Part shown: in pieces, positions 1 through 45,348 of the stretch
Layout: every line of letters begins with the position of its first letter
Position numbering within the stretch: the first letter of the stretch is position 1
Assembly: GCA_009927275.1 (NCBI GenBank)
Contig: RFNG01000131.1
Coordinates: 1 to 45,348 of the forward strand
DNA from: Sphingobacteriia bacterium
GTDB lineage: Bacteria > Bacteroidota > Bacteroidia > B-17B0 > Aurantibacillaceae
Direction: 5' to 3'
Length of the DNA: 45,348 nt
The notes under the pieces: model-generated
Told to the model about the DNA's origin: nothing
The model's input: only the letters and a program-made list of their open reading frames with translations
Databases searched by the model: none
Program-made: the position numbers and the translations under genes

Positions 1-1
1 C

Positions 2-616
2 TATACATTAGATGCGATGCGGGTTGTACAAGGAACCATGCAATTTGGACGTGAACTTTACTTTAATAAACATAACAGTTTAAAAACATCTGTATTAATA
101 ACATGGGCTAAATCGGAAGGATTAGCAAAACCCTATTTAAAAGCTCAAAATTTTAAATATACTAATAATGATACAGTTTGGAATTTGATAGATACCGATT
201 TAAAAGGAGCAGGGTTAAATTTACATTGGCGAGAATATTTTACCAGGGGACAAATGGATAAAATGCAAAACCGTTTGGGTGCCTATGCCGGACCCGAAGT
301 ATTTTTTCGATTTTGCAGAGTAGAAGCATATGGAACATTTAAGGATTCTACTATGATAAATCCTGTTAAATTTACAAAAGATGGAATAGAGGCTCCTATT
401 TATAGAAATTTATTTTTAGGATTTATAGGGTATTCGGTAGGGTATCAAAAAGCCTTAATTAATGATAATTTATTATTGGATTTGTATGTAAGTGGTGGTT
501 TCTTTTTTAGCAAATACGATGATGAACATGGTTTAACCCAAAGACGAAGATCTCCTATGGTTGATTATACCGGTCCGTATTTAAATGTAGGTATAGGTCT
601 TGGGTATCAATTTTAG
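2..616 (+). CDS. outer-membrane beta-barrel-like protein, 5'-truncated by window edge
   Basis: The reading frame is open from base 2, and the first ATG (base 17) is probably internal, so the gene begins before the window. The visible 204 codons alternate short hydrophobic/aromatic stretches with polar turns, and the protein ends in Gly-Tyr-Gln-Phe. A C-terminal aromatic residue after amphipathic strands is typical of outer-membrane beta-barrels, so I infer an outer-membrane location. No enzymatic motif is visible and no family is recognised. Its 3' end overlaps the convergent metallo-hydrolase gene by four bases, so the two genes share no terminator spacer. Confidence 0.6.
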   Translation, partial: YTLDAMRVVQGTMQFGRELYFNKHNSLKTSVLITWAKSEGLAKPYLKAQNFKYTNNDTVWNLIDTDLKGAGLNLHWREYFTRGQMDKMQNRLGAYAGPEVFFRFCRVEAYGTFKDSTMINPVKFTKDGIEAPIYRNLFLGFIGYSVGYQKALINDNLLLDLYVSGGFFFSKYDDEHGLTQRRRSPMVDYTGPYLNVGIGLGYQF

Positions 617-2013
617 TTTAATGTATAAGTTACGCCGGGTTGCGGAATTTGAACATCGCTGTACCCCAATGCCTGTAAACGCGTTTTAAATGAAGTTTTT
701 ACGGTGTCTTCGCCATGTACTAAATACAAGGTTTTAACTGTTGCTGCTTCCTGACAAGATAAATACTGAATAAGTTCTCTTGCATCGGCGTGCGCACTTA
801 ACGACATCATGCTAAATACCAAAGCCTTTACCTCAACAGGTTCTCCAAACAATTTTACTTGTGTTGCTCCGTTTAAAAGCTTTGCGCCCAATGAACTTGG
901 ACTGCAATATCCAACTATTAAAACCCCGTTTATAGCAGCTGACAATCCTTTAAATAAATGGTGTTTGATTCGGCCGGCATCTGCCATGCCAGAAGCGGAA
1001 ATTATAATGGCCGGCGCTGCTGAATCACTTAGTGCTTTTGAATCGGCTCGTTCAGTGATATAATGCAACTGATTAAAACCAAAAGGATCGGGATCTGTTT
1101 GGATATATTCCGTTAAACTGCCGTTAAAGCATTCGTGGTGCCGTCTAACAATTTCCGTAGCGTTTGATGAAAGGGGACTGTCAACAAATACGGGAACGTC
1201 AGGCCAAAGGCCCTTTGTTTTCATCCGATCCATTAAAAACACAATTTCCTGTGTGCGGCCCAGGCTAAAAGCCGGTATAAACAACTTTCCTTTATTGGTA
1301 ACGCAAACATCGTTTACGATTTTTAAAAGCTGTGCTTCCATATTTGATGCAGGTTCATGCAAACGATCGCCATAGGTGGATTCACATAAAATAAAATCTA
1401 CCGCATTAAAAGGCTGAGGGGCTTTTAGAAGCAAATCGTGATAGCGTCCAATGTCACCGGTATACAACATTCGCTTTGGTGCGGGACTTTGCCATTGCAA
1501 TTCTACAGCTGCACTACCCGTAATATGACCGTTTTCAATAAATTTAAATTTTAAATTGGCGTTTAGCGAAAACCAATTGTTATACGGAACAGATTTAAAA
1601 TATTTTAAACTTCGTTCAACATCTGTAACAGAATATAAAGGTTTAAGAAGATCTTGACCTCTGCGTTTTCGTATTTTATTAACATAACGAACATCTGCTT
1701 CTTGTATATGAGCACTGTCCAGTAAAAGTATACGACATAAATCAAGTGTGCCGGGTGTACAATACACGGGGCCTTTATAACCATTTTTAAATAAGAGGGG
1801 AATACGACCCGAGTGATCTATATGTGCATGGGATAATACAACGGCATTAAGGCGGTGGGGATTAAGTCCCAGATGCTGGTTTCGTGAAAGGGTTTCATTA
1901 CCCAATCCCTGAAACATGCCATAATCTAATATACACTCAAAACCATCTTCATCAATTACCAGATGTGCACTTCCGGTAACTGAATCCGATCCGCCAATTG
2001 ATTTAAATTTCAT
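613..2013 (-). CDS. MBL-fold/beta-CASP metallo-hydrolase (RNA-processing exonuclease family)
   Basis: The protein has 466 residues. It carries the metallo-beta-lactamase metal motif His-Ala-His-Ile-Asp-His near residues 61-66, a second His in ENGHITGSA, the Asp in YTGDIGRY, a beta-CASP insert in the middle, and a C-terminal RMMBL-type segment with SLSAHAD and LVHGE. This layout is that of the beta-CASP nucleases (CPSF73/YSH1-like), which act on RNA using two zinc ions; substrate here is unknown. It is cytosolic with no signal peptide. It lies 23 bases downstream of the thioredoxin gene on the same strand, and a TAnnTTTC element sits four bases before its ATG, so it may have its own start as well as read-through. 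Confidence 0.85.
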   Translation of the reverse strand: MKFKSIGGSDSVTGSAHLVIDEDGFECILDYGMFQGLGNETLSRNQHLGLNPHRLNAVVLSHAHIDHSGRIPLLFKNGYKGPVYCTPGTLDLCRILLLDSAHIQEADVRYVNKIRKRRGQDLLKPLYSVTDVERSLKYFKSVPYNNWFSLNANLKFKFIENGHITGSAAVELQWQSPAPKRMLYTGDIGRYHDLLLKAPQPFNAVDFILCESTYGDRLHEPASNMEAQLLKIVNDVCVTNKGKLFIPAFSLGRTQEIVFLMDRMKTKGLWPDVPVFVDSPLSSNATEIVRRHHECFNGSLTEYIQTDPDPFGFNQLHYITERADSKALSDSAAPAIIISASGMADAGRIKHHLFKGLSAAINGVLIVGYCSPSSLGAKLLNGATQVKLFGEPVEVKALVFSMMSLSAHADARELIQYLSCQEAATVKTLYLVHGEDTVKTSFKTRLQALGYSDVQIPQPGVTYTLN

Positions 2014-2017
2014 TTGT

Positions 2018-2025
2018 GAAAATTA
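2018..2025 (-). promoter_or_regulatory. candidate -7 element abutting the metallo-hydrolase start
   Basis: On the minus strand the sequence reads TAATTTTC, then ACAA, then the ATG of the metallo-hydrolase. It matches seven of eight positions of, or closely resembles, the Bacteroidota TAnnTTTG element. Its position so close to the start codon fits a leaderless transcript. It is the weakest member of the set described in the findings because the last base is C. Confidence 0.3.
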
Positions 2026-2036
2026 CAAAATGCATG

Positions 2037-2333
2037 TTAAACCATTGGCTTAAGCGTTTCAATTAAAGCTGCAGCCTGCATTACGCCCGACTGTTTCCAT
2101 TGCACCTGCCCCTTTTTAAAAATCATAAGGGCTGGCACACCTCGAATTTGAAACTGCTGCGCCAGTTCGGGGTTTTTATCAACATCCACTTTTAAAATGG
2201 TTATGGCATTGCCAAAATGTGATTTTACATCTTTTAAAATTGGCGGCATTGCTTGGCAGGGACCACACCATGTGGCAAAAAAATCCACAAGTACTGGCTT
2301 TTCATTTTGAATATGTTCAAAAAAGCTAGGCAT
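2037..2333 (-). CDS. thioredoxin
   Basis: This 98-residue single-domain protein has the classical active site Trp-Cys-Gly-Pro-Cys at about residues 22-26 and the cis-Pro loop RGVPA. It has no signal peptide, so it should be a cytosolic disulfide reductase. It is slightly shorter than E. coli TrxA (109 residues). It lies in a minus-strand cluster with a DUF2892-type membrane protein and a rhodanese, which suggests that it may reduce persulfide or disulfide intermediates of that pair. Only three bases separate it from the membrane protein gene, consistent with one transcript. Confidence 0.9.
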   Translation of the reverse strand: MPSFFEHIQNEKPVLVDFFATWCGPCQAMPPILKDVKSHFGNAITILKVDVDKNPELAQQFQIRGVPALMIFKKGQVQWKQSGVMQAAALIETLKPMV

Positions 2334-2336
2334 ACA

Positions 2337-2528
2337 TCAACGTTTTGGTAGGGTACAGGTATTGCAGGGATTCCATAAGGCATGTGCAACTATAAACAAT
2401 CCTGATACAGTTACTATTGTATCGGCTACCAGTAGTCCGTGAACAGCAAAAAATAAACCACAAACTAAACGGAGTATACACCACGCATTCCAGTTATGGC
2501 GCAGCCTGATGGCTATTGACTTAATCAT
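2337..2528 (-). CDS. small YgaP-type (DUF2892) membrane protein
   Basis: The product is 63 residues with two hydrophobic segments (about 15-34 and 36-52) separated by a tight turn, preceded by a basic amphipathic start. Its tail carries Cys-Asn-Thr-Cys. This is the arrangement of the YgaP-like inner-membrane domain. Its start overlaps the end of the rhodanese gene by eight bases. In E. coli YgaP the rhodanese and the two-helix membrane domain are one polypeptide; here they are separate, translationally coupled genes. Function is unproven; sulfur or cyanide/thiocyanate handling has been proposed for YgaP relatives. Confidence 0.7.
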   Translation of the reverse strand: MIKSIAIRLRHNWNAWCILRLVCGLFFAVHGLLVADTIVTVSGLFIVAHALWNPCNTCTLPKR

Positions 2529-2838
2529 GCAACTGGCGATTTAAATTGGCCCAACCCCCACCGTTGTATACCTCTGTAAACCCTAAATTTTGAAGTATGG
2601 ATTTTGCTGAGGCGCTACGCATGCCACTTGCACAACACGTTATAACGGGTTTGTCTTTTTTTAATTTGCCGGCCAGTTGCGTCAATTCATTTAATGGCAA
2701 ATTTTTACTGCCGGATATGTGCCCAGAAGCATATTCGCCACGCGTGCGCACATCAATAATTTGTGCCCCCTGAGCCTGTAATTGTTTGTAATCGGTTGCG
2801 GGACCTAATCCCATCCATTGTTTGATTTGATTTATCAT
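2521..2838 (-). CDS. rhodanese-like sulfurtransferase
   Basis: This 105-residue single rhodanese domain has the signature IIDVRTRGEYASGHI around residues 27-41 and an active-site loop CCASGMRS near 68-75, where the second Cys heads the six-residue loop that carries the persulfide. It lacks a signal peptide. Its 3' end overlaps the DUF2892 gene and its 5' end overlaps the DUF983 gene by four bases, so the cluster is tightly coupled. Role inferred: moving sulfane sulfur at or near the inner membrane. Confidence 0.88.
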   Translation of the reverse strand: MINQIKQWMGLGPATDYKQLQAQGAQIIDVRTRGEYASGHISGSKNLPLNELTQLAGKLKKDKPVITCCASGMRSASAKSILQNLGFTEVYNGGGWANLNRQLHD

Positions 2839-3221
2839 GTATTTTGATTTTTAAGCGGATTATATGGTACAAAAAAGTTAAGCCACAGCATGCGCGACCA
2901 GCGCAGTGTTAACGGACTTAATGCAATTAACGAACTGGCCATGGCCAGGGCAAACCATAACGTATCCATAGTATTTAAAACGGTTATATATAAAACATAC
3001 CATACTATAAACCAGCCGGAGGTTAAAGCGTATGAAACATACATTGCACCATAAAAAAAACTTGGTTCACGTTCATACTGAAGGTTACAAGATGAACAAT
3101 GTTCGTGCAGTTTAAACAAAGCTTTTAACCGGTATGGATTTTTATACACAAATACGTTGCCTTTATGGCAACGGGGACATTTATTAAACCACATTGAATA
3201 TAAAATTTGAAAAACGCGCAT
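2835..3221 (-). CDS. DUF983 family zinc-ribbon membrane protein
   Basis: The 128-residue protein starts with CPRCHKGNVF (residues 15-24) and a second pair CSSC (about 42-45), which together look like a zinc ribbon. Two or three transmembrane helices follow, from about residue 58 to 115. This is the layout of DUF983, a family of unknown function common in Bacteroidota and Alphaproteobacteria. It is the first gene of the minus-strand sulfur/thiol cluster, and the 305-base gap upstream of it probably holds the cluster's promoter. Confidence 0.8.
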   Translation of the reverse strand: MRVFQILYSMWFNKCPRCHKGNVFVYKNPYRLKALFKLHEHCSSCNLQYEREPSFFYGAMYVSYALTSGWFIVWYVLYITVLNTMDTLWFALAMASSLIALSPLTLRWSRMLWLNFFVPYNPLKNQNT

Positions 3222-3283
3222 ATCCTATTTCTTAAAAAAGTGTATTGTTTAACCCCAACACGTACTGTTGATTCCACATGTTA

Positions 3284-3307
3284 TTGGCATTGGCTTGGCA
3301 TTGCCAA
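3284..3307. repeat. tandem 11-bp repeat with overlapping inverted repeat
   Basis: TTGGCATTGGC at 3284-3294 is followed immediately by TTGGCATTGCC at 3295-3305, differing at one base. The second copy plus two bases forms TTGGCA-T-TGCCAA, an odd-length palindrome. It could be a regulator binding site for either divergent gene. Confidence 0.45.
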
Positions 3308-3386
3308 ATTACGTTACAATTGCATCTTCGTTTAAACAATTGCTTAACCATCATGGTGCAAAGTTGAATAATTTATCGGGTTCGGT

Positions 3387-3404
3387 ATGTGATTTTTGTC
3401 ACAT
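3387..3404. promoter_or_regulatory. CRP/FNR-family dyad
   Basis: ATGTGA and TCACAT flank six bases (TTTTTG). This matches the TGTGA-N6-TCACA consensus of the CRP/FNR family exactly. It lies about 125 bases upstream of the first Omp28-like start and about 170 from the DUF983 start. Bacteroidota encode many CRP/FNR-like regulators, but which one would bind is unknown. Confidence 0.5.
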
Positions 3405-3526
3405 CAAATAAAAAATGGGGTATTTATTTGCTTTGAAAACAGAAATCCAAAAATTAAAATCAATAATATATGTTAATTTGCAAAATAGCAGATTATACCC
3501 TAATTTTATTACAATATACTGTAACT

Positions 3527-5476
3527 ATGAAACACCTCTATCTTTACTGCGCCTTACTTTTAACAGGATGGACTTTTGCTCAAACACCCCGATTAGTTTT
3601 ATACGAAGAATTTACCGGCGAAAACTGTCCGCCCTGTGCGTCTACAAACCCAGCTTTAAATGCCCTTTTGGCGTTACCAACAAATACCCCTAAAGTACAA
3701 TCTATAAAATGGCAAGTGCCCATCCCTTCGGCACCATCAAATACCTGGTCGCTATATAAAACCAATATGGCTGAAATTGACTGGCGCTGGAAATCTATTG
3801 CAAATGGCGGATATGGCTATACACCGGCAATTAATTCGGCACCATCCAGTAAAATTGATGGGCAAGAAGCAACGGTGTTTGGGGCGGCATCAGGTCATCC
3901 TGCCAATTTAAATAGTAATGTAATAGCCACAGCACAATCGTACACATCGGCATTTGCTGTTACCATGAATCGTGCATGGGATCCATCAGGCAATGCGATT
4001 ACACTAACGGTTAATATACAAGCTACAGCTAATTTTAATGCTGTTGGCAATTTGGTGTTTCGTACCGTAATGATTGAAAGGGTTATTGATTTTTCAGTAG
4101 CACCGGGTACAAATGGCGAAAAACATTTTGAGGATATTGCCATTAAATCCTTCCCCACGTTGCAATCGGGTGTTGCAATGACATCAAACTGGAGTATTGG
4201 CCAAACCCAAACGTTTACATTAAACTGTGCCATCCCATCGTATTGCCGTAAAAAAGAGGAAATAGCTTTTGTAGGCTTTATTCAGGATGATGGCAATCAG
4301 CGCGTAGCGCAATGCGTTCGGGCCGATCGTCAGCCGCTATTATACGATGCCCTTGCCCTTGCCGCAAAAATTGATCCCGTATGTTCAGCAAGCTTAAGCC
4401 CTCTGGTATATGTAAAAAACAACGGGTTAAATGCCATTACAGCCATGACCATAACACCTTACATAGATGGCACGGCCGCATCGCCCTTTACATGGACAGG
4501 AAATTTAGCGGCAGGATCAAATGCAAGTATTACCCTTGCGCCTATAACCAGTCCAACACTTAGCGGTGCACATTCGTTTTCATACCAAATTACAGCCTTA
4601 AATGCCAGTGATTTTAATCTTTCTAATAATTCCGCACGGGTATCGTTTTTAGTTGCCAACGCGTATGCTGCCGGGCCGGTTTCAGAAGGTTTTTCAGCTG
4701 TAGCCTTTCCGCCGGTTAATGGTTTTGTTGTGGTAAATACAAATGCTGGTCCAAGCTGGTCACGTGTAACCAATGCCGGAGGATTTAATTTAAGTATGCA
4801 ATCGGCTAAGTATGATTTTTATAACAATACCGTAGCTGGAGATGTAGATGAATTTTATTTACCACCGGTAGATTTATCAGGTGGAAATCCCCCCCAATTA
4901 CTTTTTGATATTGCCTATGCGCAGCGCAATGCCAACAGCAATGATAAACTGGATATAATGGCATCAAGCGATTGCGGTACTACTTGGACCAATGTGTTTT
5001 CACAGACCGGGGCCATGATGACCAATATTGCACCAGTATCCGGCAGCGCGTATGTGCCTGATGTTAACGATCCTACACATTGGAGAAACGAATTGGTAAC
5101 ATTAACCGGCTTTAATAAGTCTAATGTGCTTATTAAGTTTGTTACAACAAATGGAAACGGCAACAATCTGTATATCGATAATATTAACCTCGAACAAACC
5201 AGCCCAACAGCTGTAAGGGCTTTAAATTCGGTAGATCAATTACAGATGTTTCCAAATCCGGCATCAAGTCAGGTAAATATAGAATTTACTAACAGTTCAA
5301 AAGAGCCCGTACAGGTATATATTTCAGATGTTACCGGTAAACGGGTATGGTCAAAAGAAATGGTTTCAGATTCAAAACGTATAGAATTGCAACCTGAATT
5401 ACCCGCAGGAACCTATTTAATTCAAATAGAACGTGCAGATAGCAAATGGGTAAAATCCTTAATTATTAAACCTTAA
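3527..5476 (+). CDS. Omp28-like secreted protein A with CPPC motif and T9SS sorting domain
   Basis: Starting at the ATG at 3527 gives 649 residues with a clear signal peptide (cleavage after about residue 18, ...TFAQ). An N-terminal Omp28/thioredoxin-like domain follows, with Cys-Pro-Pro-Cys at residues 34-37. A CARDB-like linker domain lies at about 275-375, a jelly-roll (choice-of-anchor J type) domain at about 380-560, and a C-terminal T9SS type A sorting domain (MFPNPASSQVNIEF ... AGTYLIQI ... SLIIKP) fills the last 80 residues or so. I infer export through the inner membrane by Sec, then secretion or surface attachment by T9SS. The CPPC pair suggests redox or disulfide activity outside the cell, unproven. 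It is a paralog of the gene at 6230. A run of seven C lies at 4889-4895. Confidence 0.85.
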   Translation: MKHLYLYCALLLTGWTFAQTPRLVLYEEFTGENCPPCASTNPALNALLALPTNTPKVQSIKWQVPIPSAPSNTWSLYKTNMAEIDWRWKSIANGGYGYTPAINSAPSSKIDGQEATVFGAASGHPANLNSNVIATAQSYTSAFAVTMNRAWDPSGNAITLTVNIQATANFNAVGNLVFRTVMIERVIDFSVAPGTNGEKHFEDIAIKSFPTLQSGVAMTSNWSIGQTQTFTLNCAIPSYCRKKEEIAFVGFIQDDGNQRVAQCVRADRQPLLYDALALAAKIDPVCSASLSPLVYVKNNGLNAITAMTITPYIDGTAASPFTWTGNLAAGSNASITLAPITSPTLSGAHSFSYQITALNASDFNLSNNSARVSFLVANAYAAGPVSEGFSAVAFPPVNGFVVVNTNAGPSWSRVTNAGGFNLSMQSAKYDFYNNTVAGDVDEFYLPPVDLSGGNPPQLLFDIAYAQRNANSNDKLDIMASSDCGTTWTNVFSQTGAMMTNIAPVSGSAYVPDVNDPTHWRNELVTLTGFNKSNVLIKFVTTNGNGNNLYIDNINLEQTSPTAVRALNSVDQLQMFPNPASSQVNIEFTNSSKEPVQVYISDVTGKRVWSKEMVSDSKRIELQPELPAGTYLIQIERADSKWVKSLIIKP

Positions 5477-5480
5477 GTTT

Positions 5481-6218
5481 ATGAAATCAGTTCTAGTATT
5501 TGCTTTAATAATATGGGTTGAACTTGGCGTTTCACAGTCTAGTATTCAAATGCTAATTTCTAATAGCACACAAACATTAAATAATGGTGCTGTAATTTCA
5601 TTGACCACAGCTATTGGCCAAGAAACTAAACAAATAGTTGATATCCGCAATATTTCAATTAACACAACCAACACTTACAAGGTAAAACGAAAAGATGTGG
5701 TTTTAAACAATGGAGCAGATGCATACTTTTGTTTTGGAGGCAGTTGTTATGGCCCGGGAACGCCCGATGCACCAAATGCTTTAAGTTTAAATGCCGGTCA
5801 AAAAGCCTCAGATTTAAATTCGCAACAAAATCCCTATTATCCACTTTCTGCCGATATTTATGAAGGAGGAACTGCGATTGCATTCAGCGAGGTGTATTAT
5901 AAATTTTATAATGTAGCTAATCCCAATGATACAGCCAGTTTTACTATTAAGTACAATGCATTACCTGTAGGTATTGCGGTTCATAAAACAGAATCAGATT
6001 ACAAAATTTACCAATGTGCAAATCAAAAGTCTGTTACTGTTACTCGTAAATCTACCGAACCTGCAAAAGGTCAAATATGTAATATTGAAGGCAAACCGGT
6101 TTTTCAGTTTAATTGTAATTCGGAGCAAACAGATTTACAATTACAGACGCTTGATGCAGGATTTTACACGCTAAGACTTTCAAACTCCAATGCAATTTTT
6201 AAAATTATACTTCCTTAA
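5481..6218 (+). CDS. small T9SS-sorted secreted protein between the Omp28 paralogs
   Basis: The 245-residue protein has a signal peptide of about 18 residues, a beta-rich domain with a central FCFGGSC motif (two Cys that could form a disulfide) and a Bacteroidota-type T9SS C-terminal tail (NIEGKPVFQF ... AGFYTLRL ... KIILP). It starts four bases after protein A stops and ends 11 bases before protein B starts, so the three are almost certainly one operon. A domain of this kind with Asn-Ile-Ser and Asn-Pro-Asn-Asp-Ser/Thr motifs is common next to Omp28-like proteins, but I know no function. It may be a partner or substrate of the CPPC proteins. Confidence 0.75.
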   Translation: MKSVLVFALIIWVELGVSQSSIQMLISNSTQTLNNGAVISLTTAIGQETKQIVDIRNISINTTNTYKVKRKDVVLNNGADAYFCFGGSCYGPGTPDAPNALSLNAGQKASDLNSQQNPYYPLSADIYEGGTAIAFSEVYYKFYNVANPNDTASFTIKYNALPVGIAVHKTESDYKIYQCANQKSVTVTRKSTEPAKGQICNIEGKPVFQFNCNSEQTDLQLQTLDAGFYTLRLSNSNAIFKIILP

Positions 6219-6229
6219 ACAAAAAAACC

Positions 6230-8167
6230 ATGACTAAAACACGTACATTACTTGTAATATTGGCGCTATCATGTACCGCCTTTGCACAAACGCCCAGGCT
6301 TTGCCTTTATGAAGAATTTACCGGTGAAAATTGTCCGCCATGCGCCGCTACAAATCCCGGTTTAAATACACTTTTGGCATCTGCTACAAATTCAACCAAA
6401 GCTGTAGCCATCAAATGGCAGGTGCCCATTCCCTCTGCGCCTTCAGCAACTTGGTCCTTATACCAAACCAACAAAGCTGATATCAATTGGAGATACAGCA
6501 CCTATGGGTATGGTATAAATTCTGCACCTTCAGGCCGCATGGATGGTAGAAACGTAACTGTATTTGGCGCGGCATCCGATCATCCGGCTAATTTAAATAA
6601 TAACGTTATTGCCACGGCACAGTCTTACACCTCGGCATTTAATGTAACAATGTCCAGAGCGTGGAATCCGGGATGTACCGCTGTAACTTTAACTGTAAAT
6701 ATACAGGCTACAGCAAATTTTAATGCCGTGGGCTCATTAGTATTTCGTACCGTTATGGTTGAACGTGTTATAGATTTTACCGTAGCGCCCGGCACCAATG
6801 GTGAAAAGCATTTTGAAGACGTAGCCATCAAAGCATTCCCTACCATTCAATCTGGAATAGCAATGGCGCCAACATGGACCGTTGGTCAATCGCAAACATT
6901 TACTTTAAACTGTCCTCTACCCAGTTATACCCGAAAAAAATCTGAAGTAGCATTTGTGGGCTTTATACAAGATGATGGAAATCGTCAGGTAGCACAAGCC
7001 TGTCGTGTTAACCCCGATCCGGTTCCTACTGATGCCATTTCGGCTTTGGGTGCTACTGTTAACGTAGCATGTTCAAATACCATTGCCCCGCAAGTATCTT
7101 TTAAAAATGAAGGTCAGGGTGCAATATCGGGTTTAACCATTAATCCTTTTGTTGATGGAATTGCCGCTGCGCCGTATACCTGGAATGGAAATTTAACCGC
7201 AGGGTCAACTACCAATATCGTTTTATCCTCCATAACCAGTCCTACAATTAGCGGTTCACATACCTTTTCATTTACATTTAGTACCAGCGCACCCAATTAT
7301 AATTTATTGGTAAATAATAACCGTACTAATTATTTTGTAGCCAATACCTATGCCGGAACACCTGTTGCAGAGGATTTTGCCTTGGCAAGCTTTCCCCCAC
7401 AAGGCTGGGCTATTATAAATGCAGACAACGGACCAACATGGTCACGAGTAACAAATGCGGGTGGTTTTAACCTTAGCATGCAGTCTGCCAAATATGATAT
7501 TTATACTAATACTAAAATTGGTGATATCGATGAATTATATTTACCGGCAAGTGATTTAAGCGGTGGCAATGCACCTGAATTAAGTTTTGATATTGCATAT
7601 GCTCAACGCACCATGTTTAACGTAGATCGCTTAGAAGTAAAACTTTCAGACGATTGTGGTGCTACATGGACCACCGTTTATTCAGCAGCAGGCCCATCGT
7701 TAACTTCTACAACACCCTACGCAGCTACAGCGTATGTACCCAGCCCAACAGACCCAACACACTGGAGAAATGAATTTATTTCATTACCAGGCTGGAATAA
7801 AAGCAATGTGATAGCTAAGTTTGTGGTTACTAATGATAACGGAAACAATATCTATATTGATAATGTTAATCTATCACAAAGTAGCCCTGTAGGTTTAACC
7901 TCTAATCAGGGTATTTTGGCGGATATGCATGTTGTTCCAAATCCCTCAAATGGAAATATGCAAATTATAGTACAAGGCCAGGCAAATCAATCATCACAGT
8001 TTGAATTACGCAATCTTTTAGGACAAGTTGTTTATTTAAAAAATGTAGATTTACAAAACGGACTAAACCGTATTACTTTAGATTTACAACATTTACCTAA
8101 AGGTGTATATACCCTAACAGGTAAAAACGCGTTAAAAGTTTCAAGCAGTAAAATCATTATTGAATAA
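6230..8167 (+). CDS. Omp28-like secreted protein B, paralog of protein A
   Basis: This 645-residue protein repeats the architecture of protein A: signal peptide ending ...AFAQ, CPPC at residues 35-38, CARDB-like segment, jelly-roll domain and a T9SS type A tail (VVPNPSNGNMQIIV ... KGVYTLTG ... SKIIIE). Long stretches are nearly identical to protein A, for example IKWQVPIPSAPS, VIATAQSYTSAF, VAPGTNGEKHFED and WSRVTNAGGFNLSMQSAKYD. The sorting tails and parts of the middle differ. The pair clearly arose by duplication. Protein B has an extra Cys at residue 25, and A has one in SYCRKK that B lacks. A terminator follows at 8187-8220. Confidence 0.85.
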   Translation: MTKTRTLLVILALSCTAFAQTPRLCLYEEFTGENCPPCAATNPGLNTLLASATNSTKAVAIKWQVPIPSAPSATWSLYQTNKADINWRYSTYGYGINSAPSGRMDGRNVTVFGAASDHPANLNNNVIATAQSYTSAFNVTMSRAWNPGCTAVTLTVNIQATANFNAVGSLVFRTVMVERVIDFTVAPGTNGEKHFEDVAIKAFPTIQSGIAMAPTWTVGQSQTFTLNCPLPSYTRKKSEVAFVGFIQDDGNRQVAQACRVNPDPVPTDAISALGATVNVACSNTIAPQVSFKNEGQGAISGLTINPFVDGIAAAPYTWNGNLTAGSTTNIVLSSITSPTISGSHTFSFTFSTSAPNYNLLVNNNRTNYFVANTYAGTPVAEDFALASFPPQGWAIINADNGPTWSRVTNAGGFNLSMQSAKYDIYTNTKIGDIDELYLPASDLSGGNAPELSFDIAYAQRTMFNVDRLEVKLSDDCGATWTTVYSAAGPSLTSTTPYAATAYVPSPTDPTHWRNEFISLPGWNKSNVIAKFVVTNDNGNNIYIDNVNLSQSSPVGLTSNQGILADMHVVPNPSNGNMQIIVQGQANQSSQFELRNLLGQVVYLKNVDLQNGLNRITLDLQHLPKGVYTLTGKNALKVSSSKIIIE

Positions 8168-8186
8168 TTACGTTTTATTTATCTTT

Positions 8187-8220
8187 AAAGCCTGGTGCAA
8201 TATGTACCTGGCTTTTTTTT
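8187..8220 (+). terminator. rho-independent terminator of the Omp28 operon
   Basis: AAAGCC-T-GGT (8187-8196) pairs with ACC-T-GGCTTT (8206-8215) around a nine-base loop, with one T-T mismatch, and the stem runs directly into a T tract ending at 8220. It begins 20 bases after the stop codon of protein B. Confidence 0.85.
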
Positions 8221-8319
8221 GCTTTTGTTTTAAGCCTATAATTAATCCATATAAACCAATAAAATATTTACATAAATTTCTTAGAGCAAATAATGAGTGA
8301 CAAACATTAAGGACAAAAG

Positions 8320-8327
8320 TAACTTTG
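8320..8327 (+). promoter_or_regulatory. -7 promoter element upstream of the codon-shifted secreted protein
   Basis: TAACTTTG is a full match to TAnnTTTG, 37 bases before the ATG at 8365. The untranslated leader contains an inverted repeat, AATTAA (8330-8335) with TTAATT (8343-8348). No good -33 TTG element was found at the usual spacing. Confidence 0.55.
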
Positions 8328-8364
8328 ACAATTAATGGACCGTTAATTTTAATTATAAACAAAC

Positions 8365-8949
8365 ATGACAAAATCAATTTTAAAAAGTGTTTTACTATTT
8401 GGAACAACGCTTACGCTACTTTCATTTGACACACCTACAGGCTGGTTCAATGCAGGTAGCAAGCCTAAAAGCTATGACATGGGTATAGACAAGGGTGCTG
8501 GACAGGACGGAAAAAATGCAGCAACAATAAAATCCATTGACAAAAAAATTCACGGCTTTGGAACTTTGATGCAGCAATGCAAACCAGATATGTATCTTAA
8601 TAAAAGAGTAAGAATGACAGGGTATGTAAAATCAGAAAATGTTACTACTTGGGCGGGACTTTGGTTACGTGTTGACGAGCCTGGTTCACAACAACCGCTT
8701 TCATTTGACAATATGAGCGACAGACCCATAAAGGGAACTACAGATTGGACCAAGTATGAAATTGTTCTTGACGTGCCAAGTAATGCATCACTGATTGCGT
8801 ATGGTGCCTTGTTAGGCGGCACAGGACAAATATGGTTTGACCGTATAACCATTGAAGTAGTTAGTGACAGTGTTCCCGTAACCGGTTCAGCAAATAGAAA
8901 AAAATCTGCGACACTAAACGAGCCGACCAACCTCGACTTTGAAAATTAA
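8365..8949 (+). CDS. secreted jelly-roll-like protein of unknown function with atypical codon use
   Basis: The product has 194 residues with an N-terminal signal-like segment (LKSVLLFGTTLTLLSF) and no Cys that would make a lipobox. The rest is beta-rich, with GWFNAGSKPKSYDMGIDKG, RVRMTGYVKSENV, GLWLRVD and GQIWFDRITIEVV. These resemble carbohydrate-binding or galactose-binding-like jelly-roll modules found at the end of some AraC-type regulators and peptidases; I do not recognise a named family with certainty. The codon choice differs from neighbours: 12 of 14 Asp codons are GAC, whereas surrounding genes mostly use GAT. This, plus the long gene-free DNA after it, suggests acquisition by transfer. 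Start chosen because the promoter at 8320 and the signal segment agree. Confidence 0.7.
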   Translation: MTKSILKSVLLFGTTLTLLSFDTPTGWFNAGSKPKSYDMGIDKGAGQDGKNAATIKSIDKKIHGFGTLMQQCKPDMYLNKRVRMTGYVKSENVTTWAGLWLRVDEPGSQQPLSFDNMSDRPIKGTTDWTKYEIVLDVPSNASLIAYGALLGGTGQIWFDRITIEVVSDSVPVTGSANRKKSATLNEPTNLDFEN

Positions 8950-8972
8950 GTGCGCGTAATAGCGCCAATTTA
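8944..8972. repeat. imperfect hairpin overlapping the stop codon of the preceding gene
   Basis: AAATT (8944-8948) and GCGC (8953-8956) can pair with GCGC (8963-8966) and AATTT (8968-8972), with an asymmetric bulge. There is no T run after it, so it is a weak terminator candidate at best. Confidence 0.35.
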
Positions 8973-9610
8973 AATAGTTGTGTTTTTTGTTTCATATACA
9001 GTTATATGGTAAAAGGAATTTTATTTTTTTAAATCAAGTTTGGTGGTAAAACATCTGTCTTTCTTCTAGCTGCAAAACGTTTTGGGTTTTTATAAAAAGT
9101 ATGCTGAATTGGACATAACATTCTAATTAAAAGGAAACATAAATTCAAAATAAATATCGCTAATTAGTGTAAGCTTTTAATTCTAATAAAGTATTTATAT
9201 CAGACCTAATTAAGAAGGTTTCCTTTACAAACTCAACAAGCACTTCTACTTTTATGAAAACTGGATTTATGAACTATTAAGTGCTATCTTTTAATTCCAA
9301 ATTCTTTGGCTTTTTCAAATCAGCAATACAAATTTGACATTCTAAAAGGGCTATAGATTTTTACGAACCGATTAATGATTCATTTATTAAATTCAGTATA
9401 AAGCTTCAAAAATAATTTAAAAATTATTAATCAGAAGTTTCGTTCGAAATTGAATTTACATGAACTCTTATTAACTATATCTAACGCGGCGTACTTAACC
9501 GGTCATTAGAATGTATAAGCAATTTAATTGTGGGTTTGATTGCCAATCAAGAAAATTCTAAAACAATTAAATCTTTTAAATAGCTTAAATGATTTCTTAT
9601 AATAACGTTA
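8950..9610. other. 661-base gap without an intact gene; possible decayed coding remnant
   Basis: The stretch is very AT-rich. No reading frame in it has a plausible start and length. On the minus strand between about 9170 and 9400 one frame reads protein-like but is broken by stops: a piece ending LLELKAYTN, preceded after two adjacent stop codons by a piece with ADLKKPKNLELKDS. An inverted repeat TCTAA/TTAGA with a GC-rich interior lies at 9480-9510. Either a decayed gene or simply AT-rich noise; I see no promoter or RNA gene that I could defend. Confidence 0.4.
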
Positions 9611-10096
9611 CTAATACACTGCTTCATCAATTGTAAAATCAGCATTAATAATGCTATCAGTTGTTATATTTATAAGATTTACAAATCCCTCTGCACTTAT
9701 ATTTTGAGCATAATACATATTATTCCATTTAACAAAAACAGAATACATTCCCGAGGGGCAAATACTTTCAAAATACCCTTCAGTGTTACTAGGTATAATT
9801 TCACGTACAGGGGCTGGTAAATTAGAGTAATACGGATGTGTTTGGCTGCTGTATTTAACCGGCGCTGTTAAATACAATTCAGTACGAATGCATTCGGTTT
9901 TACAGGTTTGTGTAACGGGGTCTATAGTTGGCATACAATTACCGTGTTTGTAATATATTCTACCATAAAGGCCTTGCTGTAATTTAGGAATTTTTGTGTG
10001 TATAGCGCAAGGGGCCGTATTTACTTGAGGAAAATGATCTTTACTGCATGAAATATATAAACCCGTTAGCAAGAAAAAAATTATTTTAATAATCAT
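9611..10096 (-). CDS. putative lipoprotein of unknown function
   Basis: The protein has 161 residues. The first 16 are a short hydrophobic signal followed by Cys-17 (LYISC), consistent with a lipobox, so I infer an anchored periplasmic or outer-membrane lipoprotein. The mature part has four further Cys clustered near residues 50-70 and one near 130. Its pattern (GLYGRIYYKHGNCMP ... SICPSGMYSVFVKWNN) resembles small Bacteroidota lipoproteins with a carboxypeptidase-regulatory-like beta sandwich. It starts nine bases after the TetR gene ends, on the same strand, so the two are probably co-transcribed and it may work with the efflux system opposite. Confidence 0.65.
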   Translation of the reverse strand: MIIKIIFFLLTGLYISCSKDHFPQVNTAPCAIHTKIPKLQQGLYGRIYYKHGNCMPTIDPVTQTCKTECIRTELYLTAPVKYSSQTHPYYSNLPAPVREIIPSNTEGYFESICPSGMYSVFVKWNNMYYAQNISAEGFVNLINITTDSIINADFTIDEAVY

Positions 10097-10105
10097 GGAA
10101 TAAAA

Positions 10106-10744
10106 TTACATATTCAATAATTGATTTAAGAATCGCATAACGTCCCGAGGTTGATTTTTTTTAGCATCGGTAAGGCTGGGCAAATACAAACTGTAAAAAT
10201 GCTGTAAATGCGCCATTTCAAGTAAGGTACTTGCCAAAGACTTTGAAAATTTATATGTAGGATGAAATATTTTTATTTCACGAGCCAATAATAAACTAAG
10301 CTCTTTAAAAGGTTTAAAAAATAGATTTTTATTAAACTGATTAACGTTGCGCGTTAAGTAAGTTTTAGAACCTTCCCACAGCACAAGTTGATAAAGGGCA
10401 TTTATATCAAAGCTGGTGTGTATTTTATGTTCTGGCAGTTCGGGGTTTAAAATGAGTTTTAATATAAATTGAATTCTATTTTTAGCTTTAGGTTCAGTTT
10501 GGCAATGGTACTGGGCAACATTGTATATATGGGTCCAATATTGATTTACAAGATAAAGCAGCATATGATGCTTGTTTTCAAAATAACGGTATACGCTGGC
10601 TTCGGTTGTTTTTATGTTTAATGCCAGTTTTTTAAACGTAAAAGCCTCAAAGCCTATAGTATTTATTAACTGAAGGGCCTTTGTGGTTATTTGCCGGCCT
10701 AATAGAGTATCCTGCGGATTTTTTAAATACAAGCGTTTTAGCAT
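10106..10744 (-). CDS. TetR/AcrR-family transcriptional regulator
   Basis: The 212-residue protein has an N-terminal TetR helix-turn-helix at about residues 18-62 (ITTKALQLINTIGFEAFTF ... TTEASVYRYFENKHHML) and an all-helical C-terminal ligand-binding part. It is divergent from the exporter genes, with only 69 bases between the two starts. That gap carries two copies of a dyad-type motif at 10767-10803, the expected arrangement for a TetR repressor controlling both itself and the exporter. The ligand is unknown. Confidence 0.88.
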   Translation of the reverse strand: MLKRLYLKNPQDTLLGRQITTKALQLINTIGFEAFTFKKLALNIKTTEASVYRYFENKHHMLLYLVNQYWTHIYNVAQYHCQTEPKAKNRIQFILKLILNPELPEHKIHTSFDINALYQLVLWEGSKTYLTRNVNQFNKNLFFKPFKELSLLLAREIKIFHPTYKFSKSLASTLLEMAHLQHFYSLYLPSLTDAKKNQPRDVMRFLNQLLNM

Positions 10745-10766
10745 ATTTATTAAAAAACGTAAAAAT

Positions 10767-10803
10767 AATAGTAATACTATTAATAAACAAAGTAATACTA
10801 TTA
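10767..10803. promoter_or_regulatory. duplicated TetR-type operator
   Basis: AATAGTA-A-TACTATT at 10767-10781 is a perfect odd palindrome. The 13-base word AGTAATACTATTA occurs at 10770-10782 and again at 10791-10803, exactly 21 bases apart, which places two bound dimers on the same face of the helix. The second copy overlaps the -7 element of the exporter, so binding should block RNA polymerase. Confidence 0.7.
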
Positions 10804-10809
10804 CATTTG
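10802..10809 (+). promoter_or_regulatory. -7 element of the exporter operon, four bases before the ATG
   Basis: TACATTTG is a full match to TAnnTTTG. Only TAAC separates it from the ATG at 10814, so transcription starting at the usual distance would begin at or next to the start codon and give a leaderless mRNA. Confidence 0.55.
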
Positions 10810-10813
10810 TAAC

Positions 10814-13039
10814 ATGTATTTTAAAACGTTAGTAGGATGGCTCTGGAAAGAGCGTAGGGGCATACAGCGCGTTTACCTTATGGCGGCCCTACAAAGTTTA
10901 TTGTACATTGGTTTACCCCTTTGTATTCAGGGTGTTATAACGTATACCATGGCCGGTCATTTTTCGGCCTCCTTGGTTTTGCTGAGTATGGTAGCCGTTA
11001 TTTTTATAGCATTAATTAGTGTATTTAAGGTTTGGCAGTTTAATTTAAACGAATATTTACAAGAAAAGATTTTTGCTGAAACAGCTGAGCGTTTAGCTGT
11101 TTATGAAGATCTATCGGGAACCCGTAAACTAAAACTATTACAATTTTTTGAAATTTTAACCTTGCAAAAGGGAATTGGTAAGATACTGTTAGATTTTTCT
11201 GTATCCATAGTTAGCATTGGAATAGGTTTATTGATATTACCTGCTTATAGCAGTTGGTTTTTTTTACTTACGATATTACTTGCGCTAAGTTTTGTATACA
11301 TTTTGTATTATTACGGCAAACGGGCCCAGCAGGCCAACATACTGCTTTCAGAATCAAAGTACAGCATTTTAAAGCTTTTACTTTACGATTCGGCTCCCTC
11401 TGTACACGACCATTACCAAAAGTTAGATGCAGAATTAATGGATTACCTTTCGTTTCGCCAACAATACCATGGACTATTTTTAAAACAATTAAAAGGGCTG
11501 CTTACTTACAAGGTAATATTTGTAGGTTTTGTTTTGTTTTTAGGCGCCTATTTGGTTCAAATAGGGGAGCTTAACATTGGCCAGTTTGTAGCCTCTGAAA
11601 TCATTGTTCTTTTTGTAGTAAATGCTATTGAAAAACTGGTATCAAGTATTGGTATATGTTATGAAATGATAACAGCCATAATAAAGTTAAATGCGCTATT
11701 ACCGCCCGATAATCCCCTACAGCAAAATGCTGCCATAAGTTTACAATTTAACAGTCAAAAACGAATCTATCCGTATCCGTTTAAGCGTCAAAACCGCTGG
11801 TATTGGATGGGGGGGCTTATTTTGCTTTTTTTAATTTTAATTTCACCATGGACTCAAACGGTAAATGTTAGCGGATCTGTTTCCGTTTTAAATCCCGAAC
11901 GTAAACCTCAGCAAATTACTTCGCGTATAGCAGGTCGGGTTGAAAAATGGTATATCCAAGATGGTGCATTTGTTAATAAAAATGATACCATAGCCTATAT
12001 AACTGAAATTAAAGAAGAGTATCTAGATCCAAAACTTGTTCAACGTTCAGAATCTCAAATTACCTCAAAAGAAACCGCCATGGAATCGTATCAAGGCAAA
12101 ATCCGTTCAATTGATTTGCAAATTGATGCACTTAACAAAGGGTTGGTTTTAAAACGCGAACAATTACAAAATAAAACACGTCAATACATTGCCAAATTGG
12201 CCAGCGATAGTGTAGAATGGATAGCCGCGCAAAATAATTTAAAAATTACTAAAGAACAACTGGCGCGGTATGATGAATTGCTTGATAAAGGAATTGTTTC
12301 TAAAACGGAGCATGAAAATCGCAAATTAAAATTTCAGGAGGCGCTTGCCAAATCCATTTCATCAGAAAATAAAATTATTGGAGCCCGTAACGAATTACTT
12401 AATGCCAAAATAGAACAAAGTGCCATCAGTCAAGAATACAATGAAAAACTAATGAAGCTGGAATCGGATAAATTTAGCACGCTGTCAATGTATTATGATG
12501 CGGAAGGGCAATTAACAAAACTTCAAAATCAACTTAGCAATTATGCCTTACGACAACATTACTATTATGTGTTAGCGCCACAAGACGGTTATATTAATGA
12601 ATTAACTGCTAAAGGCGTTGGAGAAATTGTTAAGGAGGGCGGTATAATTTGTAAAATAACACCTAAAAATCTTGAACAGGCAGTAGAATTGTTTGTTGAC
12701 CCGGTGGATTTGCCATTAATTGCCAAAGGACAGGAACTAAGATTAATTTTTGACGGCTGGCCCAGTTTTTACTTGTCGGGATGGCCCGGCGTAAGTAACG
12801 GAACCTTTGCTGCAGAAGTTATTAGTTTTGATAAAGTAATATCTACAAAAGGTAAATTTAGAATTTTAGCACGTGCAAAAGGTACACCATGGCCAAATTC
12901 AATTCAAATTGGAGGAGGCGTTCAAGGATTTTGCTTGTTACGCAATGTGCCGTTGGTGTATGAACTTTGGCGGATAATAAACGGATTCCCTCCTGAATTT
13001 TACATTACTCCAAACGCACATGACAAGCCGCATACGTAA
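10814..13039 (+). CDS. ABC exporter membrane domain fused to HlyD-type membrane fusion protein, no ATPase domain
   Basis: The 741-residue protein joins two modules. Residues about 1-295 form a polytopic domain with the helix pattern of ABC exporter membrane domains (ending IGQFVASEIIVLFVVNAIEKLVS style helices). A further transmembrane helix lies at about 327-347. Then come a lipoyl/barrel-sandwich half (VSGSVSVLNPERKPQQI, GRVEKWYIQDG, residues 350-396), a coiled coil (about 409-582), the second lipoyl half and a beta-barrel (about 587-725). This second module is a HlyD-like periplasmic adaptor. No Walker A, signature or Walker B motif is present, so an ATPase would have to come from elsewhere or not be used. 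It overlaps the TolC gene by 20 bases. A G7 run lies at 11809-11815. Likely role: efflux or secretion; substrate unknown. Confidence 0.8.
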   Translation: MYFKTLVGWLWKERRGIQRVYLMAALQSLLYIGLPLCIQGVITYTMAGHFSASLVLLSMVAVIFIALISVFKVWQFNLNEYLQEKIFAETAERLAVYEDLSGTRKLKLLQFFEILTLQKGIGKILLDFSVSIVSIGIGLLILPAYSSWFFLLTILLALSFVYILYYYGKRAQQANILLSESKYSILKLLLYDSAPSVHDHYQKLDAELMDYLSFRQQYHGLFLKQLKGLLTYKVIFVGFVLFLGAYLVQIGELNIGQFVASEIIVLFVVNAIEKLVSSIGICYEMITAIIKLNALLPPDNPLQQNAAISLQFNSQKRIYPYPFKRQNRWYWMGGLILLFLILISPWTQTVNVSGSVSVLNPERKPQQITSRIAGRVEKWYIQDGAFVNKNDTIAYITEIKEEYLDPKLVQRSESQITSKETAMESYQGKIRSIDLQIDALNKGLVLKREQLQNKTRQYIAKLASDSVEWIAAQNNLKITKEQLARYDELLDKGIVSKTEHENRKLKFQEALAKSISSENKIIGARNELLNAKIEQSAISQEYNEKLMKLESDKFSTLSMYYDAEGQLTKLQNQLSNYALRQHYYYVLAPQDGYINELTAKGVGEIVKEGGIICKITPKNLEQAVELFVDPVDLPLIAKGQELRLIFDGWPSFYLSGWPGVSNGTFAAEVISFDKVISTKGKFRILARAKGTPWPNSIQIGGGVQGFCLLRNVPLVYELWRIINGFPPEFYITPNAHDKPHT

Positions 13040-14405
13040 CATTACAGGAATACTTGTTCTAAGCTTCAACGCTCTTTTGGCACAAACGGCTCCGGTATCT
13101 TTTAATGCCTTTATGGCCCTATTAGAAAATCATCCACGTAATGCAGTGTCGCAACAATGGCAGCAAATGGCACATTCTATTTTAATATCGGGACGGGGAC
13201 AATTTGATCCGGTTTTATCTGGAGAAACCGAACAAAAGCAATGGATGCAAAAAACAAGTTACCAATGGATACGTACAGAAGCAAAGCAAAATATTTTTGC
13301 AGGACATTCGTTAAAGGCGGGATTTGATTATGGACAGGGCTCATTTGTAAATCCAGAATTTCAAACCCCCGCATTAGGTATTCCATATGCGGGAATTGAA
13401 CTGGCCTTAGGCCAAGGACTCATTATGGATAAACGAAGAGCAGACTATTTAAAATCAAAAGCGTATGGTAATTTATATACCCTTTCGGCGCAGCAAGAAA
13501 AAAACGAACTTTTAAATTCTGCTAGCCAAACCTATGTCCAATGGCTAAATTTTAAAGCGCAGCTGGATATAATGTATTATTTTAATAAACTTGCCCAAGA
13601 CCGTCTCTCTGCATTAAAACACGCTCAGCAAACAGGCGAAAAATCAGTAATGGATACAGTTGAAGCCAGTATTTATTTACAAGGACGCACCCTTGAGGTT
13701 CAGGACGCACAATTGGCTTTAAACCAAATTCAAAATTATTTAAGCACTTTTATTTGGAGCTCAACAGGATTGCTTATTGACAGTACGTTATTAGCTAATA
13801 ATACGGATGTTTTACAAGGTGTTTTACAACAAGCCATGCGAATAAAATCAAATGTAAGCACAGACAGTTTAAATGCCCCTGAAATTAATCGTTACGCTGT
13901 AAAATCAAAGTTGCTGGATATTGAACTGCAATACCGAAAAGAGTTTTTAAAACCTACGTTAAATGTTAGATACAACGTTTTAAGTTCAGGAATTCAAGCA
14001 TTTAATGCTCAGCAATTAAAGTGGTCTGCACAACTAGCATTTCCATTATTTTTTCGAACGCCCCTGGGAGAATACCGGGTAGTAAAAAGCCAATTGCAAC
14101 AAAACATACTAGAAGGCACTCAAAAACGAGCCGAATGGCTTGCTAAAATTAATGCCCTTGATTTTAAATTAAAACGTATGGCCAATCAAATAATTACAGC
14201 ACAACAGGCCAGCACATTAAGTAAAACTTTATTAGAAGCTGAACAAATAAAATTTCAAAACGGCGAAGGCACCTTGTTTTTACTAAATAGCCGCGAAAAT
14301 AAATGGCTAGAAAATCAACTTAAACTCACCGAGTTACAGGCTAAATGGCTTCAGGTTTACTTTGAATGGGTTTATGCCCACGGACATTTAAATTATAAGT
14401 TGTAA
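13020..14405 (+). CDS. TolC-family outer-membrane efflux channel
   Basis: The 461-residue protein has a signal peptide (ITGILVLSFNALLAQ, about residues 7-21), then the long helical hairpins separated by short beta strands that mark TolC/OEP proteins, e.g. EKNELLNSASQTYVQWLNFK and ALKHAQQTGEKSVMDT. It should form the outer-membrane exit duct for the fused adaptor encoded just upstream; the 20-base overlap supports coupled translation and fixed stoichiometry. No separate ATPase gene follows. Confidence 0.88.
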   Translation: MTSRIRNITGILVLSFNALLAQTAPVSFNAFMALLENHPRNAVSQQWQQMAHSILISGRGQFDPVLSGETEQKQWMQKTSYQWIRTEAKQNIFAGHSLKAGFDYGQGSFVNPEFQTPALGIPYAGIELALGQGLIMDKRRADYLKSKAYGNLYTLSAQQEKNELLNSASQTYVQWLNFKAQLDIMYYFNKLAQDRLSALKHAQQTGEKSVMDTVEASIYLQGRTLEVQDAQLALNQIQNYLSTFIWSSTGLLIDSTLLANNTDVLQGVLQQAMRIKSNVSTDSLNAPEINRYAVKSKLLDIELQYRKEFLKPTLNVRYNVLSSGIQAFNAQQLKWSAQLAFPLFFRTPLGEYRVVKSQLQQNILEGTQKRAEWLAKINALDFKLKRMANQIITAQQASTLSKTLLEAEQIKFQNGEGTLFLLNSRENKWLENQLKLTELQAKWLQVYFEWVYAHGHLNYKL

Positions 14406-14569
14406 TTTTTAAAAATATAATTCGGTTTTATTTTAAGGGTTTTATTTATTGCGCTATTTGTACTTGTATAATAGGGGACATGTTTTAAGCAGGATTTATC
14501 TTATTTTTAAATAAAACAGCATTAAATCATTTAAATAATACTTTAATTAAACAAATAAAAACAGTAACA

Positions 14570-14577
14570 TAGATTTG
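14570..14577 (+). promoter_or_regulatory. -7 element upstream of aldehyde dehydrogenase
   Basis: TAGATTTG matches TAnnTTTG fully and lies 35 bases before the ATG at 14613, leaving an ordinary leader of about 30 bases that is A-rich next to the start. Confidence 0.55.
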
Positions 14578-14612
14578 CATATATTTTAAAATCCAATTAA
14601 AAAATCAAACAA

Positions 14613-16034
14613 ATGAAAATTTATCCCTTTTATGCGGGCGGCCATTTTAAAAGCTCTTCAATCACACAAGCGCAAATAAATCCCTATACTCAAAACGTGA
14701 TTGCCAAAGTATGTCTCGCTCAAAAAAAAGATATAGAATACAGCATTTTAGCCGCTTCCAGTGCTGCTCCGGTTCTTAAAGCGCTTTCAATGCGTAAACG
14801 CGCTAAAATTTTAAAGTCTATTTCTGAACTTATATTAAAACACCAAACCCCACTTTGTAATTTAATTGTTTTAGAAACGGCTAAACCATTACAATTTGCT
14901 AAACGTGAGGTTTTACGCTGCGCTGAAACGTTTAAGTTAGCTTCTGTTTTTTGTAATTCCTATACCCATTCTACATTTCCCAAACATTGGTCTGCGCAAA
15001 GTAAAAATTTTAAATCTGCTATATATCATGAACCATCTGGTTTAGTACTGGCCATTACGCCATTTAATTTTCCCTTAAACTTACCGGCACATAAAATTGC
15101 ACCGGCAATTGCTGCCGGGTGCCCTATAATTTTAAAACCTGCCCCACAATCACCATTATCTATTCTCTATCTTGCCAAACTCATTCATAGTTTAGATTTA
15201 CCCAAGGGGGCCTTGTCGGTGTTGCCCATGTCTAACGAAAATGCGCAGCATTTTGTACAAAGTCAACGTTATAGCGTATTATCATTTACCGGATCGTCTC
15301 AAATTGGATGGAGCCTAAAAGCATTAGCCCATAAACGGAAATGTATTCTTGAATTGGGAGGAAATGCAGCAACCATAATTACCGCATCTGCAGATATTAC
15401 AAGGTGTATTCACGATGCCCTTGAATCTGGATTTGCATTTAGTGGACAGGTTTGTATACATGCCCAGCGTTTTTATGTACATCCTGTACATTTTAACAAC
15501 TTTGTTGCACAAATGAAAACGGCCGTTTTAAAATTAAAAAACGGAAACCCCAAATTACTAAGTACTAGCATTTCTGTATTAATTTCTGAAAAGGAGGCAA
15601 TACGAATTGAATCGTGGGTTAACAACGCTTTGGAGTCCGGAGCCATTTGCATAACAGGCGGAAAACGTTTTAATACATTTTACGAACCCACAATTTTATG
15701 CAATACAAATTCAAACATGCGTATTCATTCCGAAGAGGCATTTGGTCCGGTAATATGTATTAATAAATACAATGGCAGTATATCACATGCTGTTGAATTG
15801 GTTAATGATACTAAATACGGATTACAAAACAGCATTTACACGTGCTCTAAATTGGAATATAATTATGCGCTGCAGCATTTACAAACCGGCGCCTTACTTC
15901 ATAACAAACCAACAACATTTCGTTTAGAACATATGCCTTACGGGGGTATTAAAGAAAGTGGCTTTGGCAGAGAGGGCGTAATTGATTCGTTTTATGCATT
16001 TACTGAACCCAAACTCAGTATACATGAATTTTAA
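14613..16034 (+). CDS. NAD(P)-dependent aldehyde dehydrogenase
   Basis: The 473-residue length is normal for the ALDH superfamily. Catalytic residues are all visible: Asn-152 in PFNFPLN, Glu-247 in LELGGN and the nucleophile Cys-281 in SGQVCIHAQR; the Glu-Cys spacing of 34 equals that in classical ALDHs. EEAFGPV and GFGREG near the C-terminus complete the fold. It oxidises an aldehyde to the acid; the substrate cannot be read from sequence. It stands alone with its own promoter and converges on the PAP2 gene with 16 bases between stops. Confidence 0.88.
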   Translation: MKIYPFYAGGHFKSSSITQAQINPYTQNVIAKVCLAQKKDIEYSILAASSAAPVLKALSMRKRAKILKSISELILKHQTPLCNLIVLETAKPLQFAKREVLRCAETFKLASVFCNSYTHSTFPKHWSAQSKNFKSAIYHEPSGLVLAITPFNFPLNLPAHKIAPAIAAGCPIILKPAPQSPLSILYLAKLIHSLDLPKGALSVLPMSNENAQHFVQSQRYSVLSFTGSSQIGWSLKALAHKRKCILELGGNAATIITASADITRCIHDALESGFAFSGQVCIHAQRFYVHPVHFNNFVAQMKTAVLKLKNGNPKLLSTSISVLISEKEAIRIESWVNNALESGAICITGGKRFNTFYEPTILCNTNSNMRIHSEEAFGPVICINKYNGSISHAVELVNDTKYGLQNSIYTCSKLEYNYALQHLQTGALLHNKPTTFRLEHMPYGGIKESGFGREGVIDSFYAFTEPKLSIHEF

Positions 16035-16050
16035 TTCAGCCAAATTAAAA

Positions 16051-16650
16051 TTAATAGATCCGTAAAAAAAGTTTAAAACACAAAGCACCCAATCCGGCGC
16101 CGGGAAGTAAATCCCAAAAATAATGTTGTTTGGTATATAAGGCGCTTAGGGCAATAATTACAGGAAATAAAAAAATGTAATAGCCTAAATCGGGTAAATT
16201 TATAAATAGATGACATGCCGTTAATGTAGAAACACTAACATGCATACTTGGAAAACAATTGCTTGATTTATCCATGCTTTGAACATAATTTAAAAACCGT
16301 ACTGATAAATTATTGCCCTGCGTATGCAACCTCCACGAGTCAGGTGTTTTAACGGGTAAAAATAAAAAGAACAACATTTGAAAAACCAGTAACATAAAAA
16401 AACTAAACACGGTATAATTAAAATGCCGCATGTTTTGAAATGAAAAAATCATAAAAATTATTATGGGATAATATAAACCACTGTAAATCCATATCCAATG
16501 AGGCTTTAAAATAAACCAAGTATCAATTTTAGAAGAAAACTCTATAGCCGACCGAAACGCATTACGTTGGCACCAAAAATAAAATTGGTAAATGCCTATT
16601 ATAAGCACCAATGCCATAATGAAAATAATAAAGTAATCCATGTGCTCCAT
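16051..16650 (-). CDS. PAP2-family membrane phosphatase
   Basis: The 199-residue protein has about six transmembrane helices and the PAP2 core: CFPSMHVS (motif 2, catalytic His) around residues 132-139 and YTKQHYFWD (motif 3, His and Asp) around 171-179. Motif 1 (K-x6-RP) is not obvious, though a Lys/Arg-containing stretch lies before motif 2. It would dephosphorylate a lipid phosphate such as undecaprenyl pyrophosphate, phosphatidic acid or an inositol lipid; it resembles the inositol phosphotransferase/PAP2 group in having a long N-terminal membrane part. It lies downstream of birA on the same strand. Confidence 0.75.
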   Translation of the reverse strand: MEHMDYFIIFIMALVLIIGIYQFYFWCQRNAFRSAIEFSSKIDTWFILKPHWIWIYSGLYYPIIIFMIFSFQNMRHFNYTVFSFFMLLVFQMLFFLFLPVKTPDSWRLHTQGNNLSVRFLNYVQSMDKSSNCFPSMHVSVSTLTACHLFINLPDLGYYIFLFPVIIALSALYTKQHYFWDLLPGAGLGALCFKLFLRIY

Positions 16651-16667
16651 GTAGCGAATATAAACAG

Positions 16668-16691
16668 TTATATATATTTATGTATATATAA
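16668..16691. repeat. pure A/T inverted repeat between birA and PAP2 gene
   Basis: TTATATATA (16668-16676) and TATATATAA (16683-16691) are perfect nine-base arms around TTTATG. All-AT pairing makes it a weak hairpin, but it sits just where birA transcription could end. Confidence 0.4.
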
Positions 16692-16701
16692 AAATAATAA
16701 A

Positions 16702-17466
16702 TCAAGTATTTTTATCAATAAGCCAAGTCCATTTAAGTGCGTGGTGCAGGGGTTTTAAAACTTGATGTGTATTTGATTTTAAAAGTAAGTTGCCCAAATC
16801 ATCAATGCCCGTAATTTGTAGTGTTTTTGGCACTTCATGTAAATGGTATTCATGCCAAGCATTTATACCCATAAGCGCACTTTCATATAAACTTTTTAAT
16901 TCATCTAAATGTAAAGTAGGAAAAAATAATTCTTGTAAAATGTAGTCTGCCCATCCTTCGGCAATTTCTGTTGGTTCTAAGGGTGTTGTAATAAAATCTG
17001 AAAGTTGGGCACTAGAATGCTGTAATGTACTAAAATCACCTTTTACATTTAAACCCAAGCCCATGCGCACATACTGCATACGATTTCCCAGCCACGTGAT
17101 TTCAATTAAAATCCCCCCCAGTTTTTTAAAATTGATATACAAATCGTTAGGCCATTTAATACGAATTGGTGTATCAAATAAACCATAGCGGGCATTTAAG
17201 TACGATTGCGTCAATACGGCAATTTTCCAATATAGGCTTTCCACGGGCAAAGCAGTTACCAGTGGTCCTGATAGACCAAGGGTGCATAAAACAGACGATT
17301 TTAAGGGTGCATGCCATATATTTTCACGCTGTCCCCGTCCTTTGTGCTGATACTCGGCAATAACCAAAACAGCTGGTATTGTCTGGGTTTGTAATAATTC
17401 CAGGGCGGTATCCTGAGTGCTTTGTAAAGCGTTAAAAAAAAAGGTTTTTTTATGAATATGGTGCAT
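16702..17466 (-). CDS. birA: biotin--[acetyl-CoA-carboxylase] ligase
   Basis: Starting at the ATG at 17466 gives 254 residues; 19 further in-frame codons upstream lack family similarity. Key motifs are STQDTALELL near the N-terminus, GRGQRENIWHAP (biotinyl-AMP loop), KWPNDLY with the conserved Lys, and GGILIE, followed by the small C-terminal SH3-like domain. It attaches biotin to carboxyl carrier proteins. There is no N-terminal DNA-binding domain, so it is the monofunctional type, not a repressor. It is divergent from rsfS. A C7 run on the plus strand (17113-17119) encodes the LGGI motif. Confidence 0.9.
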   Translation of the reverse strand: MHHIHKKTFFFNALQSTQDTALELLQTQTIPAVLVIAEYQHKGRGQRENIWHAPLKSSVLCTLGLSGPLVTALPVESLYWKIAVLTQSYLNARYGLFDTPIRIKWPNDLYINFKKLGGILIEITWLGNRMQYVRMGLGLNVKGDFSTLQHSSAQLSDFITTPLEPTEIAEGWADYILQELFFPTLHLDELKSLYESALMGINAWHEYHLHEVPKTLQITGIDDLGNLLLKSNTHQVLKPLHHALKWTWLIDKNT

Positions 17467-17486
17467 ATTCAGAGCACTAAATAACC

Positions 17487-17494
17487 TAAATTTG
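17487..17494 (+). promoter_or_regulatory. -7 element of the rsfS-ftsH operon
   Basis: TAAATTTG matches TAnnTTTG fully, 29 bases before the ATG at 17524. A transcript starting just after it would include the full-length rsfS start, which supports the long N-terminus of that protein. Confidence 0.55.
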
Positions 17495-17523
17495 CTGACA
17501 TTTAGTTGATAATTTAAAAACAC

Positions 17524-18069
17524 ATGGCTTTAAAACCAAAATCTTCCAAAAATTCTAAAGGAAAAACAATCAAGCAAACCCTTAAAGCCAAATCACCAAA
17601 ACGAGTAAAGGTTGTAAAAACACCGCGTGAGCTTCAAGAACGTGAAGCAAACCGTATATTAAATTCAGCTTCTTCAAATACAAAATTACCCAAACGGCCT
17701 CGTAAACGGGTCAGCTTAATGCAAGAACAGTCGCTTTTAGAGGCTGTTATAAAAGGTCTGCAAGATAAAAAAGCATCGCATATTAATCAATTGGATTTAC
17801 GTGAGCTGGAGCACCGTATAGCAGATTATTTTATAATTGCTGAAGCCGAAAGTAAGATTCAAGTGCGTGCCATTGCCCAAGGGGTTGAAGATTTTGCCTT
17901 ACGAATGAGTAAGGAAAAACCATACCGAACCGAAGGCTTTGAAAATGCCGAATGGATTATTGTAGATTTTATTAATATTGTAGTACATATATTTCAGCGC
18001 GAAGCCCGTATGCACTATCAGTTAGAACAATTATGGGGCGATGCAATATCAACACCCATACCAGATTAA
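17524..18069 (+). CDS. rsfS: ribosome silencing factor RsfS with long basic N-terminal extension
   Basis: Residues from about 66 to 178 are a complete RsfS/Iojap domain (LLEAVIKGLQDKKASHINQL, IADYFIIAEAES, WIIVDFINIVVHIFQREAR). RsfS binds ribosomal protein uL14 and blocks joining of the subunits in starvation. The first 65 residues are an extra tail with about 21 Lys/Arg and only three acidic residues. An internal ATG at 17719 would give a family-typical length of about 116, but the promoter at 17487 and the absence of any other start signal favour the long form. ftsH begins four bases after its stop. Confidence 0.9.
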   Translation: MALKPKSSKNSKGKTIKQTLKAKSPKRVKVVKTPRELQEREANRILNSASSNTKLPKRPRKRVSLMQEQSLLEAVIKGLQDKKASHINQLDLRELEHRIADYFIIAEAESKIQVRAIAQGVEDFALRMSKEKPYRTEGFENAEWIIVDFINIVVHIFQREARMHYQLEQLWGDAISTPIPD

Positions 18070-18073
18070 ACTT

Positions 18074-20221
18074 ATGAAAATATTACATTCAGCACAGTCA
18101 GCGTTTTCGGCTTCAGAAGATGAACGAAAAAAACAGTTTGAACGCATGAAAGCCAAATTTAATTCCGGAAAAAATTCTAACAAAGGCGGCGGCAATAATT
18201 TTTACTGGATATACGGTGCAGTTATTGCCGTGTTGATGTTTATGATATTTTTCGGTAATGACACAACAGGTCGTATGGTAGAATTAAAACAACCTGCTGA
18301 TTTTTATAATAAAATGCTGGCTAAAGGCGATGTTGTAGATGTGGTAATAGTTAATAAAAGCACGGTTCGCATTACAATAAATCCCGACAGTGTTTCTAAA
18401 TTAGACCGGTATAAAGATCCCAAAACAGGAAAATCATACTTTGAAAACCAATATAAAGGCCCACATTTTTACTTTTCAATAGCCGATGTAACGAATTTTG
18501 AAAATAAATTAGAAAAGGTTCAAACCGAGGCCGGTATTCCAAAAGATCAACAGGTTTCACCACGCTCTGTTGAAGAAACCCACTGGATGAGTGATCAACT
18601 AACCTGGATTTTACCTTTGGTTATAATGATTGCAATATGGTTTTTTATGATGCGCAGAATGGGCGGTGGAAGCGGCGGCGGTCCCGGACAAATTTTTAAT
18701 ATTGGAAAGTCAAAAGCCACGTTATTTGATAAAGACACTCAGGTAAATATCAATTTTAATGATGTTGCCGGATTAGATGGGGCTAAAATGGAAGTTATGG
18801 AAATTGTTGATTTTTTAAAAAATCCAAAAAAATATACTGATTTGGGCGCCAAAATACCTAAAGGCGCATTGTTAGTTGGGCCTCCGGGAACCGGGAAGAC
18901 CCTTTTGGCAAAAGCGGTTGCCGGCGAAGCTAAAGTGCCGTTTTTTTCACTTAGCGGTTCTGATTTTGTAGAAATGTTTGTTGGTGTTGGAGCATCCAGA
19001 GTTCGAGATTTATTTCGTCAGGCTAAAGAAAAAGCACCCTGTATTATTTTTATTGATGAAATTGATGCGATTGGTCGGGCCCGTGGTAAATCCATATCTG
19101 CGGGGGCAAACGATGAACGTGAAAACACCTTAAACCAGCTCTTAACCGAAATGGATGGTTTTGGCACCAATAGTGGTGTTATAATTTTAGCCGCCACAAA
19201 CCGGGCCGATATTTTAGACCGTGCCCTGATGCGCGCGGGTCGATTTGACCGGCAGATATACGTTGATATGCCCGATTTAAACGAGCGCGTTGAAATTTTT
19301 AAAGTGCATTTACGTAAAATTAAAATTGACGAAAGTGTTAATATTGAATTTTTAGCCAAACAAACACCTGGATTTAGTGGGGCGGATATTGCCAATATAT
19401 GTAATGAAGCTGCATTAATTGCTGCACGCTCAGACAAAAAACATGTTCAACGTCAAGATTTTTTAGATGCAGTGGATCGTATTATTGCCGGACTTGAAAA
19501 GAAAAATAAAATAATAACCCCCCAGGAAAAACGCGTAATAGCATTTCATGAAGCTGGCCATGCTACAGTTAGCTGGATGCTTGAACATGCCAGTCCGCTG
19601 GTTAAAGTTACTATTGTACCACGTGGAAAATCATTGGGCGCAGCCTGGTACTTGCCTGAAGAACGTCAAATTACAACCGCCGAACAAATTATGGATGAAA
19701 TGTGTGCCGCATTGGGAGGCCGCGCCGCCGAAGAACTTATTTTTGGTAAAGTAAGTACAGGTGCATTAAGCGATTTAGAAAAAATTACCAAACAGGCTTA
19801 TGCAAGCATTGTATATTATGGATTGAATGATAAAATTGGTAATATTAGTTATTACGATAGTACCGGGCAAAGCGAATATACCTTTGGAAAACCCTATAGC
19901 GAACATACGGCGCGTACCATTGACGAAGAGGTTAGAAAAATGACCGAAATTGCATATGCCAAAACCAAACAAATTTTAATTTTAAATAAAGAAAAGCTTA
20001 CAGTTTTAGCTGAAAAGCTACTTGAAAAAGAGGTTATTTTTAAAGAAGATTTGGAAGAGATATTTGGCAAACGCCCCTTTGATAAACCAGAGCGGGAATT
20101 AAAAACAAAGCCTGAAACACAAGCAGATGCAACCCCAAATGCAGAATTTAAAAACCATGCCGGTGAATCTGAAACCGATGCATTAAACCCATCGGCAGAA
20201 GCACCATCAGACCCGGTTTAA
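18074..20221 (+). CDS. ftsH: ATP-dependent zinc metalloprotease FtsH
   Basis: I take the ATG at 18074, just after the rsfS stop, giving 715 residues; an earlier in-frame ATG lies inside rsfS. Two transmembrane helices (about 50-67 and 177-195) flank the periplasmic domain. The AAA domain has Walker A GPPGTGKT at 269-276, Walker [10 protein letters not shown], and the second region of homology ending in RAGRFDRQ. The zinc site is HEAGH at 492-496. It degrades unneeded or damaged membrane and cytosolic proteins in a hexamer. The C-terminal 40 residues are a polar, low-complexity tail. Its last 15 bases overlap the convergent epimerase gene. Confidence 0.97.
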
Positions 20222-21115
20222 TAGGGAACTCAGGGCGTTTTTTAAATCTGTATAATCAAATACAAAGCCGGTATCCAATAATCCTTTTGGTGCAACGGCA
20301 TTTCCCCGAGTTACCATTTGAGCAGATTCACCCAGCAAACATGTAAATACCCATTCAGGAATAGCAGGTGCAATATTGGGTATTTTACTAAATTGCCGTA
20401 ATGCCTTATGAAAATTAAGTTGGGTATCTATTGTAGGGGCTGTTAAATTGTAAGTACCGGAACTGTTTCCTGTAGTAATAACCCAATGCATTGCCTTGCA
20501 TAAATCCATGTAATGAATCCATGGATAAACTGCTTTTCCACTTGAAATGCAAACCCCTAATCCAAAGCGGTACAAGGGCCAAAGGGCCTTAAGCATGCCG
20601 GCATGGGCATCTAAAACAATTCCAATTCTAAAAATGATAATACGTTCACAATACGCTTTTAAGGGGGCATATGCGTTTTCCCATTCTACACACAAATGGC
20701 TTAAAAAATCATTTCCGGGCGGATTACTTTCATTTGCTATACTGGTTGTGGCGTTAAGACCGTAATATCCTACAGCACTGGCTCCGGCAAAAAATTTTAA
20801 GGGTTTTTGGAGTTGTTCCAAAGCCTTGGTTAAACATAAAATACCATCGATTCGTGACTTGCGTAAAAGTTGTTTTTGAGACTTTGTCCAGCGTTTACCC
20901 AAAACAGGTTCTCCGGCAAGATGCACAATCCCATCTAAATTATTAAATGCATTTAAATCAATTTCACCGGTACTGGGATTCCAATGATACGTATGCTGTT
21001 TTAATTTTGATACCGATCGGGTTAAAATTCTAACCTGATGTCCTTGACTTGTAAAATAGTTGCTTAGCCGCGAACCTATACCACCTCGGCCTCCTGTAAT
21101 GAGTATATTTGCCAT
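20207..21115 (-). CDS. TIGR01777-type NAD(P)-dependent epimerase/dehydratase
   Basis: From the ATG at 21115 the protein has 302 residues. It opens with the nucleotide-binding loop GGRGGIGSRL, then has HLAGEPV, a YYG motif in SAVGYYGLN, and the C-terminal DUF1731-like part. This is the SDR subgroup including YfcH; its substrate is unknown. It is divergent from the ferredoxin gene, with starts only 32 bases apart. Confidence 0.85.
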   Translation of the reverse strand: MANILITGGRGGIGSRLSNYFTSQGHQVRILTRSVSKLKQHTYHWNPSTGEIDLNAFNNLDGIVHLAGEPVLGKRWTKSQKQLLRKSRIDGILCLTKALEQLQKPLKFFAGASAVGYYGLNATTSIANESNPPGNDFLSHLCVEWENAYAPLKAYCERIIIFRIGIVLDAHAGMLKALWPLYRFGLGVCISSGKAVYPWIHYMDLCKAMHWVITTGNSSGTYNLTAPTIDTQLNFHKALRQFSKIPNIAPAIPEWVFTCLLGESAQMVTRGNAVAPKGLLDTGFVFDYTDLKNALSSLLNRV

Positions 21116-21147
21116 ACCTAACAAACACCTTTTTTATAAAAGAGTTC

Positions 21148-21465
21148 ATGGTATACGATTATCATATTTTTATATGCACAAATGATAGAGTGGGTTCAGA
21201 AAAGCCCTCTTGCGGAAAAGGGCATGGGGAGGCCTTAATTCAAAAATTTAAATTACTATCAAAATCTGCATTGCCGGAGTCTAAAATTCGTATTAACCGG
21301 GCCGGTTGTCTTGGTTTATGTGCACAGGGTCCTGTAGTTATGATTTATCCCATGGGTTGGTGCATGGTTAATGTTCAGGTAGCAGATGTTGACGCTATTT
21401 TAGGCGAATTAAAGCAAAACAGACCTTTAATGCGATTATTATGGAACAACACCGAACCCAATTAA
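21148..21465 (+). CDS. thioredoxin-like [2Fe-2S] ferredoxin
   Basis: From the ATG at 21148 the protein has 105 residues; an upstream in-frame ATG at 21109 overlaps the divergent gene. Cysteines lie in IFICTNDR and KPSCGKGHG and then in the pair GCLGLCAQGP, the pattern of thioredoxin-fold 2Fe-2S ferredoxins (NuoE-like/Shethna type). It probably carries electrons for an unknown partner. A GNAT gene follows 34 bases downstream. Confidence 0.85.
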   Translation: MVYDYHIFICTNDRVGSEKPSCGKGHGEALIQKFKLLSKSALPESKIRINRAGCLGLCAQGPVVMIYPMGWCMVNVQVADVDAILGELKQNRPLMRLLWNNTEPN

Positions 21466-21499
21466 GATTTACCAGTTTCAATGTATTTGTGGACACAAT

Positions 21500-21973
21500 A
21501 TGGCACCCGTTTTTAAAATAAGAGCCGCTCGAAAATCCGATATGCCGGCCCTGCATGCTTTAATTGTAGAACTTGCAAGTTTTGAACGTGCCCCACAGGC
21601 TGTTGTGGTAAAGCCGCATCAAATGCAAAAATGGTGTTTTGGCACATCATCCTATTTTAAAGCAATAGTTGCAACTCATAATGGCGTAATAATTGGAATG
21701 GCAGTGTATTATTTTGCGTATTCTACTTGGACAGGTCCGGTATTGTACCTTGAAGATATTCTTGTTACAAAGGGTTATCGAAGGCAGCGAATTGGCCAGG
21801 CACTTTTTAACAGGATGCGACACATTGCAGAATCGCATGCGTGTAAGCGTTTATCATGGCAGGTATTAAACTGGAATACACAAGCTATCGCATTTTATAA
21901 AAAACAGGGGGCTACACTCGATTCTACATGGATTAATGGCAGAATAGAGTTTGGGAAATCAAAAACCAAATAA
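21500..21973 (+). CDS. GNAT-family N-acetyltransferase
   Basis: The 157-residue GNAT fold shows the acetyl-CoA loop RRQRIGQALFNRM (Q/RxxGxG/A form) at about residues 94-106, after YLEDILVTKGY, and a C-terminal WNTQAIAFYKKQGA. The sequence resembles the diamine/spermidine acetyltransferase-like group, so a small amine is a plausible acceptor, but this is inference. It precedes kmo by 20 bases on the same strand. Confidence 0.82.
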   Translation: MAPVFKIRAARKSDMPALHALIVELASFERAPQAVVVKPHQMQKWCFGTSSYFKAIVATHNGVIIGMAVYYFAYSTWTGPVLYLEDILVTKGYRRQRIGQALFNRMRHIAESHACKRLSWQVLNWNTQAIAFYKKQGATLDSTWINGRIEFGKSKTK

Positions 21974-21982
21974 AGCCTTTCG

Positions 21983-21990
21983 TAAATTTA
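21983..21990 (+). promoter_or_regulatory. candidate -7 element abutting the kmo start
   Basis: TAAATTTA, then CAT, then ATG at 21994. It differs from TAnnTTTG only in the last base and has the same three-base spacing to the ATG as other genes in this window. Confidence 0.35.
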
Positions 21991-21993
21991 CAT

Positions 21994-23346
21994 ATGGTAA
22001 AAAACATTATAGTTTCTGGTGCCGGTCCAATTGGCGCATTGCTTTCACTCAACTTGGCAAAACGGGGTTACAATGTAAAACTGCTTGAACGACGGGCTGA
22101 TTTTAGAAGCGGCACACTATATGCAGGCAGGTCAATAAATATTGCACTTAGCGACCGGGGCTGGAGAGGAATTGAACAGGCAGGTATTACGGAGGAAATC
22201 TGCAAGATTGCCATTCCCATGTATGGACGTTATATTCACAATCTGGATGGTTCTACGGTTTATATGCCCTATGGTAAAGATCAACAGGCTATTTATTCCG
22301 TATCTCGTGCTGCAATTAATATTACACTTTTAAATTTAGCATCCCAGCATCCTGCTATTGAGGTGCTGTTTAATCAAAAAACCAATCAACTGGATTTAAG
22401 TGCTAAGCGGTTGATTTCAGAGGACACACAAACAGGTTTAATTCATGAACATCAGGCGGATTTATTTTTTGGTTCGGATGGTGCGTTTTCAGGATCACGC
22501 TTAAGTATGCAATTACAGCATGATCGATTTGAATACCAGCAGCATTATATACCCTGTGCGTATAAAGAACTCATTATTCCACCGGATATTCAGGGCGGAT
22601 TTAAAATGGAAAAGAATGCCTTACACATTTGGCCACGCGGCCAATTTATGATGATAGCGTTGCCTAACCCGGATGGCAATTTTACCTGTACTTTATTTTT
22701 ACCGGCCGAAGGTCCGGTTTCATTTTCAAAGCTTACAACCCCCGATGAAGTGATGCAATTTTTTAAACGTGAATTTTCTGACGCGGTGCCATTAATGCCA
22801 ACGCTTTGCGAAGATTTTTTTAATAATCCAACGTCTTCATTGGTTACAGTTAAATGTTATCCCTGGGTTTTTAAAAATACGTTAGCACTTATTGGTGATG
22901 CCGCACATGCCATTGTTCCATTTTACGGCCAGGGAATGAATTGCGGTTTTGAGGATTGTATGGTATTATCCGGCTTATTAGATCGGCATCGGGAGGACTG
23001 GAGCGTGGTATTGCCTGAATACCAACGATTGCGAAAGCCCGATGGCGATGCCATTGCAGATTTGGCCATTGCAAATTTTTATGAAATGAGTGCCAGTACC
23101 GCCGATCCAAAATTTTTATTGCAGAAAAAAATCGAAGCACGATTTGCCGAATTACATCCAGATAAATGGATACCCCTTTACAGTATGGTTACATTTAGTC
23201 CGGATTTACGATACAGTGAAGCATTAAGACGAGGCAACGTTCAGCAAGCCATTATGAACCAAATTATGTCAAGACCGGAAATTGAAAGCGAATGGAATCA
23301 GCATCAAATTGAAACCGCTATATTAGAGGCATTAAATGACGTTTGA
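21994..23346 (+). CDS. kmo: kynurenine 3-monooxygenase
   Basis: The 450-residue flavoprotein begins with the FAD dinucleotide loop GAGPIGALLSLNLAKRG (residues 9-25), includes LYAGRSINIALSDRGW near 46-61, and the second FAD motif LIGDAAHAIVPFYGQGMNCGFED near 298-320. These match KMO, which hydroxylates kynurenine with NADPH and O2 to 3-hydroxykynurenine in tryptophan breakdown and NAD synthesis. No other gene of that pathway is in the window. It overlaps the MgtC gene by 11 bases, but a metabolic link between them is not apparent. The C-terminus may be membrane-associated in homologs; here it is polar. Confidence 0.9.
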   Translation: MVKNIIVSGAGPIGALLSLNLAKRGYNVKLLERRADFRSGTLYAGRSINIALSDRGWRGIEQAGITEEICKIAIPMYGRYIHNLDGSTVYMPYGKDQQAIYSVSRAAINITLLNLASQHPAIEVLFNQKTNQLDLSAKRLISEDTQTGLIHEHQADLFFGSDGAFSGSRLSMQLQHDRFEYQQHYIPCAYKELIIPPDIQGGFKMEKNALHIWPRGQFMMIALPNPDGNFTCTLFLPAEGPVSFSKLTTPDEVMQFFKREFSDAVPLMPTLCEDFFNNPTSSLVTVKCYPWVFKNTLALIGDAAHAIVPFYGQGMNCGFEDCMVLSGLLDRHREDWSVVLPEYQRLRKPDGDAIADLAIANFYEMSASTADPKFLLQKKIEARFAELHPDKWIPLYSMVTFSPDLRYSEALRRGNVQQAIMNQIMSRPEIESEWNQHQIETAILEALNDV

Positions 23347-23983
23347 TTATACATTTATACTGGACACCAGTATAAAGTTATTGGTGTCGATGCTCTTAGG
23401 CGCAATCATTGGAGCCGAACGGGAGTATAAAGGTCGAAATATTGGATTTAGAACCATCATTTTAATAACGCTGGGCTCAACATTTTTTACCATCTTATCG
23501 TTAATAATTGGCGGCACATCGGATGCTGCACGCATTGCCTCAAATATTATTACCGGTGTTGGATTTTTAGGAGCAGGAGCCATTTTTAGAGATGGTATGT
23601 CCGTAAAGGGGGTAACCACCGCATCGTTAATATGGATAAGTGCAGCTATTGGTATGGCCTGTGGTATTGCACAATATGAAATTGCAATAATGGTAACGGT
23701 TTCAGTTATGTTAATACTTATAGGATTTACTGGTGTACAGCGCTTTATTGATCAGTATAACCGTGAACTAGAGTACATATTAACCTTGCCAAATGAAAAC
23801 CAATTGGTTATTGAATTTGAGCAATTAATTAAAAACCACCGTTTGCGTTTTGAGCGTACAGGAATTACAAAACATGAAAATAAAATTACACTTCAATATG
23901 AAATTAAAGGTGCTCAAGCACAGCATCAAGCTTTTATTTTAAAAATTCAAAACCATCCACAGGTTATTTATTTTAAAGTTTAA
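23336..23983 (+). CDS. MgtC/SapB-family membrane protein
   Basis: The 215-residue protein has four to five transmembrane helices in the first 140 residues, with the family motif LLGAIIGAEREYKGRNIGFRT (cut here to LGAIIGAEREYKGR as its core) and GVGFLGAGAIFRDG. A cytosolic ACT-like C-terminal domain occupies about 150-215. MgtC relatives are linked to magnesium stress and ATP synthase inhibition in pathogens; the role in free-living Bacteroidota is unknown. Its stop overlaps the convergent flippase gene by 11 bases. Confidence 0.88.
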   Translation: MTFDYTFILDTSIKLLVSMLLGAIIGAEREYKGRNIGFRTIILITLGSTFFTILSLIIGGTSDAARIASNIITGVGFLGAGAIFRDGMSVKGVTTASLIWISAAIGMACGIAQYEIAIMVTVSVMLILIGFTGVQRFIDQYNRELEYILTLPNENQLVIEFEQLIKNHRLRFERTGITKHENKITLQYEIKGAQAQHQAFILKIQNHPQVIYFKV

Positions 23984-25415
23984 GCAGCGCTTTTAATACG
24001 GCTTGCAGTTCATTGCGGTACATTCTATAAATAAGAATGCTAAAACCTAACAACTGTATACAATAAACAGCAATGGTATATTTTGAAAAGAAAATAATAC
24101 AAATACTATTTACAGCTATAAACACAGCAGGCAAGCCTAATATTTTAAAACGATTATATTTAAAAACAAAGGCAGTTGAAGCGCCTAGCCCCATAGTAAA
24201 TGTTTGAACAAAGCGCACAGCTAACGATGCCACGATAGCCCCAAATATGCCAATAAGTGGAATTAAAATATAAACTAAAACCAGTTCGGTGGCTATACCC
24301 GAAAAGTGGAATCGTAGTAATTGCCGGTTTTGCTTGCTGTATAATAATCCTGCTTGAAAAAAATAAATAATACTACGGGCCGCAAATGTACCTGAAAGTA
24401 AACCCAAATAGTTAAAACTGATATAATAGGCAGGATCTTTTACAAGCCATTTAATAAATGCAGGTACAGCCAGATTAAATACACATAACATTAAAATATT
24501 AAGGGCGGTAAATGCATTAAAATAACGGTTGCTGTCTGTAGTTGTAGATGCCGTAGCGCTGGAACTCCATAGCTCAAATACCCGTGGATAAATAACTGCA
24601 CTTAAGCTGTTTTGTAAAAATTCAATTCCAAAAAAACATTTTAAAATTAAATCATAAGCGTTAAGTTCAGCAGTGCTAACATGGTGTAGTAAAAAATAAC
24701 GATCAACTTGTCCAATAATCCAGCCGCTAAATACAATGCCCACCAGCGGCAAACACATTTTAAAAAGTGGAATCCATTTTTTAATAGACAGAGTAAATTG
24801 CGCATAGGTTTTAAATACTAAAACGGCCATGCCCAATATCACAATACCGGAAAACAGCCTAGCGTACAAAGGTCCATATAGGCTATTGGGATAGAGGTAA
24901 AGCCCAATTATTGCAATAGATACGGTAAGTATAAAATTAATACCATTAAGAAATAAAAACCGTTGGGCTTGTTGCTGGTATATGAGTACAGTTGTGGAGG
25001 TTTTAAAAACCGCATTACACATAGCTGTTATAACTGCGTAAAAGCCCCAGGGCCAAAATTGCATGTTTAAGTTGTGATTAAAGAGGGCTTTAAAAATAAA
25101 ATTTCCAAATATTGAAAAGAGTACAATCCAAATGAATCCCATTATTAGTAACAATTCAAATACAGTGCCGGTAAATACTCTGGCCTCAGGTTTAGTTTTT
25201 AAACGGCTAAATTCAATTCCAAAAACAGTTTCTGTAGACCATGAAAAAAACATTTGGCAAAATAAACTGATGCTGATGTAAAATAATAATTGCGTATAAA
25301 CTTCAGCATGTAGGGTATTAGTGTAAAATGGTAATAATATAATACCCGCCAGCATGGGTAGCGCACCGCCAATAGTGTATACTATAGAACTGCTTAAAAA
25401 GCTGGGGCGGATCAT
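23973..25415 (-). CDS. polysaccharide/lipid-linked oligosaccharide flippase (MOP/Wzx-like)
   Basis: The 480-residue protein is hydrophobic throughout, with 12-14 predicted helices, beginning SSIVYTIGGALPMLAGIILL and containing the GQVDRYFLLHH motif typical of PST/Wzx flippases near residues 232-242. It should flip lipid-linked glycan across the inner membrane. It opens the glycan region of the window and is divergent from the methyltransferase gene. Confidence 0.82.
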   Translation of the reverse strand: MIRPSFLSSSIVYTIGGALPMLAGIILLPFYTNTLHAEVYTQLLFYISISLFCQMFFSWSTETVFGIEFSRLKTKPEARVFTGTVFELLLIMGFIWIVLFSIFGNFIFKALFNHNLNMQFWPWGFYAVITAMCNAVFKTSTTVLIYQQQAQRFLFLNGINFILTVSIAIIGLYLYPNSLYGPLYARLFSGIVILGMAVLVFKTYAQFTLSIKKWIPLFKMCLPLVGIVFSGWIIGQVDRYFLLHHVSTAELNAYDLILKCFFGIEFLQNSLSAVIYPRVFELWSSSATASTTTDSNRYFNAFTALNILMLCVFNLAVPAFIKWLVKDPAYYISFNYLGLLSGTFAARSIIYFFQAGLLYSKQNRQLLRFHFSGIATELVLVYILIPLIGIFGAIVASLAVRFVQTFTMGLGASTAFVFKYNRFKILGLPAVFIAVNSICIIFFSKYTIAVYCIQLLGFSILIYRMYRNELQAVLKALLKL

Positions 25416-25429
25416 GTTGGCTTATTTTG

Positions 25430-25437
25430 TATTTTTG
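25430..25437 (+). promoter_or_regulatory. -7 element upstream of the methyltransferase
   Basis: TATTTTTG matches TAnnTTTG fully. Transcription from just downstream of it would reach the methyltransferase frame within about 15 bases, where no ATG exists. Confidence 0.5.
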
Positions 25438-25453
25438 AACCTAGCACAAACTT

Positions 25454-26158
25454 ATTCATCTGGAACCGAATAAAAAAGAAATCGCTCAATTTTATGATGG
25501 ATTTAAACACCATCAGCAAAATCTTGGTATTACCTTGCGGCACCGAAAAATATTTAAAACGCTGTTAAATTTAGGAATCCAAAAAACAGATGCTATACTT
25601 GAAATTGGATGTGGTATTGGCACTGTAAGCAGCTTAATTTTACCCTATAACCCAAAAGGACACTATACAGCGGTAGATATTAGTCCCGACAGCATTGCTT
25701 TGGCAAAACAACATTTATCTCATTTTAAACATGCCTCATTTGTTGTAAGCGATATGAGTGATTTTAAATCGGAATGGCGATATAATTGGATGGTTTTACC
25801 GGATGTGTTAGAGCATATTCCGGTTTCATTACACCCAATGGTTTTTAAAACCCTTCAAGCGCATGCAGCACCACATTGCCGCATTTTAATTCATATACCG
25901 CATCCTGAGCGTATACGCTGGCTGCATCAGCATCAAGCACAAAGCCTTCAAATCATTGATCAGGATTTAAATATTGTGGAATTAATACAGGTGATGCAGT
26001 CGTGTGGATTTGAAATGTCATATTTTAATGAATATGCATTACATCATAAACCCTATGATTATATCACGATGGTTTTTCGTTTGCAAACCCAGGAAGTGCC
26101 TTTTAAACTAAAGTCAACGTGGCGCAGAGCTTGGGAAAATTGGTTAAGCAAGTGGTGA
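25454..26158 (+). CDS. class I SAM-dependent methyltransferase, non-ATG start likely
   Basis: Motif I is ILEIGCGIGTVSS and the fold continues with YTAVDISPDSI and LPDVLEHIP, so this is a class I methyltransferase of the Methyltransf_11/25 kind; it has no signal peptide. Family-like N-terminal sequence (NKKEIAQFYDGF ... LGITLRHRKIF) is encoded well upstream of the first conventional codon, a TTG at 25535. The frame is open back to a TAG at 25442 but contains no ATG or GTG; ATT at 25454 or CTG at 25460 are the only nearby options. I place the start at 25454 (234 residues) with low certainty. The next gene starts one base after the stop, so it likely modifies a glycan or lipid intermediate. Confidence 0.7.
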   Translation: MHLEPNKKEIAQFYDGFKHHQQNLGITLRHRKIFKTLLNLGIQKTDAILEIGCGIGTVSSLILPYNPKGHYTAVDISPDSIALAKQHLSHFKHASFVVSDMSDFKSEWRYNWMVLPDVLEHIPVSLHPMVFKTLQAHAAPHCRILIHIPHPERIRWLHQHQAQSLQIIDQDLNIVELIQVMQSCGFEMSYFNEYALHHKPYDYITMVFRLQTQEVPFKLKSTWRRAWENWLSKW

Positions 26159-26159
26159 T

Positions 26160-27386
26160 ATGCGACTGCTTGTTTTATCGCATTTTTTTCCCCACACGGG
26201 CGCTGAGCCGTTTTTGGTGTACGAATCGCAGTATTTTAATGTAACCTCTAATTCGGTTTTAATAGCACCCTTGTTTGGCAGTGGTACAGCCCAACATTTA
26301 CAACTAAACCACCGTGTTTTGCCGCCCGTGCTTACCTCTCCCAAATCCCGTTTGCAATTGCTGTACAAGGGGCTGTTTAATTTTAAATCATTTTCATACC
26401 ACCGTAGTGATTTTTTTAAACATTGGTGGAAACAGCCTAAAACCTGGTATAGTGTATGCCTCAGTATTCTGGTTTCACGAGCTATTCGCGCCAGTTCAAA
26501 TTACCAGCAGTTAATTCATTACATAAACGCCGGAGGTCCGGTAATTGTATATTCTTATTGGGCAGATCATTGGACATCGGTATTACCGTATTTGAAAGAT
26601 TCGTGTAGCACATCACATTATAAAATTGTAATTCGCTCGCACGGTTCGGATTTAACCGGAGTACACCAACAGGGATACCGTCCGTTTAGAGCTGAGGTAT
26701 TACAGCTTTGTACCGCCTGGTACGCTGTTTCTGAATATGGTAAATTGTATTTACAAACCCGTTATCCTGAGTTTAAATTTAAAATTAAATGTGCGCGCAT
26801 TGGAGTGCCTGGTCATGGCAAAGCGCCACTTCCCAATGTAGGGCAGCCTCTTACATTTATTTCGGTTTCAAATATTGTGCCATTAAAACGTGTGCATCTT
26901 ATATTTGAAGTATTTCAAAATCTTAACCAGGATATCATTTGGCATCATTTTGGTGACGGCCCAGAAATGCCGCGTTTAAAACAAAAAATAAAATCGGCAC
27001 GCCCCGCTTTTAAAGTTCACTTGCATGGACACGTAGAAACGGATGCATTGGTGTCATTTTACAAAACGCAACCGGTACATGCTTTTATTAATTTAAGTAC
27101 GCGTGAAGGTCTTCCGGTTTCAATCATGGAAGCATTTTCATTTGGTATACCTGTTTTTGCAACTGCAGTAGGGGGTACGCCAGAACTTGTAAACGACACA
27201 AATGGAAGCTGCATACCAGCCGAAGTTACAGATACTGTTTTACAGAATGCTTTAGAGGCTTTTGTGTTACGAATATCAAATTCAAACGATTTGCGCCAAC
27301 AAGCCTACATCACATGGTTAAATAAGGTTTCTACTGAAAACTACATTCATTTTTTTAATGAATTAAAAGCCTATTCCTCTTCATGA
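26160..27386 (+). CDS. glycosyltransferase family 4
   Basis: The 408-residue GT-B enzyme has an N-terminal acceptor domain and a C-terminal donor domain with FISVSNIVPLKRVHLI, HHFGDGPEMPRL and the E-x7-E type motif EGLPVSIMEAFSFGIP. It is predicted to add a sugar from a nucleotide sugar to a growing lipid-linked glycan at the cytosolic face of the membrane. It is directly coupled to the upstream methyltransferase and converges on the PRiA4b gene with a 16-base overlap. Confidence 0.88.
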   Translation: MRLLVLSHFFPHTGAEPFLVYESQYFNVTSNSVLIAPLFGSGTAQHLQLNHRVLPPVLTSPKSRLQLLYKGLFNFKSFSYHRSDFFKHWWKQPKTWYSVCLSILVSRAIRASSNYQQLIHYINAGGPVIVYSYWADHWTSVLPYLKDSCSTSHYKIVIRSHGSDLTGVHQQGYRPFRAEVLQLCTAWYAVSEYGKLYLQTRYPEFKFKIKCARIGVPGHGKAPLPNVGQPLTFISVSNIVPLKRVHLIFEVFQNLNQDIIWHHFGDGPEMPRLKQKIKSARPAFKVHLHGHVETDALVSFYKTQPVHAFINLSTREGLPVSIMEAFSFGIPVFATAVGGTPELVNDTNGSCIPAEVTDTVLQNALEAFVLRISNSNDLRQQAYITWLNKVSTENYIHFFNELKAYSSS

Positions 27387-28060
27387 GGTTCAAATGAATA
27401 ATCAGAATGGTCTGCATCATCAAAAGACGTTTCGGAATCTTCTTCATTATCCACGTCACCCTCTTCACCTTCTAATTGATCCAATTCATCTGCATTAACA
27501 CCATCATCGTCAGGTAACCCTGCGTCCCTATAAATGGCTTCGTCATCCGGTTCATCCGTAAGGGCATCAACCAGTCCGGCAATTGCAAGTTCAGGCCCAA
27601 GTTCAGCTTTTGCCATTTGAACCTGTTTGTATTGTTTAGGGGCAATACCATTTGTATTTGAAATAACCGGATAGGTGGTTTTATGTTGTTCCGTTTCTAA
27701 TTTAATAAGTTCAATATAAAACGTCCACTTAACCTGCGGATCAAATACGTAAACAAAACGTTGACGCGGCTGCTTAATACCTGCAGCTAATTTCACATCA
27801 CGCATTAATTTTTTTGGTAACACACCTGCTTTTACATCACTTTCATCTAAAGGCAAATCTTCTTCGCGCAATGTAACTTCACGGCCTTTACGCCATTGGT
27901 CATCACTTAAAAAAAACGAGGCAGCATGCTTGCCATCAAATAAAAAAGCTTTTTGAATACAGGTATGAAGCGTTTCAAATACCTGAGTAGAAAGTATGTC
28001 AATTTCACGCCAGATATCCTCGTGATCTTCTAAACATATTCTAAAACGGTAAACAGCCAT
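27371..28060 (-). CDS. plasmid pRiA4b ORF-3-like protein with acidic tail
   Basis: Residues about 1-175 match the PRiA4b ORF-3-like domain (YRFRICLEDHEDIWREIDI at the start, then FLFDGKHAASFFLSDDQW). The last 55 residues are strongly acidic (Glu/Asp runs) with almost no hydrophobic residue. The family is found both on mobile elements and as a conserved chromosomal gene in Bacteroidota; its molecular role is not known. It lies two bases downstream of a glycosyltransferase gene on the same strand, which looks like an operon. Confidence 0.8.
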   Translation of the reverse strand: MAVYRFRICLEDHEDIWREIDILSTQVFETLHTCIQKAFLFDGKHAASFFLSDDQWRKGREVTLREEDLPLDESDVKAGVLPKKLMRDVKLAAGIKQPRQRFVYVFDPQVKWTFYIELIKLETEQHKTTYPVISNTNGIAPKQYKQVQMAKAELGPELAIAGLVDALTDEPDDEAIYRDAGLPDDDGVNADELDQLEGEEGDVDNEEDSETSFDDADHSDYSFEPHEEE

Positions 28061-28062
28061 AT

Positions 28063-28812
28063 TTAGTTTTTCGGTGCGTAAATTTTAGATTTTAAAATAC
28101 CTAACCGGTTAAAAAAATGAATCCATGAAACGCCCAGCACACCTAGTCCGTATGTCATGCTACGGCTAAAATTAATTGAACTGGCTTCAGGAAAATATTT
28201 GGTAGGGCAGGTTACCTCTGCAATATCAAATCCGGCATAAAATATTTGTGATATCATCTGATTGTCAAATACAAAATCATCTGAATTAGCCTGATAATTA
28301 ATACGCTCTAAAACGGTTTTTGAAAATGCACGGTATCCGGTGTGGTATTCTGATAATTTTTGATTAATTAAAATATTTTGAGACAGGGTTAAAAACCTAT
28401 TAAAAATGTATTTGTATAAGGGCATACCTCCCTTTAATGCGCCTTTTCCTAATATTCGAGATCCAAACGCTACGGGATATAAATCATGGGCAATCAAATA
28501 GCATAAACTTTGAATTAATTTAGGCGTATATTGATAATCGGGATGAAGCATTACCACAATATCGGCTTGTAATTGCAGGGCTTTATCGTAACATGTTTTT
28601 TGGTTGCCGCCGTAGCCTTTATTTTGCTCATGACGTATAACATGCTTTATACCAATTTCGCGAGCAACCTCTGAGGTATTGTCTTTACTGTGGTCGTCTA
28701 CCAGCACAACATCATCTACAATATCAAATGGAATTTCATCATAGGTTTGTTTTAAAGTTAATGCGGCATTATATGCCGGCAACACAACTACAATTTTTTT
28801 ACCCTGTATCAT
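28063..28812 (-). CDS. glycosyltransferase family 2 (dolichyl-phosphate sugar synthase-like)
   Basis: The 249-residue GT-A enzyme has VVLPAYNAALTLKQTYDEI at the N-terminus, the VLVDDHSKDNT motif near residues 38-48 and the metal-binding HPDYQY in place of a strict DxD. No transmembrane domain is obvious apart from a hydrophobic stretch near the C-terminus. It resembles polyprenyl-phosphate mannose/glucose synthases. It is divergent from the LptF/LptG gene. Confidence 0.85.
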   Translation of the reverse strand: MIQGKKIVVVLPAYNAALTLKQTYDEIPFDIVDDVVLVDDHSKDNTSEVAREIGIKHVIRHEQNKGYGGNQKTCYDKALQLQADIVVMLHPDYQYTPKLIQSLCYLIAHDLYPVAFGSRILGKGALKGGMPLYKYIFNRFLTLSQNILINQKLSEYHTGYRAFSKTVLERINYQANSDDFVFDNQMISQIFYAGFDIAEVTCPTKYFPEASSINFSRSMTYGLGVLGVSWIHFFNRLGILKSKIYAPKN

Positions 28813-28885
28813 AAGGGTATAAATTTAATAAAGTTTGACTAATTGCAGTTTTATAAACGCTTTTATTGCCTTACCTTAGTTTAAC

Positions 28886-30274
28886 ATGTTTAAAACCATT
28901 CACCGCATGATATTAAGTGCTTTTTTAAAGCCCTTTGCCGTTAGTTTGGCCGTATCGGTGTTTATGTTTTTTATTATTAAAATTGTTATTACATATTTAG
29001 ATGATTTTTTAGGAAAAGGCCTTCCGGCATTAGATTTAATGCGTTTATTTTTTTATGCATTGGTGGCAATTATACCAGAATGCATACCCCTGGCGGTTTT
29101 AATGGGTTCAATAATGAGTTTTGGTGCAATGGCTGAGCATTACGAACTTGCTGCTTTAAAATCCGCCGGCCATTCGCTTTGGAAAATTTTTCAACCGGCA
29201 ATCCTGCTTATGTGCGGTATTGCAATAGGCACATTTTTATTTAATAATTATATTTTGCCTAAAGTGCATTTAAAATTTACTTCACTTTTATACGATATTC
29301 GGCAAAAAAAACCCTCTATTTCTATAAAAGAAGGCATTTATTATTCTGGAATTAAAAATTACCGTATACGGGTGGCGTCAAAATCCAAAAACCAAGATAC
29401 TTTACACGGCATCAGTATATATGATCATACCGCTCAACAAGGTAATACAACGCAATTGTTTTCAAAACGCGGTTTTATGCAAGCAACGGCGGATACTTCA
29501 GCATTAATTTTACGATTACAAAACGGTGTAAGGTATGAGCAAAACGGTCCATTTGGAGCGTTTGCCTACAGACAGCCTAATACCCTTCAAATATTAGATT
29601 TTAAACAGTTAACGGTATTTATTCCCTTGGATGAATTTAAAATGAAACGCACCAACGAAGCACTTTTTAAACATCATGGTGAAATGCTTAACATTTGGCA
29701 AATTGATAGCATGGTTGCAGTTTTAGATAGTGGTTTACAAACAAAATACCACTGGATAAATCAACAGCATGCCTTAAAGTGGCAGCCGGGTATATCCACA
29801 CAAAATATTTTTAATACACGTTCAATTTCTAAAAAACGTTTATCCGAGGCGCAACAATTCACGCGTCAGGCCATTACACAACTAGAAGCACAGGAAGCAT
29901 TTGTAAAAGCACAAAATGACGAACGCCTAGAATACAAAACCGAATGGCATAAAAAAACAGTTATGTCATTAATGTGTTTAGTATTATTTTTTATAGGTGC
30001 ACCTTTAGGTGCCCTCATACAAAAAGGGGGATTTGGATTACCTGTTGTTATAGCGGTGTTGCTATTTTTAGTTTATTTTATTTGTACCGAATTTTTTATG
30101 GGTTTGGCGCTTGAAGGTGTTATTAGTCCTTGGCCGGGACTTTGGCTTCCGTTTGTATTTTTTTTACCGTTAAGTTTAATATTAACCCAGCGTGCGGCTC
30201 GTGACATTCGCGGATTTGATTTTAGGTTCCGTTTTATTCGCTCAAAACATGCAACTACTCATCATCACTCATAA
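28886..30274 (+). CDS. LptF/LptG-family permease (LPS export)
   Basis: The 462-residue protein has three N-terminal transmembrane helices (about 10-35, 55-80, 98-120), a long periplasmic beta-rich domain and three C-terminal helices (about 355-430), as in LptF and LptG. The helix-linked motifs ELAALKSAGHSLWKI (coupling helix to the LptB ATPase) are visible. It helps extract lipopolysaccharide from the inner membrane. Only one such gene is here; its partner and LptB must be elsewhere. A TACCTTAG box lies six bases before its ATG. It overlaps the next glycosyltransferase gene by 26 bases. Confidence 0.88.
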   Translation: MFKTIHRMILSAFLKPFAVSLAVSVFMFFIIKIVITYLDDFLGKGLPALDLMRLFFYALVAIIPECIPLAVLMGSIMSFGAMAEHYELAALKSAGHSLWKIFQPAILLMCGIAIGTFLFNNYILPKVHLKFTSLLYDIRQKKPSISIKEGIYYSGIKNYRIRVASKSKNQDTLHGISIYDHTAQQGNTTQLFSKRGFMQATADTSALILRLQNGVRYEQNGPFGAFAYRQPNTLQILDFKQLTVFIPLDEFKMKRTNEALFKHHGEMLNIWQIDSMVAVLDSGLQTKYHWINQQHALKWQPGISTQNIFNTRSISKKRLSEAQQFTRQAITQLEAQEAFVKAQNDERLEYKTEWHKKTVMSLMCLVLFFIGAPLGALIQKGGFGLPVVIAVLLFLVYFICTEFFMGLALEGVISPWPGLWLPFVFFLPLSLILTQRAARDIRGFDFRFRFIRSKHATTHHHS

Positions 30275-31448
30275 AGCAGTATTTCCTGTAGATGACGGAC
30301 ACAGCTTTGCCATGGCGCAGGGTATTTTAGGCCTGTGTGCCTGCGGTGCTAAAGTGCATGTATTGGCAATGAATACGCATAAGCATCAAAAACCAACGGA
30401 GCTGCAACATAATCCGTACCCTGGTAATTTAACGTATGAAACCCATTCAGTTAATACAACACCGGGGGTGCTGTCTGCACTTTTAAATTTATGCAGTGCA
30501 GAATCCTATTTTGTAAGTCGTTTTAGGCATATCGTATTTCAAAACGCAATTATTGCCCGTTTAAAACTTCAACATTTTGATATTATTCAGTTTGAAGGTA
30601 TTTTTCCGGCCCTGTATATAAATATTGTAAAGCCTCTAAGTAAGGCTCTGTGTATTATCCGTACGCATAACATTGAATTTCAGATTTGGGAAGAACGCCA
30701 GCAATGGCTTACCAATTCAATTAAATCCTGGTATTTTAAATTGCAAACGGCCCGTTTAAAACGGTATGAGATACATCAATTGCAAAAAGCGGATGCATGG
30801 GTACCCATTTCAAAAGAAGATGCTGCGGCGTTAAAGCGTTTGATTAAAACCGACACGCCTTTACACGTGGCGCCAACAGGTATAGAAATTAAGCATCGTA
30901 AAAAACAGCAGGCATACAAAGATTTGCTTTTTGTAGGAAGTTTAGATTGGGAGCCCAACCGGATGGGTTTAAATTGGTTTTTTTTAAAAATTTGGCCTTT
31001 GTTATGTCAAACGCATCCTGCTATACAAATAACGCTTATTGGTCGTGGAGCACAAAACTATGCTAAAGGAATTTTGCAATGCACGGCTGTTGATTTTGTT
31101 CCTGATCTTAACCCTTACTATGAAACACATCAGGTGGTTATTATACCCATATTACATGGCGGCGGTATGCGAATAAAATTATTAGAGGCTATGGCATTTG
31201 GAATGCCTGTGGTTACTACCACAAAAGGCAATCAGGGTTTACATGCACTGGCAGGCCAGCATGTATGCGTTGCAGATACGGAATCCGATTTTTTAAATGC
31301 GATTGTTTTGCTGTTAACACAGCCTCCATTGCGACAGCAATTTGAAAAGGCAGCACATGACTGGGTTCAAAAAGAGTTTAACCAAACTCAAATTATGCAA
31401 GGGTGGTTTTCTCAATATCAACATTGGATTAACACCTTATGTTCGTAA
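30249..31448 (+). CDS. GT-B glycosyltransferase (family 4-like)
   Basis: From the ATG at 30249 the protein has 399 residues; an upstream in-frame codon lies deeper inside the LptF gene and gives no family-like sequence. The N-terminus (LLIITHKAVFPVDDGHSFAMA) and the C-terminal LFVGSLDWEPNRMGLNWF, PILHGGGMRIKLLEAMAFGMPVV and TTTKGNQG mark a GT4/GT1-type sugar transferase. It is translationally coupled to LptF upstream and its stop codon overlaps the next gene's ATG. Confidence 0.86.
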   Translation: MQLLIITHKAVFPVDDGHSFAMAQGILGLCACGAKVHVLAMNTHKHQKPTELQHNPYPGNLTYETHSVNTTPGVLSALLNLCSAESYFVSRFRHIVFQNAIIARLKLQHFDIIQFEGIFPALYINIVKPLSKALCIIRTHNIEFQIWEERQQWLTNSIKSWYFKLQTARLKRYEIHQLQKADAWVPISKEDAAALKRLIKTDTPLHVAPTGIEIKHRKKQQAYKDLLFVGSLDWEPNRMGLNWFFLKIWPLLCQTHPAIQITLIGRGAQNYAKGILQCTAVDFVPDLNPYYETHQVVIIPILHGGGMRIKLLEAMAFGMPVVTTTKGNQGLHALAGQHVCVADTESDFLNAIVLLLTQPPLRQQFEKAAHDWVQKEFNQTQIMQGWFSQYQHWINTLCS

Positions 31449-32607
31449 TGGCCAACGGTATATTTTGGGGCGCATTTGCAATTATGTGTATAAGCTATAT
31501 TGTTTATCCCGCAACGTTATTTTTAATAACCCGCTTTATTAAATTAAAACCACGAAGTGTAATTCCCCAAAATCACAACCAAAACCCGGATTGGCCATAG
31601 TATGCGCAGCTTATAATGAACAAGATGTCATACTTAAAAAACTTGAAAATATTTGGAGCTTATGGAATGAAGGTATTACTGAGGTTTGGATAGGTTCAGA
31701 TTGTTCCACCGATGCGACCAACAGTATTTTATCAAACTGGTGTAAAACCCATCAGCACTTAAATACTGTTTTTTATACCCAACGCCAAGGTAAAATTAAA
31801 ATAATTAACGATTTGGTACAGCGCTGTGAGGCTCCTTTGATTTTAATAACCGATGCAAACATTATTTTACCCTTACAAACGGTAAGCCGTTTACGTATTT
31901 CACAGGTCCAGTATCAATCCGATTTAATGGGTGTTTCGGTTAATCGTCAAAGCCCTTTTACCAAAACGGGTATAGCTAAGGAAGAGCGCCGGTATATGAA
32001 TTTTGAAAACGCCCTAAAAGCTATGGAATACCGTTGTTTTGGTATATTTATGGGGGCAGAAGGGTCCTGTTTATTAATTACAAAATCAGCGTTTATACCC
32101 GTACCTTCTCATTTTAAAGTGGATGATTTTTTTCTAACCATGCAAATGATTCGATGCGGCAAACGCTTGCATTATGAACATCAAATTGAAGTACTTGAGG
32201 ATAACCCCGGAGATGTTAAAGGTGAATTTATACGAAAATCTAGAATTGCAAATGGTAATTTTCAAAATCTAATATTTTTCAGAGATCTGTTTTTTAAACC
32301 ATGGCAAATTTCGGCCATAGTATTTTGGTTACATAAGGGCATTCGATGGACAGGACCAATTTGGCTATTTTTAATGTGTATAAGTTCAGCAATGGAATGG
32401 CATACCCTCTACATGCGAATTTTATTTTTAATTCAGGTGGGTATAATAGGGTTTGCAATACGCAGTTATTATAAACCGCTTAGGGTTCCAATATTGCGAT
32501 CAGTAGCGCATTTCTATTTGATGAATGCAGCCATCGTTTCAGGGTTTATGGCATTTTTAAAACACGACCCTAAATCCTATTGGAATCCAATAAAACGCCA
32601 TGTGTAA
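31439..32607 (+). CDS. membrane glycosyltransferase family 2, interrupted by an apparent -1 frame break
   Basis: An ATG at 31439 overlaps the previous stop and opens a 53-codon frame with a transmembrane helix (GIFWGAFAIMCISYIVYPATL) exactly like the N-terminus of processive GT2 enzymes; it ends at a TAG at 31598. The catalytic part continues in the -1 frame from about 31588 (LAIVCAAYNEQDVI, SDCSTDATNS, ITDANI, DDFFLTMQM), with further membrane helices after residue 280. Joined, the protein would be about 389 residues. Around 31582-31588 the sequence A-AAC-CCG has the form of a -1 slippery heptamer; a lost A or C would explain it equally well. The catalytic frame alone has no ATG, only a TTG at 31591. 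Confidence 0.72.
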
Positions 32608-34083
32608 ACGTTTTGGCATAATTATTTTAATGTTATGGGGCAGGGTTGGTCCCAATCAAATTCTTTTATTGAAATACGCCATGCAGACAAATTTACATTT
32701 GATAATGCGCAAAGCGATGCTAAACTTTTAATTGGAGCGGTTGCTTTTGAACACGACGGTGCCATTTTATATTGCGATACAGCATTATTTTACGAACACG
32801 ATGAATCTATAAAGGCCCGTGGACATATACGCATTATTAAAGGGGATAGCATTTCGGCATACGCTAAAGGCATGGTGTATTCTGGAAAAGTACGAATGGC
32901 ACGCTTAATGGGCGATGTGCATTTGCAAGAAAAACGTATGCACTTACAAACCGATACGCTGGATTTTAATTTAAAAACGGCCATTGCCTATTATACACAT
33001 TCTGCCCAAAGCACGTATCTGGATAATACGTTTATAAGTAAAACCGGCTTTTACAACTCAAAGCAAAAAAAATTAGTCTTTTTAAGTGCAGTAGAATTAA
33101 AAAACCCCACCTATACCTTACGCACCGACACTTTAAATTATTTACTATCCACCTCAACGGCCTATTTTTTAAGTCCCACTATTATGGAACAACAAAATGA
33201 TTTTATGTATGGAAACCGCGGATGGTATAATACAAAAACACATGCTTCTAAAATTTTATCGCATCCATTGGTACAATCTAAATCACGTGTTTTACGTTGC
33301 GACAGTTTATATTATGATGGTATTAAAAAAATTGCCCAGGCATTTGGTCATATAGATATTACTGACACCATAAACAAAGTTTGTGTAAAGGGTAATAGGG
33401 GGTTTTTAAATAACCAAAGCAATACTTGTAAGGTGTATCAAAACCCTCGGGCCCGTGTATTCCGAAACGCCGATACACTATATATTAAAGCCGATACCCT
33501 TATGGGGTATTTCAAATCTAAAAACTACCAATTAAAAGCATGGTTACAGGTTCAGTTATGGCATGATAAATTTCAAGGACGCTGCGATACGTTACGTTAT
33601 AATACAGCTGATTCAGTAATGCATGCCAAAGGCAAGCCGGTTTTTTGGTATAAAACAATGCAAACTCATGCTAAAGACATGCAGTTAACGGTATATGAAA
33701 ATCATATTTACAGAGGGCTATTAACAGGCGGAGCCACAGCACTTGAATCGGTGGATAGTTCTGATTTATTTAAGTTAAATCAAATTCAGGGTAAAACGAT
33801 GATGCTGAATTTTACAGCAGACACCTTAAGTAAAATCCGTGTTATGGGTCAGGCACGTTCTTTACATTGGATGAAAGACCAAGATGTTTGGAGCGGAATT
33901 GAACAGGTGCAGTCTGACGAATATAACGTTTGGTTTAAACATGGTGAGGCCATTCGAATAACAGCACGGCCAAAAACGCAAGGAAAACATATTCCAATTA
34001 AAGAATGCTCAGCAGATAAAATATTATTTAATGATGCCGTTTGGAAGGGGCCGCTAAGGCCACAAGGAAATACAGGGTTTTAG
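32600..34083 (+). CDS. OstA/LptA-like periplasmic LPS-transport protein, apparent -1 frame break in the signal peptide
   Basis: The main frame (from 32635) holds repeated beta-strand units with alternating Asp-Thr-Leu (e.g. LQTDTLDFN, LRTDTLNYL, RCDTLRYN), the pattern of OstA-like proteins that form the LPS bridge. The ATG at 32635 leaves no signal peptide. An ATG at 32600, overlapping the glycosyltransferase stop, encodes MCKRFGIIILMLWG in another frame; shifting -1 in the GGGG run at 32637-32640 joins it to QGWSQSNSFIEIRHAD, giving a good signal peptide and 494 residues. It is the last gene of the LptF operon, which fits its role. Confidence 0.75.
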
Positions 34084-34348
34084 CATTTAATGTATTATAA
34101 TACAGCCTATTATGCATATTGTTTAAGCCATATTGAAAGTACGTATCTACTTATTTAAATCTTAATTTAAAAAAATCTTTTAGCATGAATTAGGCAATTT
34201 AATAGTTTAATATTAAATAATATGGATGCTGGCCTTCTTAAAATAAAATTTAAAAACTGTTTATTTAAATACCTGTTTATAAACCTACCTTTTGAATATA
34301 TGATAAATCCAAAAAAAAGTGTATTCTTGTATATATAAAATATAAATT
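34084..34348. other. AT-rich intergenic region before the T9SS/TonB pair
   Basis: No gene is seen. It contains a perfect 14-base palindrome (TGTATTATAATACA, 34091-34104) shortly after the OstA stop and weak promoter-like words (TACCTTTTG at 34286-34294, TATTCTTG at 34322-34329) before the next ATG. Confidence 0.45.
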
Positions 34349-35146
34349 ATGAAAAAAATACTAGGCGCTTTATTCACCCTCCAGTTAGTAAGCCTTTTAC
34401 AGGCTCAAACGCTTCCCACCTGCTCGTTAGATGCTGCGTTTACGGCCTCTAATAAATATGGCGTTTGGCCAGACAGTGCCACCAATTTTAATGCAGGATT
34501 TGTAAATACACCCTATCTGCAAAATATTACTGTTAAAGTTCCAAAAGACACCATTCAATCCATATTAAAGTTATGTTTTACGCGCTTTGTAGTTTCAACT
34601 CCTAGTAATGTAGTTAATTATGGCTTACCGCAGGGGCTAACCTTTGGATCGAGTAATACGGTTGTGCCAAACGGCACCGTTAATGGAGCACCCTCCTTAC
34701 GGTTTCCCGGAAATTCCAATGCGTGTGCCAGTGTATATGGTACTCCAACGGTATCGGGCACCTATACACTTCAAATGCAAATACAAGCCTATGCTACTAC
34801 AACACTATCCATTGCACAATGTCCTGCCGTACCAAACTTTACTTCCGGTTTACTGGTTAACACCACTTTATTAAAGTATTATAAAATTGATGTTAATTTA
34901 TCAACCGGGATACAAAACACTGCATTCTCAAAGGGTATTCGTTGTGATAATCGAGATGTAATTAATTTATTGCCGGAATCTCAAAACCTATTTATTTACT
35001 CCATAAGTGGCAAACTATTAAAGCAATTTAACATAGAACCTTTTGAAATTAAACCAAATCAACTTGCGGATTTAGAAATGGGAATTTATATTCTCAGGTC
35101 CAATCATACACGGAGCGAGTCGGTTCAAAGAATTTTGATTCATTAA
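34349..35146 (+). CDS. T9SS-sorted secreted protein
   Basis: The 265-residue protein has a signal peptide (ILGALFTLQLVSLLQAQ), a beta-rich middle with six Cys (CSLDAAFT, LKLCFTRF, ACASVYG, IAQCPAVP, RCDNRD), and a T9SS type A tail (IYSISGKLLKQF ... MGIYILRS ... RILIH). It should be secreted or surface attached. The middle reads like a putative Ig-like or bacterial adhesion fold, not a known enzyme. The TonB receptor gene starts six bases after its stop, so they form an operon. Confidence 0.75.
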   Translation: MKKILGALFTLQLVSLLQAQTLPTCSLDAAFTASNKYGVWPDSATNFNAGFVNTPYLQNITVKVPKDTIQSILKLCFTRFVVSTPSNVVNYGLPQGLTFGSSNTVVPNGTVNGAPSLRFPGNSNACASVYGTPTVSGTYTLQMQIQAYATTTLSIAQCPAVPNFTSGLLVNTTLLKYYKIDVNLSTGIQNTAFSKGIRCDNRDVINLLPESQNLFIYSISGKLLKQFNIEPFEIKPNQLADLEMGIYILRSNHTRSESVQRILIH

Positions 35147-35152
35147 AATGAC

Positions 35153-37504
35153 GTGACCCGCATACGGTTTCTTTATTTTTTATTGTATTTACTAAATGCT
35201 TCTATGGGTGTTTCACAAGACCTTTCGGGTTTTGTTGTAGATGCTTTAAATGGAGATACATTACGTGGAGCGATTGTAAAAGCTGGCGATGTAAAATTAA
35301 CCAGTACCGACCACAAGGGGTATTTTTTGATCCGGGATATTACAACACCTCTAACTATTGAAATATGTTATGCCGGGTATCAAAATTTAAAAACATTTTT
35401 CAGGCCGGGTCAAGACAGTAGCTATGTTACCTACTATTTAAATCCCGATGCTGTACTGGATGAAGTGGTTGTTAGCGCCGGGCGTTTTGACCAAAAACGA
35501 TCTGAGCTAACCGTAAGCATGGATATTTTAAAGCCCGATCTTATTCAACAAAAAAATACTACACAATTGGATCAAATTGTAACACAGGTGCCTGGTGTAA
35601 CGGTTCAAGATGGTCAAGCAAGTATACGTGGCGGCAGTGGATTTAGTTATGGGGCAGGCAGTCGTGTTTTAATGCTTTTGGATGATATGCCCATGATTTC
35701 TGGCGATGCGGGAGATATTAAATGGGCATTTTTGCCAATTGAAACAGTAGAACAAATTGAGGTTATTAAAGGCGCCGCATCCGTTTTATACGGATCCGGC
35801 GCACTTAATGGTATAATACATTTGCGCACACGGTACGCCCGCGATAAACCCTTTACACAATGCTCGGTATTTATGGGCAGTTATGATGCACCACGCAGCA
35901 CCTATAAATGGTGGCCGGGCACATCACAATTTCAGCGTGGTTTTACCTTAACGCATATACAACGTATTAAAAATTCTGATTTTTCATTTAGCGGGCAGTA
36001 TTTTTATGATGCTGGATATAGGTTGTTTGAATTTGAGGAACGCGGTCGTATTAACGTATCATGGAGGTATACGTCTAAGCACATTAAAGGATTAAGTCAT
36101 AAAATATCGGGAGCTGTATTGCAAAACAAGGGCGGCATATTTTATTTATGGCAGCATTACGATTCGGCCTACATACCCCAAAATCGTACTTTGCAAGCAT
36201 TTTACAGCATTAATGCAAATCTTGATAATGTTACTGAATATTTAATTAGCGCGCATCATATCAAGCTGAGTTTACGAAATCGGTATTATTACACCAGTAA
36301 TTTAAGCAGCGCCTCACATTTAGATTATTACGAATTGCAATTTCAAAAACAATGGCATTCCAAATGGGTGTTTAATAGCGGTGCAATTTTAATGCAAAAT
36401 AGAACGCAGTCGCTATCGCTGTATGGAAACCATCTGGGCAAGCAATTTGCATTTTACAATCAAATGGATGCATCACCTTTAAACAGGCTGCATGTTACGG
36501 CTGGATTACGACTGGAGTATGCTACATTAGATTCTGTAAGTACAGAGCACCATTGGTTTGGACAAGCACGTCCCATTGTTCCGGTATTGCGATTAGGCAC
36601 CAATTATCAATTATGGAACGGGGCACATGCACGGGCCTCCTATGGTCAGGGGTATAGGTTTCCCAGTACCGCCGAAAAGTTTGTTAATACAGGAATTAGT
36701 GTTTTAAAAATTTTTCCTAATCCTAACTTACAGGCCGAGCGCGGAGAAAATATGGAATTGGGAATAAAGCAAGGCTTTGCATTTGGAACAATAAAAGGCC
36801 AGTTAGATTTGGCTGCCTTTTGGACCAGGTATTCTAACATGATTGAGTTTGTTTTTAATTACTACAATACCAACCCCAATTTACCTTTAAATGAAAAATT
36901 AAATTATTACGGATTTAGATCTGAAAATTTAGGAAAATCGGATATAAAAGGTATAGAGGCTAGTGCTTCATCGGTTTACCAAAATGGCAATTGGAATATT
37001 CAAACCATGGGCGGGTATACATTTATTAATCCCATAAAGCCTGATTTTAATCCCGTATCTGATACACTGGGTTTAGCACCACCATTTTTAGATGAGCAAC
37101 TTTTAAATACGCTTAAATACCGTAGTAAACATTTATTTAAGTGGGACCTCCAAATTGCCTATAAAAAAATTTCCTGCGGCTGGAGCAGTAGGTATCAAAG
37201 CCGGATTTTAAACATTGACAATCGGTTTATTAAACCCGTATTTTATGAATTGGGAAATGGTTTTGAAGCAGACGATGCGCCCAGCATATTACCGGGTTTA
37301 AAGGCTAATTGGAATGCATTTAGCAAGGCATTTTGGATTCACGATTTTCGTTGCAACGTGCAATTAACACCTGCTTGGACCTTGGCCTATTTAATCAGTA
37401 ATGTTAGTAATACTGAATATCAAAACCGCCCTGGAGATATGCGCGCACCCCGCATGCATCAAATTCAAATTACATTTAAACCCGTTTATAAAAAGACTAA
37501 TTAA
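35153..37504 (+). CDS. TonB-dependent outer-membrane receptor, GTG start
   Basis: The 783-residue receptor has a signal peptide ending ...GVSQ, an N-terminal carboxypeptidase-regulatory-like domain (GFVVDALNGDTLRGAIV), a plug (TQVPGVTVQDG, ASIRGGSGFSYGAGSR, EVIKGAASVLYGSGALNG) and a beta-barrel finishing in QIQITFKP. It imports an unidentified ligand using TonB/ExbBD energy. No SusD-like gene is present; the partner is the T9SS protein upstream. The start is GTG at 35153; an ATG at 35148 is out of frame and stops after two codons, so a lost base near the start is possible but not needed. Confidence 0.9.
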   Translation: MTRIRFLYFLLYLLNASMGVSQDLSGFVVDALNGDTLRGAIVKAGDVKLTSTDHKGYFLIRDITTPLTIEICYAGYQNLKTFFRPGQDSSYVTYYLNPDAVLDEVVVSAGRFDQKRSELTVSMDILKPDLIQQKNTTQLDQIVTQVPGVTVQDGQASIRGGSGFSYGAGSRVLMLLDDMPMISGDAGDIKWAFLPIETVEQIEVIKGAASVLYGSGALNGIIHLRTRYARDKPFTQCSVFMGSYDAPRSTYKWWPGTSQFQRGFTLTHIQRIKNSDFSFSGQYFYDAGYRLFEFEERGRINVSWRYTSKHIKGLSHKISGAVLQNKGGIFYLWQHYDSAYIPQNRTLQAFYSINANLDNVTEYLISAHHIKLSLRNRYYYTSNLSSASHLDYYELQFQKQWHSKWVFNSGAILMQNRTQSLSLYGNHLGKQFAFYNQMDASPLNRLHVTAGLRLEYATLDSVSTEHHWFGQARPIVPVLRLGTNYQLWNGAHARASYGQGYRFPSTAEKFVNTGISVLKIFPNPNLQAERGENMELGIKQGFAFGTIKGQLDLAAFWTRYSNMIEFVFNYYNTNPNLPLNEKLNYYGFRSENLGKSDIKGIEASASSVYQNGNWNIQTMGGYTFINPIKPDFNPVSDTLGLAPPFLDEQLLNTLKYRSKHLFKWDLQIAYKKISCGWSSRYQSRILNIDNRFIKPVFYELGNGFEADDAPSILPGLKANWNAFSKAFWIHDFRCNVQLTPAWTLAYLISNVSNTEYQNRPGDMRAPRMHQIQITFKPVYKKTN

Positions 37505-37517
37505 TTCCAGTTAATAA

Positions 37518-37543
37518 TTAAAACCCATTAAAATGGATTTTAA
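37518..37543. terminator. bidirectional terminator candidate between convergent genes
   Basis: TTAAAA-C-CCAT (37518-37528) pairs with ATGG-A-TTTTAA (37533-37543) around a four-base loop, with one mismatch. It lies between the TonB receptor and thioesterase stops, and the A/T flanks give a T run in both directions. Confidence 0.5.
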
Positions 37544-37569
37544 ATAATGACTTGGTAAATCTTTAAAAA

Positions 37570-38097
37570 TTACCTTTTAGATTTTGCAGATTCAAATAAG
37601 GCGCGCAATTCTGTAGCCTCTTCGGGCTGTATGCGTCCGGCTAATAGCAATGATAATTGCCGCCTGCGAAGCGCAGCTTCATAACGTTTATGTTCTTGTT
37701 CGGTTACTGGTACCAGTTCGGGTACAGGTAAAGGTGTGCCGTTTTGGTCAACGGCAACAAAAGTAAGTATGGCTTCATTACATTTGGTTTTTTCACCTGT
37801 ACTAGGATGTTCAACCCAAACGTCAACAATCACCTCCATGCTGCTGTTAAATGCTCTGCTTACTTTTGCCTCTAAGGTTATAATACTGTTTTGTCGAATA
37901 GGGTGTTCAAATGAAACATGGTTAATAGAGGCCGTTACAACTACCCGGCCGCTGTGCCGTTGCGCAGAAATAGCAGCGGTAATATCAACCCATTGCATGA
38001 GTTTACCGCCAAATAAATTTTGAACGTGATTGGTATCGTTGGGTAATACAAATTCTGTTTTTATGCAATGTGATTCGGCAGGCGTTTTAGATTTCAT
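37570..38097 (-). CDS. acyl-CoA thioesterase (hotdog fold)
   Basis: The 175-residue protein is a single hotdog domain of the cytosolic acyl-CoA thioesterase type: NDTNHVQNLFGGKLMQWVD near residues 20-38 with the catalytic Asn/Asp region, SINHVSFEHPI, then SSMEVIVDVWVEHPSTGEK. It hydrolyses acyl-CoA to free acid and CoA. The C-terminal 40 residues are helical and charged, a common extension. Its start overlaps the end of the HU/SPOR gene by four bases. Confidence 0.87.
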   Translation of the reverse strand: MKSKTPAESHCIKTEFVLPNDTNHVQNLFGGKLMQWVDITAAISAQRHSGRVVVTASINHVSFEHPIRQNSIITLEAKVSRAFNSSMEVIVDVWVEHPSTGEKTKCNEAILTFVAVDQNGTPLPVPELVPVTEQEHKRYEAALRRRQLSLLLAGRIQPEEATELRALFESAKSKR

Positions 38098-39011
38098 GGT
38101 TTTTTAGAAATCCAAACCGATTGATGTAATGCCGTTATGTGACGTGCTTTTTCCGCTGCAACTTCGGGGGTATATTTTTTTTCAGAACATACCCGTATTA
38201 AGGTGTTTACCATTTCAAATCGAATCGGGTCTTTAAATCCAAGGCGCGTTAAATTTTTAGCAAGTTGCTGTGCGTTAAATGCTTCACGAAAAGCACCAAA
38301 AACCAAAATGCAGCTACCCGTTTCGTTAAGAGCGGGGGTGGGTAAAGTTATATTAGTGCTAATTAAATTTGAACAAGCCCTGTAGGGTTGCAGTGGAGGT
38401 GTTGTAATTAAATTATTTTGAAATTGGGCCGGTTCATTGCTTGTTATACCTGCAAAATTTAAATATTGCGGCTGTTTTAAAATCATAAAAGCCAGTAAGC
38501 TGCTAATAATTAAAAAACTTGCTGCAATAGCCGTTTTTAGCAAAGCATTTGAAACTGTCCAAGGTTTAGAAAGTGGTATAATTTTAGCTTCGGGCGGGTT
38601 AAATGCAGCTTGAACGGGTTCAAGACCAAAATGTTCTAAAGACCATAAGCTTGAGATTGCCGGTTCAAAAGCAAGTGATCCATCTAAATTTTGATATAAA
38701 GTTCCAAGACTTGGAATTACTAAGGTTTTACGGGTTTGAAGCAATGTGTTACAATGTGCCGTAAAGGCTTCAATGCGTTGCGTGGCTTCTGCCGGTGAAA
38801 CACTGGATGTTGATATTAAAGCGTGTTTAAGCATTCCATCATCCTGATTAAGCAAGGGATTGAAAGATGGAACTTTTGAGGGCGGGGTAAATACATGAGA
38901 TGCATTTTGTTTGGCGGGCACATGGTGTAATGTAAAACCTCCAAAACCTGGAATGATCACATATTCATGTTCACGCAAAACAGAACATACAATTGTAAGC
39001 AATTGCTGCAT
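38094..39011 (-). CDS. HU-CCDC81 and SPOR domain membrane protein
   Basis: The 305-residue protein has two N-terminal HU/IHF-like segments of the CCDC81 type (EYVIIPGFGGFTLHHVPA and VIPSLGTLYQNLDG), a transmembrane helix at about 180-200 (LLKTAIAASFLIISSLLAFM) and a C-terminal SPOR domain (CILVFGAFREAFNAQQLAKN). SPOR domains bind denuded peptidoglycan at the division septum; the HU-like part would face the cytosol. I infer a role at the septum in Bacteroidota, possibly connecting chromosome or cytosolic factors to the cell wall. A TACTTTTA box lies three bases before its ATG. Confidence 0.82.
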   Translation of the reverse strand: MQQLLTIVCSVLREHEYVIIPGFGGFTLHHVPAKQNASHVFTPPSKVPSFNPLLNQDDGMLKHALISTSSVSPAEATQRIEAFTAHCNTLLQTRKTLVIPSLGTLYQNLDGSLAFEPAISSLWSLEHFGLEPVQAAFNPPEAKIIPLSKPWTVSNALLKTAIAASFLIISSLLAFMILKQPQYLNFAGITSNEPAQFQNNLITTPPLQPYRACSNLISTNITLPTPALNETGSCILVFGAFREAFNAQQLAKNLTRLGFKDPIRFEMVNTLIRVCSEKKYTPEVAAEKARHITALHQSVWISKKP

Positions 39012-39014
39012 GTT

Positions 39015-39022
39015 TAAAAGTA
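39015..39022 (-). promoter_or_regulatory. candidate -7 element abutting the HU/SPOR gene
   Basis: On the minus strand TACTTTTA, then AAC, then the ATG at 39011. The divergent glycosyltransferase gene has the same TACTTTTA plus three bases plus ATG arrangement. Confidence 0.4.
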
Positions 39023-39099
39023 CAAATTTTAATTTAACATAAGCGGTTCTTATATCCTGAGATATTAACTAAGAATCTGAGGATATGAACATTTTTTAA

Positions 39100-39107
39100 T
39101 ACTTTTA
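39100..39107 (+). promoter_or_regulatory. candidate -7 element abutting the glycosyltransferase gene
   Basis: TACTTTTA, then GAC, then ATG at 39111. Together with the element at 39015-39022 it makes a divergent pair of near-identical start regions in a 99-base gap. Confidence 0.4.
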
Positions 39108-39110
39108 GAC

Positions 39111-39827
39111 ATGGTACTTTCTATTGTAATTCCAGCCTATAATGAGGCCACTACAATTCATTTAATACTTGATAAAATACATGCGGTACAGCTTGACGGT
39201 GAATTTAAAAAAGAAATTATTGTGGTTAATGACTGTTCAAAAGATAATACCGCGGATGTTATTGCCACATATGCTTTAAAACACCCCGACTTAAACATAC
39301 ATCACGTTTCACACGACGTTAATAAAGGCAAAGGGGCCGCATTGCACACCGGAATACAATACGCTACAGGTGATTACATAATTATTCAAGATGCCGATTT
39401 GGAATACGACCCCGAAGAATATAACCTACTTTTAAAACCTATACGTAATGGCATGGCAGATGTTGTATTTGGCAGTCGTTTTATGGGAAGCCAGCCACAT
39501 CGCATTTTGTTTTTTTGGCATTCAATAGGTAATAAATGCTTAACATTTTTAAGTAATATGTTTACCAATTTAAATTTAACCGACATGGAAACCTGTTATA
39601 AATTATTTCGTGCCGATTTAGTAAAATCCTTAAAGCTGCGCGAAAACCGTTTTGGATTTGAACCGGAAGTTACTGCTAAAATTGCCCGTATACCAGATAT
39701 TCGTATTTATGAAGTGGGTATTTCATATTACGGAAGAACCTACAAAGAGGGAAAAAAAATTGGCTGGAAAGACGGCTTTAGGGCTGTTTATTGCATTTTA
39801 AAATACGGTTTATTTAAAGCCTCCTAG
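39111..39827 (+). CDS. glycosyltransferase family 2 (polyprenyl-phosphate sugar synthase-like)
   Basis: The 238-residue GT-A enzyme has [28 protein letters not shown], the metal-binding [14 protein letters not shown] (DxD) and [12 protein letters not shown]. It looks like dolichyl/undecaprenyl-phosphate mannosyl or glucosyl transferases. No C-terminal membrane domain is present. It stands alone, facing the SPOR gene, and is not in the main glycan cluster. Confidence 0.88.
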
Positions 39828-39870
39828 CACATCAATACAGCGCCTTGCAGGTTTAAAAAACAGAAATTTA

Positions 39871-40467
39871 TTACTTTAAAATTTTAAAAGCATACGATTT
39901 GGCATCGTTTAAATTACGTTTGGATTTAAAAAACACCATTACATAATCTCCTACAGGTAAATCTAAATCAAGCCAGGTGCCATTCCAAGGCACATAATTT
40001 TGTTCTTGATGCAAAACACGATTTCCATTTTGGTTGTAAACGTCCATTCTAAATTCTGGAAAATATTCAATGTTTTGTATCTCTAAAACATCATTAATAC
40101 CATCACCGTTAGGACTAAAAAAAGATGGAACAATGATGTCACAGCCTGCATTTTTAATTTCAAAAACCATTATCGTGTCTTTAACCATACGCTTAGTACC
40201 TGCATACCAAATGTGGCTTATACCTACCAGGTGCAAGCCGGGTTTTATGCCGTTAACCTGAAAGGTATTTTTTTCTCCGGTACTCCATTCAACCCAAATA
40301 CTGTCTTGCGGCATACGTTGTTGCACACTTAAATAAACCGCAGCAGGGTCACAGGTTTTTGCAAAGGTTGTAATTTGAAAACGGGTTTGCGCTTTAAGCC
40401 CCGCTGAGCATAAAATACAAATGATAAAGCCAATACTACGCACAATGTAAAAGTAGTATTTTACCAT
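39871..40467 (-). CDS. small CHU_C (T9SS type B sorting) protein
   Basis: The 198-residue protein has an N-terminal hydrophobic signal (SIGFIICILCSAGLKAQ), one short beta-sandwich domain and a CHU_C/gliding motility-associated C-terminal domain with the diagnostic FFSPNGDGINDVLEI, YNQNGNRV and PVGDYVMVF. That domain usually sits at the end of very large adhesins and directs export by T9SS; here it makes up nearly half of a very small protein. Function unknown. It converges on the glycosyltransferase with 43 bases between. Confidence 0.85.
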   Translation of the reverse strand: MVKYYFYIVRSIGFIICILCSAGLKAQTRFQITTFAKTCDPAAVYLSVQQRMPQDSIWVEWSTGEKNTFQVNGIKPGLHLVGISHIWYAGTKRMVKDTIMVFEIKNAGCDIIVPSFFSPNGDGINDVLEIQNIEYFPEFRMDVYNQNGNRVLHQEQNYVPWNGTWLDLDLPVGDYVMVFFKSKRNLNDAKSYAFKILK

Positions 40468-40485
40468 TTACGTGCTTATATATTG

Positions 40486-40493
40486 TATTTTTG
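40486..40493 (+). promoter_or_regulatory. -7 element three bases before the acyltransferase ATG
   Basis: TATTTTTG (full TAnnTTTG match), then AAC, then ATG at 40497. The in-frame TTG at 40491 lies inside the element, so ATG is the likely start and the mRNA should be leaderless. Confidence 0.55.
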
Positions 40494-40496
40494 AAC

Positions 40497-41426
40497 ATGC
40501 AACCTATTATTGAACCCCAATCTAAATCTGTTTTAGAAACAGAGTTACATTCAGGTTTATGGATTCGCAAAACCAATAACGGAGAAAATGATATTTATAT
40601 TTTTAAAGATCAAGAGGCACCACATGTGTTGTTAGAAATTGGCCGCCTTAGAGAAATTACCTTTAGGGCTGCTGGTGGTGGTACCGGTAAAGCTTTGGAT
40701 TTAGATGAATTTGATAGCGGTCCAAACGCCTACAGGCAGCTTTTGGTATGGAATCCGCGTGATAAGGAAATTGTGGGTGCTTACCGTTTTATGATTTGCA
40801 GTGAAGCACTAATGATACATAATCAACCTTGTATTTCAACAGCTCATTTTTTTAAGTTTAGTACGTTTTTTTTAAATTCAGTTTTACCCAAAACTATAGA
40901 GCTTGGCCGATCCTTTATTCAGCCTGCTTACCAGCTGGCTTCCGGAAGCAGAAAAGGTCTTTACAGCCTAGATAATTTGTGGGATGGACTTGGCGCATTA
41001 TACGTAGATTATCCTCAGCACACGTATTTTTTTGGAAAGGTTACCATGTACACCTCATACCCCAAAGCAGCCCGAGATTTAGTATTAAATTTTATGTTAC
41101 ATTATTTTCCAGATACCGAAAATTGGGCGCAACCTCATCAGCCTATAGCAAACTTTATACCCTCTGTTGCCATACAAAAGCAATGGCAACATTTAAATTA
41201 TAAAAGTGGCCATGCTAAATTATCGCAAGATCTTCGCGCTATGGGCACAGGCATTCCGCCCCTTATAAATGCCTACATGAATTTAAGTCCAAGCATGAAA
41301 ATGTTTGGTACAGCTCTAAATCCTAACTTTGGAAATGTGGAAGAAACCGGAATTTTGGTTCATAGCCCCGATATCTATTCTCAAAAAAAAGACCGTCATA
41401 TTTTAACCTATAAATCCAGGCATTGA
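40497..41426 (+). CDS. GNAT/OlsB-type N-acyltransferase
   Basis: From the ATG at 40497 the protein has 309 residues. ITFRAAGGGTGK, DLDEFD and NPRDKEIVGAYRFM resemble the hemolysin-like/OlsB acyltransferase fold (Acetyltransf_5 type), and ELGRSFIQPAYQ is its usual second motif. In Bacteroidota such enzymes make N-acyl amino acid lipids (ornithine or glycine lipids) from acyl-ACP; that is inference. It shares the TGATG overlap with engB, so they are coupled. Confidence 0.75.
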   Translation: MQPIIEPQSKSVLETELHSGLWIRKTNNGENDIYIFKDQEAPHVLLEIGRLREITFRAAGGGTGKALDLDEFDSGPNAYRQLLVWNPRDKEIVGAYRFMICSEALMIHNQPCISTAHFFKFSTFFLNSVLPKTIELGRSFIQPAYQLASGSRKGLYSLDNLWDGLGALYVDYPQHTYFFGKVTMYTSYPKAARDLVLNFMLHYFPDTENWAQPHQPIANFIPSVAIQKQWQHLNYKSGHAKLSQDLRAMGTGIPPLINAYMNLSPSMKMFGTALNPNFGNVEETGILVHSPDIYSQKKDRHILTYKSRH

Positions 41427-42034
41427 TGTTACGTATTACTTCTTGCCGTTTTTTACTTAGCAGCACCGATGTAAAAAAAATGGGCCCACACCCGGCTTTT
41501 GAATTTGCATTTATTGGACGGAGTAATGTCGGCAAATCTTCATTAATTAATGCACTAACACAGCGCAAAAATTTAGCTAAAACATCTGCTACGCCGGGAA
41601 AAACAGCATTAATTAATGTTTTTAAAATTAACGAGAAGTGGAATTTGGTTGATTTACCGGGTTACGGTTTTGCTAAACGCAGCAAATCAGAACAACAAAA
41701 ATTTACAAATCTTATACAGCATTATTGTACCGAACGCCACGTTTTAACCTGTTTATTTATTTTAATTGATATACGTCATGAACTTCAGCAAATTGATGCG
41801 GAGTTTATAACTTGGGTTGTTCAGCATCAATTACCTTTTGCACTTATTTTTACAAAGGCAGATAAATTAGGCAAGCAAAAAGCGGAGGCGCAGCTTAAGT
41901 ATTTTGAACAAAAACTAAATACCATATTGGATGAAGCGCCTAATATGTTTATGTCATCTGCACTCTATAACACAGGTGTATCTGAAATTTTAAATTTTAT
42001 GGGTCATGTAATGCAAGTTCCGGCCCATGAGTAA
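41426..42034 (+). CDS. engB: ribosome biogenesis GTPase EngB (YihA/YsxC)
   Basis: From the ATG at 41426 the protein has 202 residues. G1 is GRSNVGKSS at about residues 32-40, G2/G3 include TSATPGKT and DLPGYGFA, G4 is TKAD and G5 is SSALYNTG. EngB helps assemble the 50S subunit. It overlaps its upstream and downstream neighbours, so the operon is tightly packed. Confidence 0.93.
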   Translation: MLRITSCRFLLSSTDVKKMGPHPAFEFAFIGRSNVGKSSLINALTQRKNLAKTSATPGKTALINVFKINEKWNLVDLPGYGFAKRSKSEQQKFTNLIQHYCTERHVLTCLFILIDIRHELQQIDAEFITWVVQHQLPFALIFTKADKLGKQKAEAQLKYFEQKLNTILDEAPNMFMSSALYNTGVSEILNFMGHVMQVPAHE

Positions 42035-42353
42035 CTGGAAAGCCCTTCAGGATGCTGTTAAAACCCGATTTGGTTCAGAATTGGACCACGAGGCCTTATT
42101 ATTTATTATTGGATTACAAGAACTGGCACAGGTAAATCGCAGTTTTAAAAAACAGGAAAAATTAGAAATCATGCATATTGCGGTATGTGTTCTGCTTGCA
42201 CCTTATGGGTTTTATAAATATACGGGCCGTGACGCAGACGGTTGGCCACATTTTGAATCTCTAAAATCTTTACCCAATTTAACGCCAAAGCAACAACATC
42301 GATTAATAACCGAGGCTATGTTGCACTATTTTACAAATCAGGAATTAATTTAA
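42027..42353 (+). CDS. conserved hypothetical protein
   Basis: The 108-residue protein overlaps engB by eight bases. It is helical and soluble with no signal peptide; notable segments are LLFIIGLQELAQVNRSFKK, MHIAVCVLLAPYGFYKY and DADGWPHFE. I do not recognise a named family. Genes of this size and feel (charged, with FYKYTGRDADGWPH) are common next to engB in Bacteroidota, so a role tied to ribosome assembly is possible but only from position. Confidence 0.6.
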   Translation: MSNWKALQDAVKTRFGSELDHEALLFIIGLQELAQVNRSFKKQEKLEIMHIAVCVLLAPYGFYKYTGRDADGWPHFESLKSLPNLTPKQQHRLITEAMLHYFTNQELI

Positions 42354-42439
42354 TTGCGCAATAATTTTATTTTAAAAATGAAATAATTTAGATTACACGT
42401 TCTATGCCAATTCCAAAATGGATGTTTTGTTATAAATTG

Positions 42440-42447
42440 TACTTTTA
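42440..42447 (+). promoter_or_regulatory. candidate -7 element upstream of DUF4197 gene
   Basis: TACTTTTA, then TAAT, then ATG at 42452. It supports the choice of the later ATG over an upstream in-frame ATG at 42404, which lacks a signal peptide. Confidence 0.35.
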
Positions 42448-42451
42448 TAAT

Positions 42452-43165
42452 ATGAAATTAATAATCCTCGTTTTCTGTCTATTGGTTCAAGTTGGTATTA
42501 ATGCTCAAAACCTCATGGATCTTAAAAAAAATGTACAGCAAAAAATTCAACAGCAAGCGGGTTCGTTTTCTGAAGATGAGGCAGCAGCAGCCCTTCGCCA
42601 AGCCCTATCACAGGGAGCAACGTTGGGTGCAGAAGCTGTACACAAAACAGACGGATATTTTAAAAATTTAAAAATTAAAATTCCGCTGCCTGCCGATGCG
42701 CAACAGGCGGAAACCAAAATGCGTAATATTGGACTTGGGGCAAATGTGGATGAGGCATTGCTAAATATTAACCGGGCTGCTGAACAAGCCGGAGCTGCTG
42801 CTAAAGATGTTTTTGTACAAGCCATTCAGGGCATGACCGTAAAAGACGCCATTTCTATAATAAAAGGGGCTTCAGACGCTGGCACACAATTTTTAAAACA
42901 AAATGCCAGTAACGGTTTGTATACTCAATTTAAACCCATAATTGAAGACGCCTTACAGCAGGTTGGCGCCACTAAACATTATGCTGCGCTGGCAACACAA
43001 TACAACCGTATACCAGGAGTTTCTAAAATTAATCCCGATTTAGCAGATTATACCACGCAAAAAGCCATTGCGGGTTTGTTTATTTTAATTGCCGAAGAAG
43101 AGCTTAAAATCAGAAATAACCCTGCAGCACGAAGTACCGAGCTATTAAAAAAAGTATTTCAATAA
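42452..43165 (+). CDS. DUF4197 exported protein
   Basis: From the ATG at 42452 the protein has 237 residues with a signal peptide (LIILVFCLLVQVGINAQ). It shows DUF4197 features: ALRQALSQGATLGAEAV, the repeated helical pairs around IPLPADAQQAE, GMTVKDAISIIKG and a final IRNNPAARSTELLKKVF. It is periplasmic or outer-membrane associated; function unknown. The PrsW gene begins one base after its stop. Confidence 0.85.
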   Translation: MKLIILVFCLLVQVGINAQNLMDLKKNVQQKIQQQAGSFSEDEAAAALRQALSQGATLGAEAVHKTDGYFKNLKIKIPLPADAQQAETKMRNIGLGANVDEALLNINRAAEQAGAAAKDVFVQAIQGMTVKDAISIIKGASDAGTQFLKQNASNGLYTQFKPIIEDALQQVGATKHYAALATQYNRIPGVSKINPDLADYTTQKAIAGLFILIAEEELKIRNNPAARSTELLKKVFQ

Positions 43166-43166
43166 A

Positions 43167-43853
43167 GTGACTTTACTTATTATAGCATTAGCAGCAGCAC
43201 CAGCTCTTGCAATTGCAGTTTTTATTTACTGGAAAGATAAATATGATCCGGAACCTAAAAAACTACTGTATACAAGTTTTGCATTAGGCATGGCATCTTG
43301 CTTGCCGGCTGTACTTTTTACAATATGTTTTAAAGCATTAGGCTTTGATGAAGCGTCACATGATGTTTTATTTTCACTAGTGTCATGCATTATTGCTATA
43401 GGCCTGTCGGAAGAAGGCAGTAAATATCTTATGGTTCGTTATTACGCCTTTAAAAAACCTGCTTTTAACGAGCCCTTTGACGGTATAACCTATTCTGTAA
43501 TGGTATCTTTAGGTTTTGCTACGCTTGAAAATTTTTTATACGTTTTTAAATCTGATAGCCCACTGCAAGTGGCCCTCTTACGCATGATTTTTTCGGTACC
43601 CGGCCATGCTGCGTTTGCAGTTATTATGGGGTATTTTTTAGGTCTTTTAAAAATGGGAAAAACCCATTATGGTTGGGTTGGCTTATTTGCTGCAGCCACG
43701 GTACACGGTATTTTTGATTTCTGTTTATTTAATGCCGAGCAATATTCTGGTTTGATGTTATTCTTTATTGTAGTTTTCTATTTAATGATGCGGTTTTCAT
43801 TAAAAGCTATTCGTATTCATCAGCAGCAATCACCATTTAAAACCCAGCATTAA
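43167..43853 (+). CDS. PrsW-family intramembrane metalloprotease, GTG start
   Basis: The 228-residue protein has about seven transmembrane helices. It carries the family motifs SEEGSKYLMVRYYAF (EExxxK, the first glutamate pair), FATLENFLYVF, PGHAAFAVIMGYF and HGIFDF, which in PrsW and CAAX-type proteases bind the metal. In Bacillus PrsW cleaves an anti-sigma factor; no anti-sigma gene lies here. The start is GTG, one base past the previous stop. Confidence 0.83.
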   Translation: MTLLIIALAAAPALAIAVFIYWKDKYDPEPKKLLYTSFALGMASCLPAVLFTICFKALGFDEASHDVLFSLVSCIIAIGLSEEGSKYLMVRYYAFKKPAFNEPFDGITYSVMVSLGFATLENFLYVFKSDSPLQVALLRMIFSVPGHAAFAVIMGYFLGLLKMGKTHYGWVGLFAAATVHGIFDFCLFNAEQYSGLMLFFIVVFYLMMRFSLKAIRIHQQQSPFKTQH

Positions 43854-43854
43854 A

Positions 43855-44139
43855 ATGGAACATCAAGGGCTTTTAATTTTTATAATAGTAATATTAAGTA
43901 TAGCTGCATTTTTTTTATCAAAGCGTATTGCTCCTAAAGTTAACAATACCCTTGTAATGGTTTTTGAAACTGAAAATCAAATCCGATTTGAGCTGGCTCA
44001 AAATCTGTTACATGAACATCATTTTGAGTTTCAAATTCATACCACAAAAGACGCTATGTTAGCTTTGGGTACTTATCAAATATGGGTAGACAAAACTAAA
44101 GTAGATGCTGTTAAAGCCGTTCTAGAAACTTTTATTTAG
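43855..44139 (+). CDS. DUF2007-like small membrane-anchored protein
   Basis: The 94-residue protein has one N-terminal transmembrane helix (LLIFIIVILSIAAFFLS) and a small soluble domain with ENQIRFELAQNLLHEH and a final beta strand YQIWVDKTKVDAV, which resembles DUF2007 (putative signal-transducing, PII-like fold). It starts one base after PrsW and ends directly against the endonuclease gene on the other strand. Function unknown. Confidence 0.65.
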   Translation: MEHQGLLIFIIVILSIAAFFLSKRIAPKVNNTLVMVFETENQIRFELAQNLLHEHHFEFQIHTTKDAMLALGTYQIWVDKTKVDAVKAVLETFI

Positions 44140-45174
44140 TTATTTAATAACTCGAAACACACTGGGTTCGGAATTTCCCGAATAAACAATGGTGTAAATG
44201 CCTTTGGGCCAAGTTAGCGTTGAAATTGTAATGGGTAAACCGTTTAAATAATTTGAATACAGTAATTGTCCGCATAATGAATACACAGATATTGTACCTG
44301 TTACCAATGCATTGGGTTCTATATTCCATTGTTCGGCATCCAAAGGTGCGTAAACATGAATAGCGGAGGTTTTAACAGTATTGGCAACAGTTGTTTTAGC
44401 ATCCCAAATGGCCCAGGCAAAGTCAGGTATATCAATAAACGGATTTCGGTTATGTTGATATTTTAAATAAATTAAATCATTACGGCGGCGCTCATATGCA
44501 TCTACGGGATCTTGAGCATGCCATTGCAATAAATCTGATAGTTTGGCCATAAGCGGTGCTGGATCATGGTTTATAACTGGTAAATAATCTATTAATTCAA
44601 GGTCGGGTTCACCATTTTCGCCTTCGTATCGCACAGCCATGTAAAACAGCATACGGGCTACATCACCTTTATCTTGATCACGGGGTTTCCATATCCATTT
44701 TGAAGAGCTGTAATACGATCCTGAAGGATTACCAGAAACCACATAAGGCTCATTGCATTCGGCAAACCAACGGCTGTTTCGGGCTGCATTTATAGTTTTA
44801 TCAATTGGCCGTAAGTGGTGAACATCTGTGCCTGCTGGAGGATTTACATCAAAACCGCCATGTACTTTTGCCCAAACGTGTTCGCGTTCCCAGCCATTAC
44901 CATTGTTATATTCTTGGGCGGCATTAACAGACCATCCCGTATAGATTTCAATAACATTAGATGCGTTTAAGCTGTCGCGATCTAAATCTTTTAAAATATC
45001 CCAAGTGTCTGTAGTATCTGCTGTATATTCGTATACACGATGATTTTTAATGATATTGTACAGAGCCTGTTTTAAAGATACACCGTAAAGTTGCGTTGTA
45101 CTGTTATAATACCCCTGGGGTATTTGTGCAAAGAGCACATTCAGTAAAAAGCAAATACCAAAAAGTAATCGCAT
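44140..45174 (-). CDS. endonuclease I-family nuclease with T9SS sorting tail
   Basis: The 344-residue protein has a signal peptide (LLFGICFLLNVLFAQ), then an endonuclease I domain with WEREHVWAKVHG, DVHHLRPID and NAARNSRWF (His/Asn metal site, about residues 98-145), and a T9SS type A tail (ISVYSLCGQLLYSN ... KGIYTIVYSG ... VFRVIK). It should be secreted and cut nucleic acid outside the cell, for nutrient use or biofilm turnover. It lies immediately next to the DUF2007 gene and has a TATATTTA box three bases before its ATG. Confidence 0.88.
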   Translation of the reverse strand: MRLLFGICFLLNVLFAQIPQGYYNSTTQLYGVSLKQALYNIIKNHRVYEYTADTTDTWDILKDLDRDSLNASNVIEIYTGWSVNAAQEYNNGNGWEREHVWAKVHGGFDVNPPAGTDVHHLRPIDKTINAARNSRWFAECNEPYVVSGNPSGSYYSSSKWIWKPRDQDKGDVARMLFYMAVRYEGENGEPDLELIDYLPVINHDPAPLMAKLSDLLQWHAQDPVDAYERRRNDLIYLKYQHNRNPFIDIPDFAWAIWDAKTTVANTVKTSAIHVYAPLDAEQWNIEPNALVTGTISVYSLCGQLLYSNYLNGLPITISTLTWPKGIYTIVYSGNSEPSVFRVIK

Positions 45175-45177
45175 GTA

Positions 45178-45185
45178 TAAATATA
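45178..45185 (-). promoter_or_regulatory. candidate -7 element abutting the endonuclease gene
   Basis: On the minus strand TATATTTA, then TAC, then the ATG at 45174. The remaining bases to the window end (45186-45348) show no gene. Confidence 0.4.
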
Positions 45186-45348
45186 GTAAGCCTACATTAA
45201 ACGGGTAAATAAGTTATGGTATTCTTTTAACAAGACATTGCTAATAGTGAATTAGGAAATATATATTTATGTAAACCGGATCACTTTTTTTTAAATATTT
45301 TTAATTAGGTGGTGCCTTCGTTTTAGCATTTAGTTGTTTAAATTATTT

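Follow-up and report, generated by a model that had tools for sequence, protein, structure and literature searches.

How a transporter of the ABC-exporter type could be powered without an ATPase is the question raised by one gene in the DNA analysed here, a stretch of 45,348 nt from Sphingobacteriia bacterium (GCA_009927275.1, contig RFNG01000131.1, positions 1 to 45,348, forward strand; hereafter the window). The gene encodes a single 741-residue chain in which an ABC-type membrane domain (TMD) of six helices is joined to a full HlyD-like adaptor, with a TolC gene next to it. This layout, proposed in the initial annotation, is borne out by the open reading frames, by Pfam and by structural models. 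The locus comprises the following features:

10106..10744, - strand: TetR-type regulator, divergent (PF00440)
10814..13039, + strand: TMD-HlyD fusion gene, 741 aa (ORF, Pfam, genus search, AlphaFold)
10853..11698, + strand: ABC-exporter-type TMD, residues about 14-295 (AlphaFold helices; ComA/PCAT1 by profile and fold)
11051..11053, + strand: codon of E80 (conservation in alignment)
11597..11599, + strand: codon of E262, TM6 (conservation in alignment)
11630..11635, + strand: codons of E273-K274, TM6 (conservation in alignment)
11663..11665, + strand: codon of E284, mostly Asp in relatives, TM6 (conservation in alignment)
11699..11785, + strand: linker, residues 296-324, predicted cytosolic, low-confidence coil; site of the nucleotide-binding domain (NBD) in unfused relatives
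11786..11842, + strand: the adaptor's own transmembrane helix, residues 325-343 (both AlphaFold models; corresponds to the hydrophobic N-terminal segment of unfused adaptors)
11843..13036, + strand: HlyD-type adaptor with a long helical hairpin (residues 406-579) and beta domains (Pfam HlyD_3; EmrA by profile; EmrA and HlyD by fold)
13020..14405, + strand: TolC/OEP outer-membrane channel gene (ORF and Pfam; 20-base overlap with the fusion gene)

In the 741-residue protein Pfam scores HlyD_3 at 41 bits (cut-off 22.2) and ABC_membrane at 15.4 bits, under the cut-off of 28; ABC_membrane lies above the cut-off in L058, L059, L069 and L128 and below it in L065. The NCBIfam model type_I_hlyD gives 57 bits on the window protein, under its cut-off of 208.65. 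As had been noticed from the letters, the fusion lacks an ATPase: no ATPase family of Pfam matches it, and a motif scan found neither a Walker A nor a signature pattern in the window protein or in 29 other fused proteins. AlphaFold models of moderate confidence were obtained for the full chain (pLDDT 64.6, pTM 0.38) and for residues 1-351 alone (pLDDT 68.7, pTM 0.62). They show long exporter-like helices that reach about residue 295, followed by a short linker, helix 325-343 and the adaptor, whose two long helices span 86 and 83 residues. The best Foldseek matches of the TMD model are ComA (E 7.2e-5) and PCAT1 (E 5.3e-4), with a TM-score by query of only 0.48 and 0.43, respectively, and an rmsd >10, and VIA gives Z values of 14-19 against full ABC exporters. 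On the predicted structures, a six-helix exporter-type TMD is thus present. A hidden NBD can be ruled out, since the only free space in the chain is residues 296-324, which is far too short.

The same fusion was found in 16 of 36 genomes of the same genus, while in a 17th, G002, only a piece of the adaptor part is present, at the start of a contig; an adaptor match occurs in 194 of 395 genomes of the class. The fusion ORF is intact in many genomes with six family codes, and one case sits within a 5.65 Mb contig. Thirty fused proteins were aligned, excluding L055 and L057 (contig-cut pieces of the fused type; L055 is labelled unfused on the HlyD tree) and L056 (a contig-end fragment only). For the TMD trees, as for the comparisons with relatives from other classes and with TMD-only genes, N-terminal extensions were trimmed, and insertions were dropped from the alignment rows used for the tree that includes the TMD-only genes. 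Because the 30 fused proteins form one clade on both the HlyD tree and the TMD trees (SH-aLRT 100) and TolC lies directly downstream in all 29 other fused loci, the fusion is, judged by phylogeny and gene order, not an artefact. Of the compact locus described in the initial annotation, the TetR gene recurs (nearby in 23 of 29 other fused loci) and the lipoprotein does not (0 of 29); the only clusters common to more than 8 of 37 loci are the transporter, TolC, TetR and a CutA-like protein. The membrane domain is under purifying selection, with a dN of 0.10-0.20 in nine close fused pairs, given without dN/dS ratios as dS is saturated. Among the fused proteins the identity of the TMD (52.9%) is lower than that of the adaptor (62.9%), so some relaxation is present. 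No branch of the fused clade on the TMD tree is longer than that of the window's TMD, which deviates at 14 of 76 fused-conserved positions.

The unfused relatives, organised as operons of an ABC, a HlyD and a TolC gene, bear on how the ATPase was lost. Sixty-four loci were chosen among the matches listed and 61 were aligned; rows shorter than 500 aa were left out of the NBD counts (L080 and L130, both contig-cut, and L128, a TMD-only gene). None of these 61 relatives has LSGGQ, the Walker-B D-E pair and the H-loop His are each found in three, a strict Walker A is kept in 46, and in no case do all motifs occur together. Mean pairwise identity in 60 of the relatives is 50.3 for the TMD, 48.4 for HlyD and 30.5 for the NBD, and TMD identity exceeds NBD identity in 1830 of 1830 pairs among the 61. 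In a control of 29 canonical exporter orthologues, which carry the signature pattern in 28 and the other three motifs in 29 rows, this was true for only 9 of 406 pairs. By these criteria the NBDs of the unfused relatives look dead. Partly degenerate NBD motifs are also a feature of TmrAB and TM287/288, heterodimers with one degenerate site. However, the operons examined here have one exporter gene each, and the same NBD mostly lacks the signature, the catalytic Glu and the His at once. An NBD without these three elements could complete neither consensus site. Relatives from other classes are closer to intact, with the Walker-B DE in 9 of 14 and the His in seven of those nine. Four unfused proteins of the same genus that have lost Walker A (L059, L063, L064 and L068) were considered as direct ancestors of the fusion and rejected; the trees place all four elsewhere, so their decay is separate.

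A second group dispenses with the NBD altogether. In seven genomes a TMD-only gene (332-339 aa) accompanies HlyD and TolC, and the TMD tree requires two changes to account for the missing NBD. Following this tree, the NBD has been wholly lost in two clades, one with the TMD-HlyD fusion and one with a free-standing TMD. In the TMD-only proteins the loops are of full length (44 residues for loop 1, 40 to 43 for loop 2), and R97, E106 and R110 are kept in 7 of 7. These three belong to a set conserved on the NBD-facing loops of unfused relatives, which also includes E191 and R194. In the fused proteins each of the five is retained in at most 12% of 24 rows and in 0 of the 6 others. One or both NBD-facing loops are shortened in 24 of the 30 fused rows; in six rows both loops are near full length and 59% and 49% of loop-tip positions are kept. 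Of the positions conserved in unfused proteins, 24 fused rows retain 80% in TM1-2, 64% in TM3-4 and 84% in TM5-6, and 33% and 47% at the loop tips. According to the alignment, the fused clade has lost the majority of the residues that unfused relatives conserve on the NBD-facing loops. As docking residues they must be taken with caution, since the presence of R97, E106 and R110 in TMD-only genes suggests that they may not serve NBD docking alone, which weakens the argument.

Several charged residues within the TMD have been kept throughout. At position 262 every one of the 30 fused and 61 unfused proteins has Glu and none of 4 canonical exporters does; position 80 is Glu in all 29 fused rows that have the column as well as in 61 of 61 unfused ones. 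E80, K119, K182, E262, K274 and D/E284 are shared by all fused and unfused rows with the column and by none of the four canonical exporters, while a Glu at D/E127 also occurs in one of these four and E273 aligns with a Glu of ComA. In TM6, E262, E273 and E284 are each 11 residues apart. All 30 fused rows keep K119, K123, K182, K233, E262, E273, K274 and K291. E262 is also found in 9 of 9 relatives with near-complete catalytic motifs; hence the acidic residues are older than the loss of the NBD and alone are no proof of proton coupling.

What the membrane domain does in the fused protein can be explained in more than one way. It could be a vestigial or structural anchor, as the initial annotation suggested, that fixes the adaptor to the membrane or sets the spacing of six adaptors while the adaptor serves another inner-membrane pump. 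The lower conservation of the fused TMD compared with the adaptor, the reduced loop residues and lengths and the sub-threshold ABC_membrane score of the window protein would all suit such a role, as would the finding that 3 of 37 loci (L043, L047 and, with a contig-cut piece, L049) share a cluster containing an RND pump of the AcrB type. The RND pump is, however, not a constant neighbour, the adaptor already has a membrane helix of its own in the models, and the eight charged residues kept in every fused row would not be expected of an anchor. Moreover, seven operons retain an unfused TMD without NBD, which anchors nothing, and we therefore consider an anchor doubtful. That the gene is decaying or an assembly error is hardly credible despite the long branch of the window's TMD, given the frame open across six family codes, the purifying selection in relatives and the conserved operon.

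The TMD could also draw its power from an NBD that acts in trans and is encoded at another site. There is a precedent: the available passages of PMC13316013 describe YddA-type TMDs and NBDs that have a gene each, the two lying in different operons in one genome. The TMD-only genes, with their full loops and several loop residues, are compatible with such a partner, and at one of their seven loci (L174) an ABC ATPase is encoded two genes beyond TolC; in the other six stretches there is none. In the fused proteins, on the other hand, the loop residues are gone, and the only NBD-bearing protein among 858 ORFs in 32 fused loci has 611 aa and lies on the opposite strand, in L052, so that no ATPase subunit or domain is conserved at the locus. 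The NBDs of the relatives themselves are apparently dead already. In the window's own genome, 14 of 19 listed ORFs were scanned as standalone NBDs, of which only LptB and SufC scored above the curated cut-off; the others, all below it, resemble LolD/MacB, GldA, FtsE, Wzt/TagH or importer ATPases, except for two without any match at the thresholds used. Since the loop residues are lost, NBDs lie in only one locus and the standalone NBDs scanned are LptB, SufC or loosely assigned if at all, the ATPase elsewhere that had been envisaged for this protein is quite unlikely on sequence grounds.

The explanation that we favour, if by a small margin over doubt, is a TolC-type tripartite exporter independent of ATP hydrolysis, for which the gene supplies both the inner-membrane pump and the adaptor. 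Considered separately, independence from ATP hydrolysis is probable, and drive by an ion gradient is a real possibility that we hold with some reserve. The ancestor would have been an ATP-driven exporter of the C39/type I secretion lineage. Points in common with such exporters are the matches of the TMD to ComA and PCAT1, those of the adaptor to EmrA and HlyD, and the TolC gene in the operon. The fusion departs from such exporters in having TMD and adaptor in one chain without an NBD, and its unfused relatives in having NBDs without catalytic motifs. Decay of the NBD may have begun with the signature, followed by the catalytic Glu and the H-loop His, by Walker A in places and finally by the whole domain. 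The TMD would still switch between inward- and outward-open states, and an ion gradient, most likely of protons, could act via acidic residues such as E80, D127, E262, E273 and E284, as in SbmA. Being one chain ties TMD and adaptor to a 1:1 ratio, compatible with the three HlyB dimers and six HlyD reported in the available part of PMC11026475.

SbmA/BacA (SLiPT) is similar in being an ABC-exporter TMD without an NBD and in having conserved acidic TMD residues, some of which are also present in NBD-bearing relatives (compared with PMC13316013, in its available passages); the fusion has a set of its own. SbmA was absent from the matches listed in the structural searches, an absence that carries no weight as evidence. 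There, SLiPTs are proposed to descend from full ABC transporters that lost the NBD and the coupling helices; here, the NBD-facing loops are shortened in 24 of 30 fused rows, with conserved residues lost, and near or at full length in the other six fused rows and in all seven TMD-only rows. In contrast to SLiPTs, the fusion is joined to an adaptor with TolC alongside, which presumably means export, and its nearest exporters are ComA and PCAT1 rather than YddA-type proteins; PF05992 had no match in the genome at E 0.1, with a positive E. coli control. The intermediates differ as well, being decayed NBDs in this family and, for SbmA, partial ones, namely separate genes for TMD and NBD and, in YddA, a partial glutamate ladder (PMC13316013, same passages). 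Narrow literature searches (on the fusion, HlyD systems with dead NBDs, a CutA link and SbmA) did not name such a family, nor do the available passages of a review of tripartite systems (PMC8277102) describe one.

Taken together, the extant genomes may, as a tentative reading, record how a primary ATP-driven exporter becomes a secondary ion-driven one, in stages from a near-intact NBD to none (twice), with a two-membrane tripartite exporter convergent with SbmA as the end product. To our knowledge, a change of this kind has been argued mainly from SbmA. Within this common export family of Bacteroidota, NBDs in several states of decay seem to exist next to two NBD-free end points, so that the order of events becomes testable in living proteins. 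It is further suggested that many of the genes with an ABC-exporter annotation in Bacteroidota encode proteins unable to hydrolyse ATP, with consequences for the interpretation of efflux and secretion operons.

The window holds the following genes:

10814-13039, + strand: fused gene joining an ABC-exporter membrane domain (TMD) to a HlyD-type adaptor, an ORF of 741 residues
13020-14405: TolC/OEP gene, downstream of the fused gene and overlapping it by 20 bases
613-2013, - strand: metallo-beta-lactamase/beta-CASP/RMMBL protein
3470-5476: 668-aa protein with a C-terminal sorting domain (Por_Secre_tail)
6230-8167: 645-aa protein related to the 668-aa one, with a C-terminal sorting domain (Por_Secre_tail)

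A 245-aa ORF between the last two carries a sorting domain below threshold, and a TetR-type regulator lies divergently upstream of the fused gene. In the fused protein, Pfam clearly recognizes the HlyD adaptor and the ABC membrane domain below threshold only. A profile built from nine relatives matched, over its positions 6-330, ComA (5.5e-8) and PCAT1 (about 5e-5 to 9e-5) and, through its adaptor part, EmrA (1.4e-7). The AlphaFold monomer models, of moderate confidence, show exporter-like helices up to residue 295; a coil then leads to a helix at 325-343, behind which lies a long-hairpin adaptor. ComA and PCAT1 were the top Foldseek matches of the modeled TMD, with modest TM-scores; in the 50 matches listed, whole ABC exporters aligned to it over 273-301 residues with Z 14.0-19.2 and rmsd 3.4-5.8. 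Profile matches and model thus bear out the initial annotation of an exporter-type TMD and a HlyD adaptor in one chain without an ATPase domain (NBD), and the full-chain model holds no hidden NBD, the predicted gap between the TMD and the adaptor helix being too small for one.

The fusion recurs elsewhere. Within the genus, 16 of 36 genomes carry it, a 17th has an adaptor-part piece at a contig start, four have exporter, HlyD and TolC as separate genes (unfused relatives) and 15 gave no match. It is also present in eight metagenome assemblies titled Bacteroidota, Bacteroidetes or Bacteroidia (L035-L042, three being the same contigs as genomes G011, G021, and G023), and a search of the whole class, made with the adaptor region, found it, among the matches listed, in at least 11 genomes including the window's own, under six family codes. 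The fused proteins form a single clade on the adaptor tree and the TMD trees (SH-aLRT 100). All 29 other fused loci have TolC as the next gene downstream; as to the regulator and lipoprotein earlier assigned to the locus, TetR is nearby in 23 of these, while the lipoprotein near the window's gene was found in none of the 29. The annotated clusters common to 3-8 of 37 loci (LysR regulator, isocitrate dehydrogenase, DUF6671, amidohydrolase, Sbt_1 transporter, surface proteins, AcrB-type RND pump) include no constant neighbor.

A CutA1-like protein of about 103 aa, absent from the window, is nearby in 13 of the 29 and recurs in both fused and unfused loci (14 in all: L035:4915-5223(+), L044:6285-6581(-), L059:4172-4492(+), and 11 others). 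Its Pfam match is weak, with 23.2 bits against a cut-off of 22.4 in L035 and a score under the cut-off in L044. It may regulate the exporter. A sodium-dependent bicarbonate transporter-type gene, Sbt_1, occurs in five of the 37 loci (L036:4848-5801(+), L053:7116-8072(+), L044, L058, L065), where it immediately precedes the fused gene (L036) or sits between that gene and the CutA-like one (L053); transporters of the SbtA type are under the control of PII-like proteins, so the CutA-like protein might go with this transporter. In three fused loci (L043:384-3479(+), Pfam-confirmed; L047:760-3954(-); L049:2-376(-)) the AcrB-type pump cluster is no more than a few kb away. G012, a genome of the same genus, holds, besides its fused gene (L049), a 52-residue match to the protein start with 60% identity at another contig's end (L056), which reflects either a break in the assembly or a second gene copy.

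Of 395 genomes of the class, 194 contain relatives of the adaptor. In the 63 retrieved unfused loci that show both genes, the adaptor is immediately preceded by an exporter-type gene; one of these exporter genes (L128) turned out to be TMD-only. Among 61 aligned unfused exporters, LSGGQ is found in none, the Walker-B D-E pair in three, the H-loop His in three, a strict Walker A in 46 and the full set in none; in the same alignment, the own-genome canonical exporters L002 and L003 have all motifs and L001 and L004 are off at single positions. Mean identity among 60 unfused relatives is 50.3 in the TMD, 30.5 in the NBD and 48.4 in the adaptor, and the TMD is better conserved than the NBD in 1830 of 1830 pairs of the 61. 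For orthologues of L003 (29 rows, two below 550 aa) the values are 52.7 for the TMD and 70.3 for the NBD, with the TMD ahead in only 9 of 406 pairs. These motif counts and domain identities suggest, as far as motifs tell, that the NBD ceased to hydrolyse ATP before it was lost. The dead NBDs have a pattern of their own, mostly E then D at the Walker-B DE positions and, in 31 of 61, an Asn where the H-loop His would be, and may still bind ATP as pseudo-ATPases. Several of these exporters (L059, L063, L064, L068, L069, L070, L120, L121, L123, L126, L129) are extended by about 150 residues at the N-terminus, the place occupied in other exporters by C39 or C39-like domains; Pfam gave no match above cut-off on the extensions of L059 and L069.

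Fourteen relatives outside the class but within the phylum were read. In five (L180-L184) the NBD is dead, as in class members, and nine retain the Walker-B DE pair, seven of them also the H-loop His, with an eroded signature that comes closest to canonical in L191 and L193. Since DE and His persist there beside an eroded signature, the order of loss suggested, with the roots as chosen, starts with the signature, goes on to Glu and His and to Walker A, and ends with the entire domain. Seven genomes, spread over three family codes (f41, f49, f68), have exporter genes of 332-339 aa that stop after the TMD, with adaptor and TolC as separate genes. These genes form one clade apart from the fused clade, so that NBD absence would need two changes on the TMD tree.

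The fused TMD had been proposed either to recruit an ATPase encoded elsewhere or to serve as an anchor. Among 858 ORFs of at least 60 aa in 32 fused loci, NBDs occur in one protein only (611 aa, two NBDs, opposite strand, one locus). No NBD match was found among the ORFs of six of the seven TMD-only stretches; in L174, an ABC ATPase of 282 aa is encoded two genes beyond TolC. The own genome, the sole fused genome so audited, has 35 PF00005 matches; among 14 of 19 ORFs scanned from fetched stretches, LptB and SufC pass curated cut-offs, L168 and L173 gave no match at the thresholds used, and the others resemble, below cut-off, LolD/MacB, GldA, FtsE, Wzt/TagH or importer ATPases. Unfused relatives conserve R97, E106, R110, E191, and R194, which are gone from nearly all fused rows, and the two cytosolic stretches, of 44 and of 40 residues, each in 59 of 61 unfused rows, measure 37 and 32 in the window (fused medians 40 and 33). 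Because of these losses and shortenings, the alignment is most simply explained if the fused TMD has no NBD docking on it. However, TMD-only genes, themselves NBD-less chains, retain full loops and R97, E106, and R110. Six fused rows (L038, L039, L040, L052, L054, L079) keep stretches of 44 and 40 (41 for the first in the start-cut L040) and are sister to the remaining fused rows on the TMD tree. The window's TMD is the longest branch in the fused clade; its genome, 2.29 Mb and 99.3% complete, is smaller than most in the genus.

Selection maintains the TMD for a role that is not ATP coupling and, in our view, not anchoring either, because the adaptor has its own membrane helix and TMD-only operons retain a free TMD. 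K119, K182, E262, K274, and K291 are present in every row of the TMD alignment (30 fused, 61 unfused), D/E284 likewise and E80 in all rows having that column; D/E127, E273, K123, and K233 occur in all fused and at least 90% of unfused rows. As aligned, the four own-genome canonical exporters lack E80, K119, K123, K182, K233, E262, E273, K274, and D/E284, and one has Glu at position 127. Opposite E262 and E273, ComA has Asn and Glu. With their spacing of 11 residues on TM6, E262, E273, and E284 would roughly share one helix face.

The favored reading is an ATP-independent exporter, which would most likely be driven by ions. SbmA is an ABC-type TMD that works as a proton-driven transporter after loss of NBD and coupling helices, with a glutamate ladder partly present already in NBD-bearing YddA (PMC13316013). 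The family resembles SbmA in outline, its acidic residues being older than NBD loss, although it does not fall in PF05992. The HlyB/HlyD complex comprises three dimers with six adaptors (PMC11026475), and by this analogy a 1:1 TMD-adaptor fusion would be compatible with a working complex. Beyond the fusion itself, the relatives L058-L127, L129, and L180-L184 make up a large ABC-exporter-like family of Bacteroidota that is probably unable to hydrolyse ATP.
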